From Ailanthus altissimus (taxonomy: Eukaryota > Streptophyta > Magnoliopsida > Sapindales > Simaroubaceae), in contig OX327683.1 of the NCBI GenBank assembly GCA_946807835.1, forward strand, positions 37,197,001 to 37,261,000: a DNA stretch of 64,000 bases, in the 5' to 3' direction. The notes beneath the pieces are model-generated. The model had not been told where the DNA came from. It saw nothing but the letters and a program-made list of their open reading frames with translations, and searched no databases. Each line of letters begins with the position of its first letter. Position 1 is the first letter of the stretch. Shown in pieces: positions 1 through 64,000 of this stretch. Made by a program: the position numbers and the translations under genes.

Positions 1-185
1 CAACAAAATGGAAATAATTTTTTTTTTCAATTTGAAAATTTCTCATCTTATTGGTTAAGGAATTAGACATTTAACAGATTTCCCACGCTCGTATGTGACT
101 AAAAATTTTAAGATTTCGGTGCACAAACAAATATTCAATTCAAAATTCCTGAAGTGGCATGAAAATAAGCGGGAAATTCGTTTAC

Positions 186-766
186 CTCTAAAGTGGGAAT
201 ATCGTGAAAAGCAGGAATTTCCATTTTAATTTTGTGGGATTTAAAGTTGGAGGAGGAAGGTGTTGCCGAATTCTGCAAAATCCTGGCCAGCCTCTTCTGC
301 CTACTACTCCAAAAATTCTTCACATCATTATCAGTCCTCCCAGGCAAATACGTCGCTATTCTTGCCCATTTGTTCCCGAACTGTGCCTGCAATTCTATTA
401 CTATCCTCTCTTCCTCTAACGAAAATTTGCACCCACTAAAAATACACAAAAGTTTTAAACAAACCCCAACTCAAAATCTAAACCATTTTCTCATATAAAA
501 TAATTAATTCATATCAAAGTAAAGGAGCACAACCGATTTGGCAAAATCATATTCACATTTACTTACTTCTTCAAGTTGGGTCTAAGCTTGTTGACCCAAC
601 GGAGACGACAAGACTTTCCAGTTCGCTGTAAAAGTCCTTTGGATCGAATGGAGCTCCAGTCTCTGGGTCCGTACTTCTTAACATGGTTTATAAGCACTTC
701 ATCTTCCTCTGCTTTCCATGGTCCTTTCCTTATCTCTTCTCTCTTTCCATCCATTTGATTTCCCAC
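186..766 (-). CDS. DUO1: DUO1-type R2R3-MYB transcription factor, 5' part
   Basis: Exon 1 is 567-766 and exon 2 is 186-435. The joint AA|T restores an Asn, giving LRPNLKNGCKF across the R2/R3 boundary. R2 carries the spaced Trp residues (GPWKAEEDEV, DWSSIRSKG, LRWVNKLRP) and R3 the FGNKWARIA and GRTDNDVKNFW signature. The R2-R3 link NGCKF is one residue longer than the RGxF of ordinary R2R3-MYBs, a DUO1 feature. DUO1 (MYB125 group) is a nuclear factor that drives male germ-line division and sperm-cell gene expression in pollen. A donor (GTAAAC, 180-185) after PTLE ends exon 2 in phase 0; reading through would stop at 135. The acidic activation tail should lie in a further exon beyond position 1. 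ATG at 764-766 is the first in frame; the Met at 752-754 is an alternative start. Confidence 0.88.
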
Positions 767-937
767 TCACTCACTGTCGCAAAATCCACTAATCCTCTGA
801 CAATAAACCAGCATTTACTGATCACTGTCTAGGCTTTTTTTTTGTCGTCTTCAACTTCGCTTGCCTGCTTTTTTTTTAAAAAAAAAATTTCTTTTCTTTG
901 AATTGCAAATGACGGTTAAGACGGTTACTGCCACTAC

Positions 938-1258
938 GCTCCACAAATACACCCACATTCCCAATTTTTTCTCACTTTTCAAATGGATTAAAATTACATA
1001 TACGATCCTGTCGGCTTCCACAAATAAACCCACATTCCCAAATTTTTCTCACTTTCCAATAGTTTTAGATTACATATATGTCCCTGTTGGCTTTCACCCT
1101 ATAGTGTGCTTATATTGTTTTTTTATTTTTTCAAGTTGTGCAAAATGACGATTTTATTTTCACTTTTTAACTAGGGTTAAAATTACGTATATGTCCCTGT
1201 TGGCTTTGATCCCATCGTGGGCTTATATTGTTTTTTTTTTAAGTTGTGCAAAATGACG
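938..1258. repeat. imperfect tandem repeats upstream of the MYB gene
   Basis: Two overlapping short duplications lie 170-490 bp upstream of the DUO1-like start. The motif ACCCACATTCCCAA plus flanks occurs near 950 and 1030. A unit containing ATATGTCCCTGTTGGCTT and ending AAGTTGTGCAAAATGACG occurs at about 1070-1147 and 1182-1258. They are AT-rich with poly-T runs and have no coding potential. They could be promoter-region expansions or remains of a small transposon. Confidence 0.7.
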
Positions 1259-1259
1259 T

Positions 1260-1704
1260 CGCATGGAGCTCAAATGCAAAAGGGACGTCGCAGCTTTTTT
1301 TTTTTTTTAAAGACAATCAAACGTGAGTAAGGAGATTTGTACGACATCAAAAATTTTGAAACTGAATTCTCACTGAATTATCCAATTATAAAATAAAATT
1401 AAGCTGAAAAATAATTAACTCAGAAAATAAGTTCTCTGATTCACGCTTACATTTCCGGAATCAACTGAAAAAAAATATTATATATTTTTTTTCAGCCCTA
1501 AAACTGAAACGTCAGAAAATGTTGGGCAATAATAGTAATTACTAATAAATTTATTCAGACTGATACAAGACTCGTCATCGTTTAACTTCTTATAACTAAC
1601 TAACCAGGTGAACTTACGTAAAGGTTGCAAATGATTATTCTGAAGAGCATGTACACAGGAGAATGAGAACGAAGGTATTTTTATGACTCATCAAATACTC
1701 AATA
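1260..1704. other. intergenic, between the MYB promoter and the SWIM gene 3' end
   Basis: About 440 bp of AT-rich DNA with poly-A/T runs. It should hold the 3'UTR and polyadenylation region of the minus-strand SWIM gene. I see no gene here. Confidence 0.6.
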
Positions 1705-4700
1705 TCAACCATTACCGGAGTCGACGCTGGACCTTGGACTTGCCAGAGCAGCGGCATTAGTAATCTCGCAAACAGTTCCCTTAGCAGCGGTAGTATTGCA
1801 ACTACTAACAGCTTCTAGCTGGCTGCCCTCATTATCTATTTTGACTTTTTTGGTAATGATTAGTTGGTTGTCACAATCAACATTTTCAGCACTCCTTTTA
1901 AGTTCGCATCTACTTATAGAAGGTTTGTCCCCCAATGGAACCTCACAAGAATCTGTTTCTTGAGCTGAAACCTCCATAGATTTTTTATTGTCATCGTCAC
2001 TTGGCATTGATGGGTGATTTCTTGATGATTCTGAGTTTAATGACTCAACACTCAGAACTGTCTTGGCCTCATGACAGGAATTAGAATCATTATTTGCATC
2101 CTCACAGTTTCCAACAAATGCAAAAGCATTGTCAGTAGAACAAGGGCTCTTAGCTGCACTTGCATTTGCATTTTCTAATGCGTTTTCATTGCCTTTCAGG
2201 GCACCTGAAGTTTCGGCAACACCAACCACTTTAAATTCAGCAGGCGCGGACATGGAAGGAAAGGGGTTATCGGCAAGGGAATCAGCATCTACTTTGTTAG
2301 AGAGAACTGGCAGCTCAGGATCATGACCTCTAACACAATTATGAGGAGTCACAGTGCATTGCTCCAGAAACTCCATTGTTGTTGGAGGCAAATTAAGCAT
2401 CAGTGGTTCCACATCCATCAAATCTTGATGGCAATGTTTACCTGAGACAACTTCTTCACCTACATTTTCATCATTGGAAGCAGCATCCTTGGAATGTGCA
2501 TTACCGCTGGTTTCAGAATCTGAAATTAGAACTCTCTTTTCATTCTTGGAAGGGCCATCATTGGACACGACTTCATCAATAGAAACTAACCCAGGTGTGG
2601 AAATATACAGAGGTGACTCGACAACATCCATCTTTGCGTAAGAAATTTCCTCTTCAGTAGTCTCACCACAAATGCCATTATCATTCGCTGACTGATTAAT
2701 GGGCCCACCACCGAAATCATTTGCAGTTCCACCAGGAGCGTCATGTTCATCCAAACAATTCTTCTCACTCTGAGATGATACATCTTCATTGACACTATGA
2801 CTTTCATTGACTAATTCTCTATCTTGGTCAGAAGAGAACATTCCTACATTTTGTTGTTCATCAGTTTCCACTGTTTTTTTCTCAACAGGATCTACAGTAC
2901 TCTGGCTGCTTTCAAAATCTACCAATGCATTTAACTGCTTCTGTACAAAGACTGCTAAAGAAACAGCTCGATCACGAATTAATGAATCATGGGGTGAACA
3001 GCGTAACATGTCAATCAGGGTATGGTTGTACTGCAATAAGCTGACAGAAGGTGTAACAGATCCTTGTTTGCGACAGACTCTAATTACTTTTAACACATGC
3101 TCACACAGGTAGCCCATTTCTGCCCATCTGCAATTGCAAAAACCGAACTGTGAACCAGGGTTCCACACAACATTTACTTTATCTCCATCAAGCTGGTCAA
3201 TAACTTTTGCCCTTTTTCCTTCAATCGCAACATTGGAATCTGGAATCTTTAGTGCTTTGCGCCAAGACGTTAAACCACTCACCCACTCATCTTTCCAGTA
3301 TCGTGCAAAATTGTCCTTCCCTGAGTATTCATCAAGCCAGAAGTAGGAATGCGCTTTAGTACCCAACTTATCAACCAACCAATCAGCACGTTGATAAACA
3401 CTAGGATCCCTCTCATTCAACAACCTGACCTTCAATTGATTGTGATAAAATTCCATTGTTGCACTAGTTTCCTGACTGGCAAGTGGAAGAGTTTTTAGTG
3501 CAGTGATCCAAGAACCTGAGAGTAGAAACAACATTCAATTAATTCATTTCAGGGAATAGATGGCTTTGACAAGAAAAAAGAAAAGTTGGAAAAAGAAAAA
3601 AATCAATGGACTCAAAGGGTAAGTGATACTTCGGATTTAAACTGAAAGTTCATTACTATATTTTGGACCAACAGTTCAACCAAGTTCATTACTATATTTT
3701 GGACCAACAGTTCAACCAAATTCATTACTATATTTTGGATCAACAGTTCAACCAAGTTCATTACTATATTTTGGACCAACAGTTCAACCAAGATAAAGCT
3801 CATCACTTCAATTGCCTCAAGCCCTCAACCAAGGCTTCAGCACCCTAAAGTTGCGAAGAAAGGAAACCAATTTTATGGCTTTGTTTCAATGGTACAGTTG
3901 AAAAATGTGACCCACCTAACCTAGGGTACCAAACTGCCTTGAAGTAATCCATGAAACCTGAGACATCCATGAAATCTTCCATGCAATAGTCAAACCAAAC
4001 CAAAGATCTATGTCCTTTGCAGATGTTATCTACTGCCAGCCCAAGCTGTCTAAAGATCTCCGCACGCATCTCTATTTCTGAACACCTCTTTACCAAGTTC
4101 TTGTGCCATGCGTGGCGGACACGCCAGATTGAAATCAATACAGAGCACTGAAACACATCCCTGAATACAATAAAGATAAGATGGTCGTAACTTGTTCAAG
4201 TGATATTTATTAAGAAACAGAGAGCAAATCATAGACCCTGATCATTTTATAATGTTCTACACTAAAGTTAACTTGCAAAGAACATGCTTGTTGAACCAAA
4301 AAAAGTCCAAGGCCACATCTTGGTTCAAGTTAAGAGCCAAAAACAGATCAGCAGCATGTGCCTCTGAACTCAAACCCACCTATCATCCGAACAAGCAATC
4401 CTACAAAGTGAATTTTTTACTTTGTTTTGGAATCACATTGTATAACCAAATTTAGAGCCACAAAGCGTAAAAGATGTGGACCTGAGCCAACGATTTTGAA
4501 TTAACAAGCATTAAACCTTAACAACTCTAATTGCACCACAATAGGGGTTTTAGACACTAGTAATCGTAAACAAATTTATCAAATAATTATGCAAGTCCAT
4601 GCTCCTTGGCATTCTACTTGAGTTCCAGACAGGAGCGAACCTGATTGTGAGTATGTCAGCTGATGGATCATCCACTATAAACCCAGCCAACTTCCAAGTA

Positions 4701-5967
4701 GGATCTTTTGTGCAAACTCTGTTGTAAAGAGCCCTCATCCATCTATGTGCATCAGCACTAGCAAATCTCGGGGCTATTATCCAGGCTACTGGGATGGCCT
4801 TGTTATCAGAGTTGAATACTATGAGACTGTGCAAAGGATACTACATATTACAATTGCAGAGAGGAACTTAATTAGCTTCCAAGATGTGTGAAGGCTCTTG
4901 TGAAACTGACAGCAACAATCAACAATACTAAATCTACATCTGAACCCAAAAAGGACAAACCTTTAATTTGTTTGTTCCAAACCTTGAATCAGAGGCCACA
5001 AGGCTGCGGTTGCCAAATCGAATCATCTGCTGCAACTGCCACTCTGTTTGAATGCCCAGAGTGAAAGGATCATAATCAGAAAAATCCTCATAGAAGAAAA
5101 CATAACTCTGGTGGCTTTCAACCCACATTTTGATGCTAACTGCATCATCCGGGTCTAGTTCAAATGTAGAACGTCGAATACTCCTCTCTTGTCTTCGAAC
5201 ATACCTATGGGTTAAAAGATCATCTCTGTTACATGGACCACCCTGTCTCTCCACCGATTCACTGTGTCTCTGCATGATCGTTTCCACAGAGACGCCGACG
5301 TATAGTAAAGATAAAACACGAAGTCGGAGATCCTCTGAGATATATGGGGCAAACATAGCACGTGTTCCAGCAGCCTTCTTGTCCTGCGGTCCATGACATG
5401 GCAATCCGTTCTTATCCACATGCTTGTCGTCATTATAGATGATAAGTGCTACTGATGGTTCAGCAATCAATCTTTTCACAATAAAATGGCAAGTGCAGCC
5501 TCTCTTAGTATTAGGACGACCAGCATTTTTCTTCTTTGGGACATAGGTACTCCTACTGGGACGTACAATGCCACCCTTCCTATGGTCATCAGGACCAAAT
5601 GAACACCAATACCTACAGATTCAACAGGATCAGTAAATTCATAAGAAGAAGAAGAACAAGGTAGTAAATACCATAAGAAAAATTATGGAACTTACAGAAT
5701 ATATTCAAGAATCCCATCAACCTTTGGCTTGTAAGATGTACTTGCAGAACGCCGCCTCCTTGCTTCAACATGAAATCTTGTTGGACAGTCTTTGTTTGAA
5801 GATTCACCCCTTACAAAATCATCCACTCTAGCAAATGGGATTAAAGCAAGTCTATCTAATTTGTCGCGCCAACCCTCTACCTTAGACCAAACAAGATCAA
5901 CAGAAGAAAACTCTAAGGTTGGAGGATTCTGCACAGGAAGGGACAAAATCTCATCCCATCTAGCCAT
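1705..5967 (-). CDS. SWIM zinc-finger protein derived from a MULE transposase
   Basis: Five coding exons join in frame: 5696-5967, 4961-5612, 4641-4840, 3916-4160 and 1705-3515 (stop at 1705-1707), predicting 1059 aa. The start is MARWDEILSLPVQ; a splice acceptor (GCAG) abuts the ATG, so a 5'UTR intron is likely. An N-terminal Cys/His-rich segment (CSFGPDDH, CTCHF) precedes a MULE-transposase-like core. That core has ASDSRFGTNKLKYPL (Asp about 299), FIVDDPSADILTIR (Asp about 365) and a downstream WRVRHAWHK. The SWIM finger CNCRWAEMGYLCEH lies at about 583-596. A Ser/Asn/acidic tail of about 450 residues follows with no domain I recognise. The family resembles the Arabidopsis At1g60560-type SWIM proteins, which are conserved single genes and not active elements. 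Probable DNA- or protein-binding nuclear role; exact function unknown. I could not assign the third catalytic acid. Confidence 0.85.
3648..3791. repeat. 36-bp minisatellite, four copies, in SWIM intron 4
   Basis: Four head-to-tail units at 3648, 3684, 3720 and 3756, beginning GTTCATTACTATATTTTGGA. The third unit differs at two places (A for G at its first base, GGATC for GGACC). The array lies inside the intron between coding exons 4 and 5. Because 36 is divisible by 3 and the unit lacks stops in one frame on each strand, it produces spurious repetitive reading frames both ways. There is no spacer sequence between units. Confidence 0.95.
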
Positions 5968-6581
5968 CTGCGATGGACACAACAGAATTTACAATCCCAC
6001 TACTCAACAAAGAAAAACATTTGCAATTTAGTCACAAAAGATTAAACAAAATGAAATTTCCATCATTAACCAAAATTCAAAGGCATAAGTATGCATCAAA
6101 TTGGGCGAGTAACAAAAACAGAACAACTAGAAGCATTTGGTAGAGCTATTATCAATTGAAAACAAATGAAACCATAATAAACCAGAGTCCATTGCTTATG
6201 TGAATTATCTATCGAAAAGGAAGAAACGTCAGAACTGTCGTATGCTTGTTGATACTACAAACATAAATTGCTAAAGTAACCCCCCACAAGTGGACACAAT
6301 GAAACCAAAAAAAAAAAAGCAAACTACCCCAAGAAATTAGGAAAAGAAAAACAAGCAAGCAGTCTTTTGGTTTCATAAGCTATCTAACAACATTCCAAGT
6401 TGAATAATCAGATAACGCACAATACATCAGTAATATAAATGAAGTTCAAAACGAAAATAACAACGAGATTTTGCATAAAAACCCATCAAAAACATCAACG
6501 TGGGTGCTAAGACTTCTTCAAAACGAAGCAATAAATAAAACCATACCCAGTAAATAAAATAAAATAAAAATACAAAACTAC

Positions 6582-6900
6582 CAGCTAGTTATATCGACGG
6601 GCTGCCCTTGAAATTGCCTCTTCCTATTTTACCGACGCAGATAATAGTAACAGTAAAGAAGTTGAAGAAATTTGATAGTCGTTTTAGCTTGGTGGGTTTC
6701 TAGGTTACAGTAGAAATCTTTAGGTGGTTTTATGGCAGAGCCCATGAACCAGTCACTGTCGATAAAATATTTAAAAGCGCGGAGAGAGAAACCAGTAACG
6801 GGCATTTCATCTTCTTTAACCTCAGTGGCGGTAGCGGTTGCCCTGGTCCAAGAAACCGAGTCTTCTTCATTCATCCGAACGACACCGTTTAATATCAAGA
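6582..6900 (-). other. probable 5'UTR exon and promoter region of the SWIM gene
   Basis: This stretch is less AT-rich than its surroundings. On the minus strand it ends at a possible donor (G|GTAGTT at 6581-6582) that could splice to the acceptor abutting the SWIM start codon. It contains an 89-codon minus-strand frame (6629-6898) and an 81-codon plus-strand frame (6732-6977). Neither resembles a known protein. If transcribed as leader, the minus frame would be an upstream ORF. Inference from splice signals only. Confidence 0.4.
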
Positions 6901-6979
6901 TCCCTATCCTTCTTCACTCGAGTTTAGAAACCAATCCAAGGACACGTGTCTATTTTCATGGATACGAAACTTTATGACA

Positions 6980-9900
6980 ATAAAGACCATTTAACACCCA
7001 TGATATACATTATATAAATATTTCAACCCTTCCTTTCATTTGCAATTACGATTTTATTGAACAATCAGTATAGTAAATAATAAGTAATTTACTAATTTTT
7101 ACTTATATTAATAATCACACGTAGTTTTTTTTTTTTTATCTTGTATTGTAGGATATTATTAATCACACACCTTCAATTTGTATTGAAAAAAACAAACCTT
7201 TTTTTTTTTGTTTAAGAGATTTCTTTCACTTTTAATTTTTTAATCAAAATAAATAAATATATTCTATTTAAATAGTAGATATAATATTTTTTTTATCACA
7301 ATTATTATGTAAGATAGATCGAGAAATAGTTTAAGGAGTAGCTACTATGTAGATTTTTGTTTATTGGGTTTGATCCTACCTCTATGTTACATATTAATAT
7401 TAATGTAATAGGGTTAACTTGTAATACAAATTTTATAAATGTAATATTTTCCTTAATATATATATGTATATAACTAATTTAATGGGTTACATAGCTCATA
7501 GTATGATAAATTTTTAAACACGTTATTATATTTTGTAATATATTATAAATTATATAAAAATTATAAAAAATTATAAATTTATTAAATAATAATATATGAC
7601 AATATTACTCATCATATAATAAATTATGTATTTCATTAAATTAAAATAAAATATTTTAACTTAGAGTCAATTTGAGAATATCGTGAAAAAAGTACTTTTA
7701 CTTCATAGTATTTTTTTTAAAGAAACCAATTAATATTTGGGTATTAATTACAAAAGACACTTTTGAAAGTACTTTGAATATTAAATTAGATGTTTTGGAT
7801 ATGTAAATATAAAAGCATTTTGATATTCACAATTTATTAAAATATAAATTATTATTCTTAAAATTAATTATAAAAAATAGCCACAAAGATAAAAACACAT
7901 ATATTTTAAGCAATATTAAAGTGTTAGCAATTTTTTATATCTAAATTCTTAGTTAAAATTTTTTCTTAAAAAAGTACAATAATAATTTAACATTAAAAAT
8001 TATTTAATAAATAAATAATATCTTGTTGCGATTATATTTTAAGAAAGATAATAAAATACTAATATTATACAATTATTACACGCACAACTTTTAACATTAA
8101 AATGATATTAAAGGAAGTAATTAAGCATTATCAATAGATAAATAATTAAATAAGATATTTTTAATTAACATTCAATACCAACTTAACAAATCATTAATCT
8201 AAGAAATAAAAATATACCAAATAAAAAATTTATAAACATCTAATATCATCTATGTCATAATAGTCTAAAATAACAACAAATTTTATAAATAAATAGAATC
8301 AAAACAAGCAAGAGCCCTTAAACTTGTCTACATTTCGGTCAAATAAATTTGTAAACTTAATTATTTTAATACCACAAACATCTCTTTGTTTCCCTACTTT
8401 ATATTTAACAAATTAGGATATCTCTAAACAGTTTGCAAATATTTTGAGCAATAAAACTAGTCTCAACATCCATTTTTAAGTTATAATTTAATATGGTGGC
8501 AGATTTTTTTAGGGGCTTATGAGGGCCATGACTCTCGAGCCTCCAAATTTTTTAAATTTTAATATTAAATTTTTATAATTTTTATTTTTTAAAATATATA
8601 TTTTTATGATTTAATCTCTCTAAAATTTTATGTTCGACATTAAGATCTCAATGTAATTAAACTCTAATTCAATATAATTTTTAAGTTTAATATCTAATCT
8701 TCCTCGCCTTAAAACTTTAATTCTACCCTTAATTTTATGTTAAAAAATTGTCCACCCCGCTTATTTTTTTATTATAATAAATAGCTACTTATCCCCTGAT
8801 TTTTAATATCTCTATCACTCTTTATTTCAGTGATTAAAATGTCTTTTACTCCCATATTTAAGAGTAAGTAACTTTTTTACACTTAAAATTTAACAAAAAT
8901 AATATTTTACTTTCTCACTTTTAAAAATTGACATATGCACTTGATTTAAATTAGAAATTGGCTGCATACAATATTTATGCATATAAGAGGGATGAAAAAG
9001 TAATGGCCGATGTGATAGTTGAAGGAATCCAGGTGGTTCAATCAGGCCATGGTGAAGTTGGCAACATCCTCATTTTTATTCCAGTCATTATAATCATACT
9101 AAGATATTATGTTTCTAAGTTAATAATTAAATCTACTACTTACAAAAATTCAAATACAATTTATAATTAACAAATTTTCTAGTTTTGGTCTATTTAACAG
9201 CTAATTATCAATAAGAGCTTGTTTGATATTGTTGTTGGGGAGACCGAGAGTGATTTTAAAAAAATTAAAAGTCAATATAAGTGTTTGGTAAAATAAATTT
9301 AAAATTATTTTCGACAAAATTATCCCTGCTTTTTAAATTTTAATTTTGAGAATTAATTTTATCTTTCAATTTTGTACTCATATAATTTATTTTTTATAAA
9401 AAAAATCTAAAACTATCTTGTTCAAAATTAGTTAATTATAATTCTATTTAAAAAATAAAATCATTAAAATTTAATATAAACAAATATAGTAAGGATTTCT
9501 AAAATTAGAGTTTATCAATTTAAGCCTGATTCAGTCAAATATCTCCATTACTGTGTAAATTTATTATTAAATATGACTCATTTCTTTCTTTTTTAAAAAT
9601 TAATTGATTTATTTTCTTGTTTAAATTTATTATGTTGTATAAATTAAGCCTTGATAAAGGCTAATAACAATAAGACTCTCATTTACTTTTTTTTCTTTCT
9701 GTATTGTTATTTTCTTTAATTGTAAGTGGATAGATATTCTGATAGTTTATTTAATTAAGAAGTTTTAATAATTAATTATAGAGTTTTATTTTTTAATTTT
9801 TTTGTTTTGATGGGGGAGACATAGAACAAAAAGAAAATAATGGCATTCACACGCATGAGTTATAATTTATGACCTTTAAAAACTCAATTCAAACTAAATA

Positions 9901-10690
9901 AATATATCTAAAAAAATTCAAACTAAACAAATATATCTAACAAATAAAAAATTGAAAAAAAAAAGAAGAAGCATGTTTGTGCTCCAAAGTTGCAATATCT
10001 TTTGAGCTTTTAACATTCATGAAGCCATAACATTCTCTACTAACCTCTAACTTGACTATTGTAACTTTTTTTTTGCATTATGACTCAATAAGCTTTCCAA
10101 TAATATATAATTTGCCTATATAATCTAAACGCATAGAAGTTAGAAAATTAAAAAATTATCAACTCTTGTATTAGTGGTAGGTTCACACGACTTTTGATCT
10201 TTTTGCAGTATTTCTTGAATAAATTTTTGTTGAGAATTTCAAATTTACTTCACTAAAATTCTACTGAAATTAGACACATAAAACTGTCAAATCATATATA
10301 GTTTGTATGCTTAATTCTTCTAGATCGGTATAATTATTTTGAAATATGACCTATATTTTTATATTTCTGCTATTTTTTTTAGACTTGTATGTTTAAATGT
10401 TTCAAAAAAACAAGCAAATACGCCTGTGCCAACATGGAAGTAATTGGAAAATTTTCTGATAAAATTTTAAAGAATATTTCATATTTGTTGCATATTCTCT
10501 TTAAAGTATTATAATTTTTTCAAGGATTTTCAAAATTTCATAACAGCTAAAAGTTCTATATTTTAAGATAAATCGAGAGTTCACATAATGTTTTCTCCAA
10601 TTTGAGAGCGGCAAATAAGAGTGCAACATCAATGATAATATTCATGGAAGACAACATCAATACATAGTAAGTTGTAATGACCACAATGTC

Positions 10691-10737
<47 letters not shown>

Positions 10738-13000
10738 TCCTACACTAATGATAACAATTTGGTAATTGGTTGATAAAATCAATAGAAAATGCCTACTTTA
10801 CAAGTCAAATAAAGCCTTTCTTGCATTAAGGGAGCATCAATTATTTTTTACTTTCATGAGAGCAATAATGAACAAAGGAGAAATTATAAGAATTGTATTT
10901 GATTTTATAGGAATTTTATTTTATAACTAGTGTGTGATTATTTACTTTCTTGCATAATATTTGTGTATAAATATTCTTATTGAATATCTTTTAATAAAAA
11001 GCACATAAGTAAATAAAATTTTATTTTAATTATTTATTTCTTCGTTGTTTCTATTTTACATTCTTTAGAATGAGTATTGAAAATAATTTTTACTGTGTAT
11101 GAAAAATAAATTGAAACTGTTGCAGCTCTTCGTATGTTAAAAAATTCAGAGAGAAATAATAATTTTAGCACTTGGGTTCATGTTAAGAACCAAGCATAAA
11201 TCAACGGGGCAGAAGAACTTTTACAAATTTTATTTTATAAAAATAGGTATTTTCATTATTTGACCCTCTTAAACTTTTAAATTCGACACTAAAACTCTAA
11301 TATAATTAAATTCTAATTAAATATAATTTTTAATTTTAATATCTAACTCATTTTACTTTAAATTATAATTCTATCCCTACAAGTTAACATCATGTTAAAT
11401 ATTACTCATTATACTATTAATTAAGCTAATTTTTATCAATTGATAGTACTTAATAGGTAATTACTCAAAATAATACGTGTTATTTGTGTCACATTTTATA
11501 TTAAATAAAAATTGAATAAATTTTGAGTACATATAAATGTGTATATAATATTATTTAATAGATTAGTCTTTTAAGTTACTGATAAGTACTCGACTTATGA
11601 CAAGTGATATCAGAATAGATTCAAATTTTTATTATATATAACATTTCAAAATTGTCCCAAGATATTATCACGTGCATAATGAGTCCTCCAAAAATAATGA
11701 AGATGGACAATAAAAGCAAATAAATTTTAAAATCTTATATTTTAAATTTCAATAAATTATCATGAGATGTGAGTTCCTCAGGTTATATAAAATATGTGTC
11801 TCTTAAAAATAATGAAAATAAACAATACAAGTTATATAAGTTTTTGAGTTTGGGTCTGATGTGGATACCACGTAATTAAGTGCATAAAAATATTACATTT
11901 TACATTAAATAAAATTTAGGCTGACATTGAATATATACAAACAAATATATAATATTATTTAAAAAAAAAACTTTTAAATCTATGATAAACATCAAGCCAA
12001 ACCGCTGCATGTGATATTTACTATCCTTAATTGACATGATGACCGCCATCACTAAGAACGTTCCGTAACAAACAAAATAAAAAAAATACAAAATTTTTAT
12101 GTTTTATAAAAGAAAGGTAGATTATTTAGAATATTTACGGATGAGATTCACTATTCTCTTTATTGGTGAAGGCAAAGTAGATTGTGTTAGATTCTTTTTT
12201 ACCAACAAAATGATTTCTATTGAAGTATGACTTGAATATTCAAGTTAAACACTTAAATATTTGATAAATTAGTGTGAAAATTTAGCTCCGAAAGATCAGC
12301 ACCAACTTTTGAATATTAAGTCGATCATTAATGAATTTTTTAGTTAGTTTCAAATGTACTTAAGTTAACCATTGGCTTTAACATAAAGTAAACATAAACA
12401 CATTATACGTTAAAAATTTATTTTTAATATTAATATTAAATATTCACTTATTAATTTAAGTATTTAGATTAAGTGTTAGATTAATATTAAAGACTTGAGT
12501 TCGAATTTTTATGTCAAGATTAAATATTTATCTTTAATATTAATTTAAATTTTTGAGTTAAGTGATAAATTAATAATATATATTGAACATCAACTTAATT
12601 TAAATTTATTCAGATTCACGTTTTATTTAAAGAAAATTATTAAAAACTTATCTTAATATTAATTTAAAATTTTAAATTGAATAATAAATTAATATTATAT
12701 ATTGAGCACCACTTTGCGTACAAATAATGGTTCTTTTATGAAAATTTTGGAGCTAAGAGAGTGTACTTATAACTTTTGGTAGCCTAAAAAAATATAAGTT
12801 GTCTAAGAAGCATAATATTCAAATATATGTATTCATTATTGGATGTGTTTACCAACTTTGTTTTCATAATGTAAACACAAATATATTATTGAGCACCAAT
12901 TTAATCGTTACCTAAGCTAATTAGGACATCTCTAATTTCTTTATTTCATGCCAACCTCGTTTTCGTAAGACTTTTTCAATTGTTCACATGCTCTTTTATT
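6980..13000. other. AT-rich intergenic DNA
   Basis: About 6 kb with very high A+T, many short direct repeats and poly-A/T tracts. A short base-balanced patch near 8960-9080 can be read as about 40 codons without a stop, but I recognise nothing in it. No RNA gene or transposase frame is visible. Confidence 0.6.
10693..10735. repeat. (TA)n microsatellite
   Basis: An uninterrupted alternating TA run of about 43 bp in intergenic DNA. It is likely to be length-polymorphic. Confidence 0.95.
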
Positions 13001-13324
13001 GTCTTACACTACTTACAAATTAAACAGACTTATATTTTATAATACCAACTTGATTAGCATTGACATTTTTACTTATATATTTCTTGAACAAACTAATCTC
13101 TCGAGATTGGAATTTATATATCTCCTCAATCAAGTGAGCCTTAAGTTGATTCCTCGTCTAAATCATCGGCTGCCCAGCTCTCTGATTCAGGAATTCCGCA
13201 AAGAGTAACGATCACGGTAAGCTTTCTTTTGCTTTCCGGCCTTAAAAAGATGTTCATCATCTTTATTATCTGCCCCCGGTATGATTAATTTTGTCCCTCT
13301 TTGTTTATTCTTATCTTAAAAGTT

Positions 13325-15911
13325 GCAACGTTAAGAGGAAAAAGAGATCTTCCACCGGCTCACTACACAGTAGAAATAAAGTCATACACAAAACTATTTA
13401 ACTCACAGGCAAAGCTGGAAAGATAAAGAGTCTGGTGTTTTTGAAGCCGAGCGCTATAAATGGTGGGTAATCATTATTCCAAGTCTCATGATGCCTTACT
13501 TTTCAATAGTTGTTTTTGTATGTACATATCAATAAACTATATATATAAATTTGCTTCCCATGAAATCGGCTGTTTCCAATTTGTTGTTGCCATATAGGAG
13601 GTTGGTTTTCTATCCAAATGGAAAAAAGGCAGATGGTGGAGATGGGCATATTTCCCTTTACTAGGCAATAGATAAAAGCAATAATTTTTCCGATAATTGG
13701 AGGGTGCATGTCACCTTCAAACTGCTTGTGCAAGATCAAAACAACAAGAAGTTTTATGCCGTCCAGGGTAACATAATTTAATTTGTAATCCTTTTACTTT
13801 TTACAAATATAATCAATATACAAGGCTTTTAAGAGATGTTAATGTCATTTTATATCATTGATGGTAAAGGGCCAGTAAGGCTTTTTGACAAGAGCAGGAC
13901 TGAGTGGGGATTCAGCCAATTTCTTTCCCTTGAAAGCTTTAATGAACCTTCAAATAGGTACCTACTAAACGACCGCTGTGTTTTCGGGGCTGAGGTTTAT
14001 GTCGTTCAACCTACTGGCGATGGGAAAACTCTATCCATTGTCAAAAATCCTGCTGGTGGGACTCACACTTGGAAGATAAGCAAATTCTCAACGTTTGCCG
14101 AAACAGCTCATTTCTCTCGCGCATTTACTGTTGGAGATAGAGAATGGTATATGATACAGCTTCGAATTTTCATTATTTTAATATCATATTTCTTCGGTAA
14201 ACTGTAGTATATATTTATAATTGTGAGAATATTGATCGAAAATTATCGAAATATGTTTTGGAGAAGTAAGTTAAGTGCGTAGGATACATATGGATTGAAG
14301 ATTAATGTGAAAAGAGGCGAAAAATGAAGAGGGGCGCACCAAGCGCTAGCGCTGCGGCACCCAATCCAGCACCTGAGCGCTGCAGCGTCACGAGATCAAC
14401 GCCTCAGTGCTCAGACGGGCGCGCCAGCGCCGCGACAGTGAGAGCCCAGCACCGCAGCGCTGGAAACAGGAACAGTATCCCAAAATAAGAAAACTTCTTT
14501 ATTTCGTCTCTCACTTGTTTTAGGACTCCCTAATACGACTCTCACATGTATAAGGTAAACCAAAGACGTCTCCAAAATCTATATAAAGACTATCAATTGA
14601 CTTGTAAACACATTTTTTTGTGATAAATTAGAAGTCTTAGTGATCATCAACAATTTTTGTGATTCTTTGTGAAAAAAAATTTTAGAGTAAAAGAGAGAAT
14701 TTTTTTTATGATCTTTTTTTGTAAAATATATACTTTATAGGTACTTTGTGATTCATAATAAGAGAAGAGTGTGATCTTGATCTGCGCTATGAACATAGAT
14801 AAATTATCGAATTACGTAATTTTTTGTGTGTTCTTCTTCTATTCCCTTCTCTCTTTATTCTTTAATTACTTATTCTACATATATTATATAGGTGATTTTA
14901 CTTGTTTATGTATTTTCGCTTTAACAATAATATATATTGATTAGTGAAATACATTAATTTAATTCTTTATTATTTTGTTCCGATATCAGGAAATTGAAAT
15001 TTTATCCTATGGGGACTAACACTGGAAAGGGCAATTATTTATCAGTTTTCTTAACGTTAACTGATATGAAAAGTCTTCCACCTAAACGGCCACTTTTTGC
15101 AGAATTCAAGCTGCGATTAATTGACCAATTGCGCCACATTAACCATTTTGAATGAAAATGTGAGTTTTCAGGGATACAATTCTTTATTTAAAATTTTTTT
15201 TTTTCAAAAAAAGCAAATTAAGAATCTGTTTGCGTGTTGTAATTTTAAAGCCGTAGCTGCACTATTTAGTTCGCCATTATAGAATTCACCTTACGCTTAT
15301 TTGTTCGACACTACACTTTAATTCTACACTTTTAAAAGGAGCATCAACTCTTACAATTTCATATTTATTTATCAAAATGACTCGAAATGTTTCAAAAAAA
15401 AAAGTCAACATACCACATAAAAAAAAATCATGTCCTTCATAATCTCTAAAGATAGGTGTCTTAACTACCTACTATTGTTTCATTTCCATTATTCATTAAA
15501 TCTGCTTAAAATAATCTCTTTTGCCAGATTATTTCCAATATAATTATAAAAAATTAGTTTTTTTAAAAATTTCAAACCAAACTTCTGAAACTGAAATAAA
15601 AGTACTAACTGAAAATATGAGTGTTTGGTAAGTACATCATAAGAACTTTTGTACTAAATAAATCTTAAAGTCTCTACCATACCTTCTCGAGTCCGTCTTT
15701 ATAATTTTTTGTCAGGAATTAATTAAAAAAGAAGAAGCTGATATTAAGCTATTTTGTGGCAGATGATGATTGGTTTACTACAAACGACACTACATATGGC
15801 ACCTACAAGTTTATATCGCTGGAAGATCTCTATAAAGTCCCCAAAGGATTCGTTAAGGACGATACTTTAATAGTTGAAGTACAATTTCTTTCCATTTCTG
15901 TGGCCAATTAA
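13325..15911 (+). pseudogene. TRAF/MATH-domain protein pseudogene, copy 1
   Basis: Exon remnants are at 13325-13462, 13598-13767, 13861-14146, 14990-15159 and 15763-15911. Translated piecewise they give two MATH domains: RDLPPAHYTVEIKSY and LVFYPNGKKADGGDGHISLY, then EWGFSQFLSLESFNEPS, NPAGGTHTWKISKFS and DDTLIVEVQFLS. Plant MATH proteins of this type are usually substrate-binding or adaptor proteins. Lesions seen: a frameshift giving TAA at 13424 in LER(Y)KESG; TAG at 13662 replacing a residue after ISLY; the acceptor before 13861 reads TG instead of AG; and TGA at 15153 near an exon end. A 705-bp solo LTR lies in the intron after 14146. A possible first exon near 13100-13200 is too weak to call. 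Confidence 0.85.
14222..14926. mobile_element. solo LTR in a MATH pseudogene intron
   Basis: The element starts TGTGAG and ends TTTAACA. It is flanked on both sides by the 5-bp target duplication ATAAT (14217-14221 and 14927-14931). It has a GC-rich core of repeated GCGCTGCAGCGC-like motifs and a CTATATAAAGAC promoter motif followed by TTGTAAACAC. The Copia LTRs at 28 and 30.5 kb share this architecture and a similar end (TTTCGCCTTCAACA), so it probably belongs to a related Copia family. No internal domain remains, as expected after LTR-LTR recombination. Confidence 0.85.
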
Positions 15912-16871
15912 TTAGAATCGGGCTGCTCATTTGCCTTTCGTGTTAATTTCAGATTTAGTAATAATTTGGGATTTCGGCCGGAGAGATATAGCTTTTATTT
16001 TGAGTCTCAATAATTCTGTTTTTGAATTCAATCTTCGAATTTGTGTTCTTTCGATCAAAATCGTTGTATGGGTTTTTTTTTTTTTTTCCTCATGTGGAGT
16101 AATCATCTAATCAATCTTTTTTTTTTTCAACCAGCGTACAACTAAACAATTTAAATACCCAAATAATCGTTTATTTTTCTTTTATATTTAAACTTGAATC
16201 GTTTATTTCTTTTTTTAAATTTATATTTTTTTGATTTATTATAAATTTTATTAATTTAAACATTCATCAATAATAATAATACATGCAATATTTTTTTTTC
16301 ATAACTCAAATCTCTACAACGTATGCATGCATGATATTGGGTAAATTCTTGTAATAACTAAACGTTTATATTCATTAACGTTATTCCTTCATACAAATAT
16401 TACATTGACGGTCTTTGTTTAATCATTTCACATGCATTTGGTAAGTTTATGTCTTCGTTAATCCCAATTCATGTTTTATATTCACACGGCATCATCATAG
16501 CATAATAAATTCCTAGCTAAAATTAATGATATTTTATCTTCAATAATGTATATTGACTTTAATTACAGTCTTTGTTTTCATTTTATTGGCTATTATTTAA
16601 ATTATTTGTTTTAGCTATACGTCTTCAATTTCATTATTAATTTCAACCTCGCATAACCGGAATCTTTTAACTTGTTCAAATGAAATCGACAAATGTTAAC
16701 TGATTAAACTTATTAATAACATCAACTTTTTATCTAACTATAGTCTTTTGTTAACATTTAATTAGCATCAGTCATGCTATATATTTGTTCTATGGCCATG
16801 TTTAATTAATTTTTGAAATCAATGCGACTCTCATATTCACATATTTGTTATAAAAAAAAGTTACTTTTGAT

Positions 16872-17133
16872 AACATGACATTGGTTTTATTCTTATTACT
16901 TAAACTTATTCATATTCAATAATGACAATTTAATTTAAATTAGATGACCTTGATCACCGCATCTGTTTTATTGATTTTGATGGGTATTTGTTAAAGAAAG
17001 ACTTGATTCTCTAATATTATGACATTGGTTTAATTCTTATTACTTAAACTTATTCATATTCAAACATGTCAATTTAAATTAAATTAGATGACCTTAATCA
17101 CTGATCTTTTTTTCTTGATTTTGATGGGTATTA
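16872..17133. repeat. direct repeat, two units of about 110-115 bp
   Basis: The units at 16872-16987 and 17022-17133 share TGACATTGGTTT, CTTATTACTTAAACTTATTC, AAATTAGATGACCTT and GATTTTGATGGGTAT, with small indels. They are separated by about 35 bp. Non-coding. Confidence 0.8.
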
Positions 17134-17303
17134 TGTGATTTGTTGTGGTTAGGTCATCTTTAGTTTTCTATTAATGCCGGCCTCGTATTCATAGACCCCT
17201 GAAATTTTATCACATCACATCGCATCATTTAATTCTTGTTAATTAAACATATATATATATATTAATAAGTAATTCCATCTTGATTTAGAATAATCTTAAT
17301 AAT

Positions 17304-17520
17304 ATGAATAATGCTATATGTATATATATATATATAGTTAGAATATAAATTTTATATCTTAAGTAATATGATATTTAATATGTCTATTGTTGATTGATAT
17401 TATATAACCATCGTATTAATAAAAAATAAAATAATAACTAACTGACACGTTGTAATCACTAATTAGGAATACATCATATAAAATATAAATTTTATATTTT
17501 AATTATATAGATAACATTAT
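17304..17520. mobile_element. MITE-like element
   Basis: A roughly 215-bp AT-rich segment with imperfect inverted ends (AATAATGCTATAT and ATATAGATAACATTATT). It contains ATATAAATTTTATAT and AGTAATATGATATTTAATATG motifs. A related segment is at 41076-41292. It is non-coding. The superfamily cannot be told from the ends alone. Confidence 0.4.
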
Positions 17521-18715
17521 TATTATTATTATTTAGAATATAAATTTTATATTTAAAATATGTATTTCTAATATCAATGATGGTTGCCTTTGGATGCTGA
17601 TGTTGACGTAGATTACTAAACGTGACATCAGTTATGGTGGCAATTTTTTTATTTTAATTTAATTTTTATAAAAATATTTAGTAAAAATTTAAATTAATTC
17701 AGTGATAACACACGATGATTAGTAAATATTTGATTAAGGGTATTATGATAAAAATAACAGAAAAATAAATATTTAATAACAAATTTTTAATAGTATGAAT
17801 TAACGTAATAATTATTAAAACACAATAGACTATGTTGATATATATATCTTAAAATAAGAAATTAAAATGTCAATTTTTCAAAAATTTATATATAAATTAC
17901 CCATTTTGGAATAATGATTGCCTATTTAATATTTATATGCTAAAGGAATGATTCATGAAAGGCTTTGGTTAAAGTTTTAAGGCCAAAGCACATCAGAGTT
18001 TTCTGGATCTGATATTAGGATGATTACTCCATTTGTGGTTGAAACTTATCGTTTTAGTCCTCGAACTCTTATCATTTTCACATAGATGATAAAATTATTT
18101 CTGACCAGATCACCTCTAATTTCTTTGTTTAATACTATCCTCAAGTTCATAGTCTTTTTGAAAAGATTCACATGACATCAGAGAAATTATTACCTATATT
18201 AAACATATTTTTATTCAATAATTGTGACTTAATTTGCATTGACCTTAACTATAATTTTAATTTCTTTAATCACTTCATTCATTCAATAATAGTAATAACT
18301 TGATTAACATTGACCTCAATACAGTCTTTCTTTAATCATTCCATTGGCAAGTATATCTAATTACTTGTAATCCCTAGTTATTATATATTATTATTATTAT
18401 TTATTTTCTGTCAAACTTTGTAGTTTAAAAAAAAAATACTTAAATCGGCATATATTTAGATTTTGTTATGTCTTTGGCTAATCATGCAAACGAAAAGCTA
18501 AACTTAGCAACATTACCTTTAATAAATTCATACATTGTCACTTTTCTGGTTCAGGGATAGCGATGGCGCCCAATATTCTACATGGTATGTTCTTACTTTT
18601 ATTCTAAACAGATGCTTTAGCTCCTTCAAAATTTGCATAACATCAAAATATGTAATTGTTTTATAAAATGGAGAACCAAAAAAAGTTTCGCAAACTGATG
18701 CATTGCAACAATTGC

Positions 18716-19910
18716 AAGCTTCCTCCGTCTCACTACTCGTTAAAAATAAAGTGATACTCTCTGCTACTGAGCTCAAACACCGAAAAATATGAATCTGGTA
18801 AGAATTAGAGGAATGGATTGAGTTAATTTTCGCTCATTGACTTTTATTTACTTTGATATATAGGAGGATGGTTCTGTACCCAAATAGAAACAAGCAAAGA
18901 GATGGGAGTGGCTATTTCCCTTTACCTGGAAATAGATGGCACAGATTCTATTCCTCATGACTGGGAAATTTTCGATAACTAAAATTATTCGTATTTGATC
19001 AGAAACATGACAAGTACCTGACTTTTGTTCAACATGATTGGCACATTTAATATCTTGTGCTACCTGCCTTGTTATTATAGTAGTGACCTTCTTGTTGCTT
19101 ATTAATTTTGTTTTGTTAAAAAAAATGTGTAGATGGCGATGAGCCAGTAAGGCGTTTTCGTAAGAACAAAACTGAATGGGATTTCGACCAATTGATTTCT
19201 TTAGAATACTTCATGGACACTGATAATGGATACCTTGTTGATGATTGCTGCGAATTTGGAGCTGAAGTTTCTCTCATCAAACTTGCCTGCGAAGGCGAAA
19301 TCCTTTCCATGGTTGAGAAACCTGCTGGAGGAACCCATCACATTTTGAAGCTAAACAATTTCTCAAAATTACATAACAATGTCTACTTCTCTGATGAGTT
19401 TACAGTTGCCGAGAGAAAATGGTATTAATTGTACTATATGTACACCTCCACTTAATTATATCATACGTAATATCTAGATTAATTAGTCCTAATGATTCCA
19501 GGAAAGTATCGGCTTACCCGGGAGGATATGACACTGGAAAGGACAATTCCCTATCAGTTTACTTGCGGCCAACTGATACCCAATACCTTCCACCTAAGAG
19601 GAAGGTGTATGCAGAATACAAGTTGCGATTACTTGACCAGAAGGAAAACAATCATCTCGAAAAAACAGGTGAAGTTCATCGCTAGCTGGATACTAAATTT
19701 TGAGTACTTTTGGAGCAATTAGCTAACATTTAATGACAAATTTTTGGTGCAGTTAAACATTGGTTTGAGACTCTTGAACATGGTTACCCCAAGTTTCTGT
19801 CGCTAGAGGATTTGCATGAACCCTCCAAGGGATACATTGTCAATGATACTTTAATTGTTGAAGTAGAAATTCTAGCCCACGTCAGGGAATGCAATTGTAG
19901 GTCACACTGA
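18716..19910 (+). pseudogene. TRAF/MATH-domain protein pseudogene, copy 2
   Basis: Exon remnants are at about 18716-18797, 18864-19035, 19133-19421, 19502-19668 and 19753-19910. The first MATH domain is damaged: TGA at 18752 in KLPPSHYSLKIK, loss of the usual VFEAERYKW end of that exon, and several frameshifts in 18905-19030 (YPNRNKQRDGSG, DGTDSIPHDWEIFDN and KLFVFDQKHDKYLT lie in different frames). The second half is clean: EPVRRFRKNKTEWDFDQL, FGAEVSLIKL, KPAGGTHHILKLNNFS, LSVYLRPTDTQYLPP and VNDTLIVEVEI, with intact GT-AG junctions and a natural stop at 19908. It is a tandem duplicate of copy 1 with independent lesions. A truncated single-MATH protein from an internal start (for example the ATG at 19192) cannot be excluded. 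Confidence 0.8.
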
Positions 19911-19924
19911 TCTCTCACTCCTGG

Positions 19925-20420
19925 GATGCATCCCTTTTGCTCTGGTGGTATGCTAGTATGACACGCGAGATCCCATCATAGAATATTTCCCACAGGATCA
20001 AGGACAGCAGCAGATAAAACAAAGAGAGAAAATCGCTAATGGTTTCTGTTATACGAAACTTTCTTTACCCCGGGCTTCCTTCCCTAGCTTTATCGAAATG
20101 GAATATAACTCATTCTTTAGTTTCAGTGCTAAAGCCTAAATGGGAGCCTAGTTCAATAGCTGTATTCATGATCCATACAGGCCCATGGTTCCATGAGCAC
20201 CCGTCCTGGAAGAAAGAAAGAAAGAAAGAAAGGTCCACCAGATAGTGAACCCCTCTGACTGACGAGATCATGGCCCAGTCTCCGCTCTCGAAGTTCGTAA
20301 TTTCGAAAATCAATGTTTACAACGGGATTCCGCTACAAGAATATCATGGCACCGAGCACATTAGAAGACTATCTTCTGATGTGCCGTGTCTGGTTTTGCT
20401 TTTATCTAAATCTCGTCCTA
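19925..20420. other. possible organellar (mitochondrial) DNA insertion
   Basis: Directly after MATH copy 2 the base composition changes to near-balanced, with long stop-free stretches on the plus strand (for example 20039-20245) but no recognised protein. A GAAA tetranucleotide run lies at 20211-20230. Texture and motif style resemble plant mitochondrial intergenic DNA. Judged by composition only; not proven. Confidence 0.4.
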
Positions 20421-20429
20421 ATTATATAA

Positions 20430-21380
20430 ATTTACAAATGATGTGAACGATTCCGGTTTGTGATCCGAATAAATATGTATGTTTCTTTGCAGGCGGTCAT
20501 AATTGGTGTTTTAAATTCTTGCTGATTGGAAATAAGAATTTTGCATTGTTGTGCAAGAGAATAGCAACTAACTATTATTGTTATTATTTTTGTAGGCACT
20601 AGTTAAACCTCTATGAGATAATAATCAAGGGAAAAATTATTGTAGGCACTAGTGTGGCGGCTATTGGCCCGAAATGTGTTAAAATGTAAAAAAGGATTTT
20701 TTTTATAATGATTTTATCTTATAATAATAGGTGTTTTTAGATTTTGAAACCTATAAGATTTAAAATTCAACAACATATTCTCTTGTATAACTAAACTTTA
20801 ACCCAACAATTTTTTAACTTCAACAACTTGGCTCTCTCATTCTTTAAATTTTTTATAGGCCTCGGAGAATTTTATTTAAATTAAGATGAAAAACACTTAG
20901 TCAAAGGAATTAATGTAATAAGCCTTACCCTTATAATATCTAATATAAGAGAGACCCAAATCCCAATAAGAAGGTAACATAATACAAAGATAAAGGAAAA
21001 GAAAAAAAAACTTATAGGAGGGAAAGCCATTGAAATCTCGAGAAAGAAAGCTTTGATCATTGAAGGAGCAGTGTTCCACCAAGTAAAAGAATTGAACTGC
21101 AAACTAAATTTACTATTGCATCTGCAGCTAGCCCCATTTCTCTCTCCGAAGAAATGAGAAAAGTGAATGCTCATATATATTACTTTAAAAAAAAAAAAAG
21201 AATGTTCATATATAGCTTTCATAAAAAACAAGAAATATTTTCAAATAATTTTTGGGTACTACAAATTATCTAACATGCAATAAAGGGCTTGATATATGAA
21301 AATGTATGTGTAATGAGGGCTAATTTTTATACACAAACAAAATTTTAAAATTAAAAAAATTGATCATTTAATCAAAGTTT
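20430..21380. other. intergenic, no gene seen
   Basis: AT-rich sequence with poly-A/T tracts. Open frames on the minus strand near 20.9-21.2 kb are Phe/Ser/Ile-rich, low complexity and not credible. Confidence 0.55.
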
Positions 21381-21439
21381 TGTCGTTAGAGAAATTTAAC
21401 TGTTACGAAGAAATACATGGGTTAATCATCAAATAACAT

Positions 21440-21686
21440 ATAGTAATCTGTAAGTTTGGGAATACACCATTATCGCCGTTTGAACACGAATTCGTATGAG
21501 ATTGACCGTACGATCACGATCTCTTAAAAATTCAAATTAATTAATCAAAGCCTCAATTTATTGTAATAAGTCGTCCAATCAAAAGGAAATTGGAGTAACG
21601 ACAAGAATTTAACAGTGGATGCTTGCGATTCACGCACACTGCACTCTCGTCGCTTTTCTTATTATATATTCAAACTCGGACCTTTT
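21440..21686 (+). promoter_or_regulatory. duplicated DUF1639 promoter region (truncated copy)
   Basis: The sequence parallels the region upstream of the intact gene at 23637, with shared stretches such as TTTATTGTAATAAGT, AATTTAACAGTGGA and ATGCTTGCGATTCACG. The G-box CACGTG of the intact copy is CACGCA here. The matching 5' leader resumes at 22153 after a 461-bp insertion. Confidence 0.65.
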
Positions 21687-22147
21687 TGTTAAAATTACAA
21701 CACCAAGTTAAATTAATTACAATACTAAGCTCAATATTAAGTATAAATATTTACAAGCTCAATTCTTGAAATTTCTAAATTATTTAAGATATTTTAAAGT
21801 TAATAATTAAAGATATAAATATTATAAACTTGTGTGGTTAATAAATTTTTATATTATTTTATTTGTGTAGTTTTGATTTGTTGTAACTAAATATAAATAT
21901 CTCCTTCCTCATTTAGTTTTGCAAGCAAACAAGCAAGCAAGTTAAGAATAAATAGTTGATTAAGTATTTGATCAATTGTTGAGAGTTTAGTGTGTTAGAG
22001 AGTTAAGCAAATAATAAGTTCAACAAAAAGTGTGTGAGTGTTGTGTTGTAAGTAAGAAAGAGTGAGAATTTTTAAAATTTGTATTGTAAATTTTAAATTT
22101 ATTGTATTAATAAAAATATTCCATTTGTCATCTATTATTCTCTACAC
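21687..22147. mobile_element. solo LTR between promoter and hairpin locus
   Basis: This 461-bp segment is missing from the homologous leader of the gene at 23637. It begins TGTTAAAATTACAACACC, ends ATTCTCTACA and is bordered by CTTTT (21682-21686) and CTTCT (22148-22152), a 5-bp target duplication with one later change. It is AT-rich, with GTGTGAGTGTTGTGTTG near the end, as in plant Copia LTRs. It would separate the old promoter from the DUF1639 fragment, or supply its own promoter. Confidence 0.7.
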
Positions 22148-22224
22148 TTCTTAGGTTTCCTTTTTTCTCATAAAATCCATCTAAATTTGATCAAAGCAAA
22201 TTCTTCTTCCAAGAAAAATTCCCA

Positions 22225-22436
22225 ATGGCATCAACTCTTTCATTGCCATCATAATCTTTGAACAACTTCTCGTTGGTTGCTGCAGTTGCAATGGGGGCCA
22301 ACTCCCTCCGGCTCCATCCAAGCCAACACCCACCTCTATCGCCAACTCTCCGACATCATTCTCAAGTCATCTCAAAATGACTTGTCGTCAATTCTCACCT
22401 CTCCCAACGACAAACTTTCGACGGGTTCACACACAA
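22225..22436 (+). pseudogene. truncated DUF1639 copy ending in a hairpin
   Basis: The sequence aligns with codons 1 to about 65 of the gene at 23637 (ATG at 22225, MASTLSLPS). A stop TAA at 22252 replaces the Gln codon at position 10, and indels follow near 22275-22290. Similarity to the sense strand runs to about 22430, then the sequence turns back on itself. The C-terminal DUF1639 core is absent. Downstream, 22512-22568 matches in the same sense the region upstream of the minus-strand gene at 48673, so the locus is a rearranged chimera. It cannot encode the family protein. Confidence 0.85.
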
Positions 22437-22512
22437 AAAATTGTGTGTGAACTCGTCGAAAGTTTGTCGTTGAGAGAGGTGGGAATTGACGACAAGTCAT
22501 TTTGAGATGACT
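22365..22512. repeat. near-perfect 72-bp inverted repeat (hairpin) of DUF1639 sequence
   Basis: The left arm 22365-22436 pairs base by base with the right arm 22441-22512 around a 4-nt AAAA loop. I checked all 72 positions: 69 Watson-Crick pairs, two G:U wobbles (22395/22482 and 22424/22453) and one C/A mismatch (22404/22473), with no indels. The left arm is the sense strand of DUF1639 codons about 45-65; the right arm is antisense to them. Plus-strand RNA would fold into a long dsRNA stem of the kind cut by plant Dicer-like enzymes. Whether it is transcribed is unknown. Confidence 0.97.
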
Positions 22513-23512
22513 ACAATAAATTCTATTGTTTTCAAAACAAAGAAAGGGAGAAGACTTGCACATGAGCATAATATCTGAGTTGTATTCGATTTTGTTATAA
22601 AGTTAGGGATCATTAACACCCTGCATTGATTAATTAATATCTGAGTTATATTTGATTTTGTTGTCTTTTGGGTACATGAGTCTTATATTAAATTGTGATT
22701 CTGCAAAGTAATTAATGTATATATGGCAATTTCAATTTTATCCTTTGCATTTGCCTTGTCTTTGCACCATCTTCCATCATTCATTAGAACAAGCAACTAA
22801 CGAGAAACTAAATGCTTTTGAAAATTTGGTGATAGTTACTATTAGTGAGATTCAAGACTGATAAATTTGATTATGAGAGAAAAGAATCACTGAATTCACT
22901 AGAGAAGAAATACACGTTGGTTGATTTCCGTGGCAGTTGTTTGTCTAACTTTTAAATTTGGTCCTTCAATTTGCTTAGAAACTAATCTAGACAGAGGTGG
23001 AATGTAACCATATTCGTATTCATATTCATCTCCATTAAGAGTTTGACATGTAACCATGCTTTGCTTAATTTGCTACAAACCAAACAACTGCTAGTTGTGG
23101 TTTTTGCTAGCATGTCATTGAAATGCTGCTTGCAACATTTAATTTTTGTTTTCAAACACTTAAATTAGTTGAAATTTTCATAGCGAGTGTAAATTATCTG
23201 ATCAGATATTGTATGTGCAATAAGGATTTGTTTTTTTTTTATATACATAAAACATCCTTTTTTTATTCCCAAAAAAAATATATTTAATCGAAGTTTTATC
23301 CTTAGAATACAGAGGATCATACAACACGTGCACCTCAGCGGCTCAGCTCGCATTCGTTCGAGATCAGCCATGCGATTATGATCTCTTAAAAAGTCAAAAG
23401 TCTAAGTCTCGGTTTATTGTAATAAGTTGATCAATCGAAAGGAAAGTACCTACGGATCCCAGAAGAGAAACAGAGTTGAGAATTTAACAGTGGACTGTGG
23501 ATGCTTGCGATT

Positions 23513-23550
23513 CACGTGCACGCTCACTCTGATTGTTGCTCTTATAAAGG
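23513..23550 (+). promoter_or_regulatory. DUF1639 gene promoter: G-box and TATA box
   Basis: CACGTG at 23513-23518 inside GATTCACGTGCACGCTCACT, then CTTATAAAGG at 23541-23550, about 90 bp before the ATG at 23637. Both sit at the same spacing in the inverted copy (47006-47011 and 46975-46982). The G-box is a likely binding site for bZIP or bHLH factors. Confidence 0.7.
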
Positions 23551-23636
23551 AACGGGGACTCGCTTAGGTTTCTTTTCTCATAAAAGCTATCTGAATTTGA
23601 TCGAAGCAATTTATTCTTGAGAGAGAAAATTTCCCA

Positions 23637-24389
23637 ATGGCATCCACTCTTTCATTGCCATCACAATCTTTAAACAACTTCTCGTCGCCGCAGTTGAAAT
23701 GGGGGGCCACTCCCTCCGGCACGGTCCAAGCCCACCACCCACCTCTACCGCCAATCTCCGACATAATTCTCAAGTCATCTCAAAATGTCTTGTCGTCCGT
23801 TCCCACCTCTCCCAATGACATAGTTTCAACGGGGTCTCATTATCATCCTGCCGTTGAGTCTTTGGAGAAAAAATCAACGGCATCAGATGGTAGACGTCCC
23901 AGAATCGTGATAAAGTTTCGTTCGCAGAGCAAGAACAAGACTGATGACGCGGTTGCAAATGTAACTGAGAAAACCCTAGTCTCAGCGAACGGTGAGGAAT
24001 CAACAAGAGACCAGATTTCGGAGAATAAATCAACGGCACTCAAATATAGAGTAAAGGAGTCGTCAAAGTTAATGGAGGGCCAAACCCTAGTTGCAACAGA
24101 TAGTGATGGAGGCTCACCACCGGTTCCAAACGAGTCGACTCAGTTAGGGTTTGTTTCGAAAGAAAAAGAGAATAAAAAGAATAAGCGATTATTTTCGACC
24201 TTTTCGGTTTCACTTAATAGAGACCAGATTGAAGCCGATTTAGTAGCAATTGGTGGGCCAAAGAGGATCAAGAGAGCCAAGAGGAGACCGAAGAATGTTC
24301 AAAAACAGCTTGATAGTTTATTCCCAGGTCTGCGTCTGAAGTATATTACACCTGATCATTATAAAGTTCACGATCATCATAAGACTTGA
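23637..24389 (+). CDS. DUF1639 family protein (intronless copy A)
   Basis: A 250-aa open frame without introns. The N-terminus has the family motif LNNFSSPQLKW at about 12-22. The middle is Ser/Lys/Glu-rich and of low complexity (KKSTASDGRRPRIVIKFRSQ). The C-terminus has the DUF1639 core: FSVSLNRDQIEADLVAIGGP, then a basic run KRIKRAKRRPKNVQKQLD, then SLFPGLRLKYITPDHYKV. The function of DUF1639 is unknown; the basic patch could act as a nuclear signal. Canonical members have an acidic-basic TGxRPPRRPKKR segment and WNLRPRK; the latter is missing here. It differs from the copy at 46132-46884 at about 13 of 250 residues, so both look recently duplicated and maintained. The MIRNA-like hairpin 1.1 kb upstream carries a matching fragment. 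Confidence 0.85.
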   Translation: MASTLSLPSQSLNNFSSPQLKWGATPSGTVQAHHPPLPPISDIILKSSQNVLSSVPTSPNDIVSTGSHYHPAVESLEKKSTASDGRRPRIVIKFRSQSKNKTDDAVANVTEKTLVSANGEESTRDQISENKSTALKYRVKESSKLMEGQTLVATDSDGGSPPVPNESTQLGFVSKEKENKKNKRLFSTFSVSLNRDQIEADLVAIGGPKRIKRAKRRPKNVQKQLDSLFPGLRLKYITPDHYKVHDHHKT

Positions 24390-26545
24390 TATACATTCAT
24401 TTTCTTTACTTCTTCTATTTTTTATATCAATTCAAATTGTGCCACTGAGGTGTTGATTTTCTTGTAATCTAATCGAAAATTTTATTGTATTTCAAAATAT
24501 TATTGATGTGGTTTGTTTATTTTATTTGTTCTGCATCTGTGGCTATTTTCTCATTCGTACATAAGATCTGGTAGTGTTAGGAGAACTTTCCTATTAGTCG
24601 GAATAATGATCATATCCATATCATCACGGTAGCTCAGAGATAAACTAGCTCATGCTCTCTAAATCTCAGGAGAGTCCAGTAAATATGTGTGCTCACTTAA
24701 TTTAATTTTATTTCTACCTGGAAATGAGAAACACCACTAGATCTACAAGCTCGGATTATATATACTGGATCTGTTTTTATTCATTATTAATTGCAGGTTT
24801 ATTTACATCTTGATATGTAACCATGCTTTTTTTTTTTTTGTTGCTGAATTTGCTACAAACAAATACCTGCTATAATTTGTTATTTTCCAGTAGCAATGTT
24901 AATTACTGTGATATTATGTTGCTTTTATATAGATTGCAACACTGTTTTTGTTTTCAAATACTTAAATTAGTCCAAATTTTCATAATATTTTTTTGAGGTG
25001 AACCTCAATGCAATAAGAGAAATTTTATAATTAAATAAAAATTAAAACAACACTTGATTAGGGGCCGGGATGTAATGAGTGTTACTTGTCAAAAAAAAAA
25101 AAGCGTGAAAATAAGAAATTTTGAGAGAGAAAAACATGCTAAAATAGATGCCAATGTAAATAAGAAGTTATTATATATGAAAAGATATAACTAGAAAATG
25201 CTATTAATTAGCATTCTTTGAGAGGAACCTTTGATTCTCTCCATTATAATATAGACATAATTCCGCCAACATGTCCAACAATCAGGTTATTTTCTCAAAA
25301 AGTGAGTATGCCTCCAATTTATTAGGCCAACAACAACAATTAAGCCATGTATTCTGAAAGCTCCCAAAAAAAAGTGATAGAAGAAATTACGTAAAAAAAA
25401 AAAACAAATAAATAAATAAATAACATTTATTGAATCAATCTCGAGCAATAAGTTACTCTAACCTTTCTCCACAGCATCCCTTATAACAACAATGGCGGTT
25501 AAAGCCTCAGCAAAATAAGCTGTATTGACACCAATAGCCATTGGCATACCAAAATGCTAGTTGTTAGCTAGATTAACGAAATAATTATTCTTAGGACTAA
25601 AAGACCAAGAAGCAATTTCTAATGATAAAGTTCAAATACTCTAGTAAACGAATAATTGACTGTGGAATTTAACACTATTGTCCATATAGTAATCAACTTG
25701 ATAAGTTGATCATCGTGTAAGTATTAACGGATAATTCAAGCTGAAATGCACTCACGAATGACAAAAGTTGATAAATCATATTTATATATCCATGAAAATG
25801 TTCCTATGGTCTGCCCTATAAGCCAACAGCTTGTAAACAAGTTGTAATGAATATAGATAAACGAAGAATTTTTTTTTCAACACCTAGATGAAGTTTTAAT
25901 AAGTTACAAATGATTAAATGGGTTTATGTTATGAACATCAAAAATAGGATTTAGCTATGTAATAAACGCCCTAATGTTATGTATTGAAAATTCTAACACA
26001 AAATTTGAAATTTTATTTTCAAAACGTGTAACATAAAATTTCGTGTAACATAAAATTTGAAAGATTTAACATAAAACTCGAAACACAATTTGCACAAAGA
26101 CCAAATCATCAAGAATCATATGACAATGTCCACCCTCAATATCCTCATGACATCAACATATATATCCACCTAAAATAAATGTTAATTGTGATTTTATTCT
26201 AAATGCATTTTACATTATTATACCACATCTATTCTCAGATATTGGAGGAAACCAATTGCATACATATAAGATTTTATCCAACTACAAATTGAAATGAAGA
26301 AAAAACTATTAGAATAAATATACGTTTTAAGGCATTGAATTAGACAGAAAAAAAGTTTTACAAACCTAATTCATAGCTTATTTTTCAAATTTAATTGTTT
26401 GCAAAGATAATTAGACGAAAACATAATTATTTTAGAAATATAATTGTTTTGCATAAATGACTTGATAATTTGTTTTCAAGTTTATGTTTAAAATATATAC
26501 CTACTAATGATATATTATAGATATATTATAGAGTTCGTAAAAATA

Positions 26546-26728
26546 TTATCTTTCACATTCTCGGTTTTGCTTACGAAGGATTAAATTAAAGCTGATTTAA
26601 TGGAAATGAGTGAGTCAAAGCGGATAAAAAAAAAGCAAGTAGAGACCAAAAACAACTCCATAGTTTATTTCCAAGTCTATTTTAAGTATGTTGTACGTGA
26701 TGATTATAAAGTTGGTGATTATAAGACT
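26546..26728 (+). pseudogene. decayed DUF1639 C-terminal relic (plus strand)
   Basis: The sequence follows the 3' end of the gene at 23637 through many substitutions: TTTCACATTCTCGGTTTTGC matches the FSTFSVSL codons, AATTAAAGCTGATTTAATGG matches QIEADLVA, and GATGATTATAAAGTTGGTGA matches DHYKVHD. Frameshifts and stops abolish coding. Its 3' flank (26740-26930) also matches the flank of the intact gene, then breaks off at a 4.4-kb insertion and resumes near 31315. Confidence 0.75.
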
Positions 26729-26934
26729 TACAAGATAAATGTATTTTGTTGGTTTCTTTTATGTTTTTTTATTAGTTTAATTTGTGCTATAGAGATGTTG
26801 AATTATTGCTCTCCGGTTTTGCTGTATTCAAAATTTCCATTGAATATTGTTTTTTTTTTTTTCTTCTCAATCATGGTTAATTTCCTCATTCACATATAAT
26901 CTCTATTAATTACTATTATCACGGTTTTAAATTT

Positions 26935-27686
26935 TTTCTTTTTAATTTCAATAAGGGTAACTATATACGACCATCTATTATTTTGAACATTATCCACTTA
27001 CCCATGATATTTTATATTACTAAGAATTTTTGTTAAATTATTCATTAATTCTTATTTTCTTTTTATTAATTTACCATTATAATACTATTTGTTCATAAAT
27101 TATTAATATAATTTTTTAAAATAATAATATTAAAATAATTAAAACTATAACATATTAATATTATGATGGAATGATGAATATTTAATTTTTTAATTTTTTT
27201 TTATTTTGCATTTTAAATTTTAGTCATTAATTGATATTTTAAAATACATTAATATTTAATACTTTTGAAAAAGAATAAATATATTATGATTTTATTATTT
27301 TTTAGTAATTTTGTTTGAAAAATAATAAAAAACTATAATGTGTTTATTTTTTAATGATAATTAAATATTAATGCATGAAGAATATTAAATATTAATAAAT
27401 ATATAAAATATAAAACAATAAAAATAAAAATAAAATAACTAAAATATTATCCTTCTATTATAACATAAATATGTTATGGTTTTTATTATTTTAGTATTAT
27501 TTTTAAAAAAATTATATTAATAATTTATAAAAAATAATAATGTAAGAGTAAATTAATAAAAAAATAATAAAAATTAATAGATAATGTAACAATAAGATTT
27601 TTTTTGTATAATATGAAATATCACAAGAGTAAGTGAGTAGTGCTTAAAATATGAGGGAGTAATTGGTCGTAACCCTTTAAATAATA

Positions 27687-27735
<49 letters not shown>

Positions 27736-28059
27736 CATACACATATAATTAATTTAGTGAGCTTCATTATCACATGTCACTATCTAACAAATTCACAATT
27801 TTTTTATAATTTTTGTATAATTTACAATGCGTTATAGAATACTGTTATATGTCAACAAACTCACAACTGCGTATTCCACTATATATATAGACACACACGC
27901 TGGTTGAGAGATACACAACTTCACTTCATGCTTAATGCTTTCCACATCTTATGAAAGTCCATTAGATACACAAGTTCATGCATTTTCACATCTCATGAAA
28001 GTCCATTAGATACACAAGTTCATGCATGCATGCATGCTTGCTTTTTAAATGTTTGAATT
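26935..28059. other. AT-rich inserted DNA before the Copia element
   Basis: Extremely AT-rich DNA with many short repeats, a (TA)n run at 27690-27733, and a local duplication of TTCATGCATTTTCACATCT / CATGAAAGTCCATTAGATAC motifs at 27930-28025. No coding sequence. Together with the Copia element it interrupts the flank of the DUF1639 relic. Confidence 0.6.
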
Positions 28060-28904
28060 TGTTAGAAAATTGGTGATTCAACAATTTTGGTTGGATAAGA
28101 ATTGAGATGAATACTAAAGTAGAGAGTCACAAGAAGTCTAGAACGTGTGGGACATGTATGGAGAAGTCTAGGACATGTGGAACACGAAGAAAAAAGTGAA
28201 ACGAGATTCGAAGACGCGAAGGAAGTGAAGAAAACGAGGGAGGTGCGTATAGGGCTGAGCGCCACGGTGCCCACGACAGCAACCCAGCGCTGCTGGGAGC
28301 GATTTTGGCCAGCGTCGCGGCTCCCAGAGACGAGTGCCGTAGCGCTAGACCCGTCAGAAGTCTGTTTTTCTTTGGGATTTCTAGTCTTAAAAAGTTTTGG
28401 ACTTCCAAAACAAGTGGACTCTTACTCCAGTAAGGAATAAAGTTGGTAGGCACAAAATACACCCTATATAAACACTTGTAAACCATTTAGTTGAGATTAA
28501 GCATTAAGAGAGACTCTAAGAGAGGGGAAGAACTGGGTAGACACTAAGTGCTTGTGTGCGTTAGGGTGAAACCGTCGTTTGGGTGATCATTGTTCATGGT
28601 AGAGTAAGAGTTCACTAAACATTAGGTCCTTTTGAGGGTTCTTCAAATTGGATTTTCCTTGTAATATCTCTAGGGAGTTAATAAGAGAGGTTAGGATCCT
28701 TGGATCTACCATGGACGTAGGCAATTGGCCGAACCACGTAAGATTGTGTTGTGCTCTTTTATTTTCTGCTTTGGATTCTTGCTATTTTGCTTGATTAACA
28801 GGTTATTCCATTATACAATGAGGTTAGGATTTTAGGTTGAACTTGAGGTTTTTCATTTCAACATAACCTCGAAAGGGAAAAAGGCGTTTCCTCCCTCAAT
28901 AAAC

Positions 28905-28916
28905 TGGTATCAGAGC
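28905..28916 (+). other. retrotransposon primer-binding site
   Basis: TGGTATCAGAGC, complementary to the 3' end of initiator Met-tRNA, lies 4 bp after the 5' LTR. It sets the element's orientation as plus. Confidence 0.9.
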
Positions 28917-29152
28917 AAAAGGTTCTATAATACACACCTAGGGTATTTAAACCATAGCTGCAATCAAACAAGAAATAGAGAAGTTCAATGTGATGAATGA
29001 CTTCAATCTTTAGAAAAAGAAGGTTAGGGCTCTACTAGTGAATGAAGGGCTAGACTCAGCTTTGGAGGAAGCCAGCTCCTCAACTAGCGATGAGACGACA
29101 ACCTCAAAGTCTAGGCATAAAGATTGAGACACGATTAAGAAAAAAACTCACA

Positions 29153-29430
29153 ACACCTTATTCCTGGCATTGAGCGACGAAGTATTAAGGGAAGTTGGTG
29201 ATGAAGAAACCACTTTGGGGCTATGAAAGAGACTCGAGGCATTGTACATGAAGAAGTCTTTTGCAAATAGACTTTTTGTGAAAAAAAAACTACACCTTAT
29301 TCCTGGCATTGAGCGACGAAGTATTAAGGGAAGTTGGTGATGAAGAAACCACTTTGGGGCTATGAAAGAAACTCGAGGTATTGTACATGAAGAAGTCTTT
29401 TGCAAATAGACTTTTTGTGAAAAAAAAACT
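29153..29430 (+). repeat. 139-bp tandem duplication inside the Copia GAG
   Basis: Two adjacent units (29153-29291 and 29292-29430) begin ACACCTTATTCCTGGCATTG and end in the same poly-A run, with about three differences. The period of 139 is not divisible by 3, so it shifts the GAG frame by one. Both units keep a TGA in place of Trp in GLxKRLEALYMKKSF. Confidence 0.9.
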
Positions 29431-29439
29431 ACATCAGTT

Positions 29440-30436
29440 AACAATGCACGAGGGAACTTCATTGAGAACTCACATTGACGAGTTCAACAAGATCATCATA
29501 AGTCTTGAGCAATTGAGCATCAAGACCGATGATGAAGACAAGGCCATTATCTTGTTAAGTTCGTTGCCAAAGAGCTATGAGAGCTTTGTGGATACGCTGT
29601 TGTATGGGAAAGAGTCTTTAATGATGAATGACATCAAGGCATCATTGAACTCAAAAAAATTGACAAAGAGATCTGAGTTCGAAAGTGGAGCAACATTGCT
29701 TGCACAATGAAGAAAGAGCAACCAATTAAAGAGGAGATCCAATAAGTGTTTCCTTTGTAATAAGGAATGACACTTTGTGAAGGATTTTCCGAAATCAAAA
29801 GGCCAAGGAGGGTGAGCTGTAATCAGTACTGAAGAAGATACCAAAGTTGTAGACACATTGGTAGCCTCAAAAAGAAAGTACGCTGACAAATGGATACTAG
29901 ATTCGGAGTGCAAAGTCCATATGTGCCCCGACAGATTGATGTTTACCAATTATAAAGTCAAAAGAGGTAAAGCTCTAATAGGAAATGACATGACTTGTGA
30001 GATCATTGGAGTTGGTGACATAATGCTGAGGATACAAGGTGGAGAAACTAGGGACTTATATGGTGTAAGGCATGTTCCTAAAGTGAGGAGAAACTTGATA
30101 TCCCTAGGTAAGCTCGATGAGGAAGAGTATTTGGTTACAGCGAAAAAAAGAAAACTAAAGGTAGAGAAAGGACCTATAAGGTTTGAGGGTGAGAAGCACA
30201 ATGAGGGGCTTTATGTGCTTACTGGAATGGCCATGAGTGGCCCAACACGGGGTGTTAGGATAATGCAGACCACTAGACGACATCCAAACCGTGCTCACCG
30301 AAGTGATGAGGGTCAGAAAGGAGTACAACGCATCCATACCCTATGCAAGATGCACGAATGCCTTTGGAGACCGAAGTCACTAGCCCGAAAAAAGTTAAGT
30401 CTTGGTGGAGACTTAATTGGACTCAACTTTAGGTGA
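29440..30436 (+). pseudogene. Copia GAG and protease remnant
   Basis: Frames in order: HQLTMHEGTSLRTHIDEFNK and the following UBN2 GAG part to 29709; a CCHC knuckle near 29748-29800 that reads CFLCNKE-stop-HFVKDFPK, so the last Cys is Phe and a stop interrupts it; then the retropepsin region from 29870, where DSG is changed to DSE (ILDSECKVHMCP), and VRHVPKVRRNLISLGKLDEE. After about 30235 the sequence jumps to unrelated 3' DNA. It is inactive as a polyprotein. Confidence 0.85.
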
Positions 30437-31314
30437 TAGAGTATTGGTGTGGATTGGATCTCGAAGCCTTCTTATTTGGAAGATTTTGAATCAATGAAGG
30501 ATTTGTTGAAAAATTGGTGATTCAACAATCTTAGTTGGACAAGAATTGAGATAAATACCAAAGTAGAGAGTCACAAGAAGTTTAGAATGTGTGGGACACG
30601 TATGGAGAAGTTTAGGACGTGTGAGACATGAAGAGGGAAGCGAAATGAGACTTGAAGATGCGAAGGAAGTAAAGAAAACGCGAGAGGTGCGTATAGGGTT
30701 GAGCGCCACGGCGCCCAGAACAACAACCCAGCGCCGCAGCACTAGGCACGATTTTGGCCAACGCCGCAGCGCCAGACGCGTCAGAAGTCCATTTTTCTTC
30801 AGGATTTCTAGTTTTAGATTCTAAAACAAGTGGACTCTTACTCCAACAAGCAATAGAATTGGTAGGCACGAAGTACACCCTATATAAACACTTGTAAACC
30901 ATTTAGCTGAGATTAAGCATTAAGAAAGATTTTAAGAGAGGAGAAGAACTGGGTAGACACTAAGTGCTTGTGTGTGCTAGGGTGGAACCGTCGTTTGGGT
31001 AATCATTGTTCGTGGTAGAGCAAATGTTTACTAAACATTAGGTCCTTTTGAGGGTTCTTCAAATTGAGTTTTCCTTGTAATATCTCTAGAGAGTTAATAA
31101 AAGAGATTAGGATCCTTGGATCCACCGTAGACATAGACAATTAACCGAATTACGTAAGATTATATTGTATTCTTTTGTTTTCTAATTTGAATTCTTATTA
31201 TTTTATTTGATTAATAAGTTATTATAAAAAATTTAAAATTTTAAGTTAAACTTAAAGTCCTTTACTTTAATATAATCTCATAAAAAAAAAAAAAACCGTT
31301 TTTCGCCTTCAACA

Positions 31315-33165
31315 AAATTATATATACTCGATCTGTTATTCATTATTGCATGTTCATTTCATGGAACAATTAGCTTCAAAAGAGAAAGAGATTTAGAATA
31401 ATCCCTCAGATTCAGAGGAAGTTAACATTATTTATATACAGCTCAAGCACACATACTTTGTAAATGATGATATATGGAAAAATAAAATCTTCGGTATCGC
31501 AACCAGCATAAGAAACACAACTAAATTTAGCTCGAGACAGTTTACGATACATCAAAGTATTGCATTAGTTATACAATAAATTAATGCAATTTGGTTATAC
31601 ATAGATTTAATTTACAATGAAATTTTGTTAAACGAGTTGGGTATCTATGAAAAATTCTCAAAGTTAATTTCTCTGTCTTCTCGATTTAATTTAAATAAGT
31701 ATGACTCTCAAGGTGAGATAATTTACTCTTTGGTTCTTTAATCTCAATTCAAACCTATGGTTTTCAAATGTTTTTTTTTCTTCTAAGAAATGAGATTACG
31801 CCTTAAACAATATAATTCTTGATACATAAATTGAGTTTATTCTAATAATTTATAATTTAGTGATTAAAAATGAGAATAAACTTTCTGTTGCTATAATATT
31901 GATTTGTAATTTTTTTTTGAAAGGAATATCGATTATTATTTTTATGAACTAAAACTATTTGAATTAGAGTTACTAATTAAACAAATTTAATCTGTAAAAT
32001 ATTTTCGAATTACATTAAACAAGTAAAATTAAGAAGCAATATACGTAAAAGCAAAAAATAAAATATCACAAACATCGCTTGCGGTTTGATAAAACATCAA
32101 CTAGACCTGCTTGGTTTGAAAAGCTATCAGACATCTCTCTTGCGGTGAATAACCGTTAGTATTATTTGACGGTTGAACATATCGAGACCGCTCTATTGTT
32201 TAAAATATTCAAATAAAATATTAAAAGACAAAATAGTCTTAAAAATGATTTTTTTATTTAACACAATAATTTTTTTTGGTATTTGAATAATAAATTAATA
32301 GTAAAAAATTGATAATTTTTTTATAAAAAAATTAAATTCAAATATAAATTTTCTTACGTCAAAACACACGATAATTTTTTCTCAGACCAACTCGATTGTT
32401 AATATTAACAATTTAACTTTATGTTACGAAGCAGTTATACCTCACGCTTACAAAATAATTCGATAATAAAATTTTTATTATGAATATTATTCTTTTATTT
32501 ATGTAAAAATTTTACATTAGAATTCCTCTTTTTATATTAACAAAAATAGTTTATATTTTCATCTTCTTCAAACTCAACAATTCAAATTTATTAAACAAAA
32601 ATAAACACTGAATATCGTTTTATTTGTCAAGAATAATAACACAAACTTGTTTGGATTTGAGATTGTGTAAGTTAGATCAATCTTCAGAAACTGAAAAGAG
32701 TGAAAAGAGATGGGGCGTATTAATCTTTTCAAATTGACTCTCTTGTCATTTAACAGTTTCAATTAACGGCCAAGTCACGGGGAGGTGATTGATTAGTTAG
32801 AAATATAGGCAGGTTTCCTTGACGATTCAACAAAGATTAGGGGAACTCGATGATATTAAGTAAAAAATTTAACCTTCTAGGGTTGAACCGGTTCTGATAA
32901 CCCCGTCGTACGTGTGATTCTGGCGGCACGTGTCTGCAATAAACCCCAAAGCGGTATTTGGGTTTCTCTGTATCCCCGTCGCGGTCTTCCCTCTCGCTCT
33001 CAATCTCTAAAATCCTAACATTCGTTCGTGGGTTTTTAGATTTCTTCATATTCATGGCCCTAGCTTATCCATTTTGATTTTTCAGATTGTTATTTATACT
33101 AAAAGCTGCTTTAAAAGTGAAATTGTAGGGTTTATATAACGAAGCAATTTGCAATTTCATTTCTT
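31315..33165. other. intergenic DNA up to the TIM21 promoter
   Basis: The start (TTATATATACTCGATCTGTT) matches the 3' flank of the DUF1639 gene at 24750-24800, so the pre-insertion flank resumes here. A dispersed repeat lies at 31590-32066. The last 300 bp, more GC-rich with CACGTG at 32928, are the likely TIM21 promoter. Confidence 0.55.
31590..32066 (+). repeat. dispersed direct repeat, copy 1
   Basis: About 475 bp are repeated at 35355-35825 in the same orientation, inside a TIM21 intron. Shared stretches include GGGTATCTATGAAAAATTCT, TTTCTCTGTCTTCTCGATTT and GAGTTACTAATTAAACAAAT. Estimated identity by eye is above 90%. There is no coding capacity and no terminal repeat that I can see. 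Confidence 0.9.
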
Positions 33166-33170
33166 TAAAG

Positions 33171-36100
33171 ATGTACCATTTTCGAAGATCGGCAATATCT
33201 TCAGTCAGACGCAATTGGTCTTCAGTTTTAAAATCCGAAAATGGGTTGCGTTCAGTCATGGAACATGAGCCTGCAAAGTTTGAGGGTTTCGCTTCTCTTT
33301 CATCGTCAGTCACAGAGAAAGCAGCAGTCGAACTTTCGGCGAAAAGGGTATCGATATTTGATCTTTTATTTATCTGGGTATTTTGATTGTTGCTATTAGT
33401 TTCCTTATACTAACAAATCATATCCTAATACCTCTTAAAAGCCCTGTTAACTATTTAATTCTCTTGCCAATAAGATTATAGGACTAGAAACACTTGTTAT
33501 TTAGCCTAAAAATTGTATGTTAAACGCAGTGTAGTGTACTAACATTTAAGTCCCGTTGGTTGTAAGTGTATTAGACAAATATATTCTACTTGCATTAGCT
33601 TTTTAGTTTTTAAGTTAGCTTTTGATGATCATGCAGTTGTCCAGGGTATTGACGTCAGATTTTTCAAGACTAGCTACTGCTGGTTCGAATCAGATCACTA
33701 AGGTGAGGCTATCACTTCTTCTTTACTTTTACTTTTATTGCTTATAGCTGCAGACTGATTGTTTTGTTCATTTTGCTCTGCAGGATGTATTTGGAGCTAA
33801 TGGTTAGTGACTATTACTTTGATTATTTTAATTAATTAATTATTATTTTTAATTACTCTGAGGATTATAACCACTTAGTATGTTAGTGCAAGAATTGTTG
33901 CATTGCCCTTGTGGGTTCTTCATGGTGCATTGGACTATTCATATCTGTTTCCCCTTGGTGTTGGTGTTACTGTGTTTTGTTTGGGTACATATTTTCTGTA
34001 ATATTTTGGCTCCATTTTTGGTTTCCTTTTTAAAGGACTTGTGATTCTATCTGAGGCTAGAGCTCACTACTTGACAGTTTCATTCTACCACACGTGTACT
34101 ATTGGTTTCTGTGAATTCATATTGGCACTTTTGTTGATTGAAGGTGACTTGATTGAAGGCTGCTAGCATTCATATTTAGTAACTCTATGATGGCTAGTAT
34201 TCACTCTCACTTGAATTAGATGTGTGGTGAAATAGGGTATAGATGAATGCTTTTCACTAAAAGTTGTATTGTTATTCATAACAGACAAGCAAACCCACAG
34301 TTAGGGAGGTTGCGGTGGGAATGTATGAATATGTATATTGAATATTATTGTTTATTTCCTCTTGGGACTTTATTTTGACAATTTGTTTGGCAGGAATACC
34401 TGTTGCTCTTAGAGGGCAATATACTAGAGGATACATTGTTAACTTTCAGTCACGGTTCCAACACATGGAGAGTCGTGTAGCAAATGCCAGAATTCATTTT
34501 TCTGCTAGACCTTATGCATCAAGAGCTTCCAAGGAATCAACGGAAAAATCATCCGAGGTTGTATCTAAATTGAAGTTTCTGGACTTGAGTTTCTAGACAT
34601 TTGTATTTTTTGTTAATTAGATTCTTTGAACAAGATTTTCTTACTACTGGAGGTTTAAACTTTCTTTTGTGTGAAAAATAAACTATGAAACTTTCCGAGC
34701 AAAAACATCTCATTGCTCTCGGTTCACACTATATCATCTTGTGTCCTCTTGATTTTTATGATAGCATCATGTTTCCTTAAAAATGTTTTGACTTATCCTC
34801 CACTGCCCTTACAGACAAGGAAAGACATATCAACTGTTGAAGATCCATTTGATGCTCCTACATACAATATCCCAGAGAAGCCTGTGACATTTGCAGAGGG
34901 AGCTTCTTACAGTGTTATAATTCTTGCAGGGCTTGGGGTTGCTGCTGCTGCAGCATATGCTGTTTTCAAGGAGCTCATATTTGAACCGAAAGAGTAAGAA
35001 TCTCTTGTTGGGTTTTGTTTTGGACTTCTAATTTTGTATCCTTCATCAATTCCAGGTTGATTTTAAACCATTCTGTTTCAGGTATAAAATCTTTAACAAG
35101 GCGCTGAAGAGGATTCAAGACGACGGTCAGGTTTGTTGTATTTATTTTATCTTTCTACCACAGCCATTAGTTTCAGGAAATTAGTAATAATCTGTATTGT
35201 ATTTACTAATTGTTTATTAGATGTAAGGAGTCAATTGTTTTAAGTGCTAAGCTTTTCTTTTAATGGTGAAGGAGATACTAGGAGGTAGAATTTTCCTACT
35301 GTGGAGCACAATCGTCAAAGCATAAATCCTAACCTTTGTTAATACAAATAACGGAATTTGGTTATACATATATTTAATTTACATTGAAAATTTGTTAAAC
35401 AAGTTGGGTATCTATGAAAAATTCTCAAAGTTAATTTCTCTGTCTTCTCGATTTAATTTAAATAAGTATGACTCTTAAGGTGAGATAATTTACTCTTTGG
35501 TTCTTTAATCTCAAACCAAACCTATGGTTTTCAAACGTTTTCTCTAAGGAATGAGATTGCGCCTTAAACAATTCTTGATACATAAATTGAGTTTATTCTA
35601 ATAATTTATAATTTAGTGATTAAAAATGAGAATAAACTTTCTGTTGATATAATATTGATTTGTAATTTTTTTTTTTGAAAGGAATATTGATTATAACTTT
35701 TATGAACTAAAACTATTTGAATTAGAGTTACTAATTAAACAAATTTAATCAGTAAAATATTTTCGAATTACATTAAACAATTAAAATTAAGAAGCAATAT
35801 ATGTAAAAGGATAAAATAAAATATAAGATAGATTTTAATGCAATGATGACGAATACTCCTGTATTCTCACTTGTGGCTATGTTTTAGCAACAATATGAAA
35901 AATTAAGATAGGCAGTGATGCTTTTAGTTCATGCAAATAATTGCAGCTATTAAGGGATACTCATGCATGATGATTTGTTTTTAACAAACGCTTCCGATAT
36001 TTGCATATATTGTGACAGGCGTGTGGTGGTTCACTTGGATTGAATGTGTTTGTATCAGGTCAGAGTGAGGATTGGAACCCCTATTACAGGTTATGGTCAG

Positions 36101-36675
36101 GAAAGTAGAAATCGTGCTGCTCGTCAACGTATTCCGAATAGGGTATACACCGATGAATTTGGCGTTGAGCATGTTGAGGTAACTCTCAACTCATGACTAT
36201 GTTTTAAGTTTGTAATTGTTATCAATAAGTAGCTTTTTCCTCTGTCACATGTCATACCATGTTATGGTGAACGATTCTCATTGAGATCAAAGTAATCGCA
36301 TATGTTCCTGAAACTAATGATTATTGCAAGTAACCATCATTATTCCTCCTGGCTTATATTCCATCAATCCCTGACAGCGGAAAAAAAAATTGTGGATTTT
36401 GAAATAAATTTTCAAGTGTTCTATAATTACCGATCCCCAATTTGTTAAAATAAAATTGTATTTTCTACATTCATTTGTGTTTGACTTATTGGATGTAGGT
36501 TAATTTCTATATTCGTGGGCCTCATGGAGCTGGAAAAGTTTTTGCTGAGATGTTCAAAGACAAAGAGGACAAGCAGTGGAAGTTTACATACTTGATTGTT
36601 GAGATCACCTCACCTTCTAGGGCACAATTGATGCTGGAGTCTTATATCCCTGCTCCGGCATCAGGGCCAGCTTAG
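33171..36675 (+). CDS. TIM21: mitochondrial import inner membrane translocase subunit TIM21
   Basis: Eight exons join in frame: 33171-33347, 33637-33702, 33784-33802 (only 19 nt), 34394-34557, 34815-34993, 35082-35130, 36059-36178 and 36499-36675, predicting 316 aa. The N-terminus [16 protein letters not shown] is basic and Ser-rich, as in a mitochondrial presequence. One membrane span, [20 protein letters not shown], is followed by the conserved intermembrane-space domain ([38 protein letters not shown] read in pieces, then [19 protein letters not shown]). TIM21 links the TOM complex to TIM23 presequence translocase. Intron 6 (35131-36058) contains copy 2 of the dispersed repeat. All junctions are GT-AG and phases agree. 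The gene looks intact. Confidence 0.93.
35355..35825 (+). repeat. dispersed direct repeat, copy 2, in TIM21 intron 6
   Basis: Same unit as 31590-32066, differing by point changes and a few short indels (for example a deletion in the T run after TTTTCAAACG). It accounts for half of the intron. Splice sites are not affected. Confidence 0.9.
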
Positions 36676-37455
36676 AAGATGTAAATGAGTGGCTGTAGCT
36701 CAGTTGAGATCAACATTTCATATTTTGTACCAATTTAATGGGGTTTTATCCCTGATAGTTATAAATTGCAGAGTATGTTGGAAGTATTTGAGTTTCATTT
36801 TCTCCAATTGCCAGCATTGGTTTTCCCCAGCATCCCTAGTTCTGCGACAGCCCTTGCACCTTACAATTACCGACTTATAACATTTGATTTGGAAGAGAAT
36901 ACGTTTGTCATACATTCAGTTTAGTATATAAATCAAGTGGCTGGCTGCATGAGACACTTTGGAAGGTTTTTTTTTTTTTTTTGCCCTATTATGAATAATG
37001 TTTATCCGATCGGCTATGAAGAGGACGGAAAGTGTTTCTGTTTTGTTGGATCATTTGGATGCTGCTTTGTGATTTCACAAATAATCCTGTCCCTAATCTG
37101 AGATAAAAATGCATTTACCTCACAAGCAAATTTGGAAAGAAAAAAGAAGCCATAATCAATTATTTTAGAGAGAGATCCATTATACAAAACTTCGCAACTG
37201 ACAACAAATTTGACAGAGTTGCATTCAACTCTTCCATAAAAATAACAAAAAGAAAGAGACCCAATTGAAAGATGAAGGTGATCAAAAAGTTCACTAAAAT
37301 CTCGAAGTTGTAATCCTCTTGGTGCTGTCGCCTGTCAATTTCATAAATCATCAGTTTCTCTGCCCAAAAATAAACGATCAACACCAGTCAATTGTCAATT
37401 CACTAAAACAAGAATTTGATAGCAATCATCAAATGATATATGATAAACTTAAAGC

Positions 37456-37862
37456 TTACTTATGAGGTGTTGTTCTTGAAGTAATACCAAGCTGCGTCCT
37501 TATATTTGCGCCCACTTCTAGCAAGTCTTCCACCTGTGTTTTCTTTTACAAATACTTCAATAAACCCCACAAAAAAAAAAAAATCGAACATAAGATCAAA
37601 TTTTGGATATGGGGAAAAAAAGATTTGAGACCTTATGGATGCCGGAGGCTTGAAGGAAAGCGGCGGAGGCGGAGGCGGCGGAGCCAACAAACAAGGAGGC
37701 GACACCGAATGCTTTCAAGGGCATCAGGCGAGAGTCGCCGGCGTAGCCTTTCCTGTATGACGATATACCCCACCCTAATTGAGCTGTGCTTGCCAGAGCC
37801 CACCACCAGTGGGTCCCATTAGCTCTGGTCCCTCTCCCTCCATTATCCTCCTCCACCTCCAT
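37456..37862 (-). CDS. small conserved plant membrane protein
   Basis: Exons 37632-37862 and 37456-37533 join in phase 0 to give 102 aa. The N-terminus is acidic/polar (MEVEEDNGGRGTRANG), then come an aromatic segment WWWALASTAQLGWGISSYRKG and a small-residue hydrophobic helix LKAFGVASLFVGSAASASAA. The second exon is VEDLLEVGANIRTQLGI and a short basic end. This resembles a small uncharacterised plant family (Arabidopsis At1g72020-like, from memory); two membrane helices are plausible. The same frame opens 39 codons further upstream (37979), but I prefer the Met at 37860-37862 because the upstream part is polar and low complexity. The gene is convergent to TIM21, with about 780 bp between stop codons. 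Confidence 0.7.
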
Positions 37863-37999
37863 TTGCCAAAAATTGCAATTCCCTTCCTCTCTGCTCGAGT
37901 TGAACTTGGAGTTTCCGGTTGCCCTTTCTTTTCTCTCGTTTTGCATTGCTGCTTCTATTGGATGGTTTTGGGCCATCACTTCGCATATGGGCCACTTTT

Positions 38000-39310
38000 C
38001 CTTGGGCTAAATAACACACTGGACCAATATGTTATGGGCCTGTTTATCCATGGGCTCTGAATTACTTTATCTGCGGCCTTGTAGTTTAAATGTTAACGGG
38101 AACTTTGCTATAATGCATTGGACGAAGTTTCTTTATTGTGCTTGAGCTTACAATATGATCATCTCATGAGGGTTCCCTCATTGTGGCGCCAGATTTTGGG
38201 AAAGAGAAAGAACAATCAATGTGGGAGTTATAGACAATGTATATTGCTGAATTTACATAATTCATCCTACATGAGCAACACTCTCTCATAATATTGTCTA
38301 TTTAATTTATAACTTATATATTACAAAATCATGTCACATGTTTAAGCACTGATTAGGAGAAAATTATATATATAGTGTTGTTTGAGTGAGTAACATAACT
38401 CACCGTACTATGAGTACCTTTACATAATATAATTATGTAGTGCATTATCAATAGTATTAAAGTTGTAAATTAACCTAACAATAATACGTGACAATATTGC
38501 CTACTAATTCTTTCTCTCTATATTTATTTGTTGGAAGACGATGGTGGGATACCAAAGATCTTATTTATCCAAATGCAAGGGTCTTGTGGCTGGTCAAGAA
38601 GTTGACATATTATCTTCATAATATTGGCCATTCAACAATTGCCCTTCTGAACGATAAAAGAAAGGCTCACCTACGTATGATTTTAGTTGGTAAATATAAA
38701 CAAGTTTTACAATATTGTTGCTTGAGCTATATATAAACAATGTTCTGTTTCTGTAGTTCTTTTGTTTTTAATTAAGACGAAAAACTGGCTAACATGAACG
38801 GTAGATGAACAAGAATGGAAACTAATTATAAGCTTCTTGTTTGTCAAATGCAATTGTCTTATTGTGGTTTTTTTTGGTAAATTGTAATGTGTTTGAATGA
38901 AAGCATATGATATCTGAGTATTTTCCTTAGAGGGATTTGTCTAAATCTCTTTCTTCCCCTTTTATCTATGAAATGAACATGCAATGTTAATGGACAAACA
39001 GATCGAGTACATGATCCGGATATTAATTTGGAAAGGTTGAACTTGTGTATTTATGAGCCAGTTGTTTGTGTATACGAACATGATCATTATTCCAACTATA
39101 AGAAAATTCTAACCGTGATAATACTAACTATCAGAGCTTATATATGAACCAAAAAAAAAAAAATTATGAAAAATATCATCATTATTTTTAAGATATTTAA
39201 CAGAGTTTTGAATACAACAAAATTGGATTACTGGAATTACAAGCAATTCAATATCTTAGTGGCACAAGTTGAAATGATAAAAAAAAAAAAACATAAAAGA
39301 AACCAGGAAA
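38000..39310. other. intergenic DNA
   Basis: AT-rich. A 60-70-codon open stretch at 38520-38736 resembles nothing I know. From about 39050 the sequence matches the 3' flank of other DUF1639 copies (ATGATCATTATTCCAACTA), so it is the duplicated flank of the next gene. Confidence 0.55.
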
Positions 39311-39315
39311 TGAAT

Positions 39316-40047
39316 TCATCTATGATCATGAACTTTATAATCATCAGGTGTGATATACTTCAGACGCAGACCTGGAAATAAACAATCGAGCTGTTTTTGA
39401 ATCTTCTTGGCTCTCTTGATCTTCCTTGGCCCACCCATTGCTACTAAATCGGCTTCAATCTGGTCTCTATTAAGTGAAACCGAGAAGGTCGAAAATAACC
39501 GCTTATTCTTTTTATCCTCCTTTTCTTTCGGAACAAACCCTAACTGAGTCGACTCCTTTTGAACCGAGGAGCTTATATTAGCATCTGTTGCAACTAGGGT
39601 TTGTCCCTCTATTAACTTTGACGGGTCTTTGACTCTATTCTTCAATGCCATTGATTTATTCTCCGAAATCTGGTCTCTCGCTGATTCTTCACCGTTTGAC
39701 GAGACTAGGGTTTTCTCAGCTATATTTGCAAACGCGTCATTCGTCTTGTTCTTGCGAAGCAAACGGAACTTTAGCACGATTCTGGGACGTCTATCGTACG
39801 ATGCGGTTGATTTTTTCTCCGAGGTCTCAATTGAAAGCTGATAATGAGACCCGATCGAAACTCTATCGTTGAGAGAGGTGGAAACGGAGGACAACCCGTT
39901 TTGAGATGAATTGAGAATGATATCGGAGAGTTGGCGGTAGAGGTGGGTGCTGGGTTGGATGGTGCCGGAGGGAGTGGCCTCCCATTTCAGCTGCGGCGAC
40001 GAGAAGTTGTTTAAAGATTGTGATGGCAATGAAACAGTTGATGCCAT
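39316..40047 (-). CDS. DUF1639 family protein (intronless copy B)
   Basis: 243 aa from MASTVSLPSQ; the frame stays open 45 codons upstream, but the family start and the TATA box near 40137-40145 point to the Met at 40047. It has LNNFSSPQLKWEATPSGT at the N-terminus, a Ser/Lys-rich middle, and the core FSVSLNRDQIEADLVAMGGP, RKIKRAKKIQKQLD, CLFPGLRLKYITPDDYKV. Compared with copies A and C it lacks a few residues in the basic run (KKIQKQLD in place of KRRPKNVQKQLD), a small in-frame deletion. The upstream ACGTG core remains but the full CACGTG palindrome is lost (GGACGTGAA). Confidence 0.83.
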   Translation of the reverse strand: MASTVSLPSQSLNNFSSPQLKWEATPSGTIQPSTHLYRQLSDIILNSSQNGLSSVSTSLNDRVSIGSHYQLSIETSEKKSTASYDRRPRIVLKFRLLRKNKTNDAFANIAEKTLVSSNGEESARDQISENKSMALKNRVKDPSKLIEGQTLVATDANISSSVQKESTQLGFVPKEKEDKKNKRLFSTFSVSLNRDQIEADLVAMGGPRKIKRAKKIQKQLDCLFPGLRLKYITPDDYKVHDHR

Positions 40048-40135
40048 TGCAAATTTTTCTTGGGAAGAAGAATTTGCTTTGATCAAATTCAGATAGCTTT
40101 TATGAGAAAAAGAAAACCTAAGCAGGTCCTGGTTT

Positions 40136-40146
40136 CTATATATAAG
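40136..40146 (-). promoter_or_regulatory. TATA box of DUF1639 copy B
   Basis: On the minus strand CTTATATATAG, about 90 bp before the ATG at 40047, at the same distance as the TATAAAG boxes of copies A and C. Confidence 0.6.
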
Positions 40147-40299
40147 AGCAGCGGCGAGAGTGAGCGTGGACGTGAATCGCAAGCATCATCGTCAGTTGTT
40201 TGTTGACGATAACATCCTCTAAAGGGAGCCTTAATTTTTGATCGGTCAGTTTGAGAGAGTATATTGTATTTCCATACTTGTAGATTACTCATGGATGAT

Positions 40300-41287
40300 C
40301 AAACCTTGGTAACATCTAAATTTATCAAAGAATTTCAATTTGAGTTTGAAGCATGATTCATTTCATTTGGTATTTTCAGCTGTTTGGTGTTTTTTGAGAA
40401 CTATAAGGTAAGCTCTATCATAAGGCTTTTGGGCACTAAGGAAATAATGGTTTAGTTTGTTAAAGTAAATTGGTGGACGGGAATGTGAGTGTTTTTGTTG
40501 GAAGACGATTGAGATTGAGAGAGAGATTCACAATTAGACAAGAGGTGAGAAAAGACAGGGAAAGAAGTAAAAATAAAAAATAATAATTACATTAGAAAGA
40601 AAAAGAAATCAAGTGAAGGAAGAGAAAGGTCATTAATTAAATAAATATCATTAAAATTTCATGATATCATCTTTATTTAATTTTAATGTTGTTAAAAAAA
40701 CTAATCTAAAATTAAAAAATTATGTCAATATTTATGTAAAATTAAGGGGCCATTAATCATTATATATGTATAATTAAAGCAACAAAGGATATTAAATAGA
40801 CAAATAACCATTTTCTCTCCATCTTTCTTGCATTTTCTAAGAAAGAAACAATTACTTAGAAGTAATTAGAGTAAATAGAAAAAACTTTAATTTGGGGGCA
40901 TGATTAAATGAGGGAGAGAAAATAAATTATTTAATTATTATTTTTAATCTATATTACAAACCTATTTAATCTTGATGCCATGTAAACTTTAATGTAATGG
41001 TTAAAAAAGTTGTGTCAAAACTAGTGTGAAGTTAAGGAGTCATTAAATCATTTCATATATATATATATATAAAGAGAGTAATGTTATGCATGGATAGTTG
41101 AAATATAAAAATTGTATCCTAAGTAATGTAACATTTAATATGTCAATTACTAATTAGTATTGTATAACTACAATAGTAATAAAAAAAATAAAAGACTAAC
41201 AATTACTTAATAAGTAATAGTCACCAACTAATGACACATCATTTATGATAAAGACTTGTATACCAACTATATATTGTAGCACTACTC

Positions 41288-41321
<34 letters not shown>

Positions 41322-42490
41322 AGCTTGGGCTCAAGGGCATATTAGTCCTTACCTTAAGGTATAGAACCTTGGTTCAGAAGAGAGTCAAGGCCTAAAACTT
41401 GGCCCAGACTGACCACATATAGATCAAAAAGTCAAACTAACCATCACATTCCCAAATAAGAGCTAGTTAGATATTAAGGCACAAACCCTGAGGACATCAT
41501 TCATATTTTTCTAAACACATTAGACCCCTAAGAGATCAAAGACTTGTATTTATGTTTGAATCCCATAAATTAAAAGGTTTCATCAACTATCATCCAACAA
41601 AGAAAGTGCCATAAATCTTGGGATAAGAATCAAATCTTGTCAACCCTAAGTTTGCCACAAATCACGACGAAGATGAAACTCATAAATTTTGCCTAGATTC
41701 CTCGATATGAAATGGTAAGAACCAATTATAAAAAAATAAGTTATAACAGCCAAAGGTAATGATATTTATTTCCATAAAAAATATTCTTTAACTCTTTTAC
41801 TTTTTCAACCATATTTAAACTTACTGATTTAATTATCAGAGGGTTCATACCGAAATGACCACCGGTGATACTTTGCCTATTTTTTATTTTACAAGTGTCA
41901 AAAGCAACCGAATAAAACTCATTCCAACATTATCCGACAACAAAAGTTAGTTATGTATCCCCAATAAATAAATTTAAAATTTGTTGATTTAAGAGAACAT
42001 TTTTTTAGATTAACAAATTATATAATTATAATTAAGTAATATCAAATATGTATTTGATATGTTAGAGTATAATTATGAAATTTATGCATTGTATAATTAA
42101 TAAAGAAAATGATATCTGCTTGTAAAATAAAAATATTTTAAATTATTTAATAATTATTTATTTTTAATTTTTTTAATCATCATTAAGTATTATATTTAAT
42201 ACATGTCATTTTTGTTTTTAAAGATAAAAATATTTAATAAAATTTTTCTAACAAAATGATTAATGTGAGTATTTTGAAAACAACGGAGACTTAGCTAGTA
42301 ATTGAAAAAGATGAGAGACTAACTAACAATTTTTTTTACAAGAAAATAACAATAATTACAGAACAAAAAGAAAAAAATCGCATGAAAACATTTGAGATCT
42401 ATATAACATAATTTTGAATAAAAAAATCAGATTACGAACAATCTAAAATGTGGAATAAGTTGTACTAACAAAGAAAAGTAAATGAAAAAT
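40300..42490. other. intergenic DNA with MITE-like and LTR-like fragments
   Basis: AT-rich, with a MITE-like element (41076-41292) and a more balanced stretch (about 41330-41930). The latter ends with CTGATTTAATTATCAGAGGG and GACCACCGGTGA, motifs like those at the 3' side of plant Gypsy LTRs. No protein-coding capacity. Confidence 0.5.
41076..41292. mobile_element. MITE-like element with imperfect terminal inverted repeats
   Basis: Left end GAGTAATGTTATGCATGGAT with AGTTG, right end CAACTATATATTGTAGCACT with ACTC; about 24-nt ends that pair with several mismatches. The interior shares CCTAAGTAATGTAACATTTA-like motifs with the segment at 17304-17520. It is non-coding and about 215 bp. An AT/GT microsatellite follows at 41288-41324. 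Confidence 0.5.
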
Positions 42491-42590
42491 ACATTTTTAC
42501 ACTATCTTCCTCAAATCTTCTCATAAGTTTTATATATTTCAGATGCAAATCTAGAAACGGATTATCGAATTGTTTATGCAAAAATGTTAC
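42490..42590 (-). pseudogene. decayed DUF1639 C-terminal relic (minus strand)
   Basis: Translated on the minus strand it reads KQFDNPFLDLHLKYIK, matching KQLDSLFPGLRLKYIT of the intact genes, then diverges. It is the mirror counterpart of the relic at 26546-26728, and its surroundings (42690-43230) match 25700-26150 in inverted orientation. Confidence 0.75.
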
Positions 42591-43849
42591 ATGTATGCAA
42601 CTAGTTTCTTCCAATATCTGATGAATAGATGCCGTATAATAATATAAATGCATTATGAATAAAATCACAACTAACATTTAATATAAGTGGATATATTTAG
42701 GTTAATGTCATGAGGATATCGAGGACATGTATTGTCATGTGGTTTTTGATGATTTGTTATCGTATATAAAGTATGATTCAAATTTTATGTTAAACGTTTT
42801 CAAAATGATTTTTCAATTCTTGTGTTACTGTTTTTAATACACGTTCATTTTTATATATATATATATATATATAATGTTTGTTTTAATAATTTGTAAGAAA
42901 TTTTAAATTTGCATGTGCATTATAACATTAGGGCGTTTACGACATTAGCCAATATTCCCATTTTTTATATTCGTAACATAAACCTATTTGATCATTTGTA
43001 ACTTATTAAAACTTCATCTATGCGTTAAAAAAAAAAATTCATTTATCTATAATATTCATTACAACTTGTTTATAGGTTGTTGGCTTACAGGGCAGATCAT
43101 TCGAAACATTTTCATGAATATATATATATATATATATATGATTTTATCAACTTTGCCATTCGTGAGTGCATTTCAGCTTGAATGATCCATTAATGCTTAA
43201 ACGATTATCAACTTTTCAACTTGATTATTCATTTCCTAAATTACTAAAATATGATGAAAAGAATATCAACTTGGTGTTACAAACTTACAATTATTTTGTC
43301 TCAACTTGAGTGGTAGCTAAAATAAAATACAATGAACTCGTGATCATCTGAATTCAAGTAAAATTTAAAAATAATGAGTTAAGTATTTTAATGACAAATT
43401 ATAATTGTACGGTTAATGTCAGATGAGCTCATGCTCAGGTGAGAGCGTGATGTATTTCCGAACTTATTAAATTATTAACTCTTGTATTTCTTCTTAATTG
43501 CTAAATTTTCTCCAAGGACAAAACTTTGATTAAACATATCACTTTCTTTAATTTTAAATTTTTTTTATGTATAAAATGAAATAATCCTCATTGCGCATAC
43601 ATTTCATAGATCAAGCACTTTATTTTTTGTGCGCATACATTTCATATATATCAAGTACTTTATTCTTTGATCAGATAATTTATAGCAGCCAAAAAAATCA
43701 TTAGAAAATACAACTTAATATTTTAAGTAGAATTTGAACTTTTTGCACGCGTGAATTTTTATTCAATTAAAAGTAAAATTTATAAGAATGTTTTAAAGTT
43801 TATATAAATTTTTGTAAACTCATTAAATTGTTAAGCATTAAAGACAAAA

Positions 43850-44240
43850 AAGAGTGATAAATAGAGAGCTCGTAGAGCGTTTGAGATTTGAATGTGCAAG
43901 AGAGTGCTATGGAAGCACTTGAGTACTGTATATAAAAGAATGTTAATTTTTTTGAAGAGCTCATTCTATTATTGTATTCATTGTCTTTTGAGAGAGATTA
44001 TTGTGATCTAAGAGTTCTTTGTAAACTAATTAATAAAGAAGTTAGAATCTCGCAATCCATCATAAAAGAAAGTGTTTATTATCGAATCATGTAAATTTTT
44101 TATGACTTATGTGTATTTATTAATCTCTTTGTGTGTGTGATATTTTTTATTCTTATTTTACGTATTAGTAAAATCTTCTACATACACTAAAGTTTTAGAA
44201 CGTTAAATTACCAATAAAGTGGTATTAAGACACGTAAAAA
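43850..44240 (+). mobile_element. LTR-retrotransposon relic with degraded primer-binding site
   Basis: AT-rich LTR-like DNA (CTGTATATAAAAGAATG promoter motif, then GAGAGATTATTGTGATC) ends before GTGGTATTAAGACACG, a changed form of the TGGTATCAGAGC site. It is likely the 5' end of an old Copia insertion in the right arm of the segmental duplication. Confidence 0.5.
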
Positions 44241-44329
44241 TTTCAAACATGACAAACCCATGTCATTTATTCTCTAAAGTTATGCCCATTTAGGTCATGA
44301 TAGAGCTGTTTTGCTTGGTCTTGTTCTGA

Positions 44330-44650
44330 GTCCTTCTCTCGGTAGAGCTCCCAAGGACCACGCATGCTTTGACTTGGACTCCTCCAACAAGAGGTCCGAT
44401 AAAGGAAACTCTGCTAGTTTATCGATGGGTAATTCAGATTGTGCGGCTTAGTGGGGAAAGATATTTGGGACTCTGAAGCTGGGTTCACGGGCAGTTTTGT
44501 TATGCCTATACAGCTTATTTTGTTGATGTTTTAACTGCCATTGTTGTTATAGGGCATGCTGTGGAGAAAGGTTGGAGTAACTTATTGATCGAGGTTGATT
44601 CAATGTTAGTTATTTATTTTTTGTGGAATTCCTTTTGTCATTTTCCGTAA
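44330..44650 (+). pseudogene. plant retroelement RNase H-like fragment
   Basis: Translation gives a short match to the RNase H (RVT_3) domain of plant non-LTR retroelements: GHAVEKGWSNLLIEVDSMLV, where the EVDS holds an active-site Asp. Stops and frame changes surround it. No reverse transcriptase part was seen nearby. Confidence 0.55.
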
Positions 44651-46131
44651 GAGTCTTTAGAATAGATGACTTAATTGTTGTTACTATATTGGTCTCTAAT
44701 GAATTTCAGGTGTACTAACACTTCTGAGAAAATAACAGCAGTTGCTGATCACATGTTGGCGAATTTATGTCTCCCTTGCGATGGTTAATTTCAATTTCTC
44801 CTCTCCAAAAATGCAAATTGTTAAATCTTAAGTGTTCTTAAATATTTTTCGAAGTATTTGATATGCATCACGTCTTTTAGAAGTTATTTAGACTTAGAAA
44901 ACATTATATGAACCGAAGTTTTTAAAAAATTCGTTGACTTTGAGTGAACTAATGGGCCGAGTCCATTATTTTAGTGGATAAATATAAAAGGTTTTGAAGT
45001 GAAAATATTTTACAAAATAATTGATAACATCTTAAAATATCCTCTAACATATTATTCTATTTTGATTGTATACTATTAAATTATTGTATAACTTTGTAAA
45101 CCCTAATCGTTTAGTATATAGAACTAATGCTATAATTAGGAGAAGTCTTCAATTAAGCCAAACTATCTTTAACTTATATATTTTCTTCAATATATAAAGA
45201 GTATTTTTTTTTCAAACAATTGTTGTACATATTTTTTCTCTCTTTATTGGTTGTTTTTATATACAGTTTTAGATGCTTTAATTATTTTTTTAGATTATTT
45301 TTTCACATTGCTTAACACTCAAAGTGTTTACAATCTCAATTATATAAGGGAGCATTTTTTTTAAGTAATTAGTGTACGTGTTTCTTCTCTTTTTATTAAT
45401 TATTTTTGTAAGCTGCACTTAAAATGTCTAAAGTTGTATTTATAGTTTAAGAAAGAACCCTGACTTAATGTATTTCAGTTATATATAGGTTTTCATAATT
45501 TTTTATTTGCATTTACGTCTGTTTCAGAATTTTTTTTTTCTCTCCCCAAGTGCTTAGTTTCACGCATATTAGACTCATTACATCCCTAATTAGGTGTAAT
45601 AAAGTTTCCGAAAAAGATTATGAACATTTGGACTAATTTAAGCAATTGAAACAAAAACAGTGTTGAAATCAATATAGAAAGCAACATAATATCACAGTAA
45701 TTACCATTCCTGCTGGAAAATAACAAACTATAGCAGGTGTTTGGTTTGTAGCAAATTCAGCAAAAACGCATGGTTACATATCAAGCTGTAAATGAACCTG
45801 CAATTAATAATGAATAAAAACAGATCCAGTGATGTTTCTCATTTCCAGGTAGAAATTAATAAAATTAAATTAAATGAGCATACATATTTACTGGACTCTC
45901 CTGAGCCACCGTGATAATATGGATATGATCATTATTCCGACTAATGGGAAGATTTTCCTAACACTACCGGATCTTATGTACGAAGGAGAAAATAGCCATA
46001 GATGCAGAACAAATAAAATAAACAAACCTCATCAATAATATTGCAATAAAATTTTCGATTAGGAACAAGAAAATCAACACCTCCGTGGCACAAGTTGAAT
46101 TAATAAAAAAAGTAAAGAAAATGAATTTATA

Positions 46132-46884
46132 TCAAGTCTTATGATGATCATGAACTTTATAATGATCAGGTGTAATATACTTCAGACGCAGACCTGGAAA
46201 TAAACTATCAAGCTGTTTTTGAACATTCTTCGGTCTCCTCTTGGCTCTCTTGATCCTCTTTGGCCCACCAATTGCTACTAAATCGGCTTCAATCTGGTCT
46301 CTATTAAGTGAAACCGAAAAGGTCGAAAATAATCGCTTTTTCTTTTTGTCCTCCTTTTCTTTCGGAACAAACCCTAACCGAGTCGACTCGTTTGCAACCG
46401 GTGGTGAGCCTCCTTTACCATCTGTTGCAACTAGGGTTTGGCGCTCCATTAACTTTGACAGCTCCTTTACTCTATATTTGAATGCCGTTGATTTATTCTC
46501 CGAAATCTGGTCTCTTGTTGATTCCTCACCGTTCGCTGAGACTAGGGTTTTCTCACCTACATTTGCAACCGCGTCATCGGTCTTGTTCTTGCTCTGCGAA
46601 CGAAACTTTATCACGATTCTGGGACGTCTACCATCTAACGCCGTTGATTTTTTCTCCAAAGACTCAACGGCAGGATGATAATGAGATCCCGTTGAAACTA
46701 TGTCATTGGGAGAGGTGGGAACGGACGACAAGACGTTTTGAGATGACTTGAGAATGATGTCGGAGATTGGCGGTAGAGGTGGGTGGTGGGCTTGGACGGT
46801 GCCGGAGGGAGTAGCCCCCCATTTCAACTGCGGCGACGAGAAGTTGTTTAAAGATTGTGATGGCAATGAAAGAGTTGTTGCCAT
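46132..46884 (-). CDS. DUF1639 family protein (intronless copy C)
   Basis: 250 aa, MATTLSLPSQSLNNFSSPQL at the start and the full core FSVSLNRDQIEADLVAIGGP, KRIKRAKRRPKNVQKQLD, SLFPGLRLKYITPDHYKV at the end. It is about 95% identical in protein to copy A at 23637, lying in the opposite orientation within the inverted duplication. The TATA (46975-46982) and G-box (47006-47011) are conserved in sequence and spacing. Differences from copy A are scattered (for example Asp-Ser to Gly-Lys near residue 155) and there is no frameshift, so both are likely functional. As in the other intronless copies, the WNLRPRK motif is absent. Confidence 0.85.
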   Translation of the reverse strand: MATTLSLPSQSLNNFSSPQLKWGATPSGTVQAHHPPLPPISDIILKSSQNVLSSVPTSPNDIVSTGSHYHPAVESLEKKSTALDGRRPRIVIKFRSQSKNKTDDAVANVGEKTLVSANGEESTRDQISENKSTAFKYRVKELSKLMERQTLVATDGKGGSPPVANESTRLGFVPKEKEDKKKKRLFSTFSVSLNRDQIEADLVAIGGPKRIKRAKRRPKNVQKQLDSLFPGLRLKYITPDHYKVHDHHKT

Positions 46885-46974
46885 TGGGAAATTTTCTTTC
46901 TCAAGAATAAATTGCTTCGATCAAATTCAGATAGCTTTTATGAGAAAAAAGGATACCAAAGCGAGTCCCCGTTC

Positions 46975-47011
46975 CTTTATAAGAATAACAATCAGAGTGA
47001 GCGTGCACGTG
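46975..47011 (-). promoter_or_regulatory. DUF1639 copy C promoter: TATA box and G-box
   Basis: On the minus strand CACGTG (47006-47011) precedes TATAAAG (46975-46981) at the same spacing as in copy A. The ATG is about 90 bp further on. Confidence 0.7.
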
Positions 47012-48055
47012 AATCGCAAGCATCCACAGTCCACTGTTAAATTCTCAACTATGTTTCTCTTCTAGGTACTTTCCTTTTGACTGGTCAACTTATTACAATA
47101 AACCGAGACTTAGACTTAGACTTTTTAAGAGATCATAATCGCACGGCTGATCTTGGACGAATGCATGCACGTGGTGTATGATCCCCTGCAGTCTAAGTAT
47201 AAAACTTCGATTAATTTTTTGTTTTGGGAAAAAAAAAGGGTATTTTATGTATTAAAAAAAAATCCTTATTGCACAACATTATCTGATCAGATAATTTACA
47301 CTCGCTGTGAAAATTTCAACTAATTTAAGTGTTTGAAAACAAAAATTAAATGCTGCAAGCAGCATTTCAATGACATGCTAGTAAATACCCAACTAGCAGT
47401 TGTTTGGTTAGTAGCAAATTCAGCTAAGCATGGTTACAAGTCAAGCTCTTAATGGAGATGTTTTTGTACAGCTTACAATAGACTTGCCATATCCAGGTGG
47501 TTAAATTAAGATATCAAATAACAAACTGAAACATCATATTCGTATTCATATTCATATTTCAAATTCCCACTCTTTCAAGATTAGCTTCTAAGCAAATTGA
47601 AGGACCAAACTTAAAAGTTAGACTAATAACTGCCAGGGAAATCAACCAACATGTATTTCTTCTCTGGTGAATTCAGTGATTCTTTTTTCTCATAATCAAA
47701 TTTATCAGTCTTGAATCTCACTAATGGTGACTATCACCAAATTTTCAAAAGCATTTTAGTTTCTCGTTAGTTGTTTCTTGTTCTTATGAATGATGGAACT
47801 GGTGCAAAGGCCAGGCAAATGCAAAGGCTTTCGTAGGGAAATCAAAATATACCAATACAAAACCACTAAAATCAATAATTTGTTCAGTTCCTTAGTTGCT
47901 GATCAATAAAATTAACAAAACCAGATAAGATAAAGTTGAAATCGCTACATATACATGAATTATTTTGCAGAATCACAATTTAATATCAGACTTTCCTAAC
48001 TCTAAATATAATAAAATGATCTATAACTCAGATATTAATTAACTAATGCAGGGTG

Positions 48056-48673
48056 TTAATGATCACGAACTTTATAAACATTATGTGTTATGTACTTCAG
48101 ACGCAAACCGGGAAACAAATCATCGAGCTGTCTCTGCACATTCCTCGGTCTCTTCTTGGCCCTTCTGGTCCGCTTTGACCCACCCATGGCTAACAAATCA
48201 GCTTCAATCTTCTCTCTTGTAAGAGCAACGGAGAACGTAGAGAATGCTCGCTTGTTCTTCATCAACTGATTCAACTCGGGCCCAGCCGATTCCCCTCCAT
48301 CTCCATTTTTGGCAACTAGGGTTTCATTCGCTGCCTCAGAAGGTTTGTCTTGTGCTCTCTTGTTGCTCTGCCTACATGACTTTATTAACAAGTTTTTGGC
48401 CTTAACGTCCGATGCCGTTGTTTTTTTCTCCAAACTCTCAACAACTAGGGTTTGATCCACTGCATTTACGACCACATTGCCAATCTCATCGATGCTTGCA
48501 ACTGCATTCCTCAATTTTGACAAGATGGTAGGCCTACTACCGTCTGATGACGTTGATTTAGGCCTACGGTGATCGCCGTCGGTGCTGACGTGGTAGGCGG
48601 CGCTCCATTTCTGCTGCGGTGGCGAGAAGTTGCATAGAGGATGAGATTGCGAAGAGACAGTTGATGATGCCAT
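48056..48673 (-). CDS. DUF1639 family protein (intronless copy D, short)
   Basis: 205 aa, more divergent than A-C. N-terminus MASSTVSSQSHPLCNFSPPQ, then KW; the middle is shorter; the core is FSVALTREKIEADLLAMGGS, KRTRRAKKRPRNVQRQLD, DLFPGLRLKYITHNVYKV. MASST at the start resembles the intron-bearing gene E more than MASTL of A-C. It lies 1.2 kb upstream of copy C in the same orientation. Its 3' flank (from 48055 down) is the start of the right duplication arm. The region upstream of its ATG (48827-48887) matches the DNA just after the hairpin at 22512-22568. Confidence 0.82.
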   Translation of the reverse strand: MASSTVSSQSHPLCNFSPPQQKWSAAYHVSTDGDHRRPKSTSSDGSRPTILSKLRNAVASIDEIGNVVVNAVDQTLVVESLEKKTTASDVKAKNLLIKSCRQSNKRAQDKPSEAANETLVAKNGDGGESAGPELNQLMKNKRAFSTFSVALTREKIEADLLAMGGSKRTRRAKKRPRNVQRQLDDLFPGLRLKYITHNVYKVRDH

Positions 48674-48999
48674 TGCAAATATTTCTATTTTATCTAAACA
48701 AGCATTTGATTTGATTTAATCAAGTTATTTACAGAAGTGTTGCGTTTTAATGTCGATCAGAACACGGAATTTTTGACTTTTGACTTTGAAAGGTCATATT
48801 CGTAATTGTAGTCCTCAGACAAAGTTATGCTCATGTGCGAGTCTTCGCCCTTTCTTTGTTTTGAAAATAATAGAATTTATTGTAGTTATAAAAAAAACAA
48901 TAGAATTTATTTTGCTATTCTTTATTTACTAAAATCACTAATCCTTATTAGAGTTGCTTTTTCTTATATTAACAATTTTTTGGGTTTTTTTTTAATTTA

Positions 49000-49620
49000 A
49001 TGCATTTCTCTATTAAATTCATATAATTGTGTGTATATTAGCAAAGGCTAAAGTAGCAAAATTTAATAAAAGAGATGCAATGTACAAAAATAAATAGAAA
49101 ATAATTCTTAGTTTAAGCAAACGTGGGACTTAAAATTTCCAGGAAAGTTAAACGCGGAAACAGCGTGACCACGAATTCTGCGGTCAGGCCACTGGCTATT
49201 AAATAAAAAGGCACCATAAATGCAGACACGTTTTTCACGTCATCATGGTCTCTCTCAGTTTCACAAAACAACAAAAAGCTGGTCTCACAATGGCACATGG
49301 ATTGGACCCTAAACAAATATTTAGCTCTTATAAATGCCCAAGCAAAGAAAATTGAGCATCCAGTTTTGAGTTTCACAGCAGCACATTCGCAGATGATGGC
49401 AAAGCCGGCTGTTTGATCATTCCGTGGGCAGTTGGCACCAAGACAAATTGCAATGAGGAATACTTACCGCATTATGGAAAAGTAGCACGAGTCAATGGCT
49501 AGTTCGAGAGCATGAAGTAGTTTCAGGAGTACCCAGTGCGAGCATTCACGGCATGTAACACCATTTACAGCGAGTAGATAAAAGCTCCGGTTTTGTATGG
49601 CAAAGCTCTTCTGTTTATAA
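49000..49620. other. unidentified segment with promoter-like features
   Basis: Less AT-rich than its surroundings. On the plus strand CTCTTATAAATG (49324-49335) is followed about 60 bp later by an ATG (49394) that reads only seven codons before TGA. Another frame stays open for about 35 codons (CLIIPWAVGTKTNCNEEYLP). I do not recognise a family; it may be a dead gene start. Confidence 0.3.
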
Positions 49621-52250
49621 CAAAACAAACTTGCCTAATCAGACAACTTTGCAGAAATAAAATTCCTTAATTACCAACACTACATTGATGTGCCCCTTAA
49701 ATAAGAACCAGAATTCCCAAATATGCAGCCCACAAAGAGTCTAGTCCAAGAACATTCACTTTTCTTATTAAACAAATTTGAGAACCACGATGCCACATGT
49801 TCTAAAATTACAAACATTTCAACTATAATTTAAATATCTGAAAAGAAAAAACTTGCAACTAAATTTCAATAACATGAGAAGCACAACAATTACCATCCCT
49901 ACCTGTAAATAGCCCAAGTAGCAGTTTGATTTGCAGAAATTCAGCAAGGGGATCAACTTGTAATGAGTATGTCCTGCTACTGATTGCAGATGTGTCTCAC
50001 CCAGCTGGTAGAAATATCACATGACAAATTAAAACATCATATCTTGCCTTTTCTTTTTCTTTTGGGATTTATGTAAATAATTAAGTGCTTATCCACATGC
50101 TTCGCTCTGAATTAGAAAGAGAATTCAGGAATTATAGTATAATAGGTATATAATTAAAACCAGTCAGCACTGGTGAGAATATGGTATAATGAGTAGACAA
50201 TGAAGCAACCTAAACAATTAAGCCTATTCCTAATACAAATTGCTACTACAACCAACAACCAGCCCCAGGCAGCATTGAATTCAGGAACTATGACATCAAT
50301 CAGATACTATATTATCACAATAGATATGAATAATCATTTGAGTCGTAATAGAAACCCAAATCAGCTTGGTATTGTAAGAATGCAGTTATACCATATATAG
50401 AATGCTCCCAAAAATTACTGCACTTGACTACCCCGTGCATGAACAATGGACATGCAGAAAATGGTTCCATTATTTACCCAAGAAAATCTAGCACAGTTCC
50501 TGAAAATCTATGAACCAAAACTTGAATGGTAATCATATATTATAGATACATTTAGAATAAACTATTAGAAACATGATTCTGAAAATAATCAATTACTTTG
50601 AATTTATAATTCCCCATCCCTAGGGGATACTAGAAAAATAAATAGCCAGCTCTTAAGATGGATGGTTAACAATTATGTATTAAATCAAAAACAAATTCAA
50701 ACACTGATTTAAAAATCCATGTTCTGGCAATAATTCAGATATTTGAAGAAAATAGTTAGGACTTGTTATGACAAGATGATTTAAACTAGAAGCATCTAAC
50801 AACTCATACCACACATATCATCTCAAATCCTACTTGCCAAATATCCCTCTGATTGTAAGCCAGCACACGCCCCCACTTCAAGACTATATAGATAAATCAT
50901 TAACATATGCTGACACAAGTGTAGCTCACATAATCTTCGAATAAGAAAGAAAGATGATCAAGAGTTGCGACAAACAATTCTTGCTTTAGTAAGTGAATTC
51001 TCAGAACAAAAAGATACAATGCATGTAAGTCAACATCCAACTACACTGGTTCTACAACACGTATGCTGCCCTGACTAGCACAAGCTGCTCGGTCACACAT
51101 CTCGCTATTTACAGATTGTCACTCGCATCAACCTCAATGTTCTTTGCAAAGCAAAGACAAAGAAGACAAGAACACTATCATTAAAACATGATGCATTTCT
51201 TATCCACCATTCTCTCTCTCTATAAGGTGCATTTTATAAAGAAAGAAAACCGATATATGAAACAGGCAATCCTTATAAGTCAGTCACTCAAGTAGGCAGA
51301 TCCCATAACACGTATTCTGCTCTAACAAACAGAAGGCTATTCAGTAAAAAACATCTTACTATTAACACATGGTGACTCGTGTAGCTCACATGCTCTTTAA
51401 CTAAGAACACAAACTGGACAGAAGAACGTGATGATTTAAGGATGATACAATATTTAAAATGATCAGGAGCTGATACTTAACCATCTTTAGGAAAAGGGAA
51501 CATAGAGACACAATTCACATAAGTCAATCACCCAACAAATCACATTCCACAGAACATTAACAGAAGGCTATTCAATCACCTATATCGTGCTATTATTGGA
51601 CATGATTTATGTGTAGCTCCAAACAGTATAAATAGGAGAAACACGACAAATCTACTTAATCATTAAAGAATCGCATGATACGCGTGTACGCCACCTATTT
51701 GGTAAACAAAATGTTTTGCTTCTAGAAGTTCATTTAATGAAAAGAATAAAACAGAGATTGATCACAAAAGTGTGTATCCCGACCATTTAGGTTGCACAAC
51801 ACGTTTTAATATTTCAGACAAGCTAATGACAGACAATTACCAGTACATTGGCTGTGCACTCGGGTTAGAAAAGACAAAGAAAGCTACTTGACTATTTAAG
51901 AATGACATTTTCCTTAAATTGGTCAGAAGCCATTAAAAACTACTCATAATCATTTTCTCTGAATGCAGTTTTAGCATGCACGTATATAGAATGTACCCCG
52001 AGTATCTGGGATACACAATATGTATTTGCTTTGCTATTCCAACCCATCAAACTAAAAGCTAACAAATTCTTCAGAACTAGCATGTAAAAGAAGCTTTCAT
52101 TTCACAGGATCTGAAAAATGTAAAAAGCTTTCATTTAACTGATAATTCATATGTACAACTGCAACTCCTCATAAACGGACTCTGATATAACCAGTTCTGC
52201 CATACCACTAAGCCCCTCACAGATCTACCAGATGAAAGGCCACAACAATA
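49620..52250. other. intergenic DNA with DUF1639-flank-like sequence
   Basis: The stretch at about 49860-50040 (CAATTACCATCCCTACCTG, TTTGATTTGCAGAAATTCAG) resembles the 3' flanks at 45690-45800 and 47390-47440, so this is another duplicated flank. The rest (50.1-52.2 kb) is moderately AT-rich, with repeated phrases such as GTAGCTCACAT and AGAAGGCTATTCA, and has no gene that I can support. Part may be 3'UTR or intron of the gene at 52.5 kb. Confidence 0.5.
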
Positions 52251-52505
52251 ACATACATTTTTTAGCCTCTCATCTTCACATTTACAGACTCATAATTTGT
52301 TATACCTTCAGCTGATGTCAGAACACTTCTGCAGTCATCCACCTTCATATTTCCACCCAGCACAAACAGATCACATTCGCAGCAGCCCGATTTAACCCTG
52401 AATAATAAAAACAAGAATGAAAATTCAATAAAATCACAACTTAAACAAATTTCCCTCATTTTCTTCAATTCACAGGCTACCAAACAAAGACAATTATAAA
52501 AAATA

Positions 52506-53422
52506 TCAAACCTTTGTAGAACCATCGTTAACCCTGTACGACTCGGGCGTTATCGAAGCCAGCCACAAACCCGGAAAAACATACTGCAAAAACCACCAAA
52601 AACTAACACACAGTCAGCACAACTGTAAAACCTACACCCAATTGTATCTACAAAAGCAAAATTAAGAAGAAAAAATGGTCTCACATCAAGTTGCTTCTGC
52701 ACATTACGAGCTCTCTTCTTGGGCCTTCTAGAAGGCTTGGAACCAGTCATAGTAAAAAAGTCATCTTCAATCTCTTCCTTCGAGAGCGAGATCGAGAATT
52801 TCTGCTTTTTCTCCTTCTCTTTCTCTTTTTTGTCAGCGACGTTTGCCTGATCTTTTATCTCCTGAGACGCTGCTCCTCCGATCTTCAGTGCACCTCCATT
52901 CACATTGTTGTTGTTGTTGTTGAGGTGATTAGCCTTAGTCACCAGTTTCCTCGGCCGCAAATTCCACGTCTTCGGCCCTGATTCTTCAGCGTCCTCAGCA
53001 ACAACGGAGTTATGATCCCCTGCATCCACAACCTCATCAGCAACTTTACAGTTCTTATTCGTCCGGATTCGAATAAAAATCTTCTTCGATCTACTCCTGT
53101 CAGACGAAACCGCCGGCTTCTTCTCCGAATTGTCAGCCACGTCAACAGCCGTCGACTGCTTCTTCTTAGCCACCGACATCTCCGTTTTCACAGCTTCAAC
53201 AAGCACCACCGGATTCTGACTCCGACTCTGATTTTGATTCTGCCTCCGGCACTTATCGGAATCAGAATCGGCGGCGTCGTTCTGAGAAGGAGGAGGCGAT
53301 TTGTGAGAGGAATCGGAGAGTTTGCGGAAACGGTTACTGTTGGTTTGGTTCATGGCCCATTTCAAGTCAGGCAAAGAGAAGTTGTGAAGAGGCTGAGACT
53401 TTGCTGCTGTTGAAGAAGCCAT
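52506..53422 (-). CDS. DUF1639 family protein (intron-bearing, canonical form E)
   Basis: Exons 52685-53422 and 52506-52583 join in phase 0 at QKQLD|YVFPGLWLASITPESYRV to give 271 aa. The start is MASSTAAKSQPLHNFSLPDL, then KW, the usual family N-terminus. The middle holds KKIFIRIRTNKNC, the motif TWNLRPRKLVTKA, and an Asn run encoded by a GTT repeat (52908-52922). The core is FSISLSKEEIEDDFFTMTGS, KPSRRPKKRARNVQKQLD. It fits known plant DUF1639 proteins better than the other copies do (TGS, PGLWL, WNLRPRK). The last codons could instead be spliced (AAG|GTTTGA to an acceptor at 52399), which changes only the final residue or two. It is probably the source type of the cluster. Confidence 0.88.
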
Positions 53423-53509
53423 TTTCTCTAGACGCTGCGTTGCTGCTGCTGCTTCGTTCTTCTTCTTCTTCTCAACAAATGAATGAAACACCATTGATGA
53501 GAACAAACA

Positions 53510-56500
53510 ACAACTTCAAATTGGACTCTTAAATAAAGAAGAAGCTCCCATGCTCACTCTCATAATCTCATTCACATTTATTTCGATTTTTATTATCTCT
53601 TGTTTGTTTCTTTGTGTTCAAAGCTCCTTCAATGGAAAATACTTTAATTTCCACTTAATTTTTTCTTTTCTCTATAAATCAGAAAAAGCCAAGAGAATTG
53701 AATTGATGATGTGAGGGAATCGAAACTGAAACGGAAATTAAAATTTAAAAAAAAAAAAGAAGAAGAAGAGAGAGAGAAGGGAAAATTGTGTTTGTTTATG
53801 AGAACAATAAACAAGCAGTTATGAAAATTTCTTTTTTGATTCTTTTGAAACTGGATGCACCCAGTGTTTTTTAACCCAAAAAAAAAAAAGGGAAAAACAG
53901 TGGGTTCAATTTTTCTACGGTTTTTCGATATTGCCCTCGGATGATTTTGTTTATTTACTGTTTCGGTTTGAGGAGGATTTTGTTTATTTACTGTTTCGGT
54001 TTGACGATGACTATGGGAGGCTCGTCGATGTCACAAGCGACACTTGCAATTGATTCGAAAAAATTAATTTCTTAGTTAATGTTATATATTTATTTATATA
54101 TATTTAATTTTTATTTAATGTATGACGTTTTCACTTCTTCAAGTATACGACGTGCTTATCATAATTTATTTTAAATTTTAAATTAATTTAATATTTATCA
54201 TAAAATTAGAGAATTTATTATCTACGTGATCATTTTTTATTAGAAATTAAAATATAAAAAATTTTAAAGTCACAAGCCGAATATTTATAATTAACCTAAA
54301 AAATTATAATATTAAATAATATTACATATCTACCTACCTATATATACTCTAAATTTACTCCATCACGACAATGTGTAATTGCAAATGTAATGCATTTGGG
54401 TTCCGGTTCCTTCTTATAGTATAATTGCAAATGGTAATGCCATCAGTCATCAGTCATTCTTATATCGCGGTTCCTTCTTTTGGGTTCGAGGGTGCAATTG
54501 CAAATGGTAATGCCATGGGAATCTTCTGTATTTTTTTTTTATAGTGTAAAGGCCTGTTTGGTGATGGCTCGCTAATTGTATTGAAAAAATAATTAGTCCT
54601 AAAGATCAGCAGTTCAGTATTTAAAATTTAAAAATAATTTTAATTATGTAAATATAACATTATTTTTTAATTAATTTTATTATCAATACTAAAGAAATTG
54701 ATACAATTAAAATAAATTAAATACATTTTAAAGATTTAATATACATGTATAATTGTATATTATGGTGACAATGAGAGTAGTGGCAGTAAATAATAATAAT
54801 AAATATTACCTTATGTATTTTTATATAAATATCATAATAATATAAATTACATAATGTATTTTTGCATGTATATTTAACATTTATATACATTTTTATAAAT
54901 GTATGTATGTATGTATATGAGAATTATATTTAGATTAAATTAAATTTTATTTATTTATTACATTATTTTTTAAATAAATACTAAGTATAAGAATAATTTT
55001 CGATTTAGTTGCTTTGCACAATGATATATAAAATATATATTTAATAAAAAAATAAGATTTAAAAAAAATCTCTCTTCTATTTTCAAATTTTAAAGTAAAA
55101 ATAATAATTATATTTTCTAAAATTATTTTATCTGGCATCAAATTAAATTTTAACCTCTCAATATTATTTTTAACCGCACCTTTGAATGTATCACTCCTGT
55201 TTTAGAATATTCAAACTCATTGATTTAAATGAATGGTCAAAGTTATTAAATTGCACAAACCCAATGCTTGGTGACAGGATTTTGCATTATTGACTCTCGG
55301 ATTCAAAATTAATCCTTACGACTAATCAGTAATGGTCTATAAATCACAACATGTTGCGAATAAATTTGTTTTATTGGCACGAAAACTCACTTTTTCACGC
55401 AATTTCATATTAAGTTCATGGTCTCTTTTTTTATCGGTAATACCGTTTATATACAGTTAGAATATAAATTTTGTATTTAGCTGATATATTATTAATTGAT
55501 AACTAATATTTATTAAATAATTAATATTTTTTTATAAAAAACTTTTATTAATAAAATATTCTGATAAAAAAATAAAATACTTTTAATTACAACTACTCAT
55601 TTTAATCATAATCAATTTATCAATTTAATCTTATTAATGTACAATAATAATTTTATATACAAGGATTTATTCAAATAATACCACTAATATACATACACAT
55701 GCTTCAAACATTCTATATTTGATTATGTTTAACTTCTCTGCTTTAACAATCAGCTTTCTCCATCAATATGATACTAAGTAAATTATAAAAAATTATAATA
55801 CTAAATAATTGACCACCACAATAAAACAAATTCTAAGTGAATTATTATATTTTAATATAGCGCATATATATATCATAAAATAAAATCATCAACTCTAAAA
55901 ATAATTAAAACTAGTAAAGCACTTAATTCATATCTAAATTTGAACAATAAAATATATAAAAAAATATTAAATTAAACACAACTAAAATATATTTATTGAA
56001 ATAAAGCTTTGACAAATAAATAACAAAACTACTATAAAAATCGAATATCGTGGTTATTAGATCTAATAAAAAAGTTTATTTTTTAACTTCTACACATCAC
56101 CACAAGAGATAAAAGTGTGAAGAAAAATAAAAAATAAAAAGAGCATAAAAATTTAATGTTATCATAACAAATCAGTAGATTGTAATATTTTGACATATTT
56201 TTAGATACTTCCATCATGTTGTCATTAAAAATTTATTGTCGAAACCTAATCAGCGTGCATACATGAATAAAGATTTAATTTATATTAATTTATTTATTTT
56301 TATTTTACAAAACCGAAAGAGAATGAAAGAAAAAAAAAATTAGGGTCAGCATCTGTTATTTAATGTAATTAGTGACTTCTTATCAATCAATATTGTAGTT
56401 ATAGAACAATTAATGAATATATTAAATACTATGAGATACAAATTTTATATTTTTACTATGAAAACCTAGCATTAGTATTATTAATGCTTTTTCAAACTAG

Positions 56501-56940
56501 TGTTAAAACCATGCAGGGTAATTTTTTTTTTCTTTTTTAAGCAAATTGCTATTCGTTATTTTCTTTATTTATAATTGAAAAAACTTATCATAAACTTATA
56601 ATTATTATAGTATATAACTTCGCGGGTGAAATTATAAAAACTCAACAGATCATATGATTAGTTTAAAAATACTACGTACACAAATGTTGGCATATCGATT
56701 TTTTTTTTTAATTATTTGTATTGTGTTAACACTGTTAAAATAAATAAATAAATAATAATAAAGAAACTTATTTGCGTTAGAAAAAGACGTTTATATACCA
56801 AAAAATTATATAAAAAATTATGATTCTATATAAATAAAAGACGTATTAAATTTTTTTGTCTAAAATTTTATTTGATTACTAATTTGAGGACGATGAATTA
56901 TCTCGTAATAAGTGAGTTAAGTGATAGACTATGATATAAA
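53510..56940. other. AT-rich intergenic DNA
   Basis: The first 300 bp are the promoter of gene E. Beyond that the DNA is AT-rich with small duplications: TTTTGTTTATTTACTGTTTC twice near 53946 and 53979, and ATTGCAAATGGTAATGCCAT twice near 54424 and 54498. MITE-like AT-rich stretches lie near 55450. No gene found. Confidence 0.55.
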
Positions 56941-56946
56941 TATTTT

Positions 56947-57520
56947 TTGAGTATAAATGAGTTGACTTATAGGGATCTGGATCCATGGTTCGTGAGGATT
57001 ACATTTGACGATGACGATAATGTAGATGCAATAAAAATGTATCTATTTTATGTATTTCATAAAATATTAATGCCACGTGATCAGAATAGAATTATACAAT
57101 ATTTTGTACTTCGTATCGTAGATAATCTAGATAAGTTTAATGCTTATTCTTGAGGCACGATTGCATGGACTGTACTCTACAATAGTTTATGCATGGTTCC
57201 AATTAAAAAGTTAGTGAATGTTAAAAAAACGGACGCTCTAGAATCATACAACCTATACTCATTTAGTCAAGCATTATTTGTGAATACTTCTCTTTTTTCG
57301 ATTCATTATCATATTAGGATATAGAAAAAATTATTTTGTTGACATTATAATTTTTTTTTATTTATTATTATCTCAGGTGTGGATCTACAAGGCAATCCCG
57401 AGATGTGGAGAGCTGTTTGCCTAAAGGAATGGAGACTATTTTTCGTGTATTCTAAATTAGTCTGGTACAGGCACCCCATTATACGAAAGTGTCGTAGACG
57501 TCATATAATTTTCTTATAAC
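56947..57520 (+). pseudogene. DUF1985-like transposon-associated relic
   Basis: Translates as YRDLDPWFVRITF, YFVLRIVDNLDKFNAYS, then after a stop TIAWTVLYNSLCMVPIKK, ESYNLYSFSQA, and after a possible intron ending in CTCAG at 57375, VWIYKAIPRCGELF. The YxxWG, YxLYGF and VWxYEAIP order resembles the DUF1985 region of plant Ulp1-protease-carrying transposons. The TGA at 57151 and further frame breaks show decay. No Ulp1 or transposase part seen. Confidence 0.5.
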
Positions 57521-57949
57521 TTTTATTATTTATTTTAATAATGATTAATAAATCTAAAATATTATAAAAGCTTTTGAGATTCATAGAAAGTTGATACTCC
57601 ACAAATATGAGAAGAGTATAGACTATTGCGTGGTGGCAAATTTGCGCATTTCATCAAAAAAATAAGAAGGGAATCTTAAGTTGGAATTAGCTGAGATTTT
57701 GAACACCTAATTCACCAATGATCTTCAGCCTGACTACGTATTTATTTAATATTTTTTGAAACTACCATGTGCATATTTTGATATGTAATGTATATTTCAA
57801 AATCATTAGTAAAGCTCTTTCATCTTCCTCTAAAGCATATAATAGTCGAAATTTGCGACATGATCAGTGGCACCTGAAAAATACAACGTAATTTTAGTAT
57901 AATTATATATACAACTAAATTAAAAATAATCTGAATATATAAAAAAATA

Positions 57950-58085
57950 AATTCGGTGATGGTGCCACAGCGCACAACAATGTGTGCCCTACATGAGCGC
58001 TTTGTTACACCCTGATGCACGCACGCGCACCAGGCGATGCCCCAACACAATAGCTGCGCATGCACCCACGCACCACTCGTCTTGT
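57950..58085. other. GC-rich island 1 in AT-rich DNA
   Basis: About 130 bp of high GC with many GCGC/CACGC motifs, including GTGTGCCCTACATGAGCGC at about 57982-58000. It has no credible protein. It shares GTGTGCCCTAC-CATG with island 2, so it may belong to one repeated element. Confidence 0.55.
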
Positions 58086-58514
58086 AACACGCCGTGATAA
58101 CATCACATAATCGTGAAGTTTAAAAATTATAATTTTTGATATAAAATAAATATTTGCAGTCATTAATTTTTCATCTATTATACTCATTTTTAATATAATA
58201 TATATTACTACTAATTAAAAAATAAATAAAATAAACTTACTAGTTTACAACTTCACAATTCACAGCTAAATCTTTAAAATATCTTCACAATATGTTAAAT
58301 TTATAACAGATCTAAGACAGATGGGTGAAAGTTGCATTAAGATAGAATTTTTAAGATGAGAGAGTGAGAAGATTGAAAGTTTTTAAAAGTTTTGAGAGCG
58401 AAAAAAAAATAGCCTCAAAAATATTATTTGTGAGGGATAAAATAAAAAAAAAATTAATATATTTAGTTTAATATATATTAATTATTTAAATTAAATTAAA
58501 TTAAGAAAAAGTTA

Positions 58515-58615
58515 GGAGCATGTATGGGGGGTGCCTCACACATGCGCTCCAAATAAAGCCTTGCGAGGCGTATGCCAAGGGCGTGTGCCCTACGCATGCG
58601 CCCCAAGGCTTTACT
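58515..58615. other. GC-rich island 2 in AT-rich DNA
   Basis: About 100 bp of high GC holding GCGTGTGCCCTACGCATGCG (58581-58600). An internal inverted pair AAAGCCTTG / CAAGGCTTT brackets about 50 bp. Related to island 1 in the same orientation. Non-coding. Confidence 0.55.
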
Positions 58616-58619
58616 TTTT

Positions 58620-60290
58620 TATTTTAACTTAATTATTTTAATTAATTTATAAAAAATAAAAAGTTATTAATATAATTTTTTTCATTAATTTAATAAAAAG
58701 AAAAAAATTTAATTTTAATTAATTATTTTATTTTATTTTTAAATAAAATTTTATTTTTTAAATTTATTAAAAAGAAAACCAATACTTGCGGCTCATGATT
58801 AATGATTATTTTTAATTAGGGAAATAGTGAAGGTTTAGGCGCGAGAGAACATGATATTGAATTCGCCTCTTATTCTTAAATATGAGTTGATAAGTGGAGG
58901 AATTAAAAATTAATATAAAAATAAAAAAGGAAAACGAGAAACTAAATTATTGGCCTTTAAGAAAATGTTGATCGATATTCCAACATCTCCAATGAAGTCC
59001 AAAACCAAACCATTAAACAAGCTTGAATACAATATTATATTCAAAATTATTATTCGTATATATGAACACATTATTTTATTATTATTCTTGTATTTAAAAT
59101 TAATAATTCAACCCACGCAATATACATTAATTTCATTATCAATGTATTTCATTGTATCAAGTATGTTTGAATGATTTAATTGAATTACATTTTTAATCCG
59201 TCCAATGACAATTTTTTTTTTTTTGAGTGGTATATAAAATGCATAATTTGGATCTCATTTTTTTTAAAGAAAAAGGCAATGAATTTTTATATCTTTGAAA
59301 ATTGAAATGCATTATCTTTTGCGTGGTATAATATATATATAATATTATATTATATATTTTAAATTTATATTTTAAATAATAATATATTAAGTAATTATTA
59401 AATAATAAAATAATATAAAATATAAAATTATTTATTACGTTTAATTTTACCTTTTTTTATATTTAAACTAAAGCTACTCTCTTTCAAAAAAAAAAAAAAC
59501 TAAAGCCACTCACCTTGAACTTGAATGGTAAACATTAAAGCAGTTTACTTAAACATTTTATTTATAAATAAATGCACTCACCATGTATAGCAAACAAATC
59601 CAACTCCTCTCTTATTCACCTAGATTTCTTCATATCTATCTAAAATCCTAGTCAATTGACCAACTTATGTTTCTCTTTCTTCCACATGACTTGAAGTTAG
59701 AGAGAATTTTGTCAACTAAAATATGGGTTGTCCTCATTGTAACCTCTAATCTCTAATTTTGGAAATTTCCAACAAAATTTTTGACATTTATTAGATGATT
59801 TCACCATTTCACTATTCTGGTTCTATCCATTTAAAAAAAAAAAAAGAATGATAAAAAAATTATATATTTAAAGAATAGTGTTAACATCATTTATGATTGT
59901 ATTTATTATTGCTCTAAATTAATTAAATCTTTATTTTATTTTATTTATATTAAAAGAAGTATGATTTAAAAGCAACGACTGACAATTAAAAAATTAGATA
60001 CGAGCCGACAGCCATTTAGATTGGTATAATCTTATTTGAAATTGAGCAAAATTATAGAAACTCTGTAATGATATGAGCATAATACAATGAACCAAGCAAA
60101 GCATATATTCAAATTATGTGTTTTGTTGATATTTTATTGAATATTTGCAAGAAGAATGGCCACTTGAAAACCAGTTATGAAAGTAGTAACTCTGCATAAA
60201 GTTTCTTACTTTTTCTATGCATACATATATTTTTTTTTAAATAAAAAAAGTGCATGACAACCTAACAATTATACCAAAAAAAAAAAAATT
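58620..60290. other. AT-rich intergenic DNA
   Basis: Poly-A/T runs and short AT repeats dominate. No gene, RNA gene or transposase frame is seen. Confidence 0.55.
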
Positions 60291-60878
60291 AAACTAAGAC
60301 CAAGGTGAATTTTATGTATGTCCAAGTGAGACACAGGAGAATATAAAGACTCTGTCCTCAAGCTCTCTGGAGCCAAATTAAACAGGGAAAGAAGTAACCA
60401 AGCAACCATAGTCATAGATATTCATGGATTTGACAAAGAATTAAGCTGGTATGAAAGGAAAAGGAATTACTATTGCATTTCTTCCAGAGGGCACCCATCT
60501 TTTTCACCTTTATATTTTTCCCTTCAAATACATCCATCACATACAAATACAAGATATAAATGATTGCAAAATTCATCTCAAATAAGAAGTTCCCATAAAT
60601 CAGTAGTTGTTCAATGCCTACAATGGTTGGGGTTGTAAGTACAAAGAACGAATGCCCAGAATTGGAAAATGGAACTTCTATTAATATAGACCCTCATCAA
60701 ATAGCTGTACTATACTTGCGAACAATATTTGCGAGCTACATTAGAGCCATATGATCAAACATGGTGCTCAGCTTCAACACTATGTTTGTGGTTGGGAGCA
60801 AGAATCTGTTGAAAACGGGTAATGCTATTATCACATGGAGCAAGAAAGTGATGTGATCATTCTCAAAGATAATGTCCT
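60290..60878. other. base-balanced non-coding DNA next to mTERF relics
   Basis: Less AT-rich than the DNA to its left but with no long frame. By position it could be the 3'UTR side of the ancestral minus-strand mTERF gene. I see no domain. Confidence 0.4.
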
Positions 60879-61432
60879 AACATCCTTACAATTGTAGAAG
60901 AAAATTCTATTTACTCTACAAATTTAAAATCAACCGTCTCTTAGCAACTATTATTGAATCTTTTGAAAAAGAAACACTCAAACCACAGCTTTGGAGCAGC
61001 TAGATGAATTCCGTATATGGATGAATGAAACTCTTCTTATTAGTTACAATCATGCTTGCGATGGAGTAATTCTTGGTGCCCAAACCTTTCTCTACAAGTC
61101 AAGTGTGGAATCTGTACTTGGGCTTGATCCTGTTCTCTAAGTCTAAACATAAAAATGTTGAAAATGAATTAAGGTAGTCCACAGAAGCTCCCAACTTCTA
61201 GCGGAGGAAGTTCAACTTATGTTCAATGGTTTCTGTATTCTGGTTCAGGATCTTTAGCGTCAATCTTAGCATCATACAGAGCTTTGAGAATTCAATGCCA
61301 TTGCGAAGAAGGCAATCAAATTGTTCCTGTAACTCACTATTAGTGCCGTGCAAATGTGCTAGTACATTCATAGTAAAATCATTCTCTCCATAACCAATTC
61401 CATGCAAGATGATGTCCTATATAAGAGGAAGT
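60879..61432 (-). pseudogene. mTERF-family fragment, tandem copy 1
   Basis: Minus-strand translation gives LQEQFDCLLRNGIEFSKLCM, MLRLTLKILNQNTETIEHKL, then after frame breaks DLENRIKPKYRFHT-stop-LVEKGL and NYSIASM. These are repeats of plant mitochondrial/plastid transcription termination factors (paired-helix mTERF motifs). TGA replaces the Trp after FHT. The N-terminal two thirds of an mTERF is absent. Unit length 554 bp, directly adjoining copy 2. Confidence 0.75.
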
Positions 61433-61989
61433 AACATCCTTAAAATTGTAGAAGAAAATCCTATTTACTATAAAATATTTAAAATCAACATCTCCTAGCA
61501 ACTATTACTGGATCTTTTGGAGAAAAAAAAATTCAAACCACAGCTTTGGAGCAGTTGGATTTATTCCATATATACGATGTATGAAACTTTTTTCATTAGC
61601 TGCAACCATGCTTGCGATGGAGCAATTCCTGGTGCCCAACCCTTTCTCTACAAGCCAAGTGTGGAATCTGTACCTGGGCTTGATCCTGTTCTCTAAGTCA
61701 AAACAAATATGTTGGAAATGAATAAAGGTCGTCTACAGACGCACCAACTCCTAGCGGAGGAAGTTCAACCTCTGTTCAATGGTTTCTACATTCTGGTTTA
61801 GGATCTTTGGCATCAATCTTAGCGTCATACAAAGCTTTGAGAATTCAATGCCATTGCGAAAGAAGGCAATCAAATCGTTCTTGTAACTTACTATTAGTGC
61901 CGGGCAAATGTGCCAGTACATTCATAGTCAAAGCATTCTATCTATAACCAATTCCATGGAAGATGATGTCTTATAATAGAGAAAGTAAC
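61433..61989 (-). pseudogene. mTERF-family fragment, tandem copy 2
   Basis: Same content as copy 1, with independent changes. It keeps the Trp (RFHTWLVEKGLGTRNCSIAS) and a longer C-terminal end, FIHRIYGINPTAPKLWFEFF, but has frame breaks around FLR and SFPTYL and lacks the upstream open stretch of copy 1. Because the two units carry different lesions, they decayed separately after duplication or the duplication is old. Confidence 0.75.
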
Positions 61990-64000
61990 TGTTAAAGCTG
62001 ATGCATGCCATTTTAATATTACATGAATTTTAATTATTTAATATTTATATAATATACATATTAATAAAATTATTGATATTAATTATATATAATATTATGT
62101 TTGTAACGCTACAAATATTATATAATTTGAAGGAATTCAAATTTGATTTAAAAAAATTTAGATTAGCACTAAAAGTTAGCATCACTGACAATTATAAATG
62201 CTAAGGAGTTAGCAGATTATAATAATCAGTGAAATGTAAGAAGTTAGAGCCTTATTTATAACTGGACAAAAACTTGAGGGTATACTAGTAATGACATAAT
62301 TGTAAGAGTTGCAATCAGGTGCTAGAAAATATCATTATGCAAGTATGTTGTTAAATACTATATTCTTAATTTATTTTTATCGATGCAGATCTCTCGGTGA
62401 ATCCCTTTTATATAAATCAGTGTATGTTTATATCTGTAAGGTACATATAGTTGTTCTTAACTGACCATATGCTTGGAGCTCGTATAGGTATACGAGTATT
62501 CAGTCAGGACTAGATATTGAACAGACTCATAAAGATATCTAATAGGCATCTCATATAGTTGTCAATAGAGGGTCTTTTCAAGTTGAGTAGTATTCGTGGT
62601 CCTTTGACTTAAGCATCACGGTAAGCTTGTGAGTGATCCACTATACTTTGGTTTCATGCATGTCAGAGACCTTTTATGATCTAACCGTTGGGTGTCGCTG
62701 GGTATAGTCCGATGCTCATGAAATCAGGTATACGTAAATATGGGATTCGTCAGCTCATATAATTGAGTTGTATATCATGATGCTAAAAAAATTATGTTTT
62801 AGAAAGTATTTTGGCCAAAAGCAGATACCCCCGAAAAAGAATTTTCTGTAGGGTTAAACAATATCGCAAATGAGTTTGCAAATATTGTTTTACAGAAATA
62901 CAAATTTGGAGATAAGTTCACAGATGTGCTTATGGAGATTTGACGGTGTTGATCTAGGTCCCCGCACTTTCATGATATAAATGACGGAATGGCTATACAT
63001 ATGTGCTATAACCTTAACTTGTATGGTCTAATGCGCTAATTTGTAATATCTGTGACATATGCGTGGGGCATCGATCATGGACTCATGGAATAGTTTCATT
63101 TGACGAATTGAGCTTAAATCTAGAGAGTCCCGCAATATGAAGTGTACTCATTGTGCAGTGGAGCAGCATACCGGATTGAATTATTTAATTCAGTAAATTC
63201 CAACATAACGAATATTTATTTCACGAACCATCGGGATGCGCGCGTGTCAATACTTAAAAGTTAAGTACATTAATGATGAACACATGAAAATGCATGTTGT
63301 TAAGAGATTCAATCACCATTTAATGTCACTAATTTTAGTATTTTCTGTATTTTTAGCTTGAAATAAAGTGTTCTCCTTAAATTATAATTAATGAATGTTA
63401 TTTGGACAGGTTTAGGTAAAATGGACATAACTCTCAATGTAGAAATCGAAATGAAGAAATTCTTGAACCTGGTGCAACATGACTCAATCTTACACAAATG
63501 TGAAGAATAGTAGAAAAGTCAAATCCAACATGTTATGGGCCAAAAATTGAGATACAACATAATCGGACTACAACTCCTGCCCAGCTTGACCCAACTCACG
63601 TATTTAGACCGTATCTCACAAAATACGTACTCAATTGGTATAATTCTTGAAGCTGTGAATTTCTGACTTAACTATCAACAACTTGTATGTTGATGGTAAG
63701 TCCAAATCAGCCGTTATCATAGACCAAATCGCATTACAAGTGGGTAAAATGGTTGTTGGCCTAATTCTGATGTATCTTTGGAATTTTGCTCATATCTCAT
63801 TGGATACTCATCCAATTTGTATAAAATTGGTGCCTATGGAAAGAAGAGTCAAAATTCTACAACTTTCATGTCGGCTGTAGAAGCTAAATCAGTCATTTAC
63901 ATTATCAAAAATGTGCTACAAGTGGATAAATGAGTTATTAGCTTAAAATTATTGAAGATTAATGTCATCCATGACATATGTCCATTCATTGCCTATATAA
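61990..64000. other. non-coding DNA resembling LTR-retrotransposon sequence
   Basis: From about 62380 the base composition is more balanced, with no frame longer than about 65 codons. Phrases such as CCGTTGGGTGTCGCTGGGTA and the closing TGCCTATATAA (TATA-like, last bases of the window) suggest a non-autonomous LTR element or LTR that runs past the edge. Partner LTR and domains are not visible, so this is tentative. Confidence 0.35.

Follow-up and report, generated by a model that had tools for sequence, protein, structure and literature searches.

Does the long, nearly perfect hairpin among the DUF1639 genes of Ailanthus altissima act on its neighbours as a young small-RNA gene, as a first-pass annotation of this DNA had proposed, or is it the scar of a rearrangement in a dead gene copy? 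We analysed the hairpin within the whole 64-kb stretch of DNA around it (the window), which contains five DUF1639 genes, termed A to E:

Gene A, 23637-24389, forward strand: DUF1639
Gene B, 39316-40047, reverse strand: DUF1639
Gene C, 46132-46884, reverse strand: DUF1639
Gene D, 48056-48673, reverse strand: DUF1639
Gene E, 52550-53494, reverse strand: DUF1639

PF07797, which Pfam describes as a domain of unknown function, was found in all five of the proteins tested. The siblings of the hairpin named in the first-pass annotation, at 23637, 39316 and 46132 (A, B and C), do encode DUF1639 proteins and keep the region of the arms over 67, 55 and 67 nucleotides (nt), respectively. A search with the gene A protein returned five relatives among 501 candidates, the best-scoring of which, from Melia azedarach, was 44% identical. 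Upstream of gene A lies a further DUF1639 copy, P, which is broken and consists of a promoter relic, an insert, and a 5′ UTR with a coding start (22147-22431) that is 84-85% like A, B and C by BLAST:

21490..21683, forward strand: P promoter relic, with TATTATATA at about 21660-21668; 70-79% identical to the upstream regions of C (47162-46979), A (23349-23445) and B (40187-40124)
22147..22364, forward strand: pseudogene P 5′ UTR and DUF1639 gene start, with the ATG at 22225; 84-85% to A, B and C

The coding start of P is interrupted by an in-frame TAA at codon 10 (22252-22254) and carries a 4-bp insertion relative to A, B and C. No 3′ half was seen adjoining P; a DUF1639 C-terminal relic at 26545-26937 was considered for this role and set aside, as it is only 66-68% identical to A, B and C, compared with 84-85% for the 5′ half of P. 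Substitutions between P and A, B and C number 38/274, 40/275 and 35/277, as against 12/277 between A and C. A and C share a state that differs from B at 29 sites; P has the state of A and C in 16 of these cases, that of B in 10 and neither in 3. Among 16 substitutions private to P, five are C to T and two are G to A, too few for a claim of methylation-driven decay.

The hairpin sits inside this dead copy and has three parts:

22365..22436, forward strand: left (sense) arm, continuous with P, with homology to the paralogues up to about 22431
22437..22440, forward strand: AAAA loop, the centre of TTCACACACAA-AAAA-TTGTGTGTGAA
22441..22512, forward strand: right (antisense) arm, a reverse copy of the left arm of P itself

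Alignment of the arms reproduced exactly the geometry given in the first-pass annotation: 72-nt arms, 96% complementary and without indels, form a 71-pair stem of 69 Watson–Crick and two G:U pairs with one C·A mismatch. The three differences between the arms, at 22395 (T against G, G:U), 22404 (C against A, mismatch) and 22424 (G against T, G:U), are all transitions. The minimum free energy of 22340-22540 is -130 kcal/mol, as compared with a mean of -41.5 (s.d. 4.24) for shuffled sequences, none of which was as good (0/200; z -20.9), and the stem is also present in the minimum-free-energy structure of a hypothetical 636-nt transcript (21925-22560).

An ungapped scan of the window (exact 12-mer seeds; arms ≥25 nt, identity ≥85%, loop ≤300 nt) returned this hairpin as the sole inverted repeat of its class, and genes A, B, C, D and E are thus without one. 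In a 200-kb sample of the same genome (20 stretches of 10 kb), there was no inverted repeat with arms of 60 nt or more, and none of the 15 repeats with arms of at least 20 nt reached 30% G+C. In a search of the genome (939,062,666 bases in 37 contigs, with match counts being lower bounds), the left arm plus loop was found in at least four places, namely the two arms, gene A and gene C; gene B was not among them. The same DUF1639 cluster also holds an AT-rich, imperfect, MITE-like palindrome of about 700 bp (26967-27670, with ends ACGACCA...TGGTCGT), which is gapped and so escapes the ungapped scan. It is a larger potential hairpin (-193.5 kcal/mol; z -18.6 with 20 shuffles), and its 23 matches in the 200-kb sample all depend on switching off the low-complexity filter.

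The origin of the arms can be read from the paralogues, which match them over the following stretches:

23773..23839, forward strand: gene A matching stretch, 84-85% over 67 nt
39855..39909, reverse strand: gene B matching stretch, 82% over 55 nt; includes the best-scoring predicted site
46682..46748, reverse strand: gene C matching stretch, 82-84% over 67 nt

The left arm continues P and stays collinear with A, B and C as far as about 22431, and the right arm is identical to the left at 69 of 72 positions, as against 82-84% identity to A, B and C over 55-67 nt. We counted this pattern in favour of a template switch within P. The arms are thus DUF1639 coding sequence, sense then antisense, as the first-pass annotation had it. 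An inserted fold-back element such as a MITE was rejected: collinearity of the left arm with the gene and the paralogues extends past the outer edge of the arm, which is therefore not foreign.

Long-read libraries can contain fold-back artefacts, and a chimaera from the library or assembly could in principle yield such a structure. Judged against A, B and C, however, the derived state lies on the left arm at 22395 and on the right arm at 22424, which makes a read artefact unlikely; at 22404 the paralogues leave the polarity undecided, with one state in B and the right arm and the other in A, C and the left arm. The right arm also continues into sequence that has a homologue elsewhere in the window, and the published A. 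altissima assembly used 45-fold HiFi reads with 10X polishing (PMC10472066). We regard an artefact as highly improbable.

The distal end of the hairpin is a rearrangement junction, a feature that, together with its position in a dead gene copy, adds to the first reading of the locus. The 5′ flank of gene D (48889-48825, minus strand) is homologous to the sequence from 22507 onwards, and the right arm ends at 22512, so that the two boundaries coincide to within 6 nt. We also counted this coincidence in favour of a template switch:

22510..22512, forward strand: distal junction; ACT common to the arm end and the D 5′ flank, a possible microhomology
22513..22571, forward strand: homologue of the D 5′ flank (48883-48825, minus strand); 59 nt aligned, 3 substitutions

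Over a wider comparison, five of six nucleotides agree (ATGACT/ATAACT); a microhomology of either extent (3 nt or 5/6) could be due to chance. Beyond the junction the sequence is inverted-collinear with the D–C region, except that, by comparison with 48825-48077, gene D itself is absent between 22571 and 22595. A direct repeat of 28 nt (22569-22596 and 22635-22662) lies at the spot of the missing gene. Elsewhere, a match of 81% between 21279-21436 and 43624-43464 breaks the order in which the inverted duplication otherwise runs.

Our preferred explanation, which we hold to be probable, is that the hairpin is a template-switch fold-back scar in the dead copy P and that any RNA transcribed from it would give rise to mixed small interfering RNAs (siRNAs) acting mostly on the locus itself. 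During repair or replication of the dying P, the growing strand would have turned back on itself near CACACACAA/TTGTGTGTG and made a reverse copy of some 70 nt of P, after which synthesis would have continued on a homologue of the 5′ flank of gene D, the inverted neighbour, leaving a fold-back whose distal end is the junction. Template switching has been proposed as a one-step source of perfect hairpins for human microRNA loci (PMC8794818). Counted against it here is the CACACAAAAAA centre, which the paralogues do not account for.

Divergence between the inverted copies places the event in relative time. Substitutions amount to 3/59 in 22513-22571, 21/147 in 22595-22742, 18/260 in 22743-23003, 32/573 in 23027-23636, 28/753 between genes A and C, 29/514 in 24390-24992, 51/298 in 25206-25525 and 74/574 in 25690-26275. 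With blocks grouped after inspection, the divergence of the arms (3/72) is below that of the three older blocks pooled (146/1019; Fisher P = 0.012) and similar to that of the three younger A–C noncoding blocks (79/1347; P = 0.79); on the same post hoc grouping, the flank 22513-22571 leans likewise (P = 0.05 against the older blocks and 1.0 against the younger). An earlier comparison of the arms with the A–C noncoding sequence (96/1271; P = 0.36) had pooled old and young blocks. Given this pattern, the fold-back probably arose after the first expansion of the cluster. The first-pass description of a young inverted duplication of DUF1639 coding sequence is upheld. Substitutions accumulate in plants at about 7e-9 per site per year, a rate that, if assumed here, would make the arms about 3 million years old, with a wide error (95% interval of arm divergence, 0.9-11.7%) and as a minimum age, because fold-back arms can homogenise each other.

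The block beside the junction, 22595-22742, is older than the A–C blocks (P = 0.0007), so the junction and the young duplication need not be a single event. The idea that the hairpin and the whole A–C duplication arose together is weakened accordingly: 22595-22742 is 14% diverged, like 25206-26275 (13-17%), whereas 22743-24992 is 4-7% diverged. On these divergences, it seems as likely that part of an older inverted duplication was later converted or re-duplicated as that there was a single event. The A–C tract itself (22743-24992 / 47826-45611), being 4-7% diverged inside an inverted duplication of 13-17%, suggests recent gene conversion or re-duplication between the inverted copies.

Whether the scar could be transcribed depends on its surroundings, in which a 460-bp insert separates the promoter relic of P from the 5′ UTR of P:

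21687..22146, forward strand: insert, read as a solo LTR; 460 bp, TGTTAAAA...TCTACA, with TG...CA ends
21682..21686, forward strand: left flank CTTTT, probable target-site duplication; 4/5 match to the right flank
22147..22151, forward strand: right flank CTTCT, probable target-site duplication; 4/5 match to the left flank
21892..21899, forward strand: TATAAATA, candidate LTR promoter element upstream of the hairpin; kept as AAGTATAAATATCCCC in the related copy
22515..22520, forward strand: AATAAA, candidate poly(A) signal just 3′ of the stem

Removal of the insert and one 5-bp flank gives GGACCTTCTTAGG, which aligns with GGACCTGCTTAGG at the same place in gene B; the empty site is clearest in B and looser in A and C. 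A relative of the insert (on contig C3 near 2.0 Mb) is 85% identical over 432 columns, with the same last base and the same TGTTAAAATTACAACA start. It was the one same-ended relative in the 200 kb sampled, where disabling the low-complexity filter added six AT-rich matches of 42-50 nt. The relative has no clear target-site duplication, and no full-length element of the family was seen in the 200 kb sampled. From its ends, the probable target-site duplication, the empty site and the relative, we read the insert as a solo LTR, which would have landed close to where transcription of P once began, either before or after the fold-back. The motif TATAAATA additionally occurs at 21742 and 21814, and both copies of the insert keep TATAAATAT about 250 bp before the LTR end; a start driven by the LTR in the window would lie about 440 bp upstream of the stem. 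The order of LTR TATA motif, stem and AATAAA has the anatomy of a possible primary transcript, and a transcript across the stem would be a plausible hairpin-siRNA precursor.

These surroundings also bear on the possibility that the locus is an inert palindrome, methylated or unexpressed, that was never a source of small RNAs. P is a dead copy in which the insert separates the promoter from the 5′ UTR; the three transitions in the arms fit deamination, although at n = 3 they are below a testable number; and hairpin transgenes are reported to be methylated both at the inverted repeat and at the promoter (PMC9263138). Against inertness, the LTR keeps a TATA motif that is common to its relative and oriented towards the stem. 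We consider complete inertness rather unlikely. Under the fold-back scar that we prefer, any reading by the LTR or by leftover activity of the P promoter would yield an RNA that folds into the 71-pair stem, which DCL2/3/4-type dicers would cut into mixed 21-24-nt siRNAs.

The hairpin, at 148 nt, is within the 300 nt allowed for a MIRNA precursor, and any 21-nt duplex drawn from it stays within the permitted five mismatches (PMC12594335), because the whole stem has one mismatch and two G:U pairs. The miRScore criteria also call for at least ten miRNA/miRNA* reads, 75% library precision and 2-nt 3′ overhangs (PMC12594335). The repeat has the structure of a hairpin-siRNA locus (a long, near-perfect inverted repeat in one potential transcript), a kind further defined by heterogeneous 21-24-nt siRNAs from its stem; its second arm is the reverse copy of the adjacent first, as in a template switch; and it is absent from the paralogues A, B and C, which served as the comparison set. 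Hairpins of such origin are already known as a kind. In Arabidopsis, most of the gene-derived fold-back loci found earlier yield complex siRNAs, siRNA-like output is described as coming first, and DCL1 acts poorly on perfect double-stranded RNA (Fahlgren et al. 2007, PMC1790633). A near-perfect stem of 72 nt would be expected to act as a source of siRNAs and not as a DCL1-processed miRNA precursor (PMC1790633). No Rfam 15 family matched at gathering score in the 64 kb, a result with which a new family would be compatible, and, among the titles and abstract openings examined on DUF1639 and on A. altissima small RNA or miRNA, none describes the hairpin locus. A DUF1639 gene is a predicted target of miR398b in almond (PMC4890778); that is a different miRNA and has no bearing on the hairpin.

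A functional young MIRNA or hairpin-siRNA locus would be transcribed, diced and silence B, A or C in trans. The strong stem and the flanking candidate promoter and poly(A) signal favour such a locus, as does the precedent of soybean GmIRCHS, in which an inverted repeat of a pseudogene has captured a promoter and is proposed to silence CHS genes (PMC13051633). We scored predicted sites with a mismatch as 1 and a G:U pair as 0.5, doubled at positions 2-13, with a limit of 4. This follows the usual plant scoring scheme. Right-arm 21-mers came within the limit in 25/52 cases against A (48%), 19/52 against B (37%) and 18/52 against C (35%); with positions 9-11 also clean, 16, 14 and 9 of the 52 remained. 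The best predicted site pairs the frame 22465-22485, which has a 5′ U, with 39884-39864 of gene B, through two G:U pairs only (score 1.5). None of 5,200 shuffled-arm comparisons reached the limit, nor did any of the 52 right-arm 21-mers against D (48056) or E (52550), or of the 52 left-arm 21-mers against any of the five DUF1639 genes.

However, antisense 21-mers of P outside the hairpin reached the same limit in 84/195 cases against A (43%), 138/195 against B (71%) and 109/195 against C (56%), so that the rate inside the hairpin is slightly higher for A and clearly lower for B and C. As P sequence outside the hairpin passes comparably, the pass rates reflect family resemblance and are not a sign of selection. 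Antisense 21-mers of the hairpin fit plant targeting limits for A, B and C, but those of P do the same beyond the hairpin. The reported match of 25 nt to gene A with one mismatch was confirmed. In each of the five 21-nt frames that have this mismatch and no other, it falls within small-RNA positions 6-10. Mismatches at these positions should weaken targeting. Two of the three arm differences stay paired as G:U, which random transitions do about half of the time, and the present hairpin sequence looks neutral. Inverted-repeat transgenes moreover tend to silence themselves (PMC9263138), and the lack of an Rfam family also counts against function. The proposed action on the neighbouring genes is not supported, because the targeting scores are at about the level of plain homology, and we consider a functional locus quite improbable. 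We hold as more doubtful still a proto-silencing gene caught at birth, in which one template-switch event and an LTR promoter would have produced siRNAs that already dampen B, and perhaps A and C; if true, the hairpin would be an LTR-driven, GmIRCHS-like regulator of the DUF1639 cluster. Under the preferred fold-back scar, siRNAs would act mainly on their own locus and weakly, if at all, on B, A and C. Drift to death is described as perhaps the commonest fate of young fold-back loci (PMC1790633).

Known systems share parts of this anatomy. Like the template-switch RNA hairpins of Monttinen and Loytynoja (2022, PMC8794818), the Ailanthus hairpin is a one-step reverse-complement copy of adjacent sequence with few later differences; their microRNA cases were set on mammalian phylogenies, whereas ours is compared with paralogues only, and ours differs in that it is joined distally to another paralogous segment. 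Inverted duplications of coding sequence give rise to hairpin-siRNA and MIRNA loci in plants, and in the Arabidopsis MIR161 and MIR163 class both arms resemble the gene family beyond the 21-nt site, as they do here; those loci have sequenced small RNAs (PMC1790633), and the Ailanthus hairpin differs from them in its nearly perfect stem. The pseudogene-related miRNA genes of Zhang et al. (2011, PMC3237417) likewise combine a pseudogene with inverted duplication, although they are annotated rice and Arabidopsis miRNAs. GmIRCHS is the nearest natural precedent that we encountered for a working version: it, too, is a pseudogene inverted repeat with a promoter of other origin and intact family members close by, but it has 1,087-bp arms, a 78-bp spacer and the GmJ1 promoter, with double-stranded RNA and a phenotype reported, as against 72-nt arms and a candidate LTR promoter here (PMC13051633).

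As the function of DUF1639 is unassigned in Pfam, regulation of these genes, if true, would be a lead. To our knowledge, accounts of MIRNA birth by inverted duplication seldom capture the underlying event in the DNA. Here the parent family, the dead donor, the fold-back and the exit junction lie in one window, so the step from repair error to hairpin is open to direct examination, and the locus could tell whether such scars make siRNAs before selection acts.

Two further features of the window are recorded. A direct repeat pair (28057-28870 and 30501-31279, 81%) flanks an open reading frame at 29921-30436, which we take to be Copia-like and, with its flanking repeats, possibly a decayed LTR retrotransposon. 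A SWIM-type protein has as its best-scoring named relatives, among the best 120 of 296 matches, proteins of Melia azedarach (67%) and Mangifera indica (57%), both Sapindales; within the same 120, three other proteins score between these two and one scores above them.
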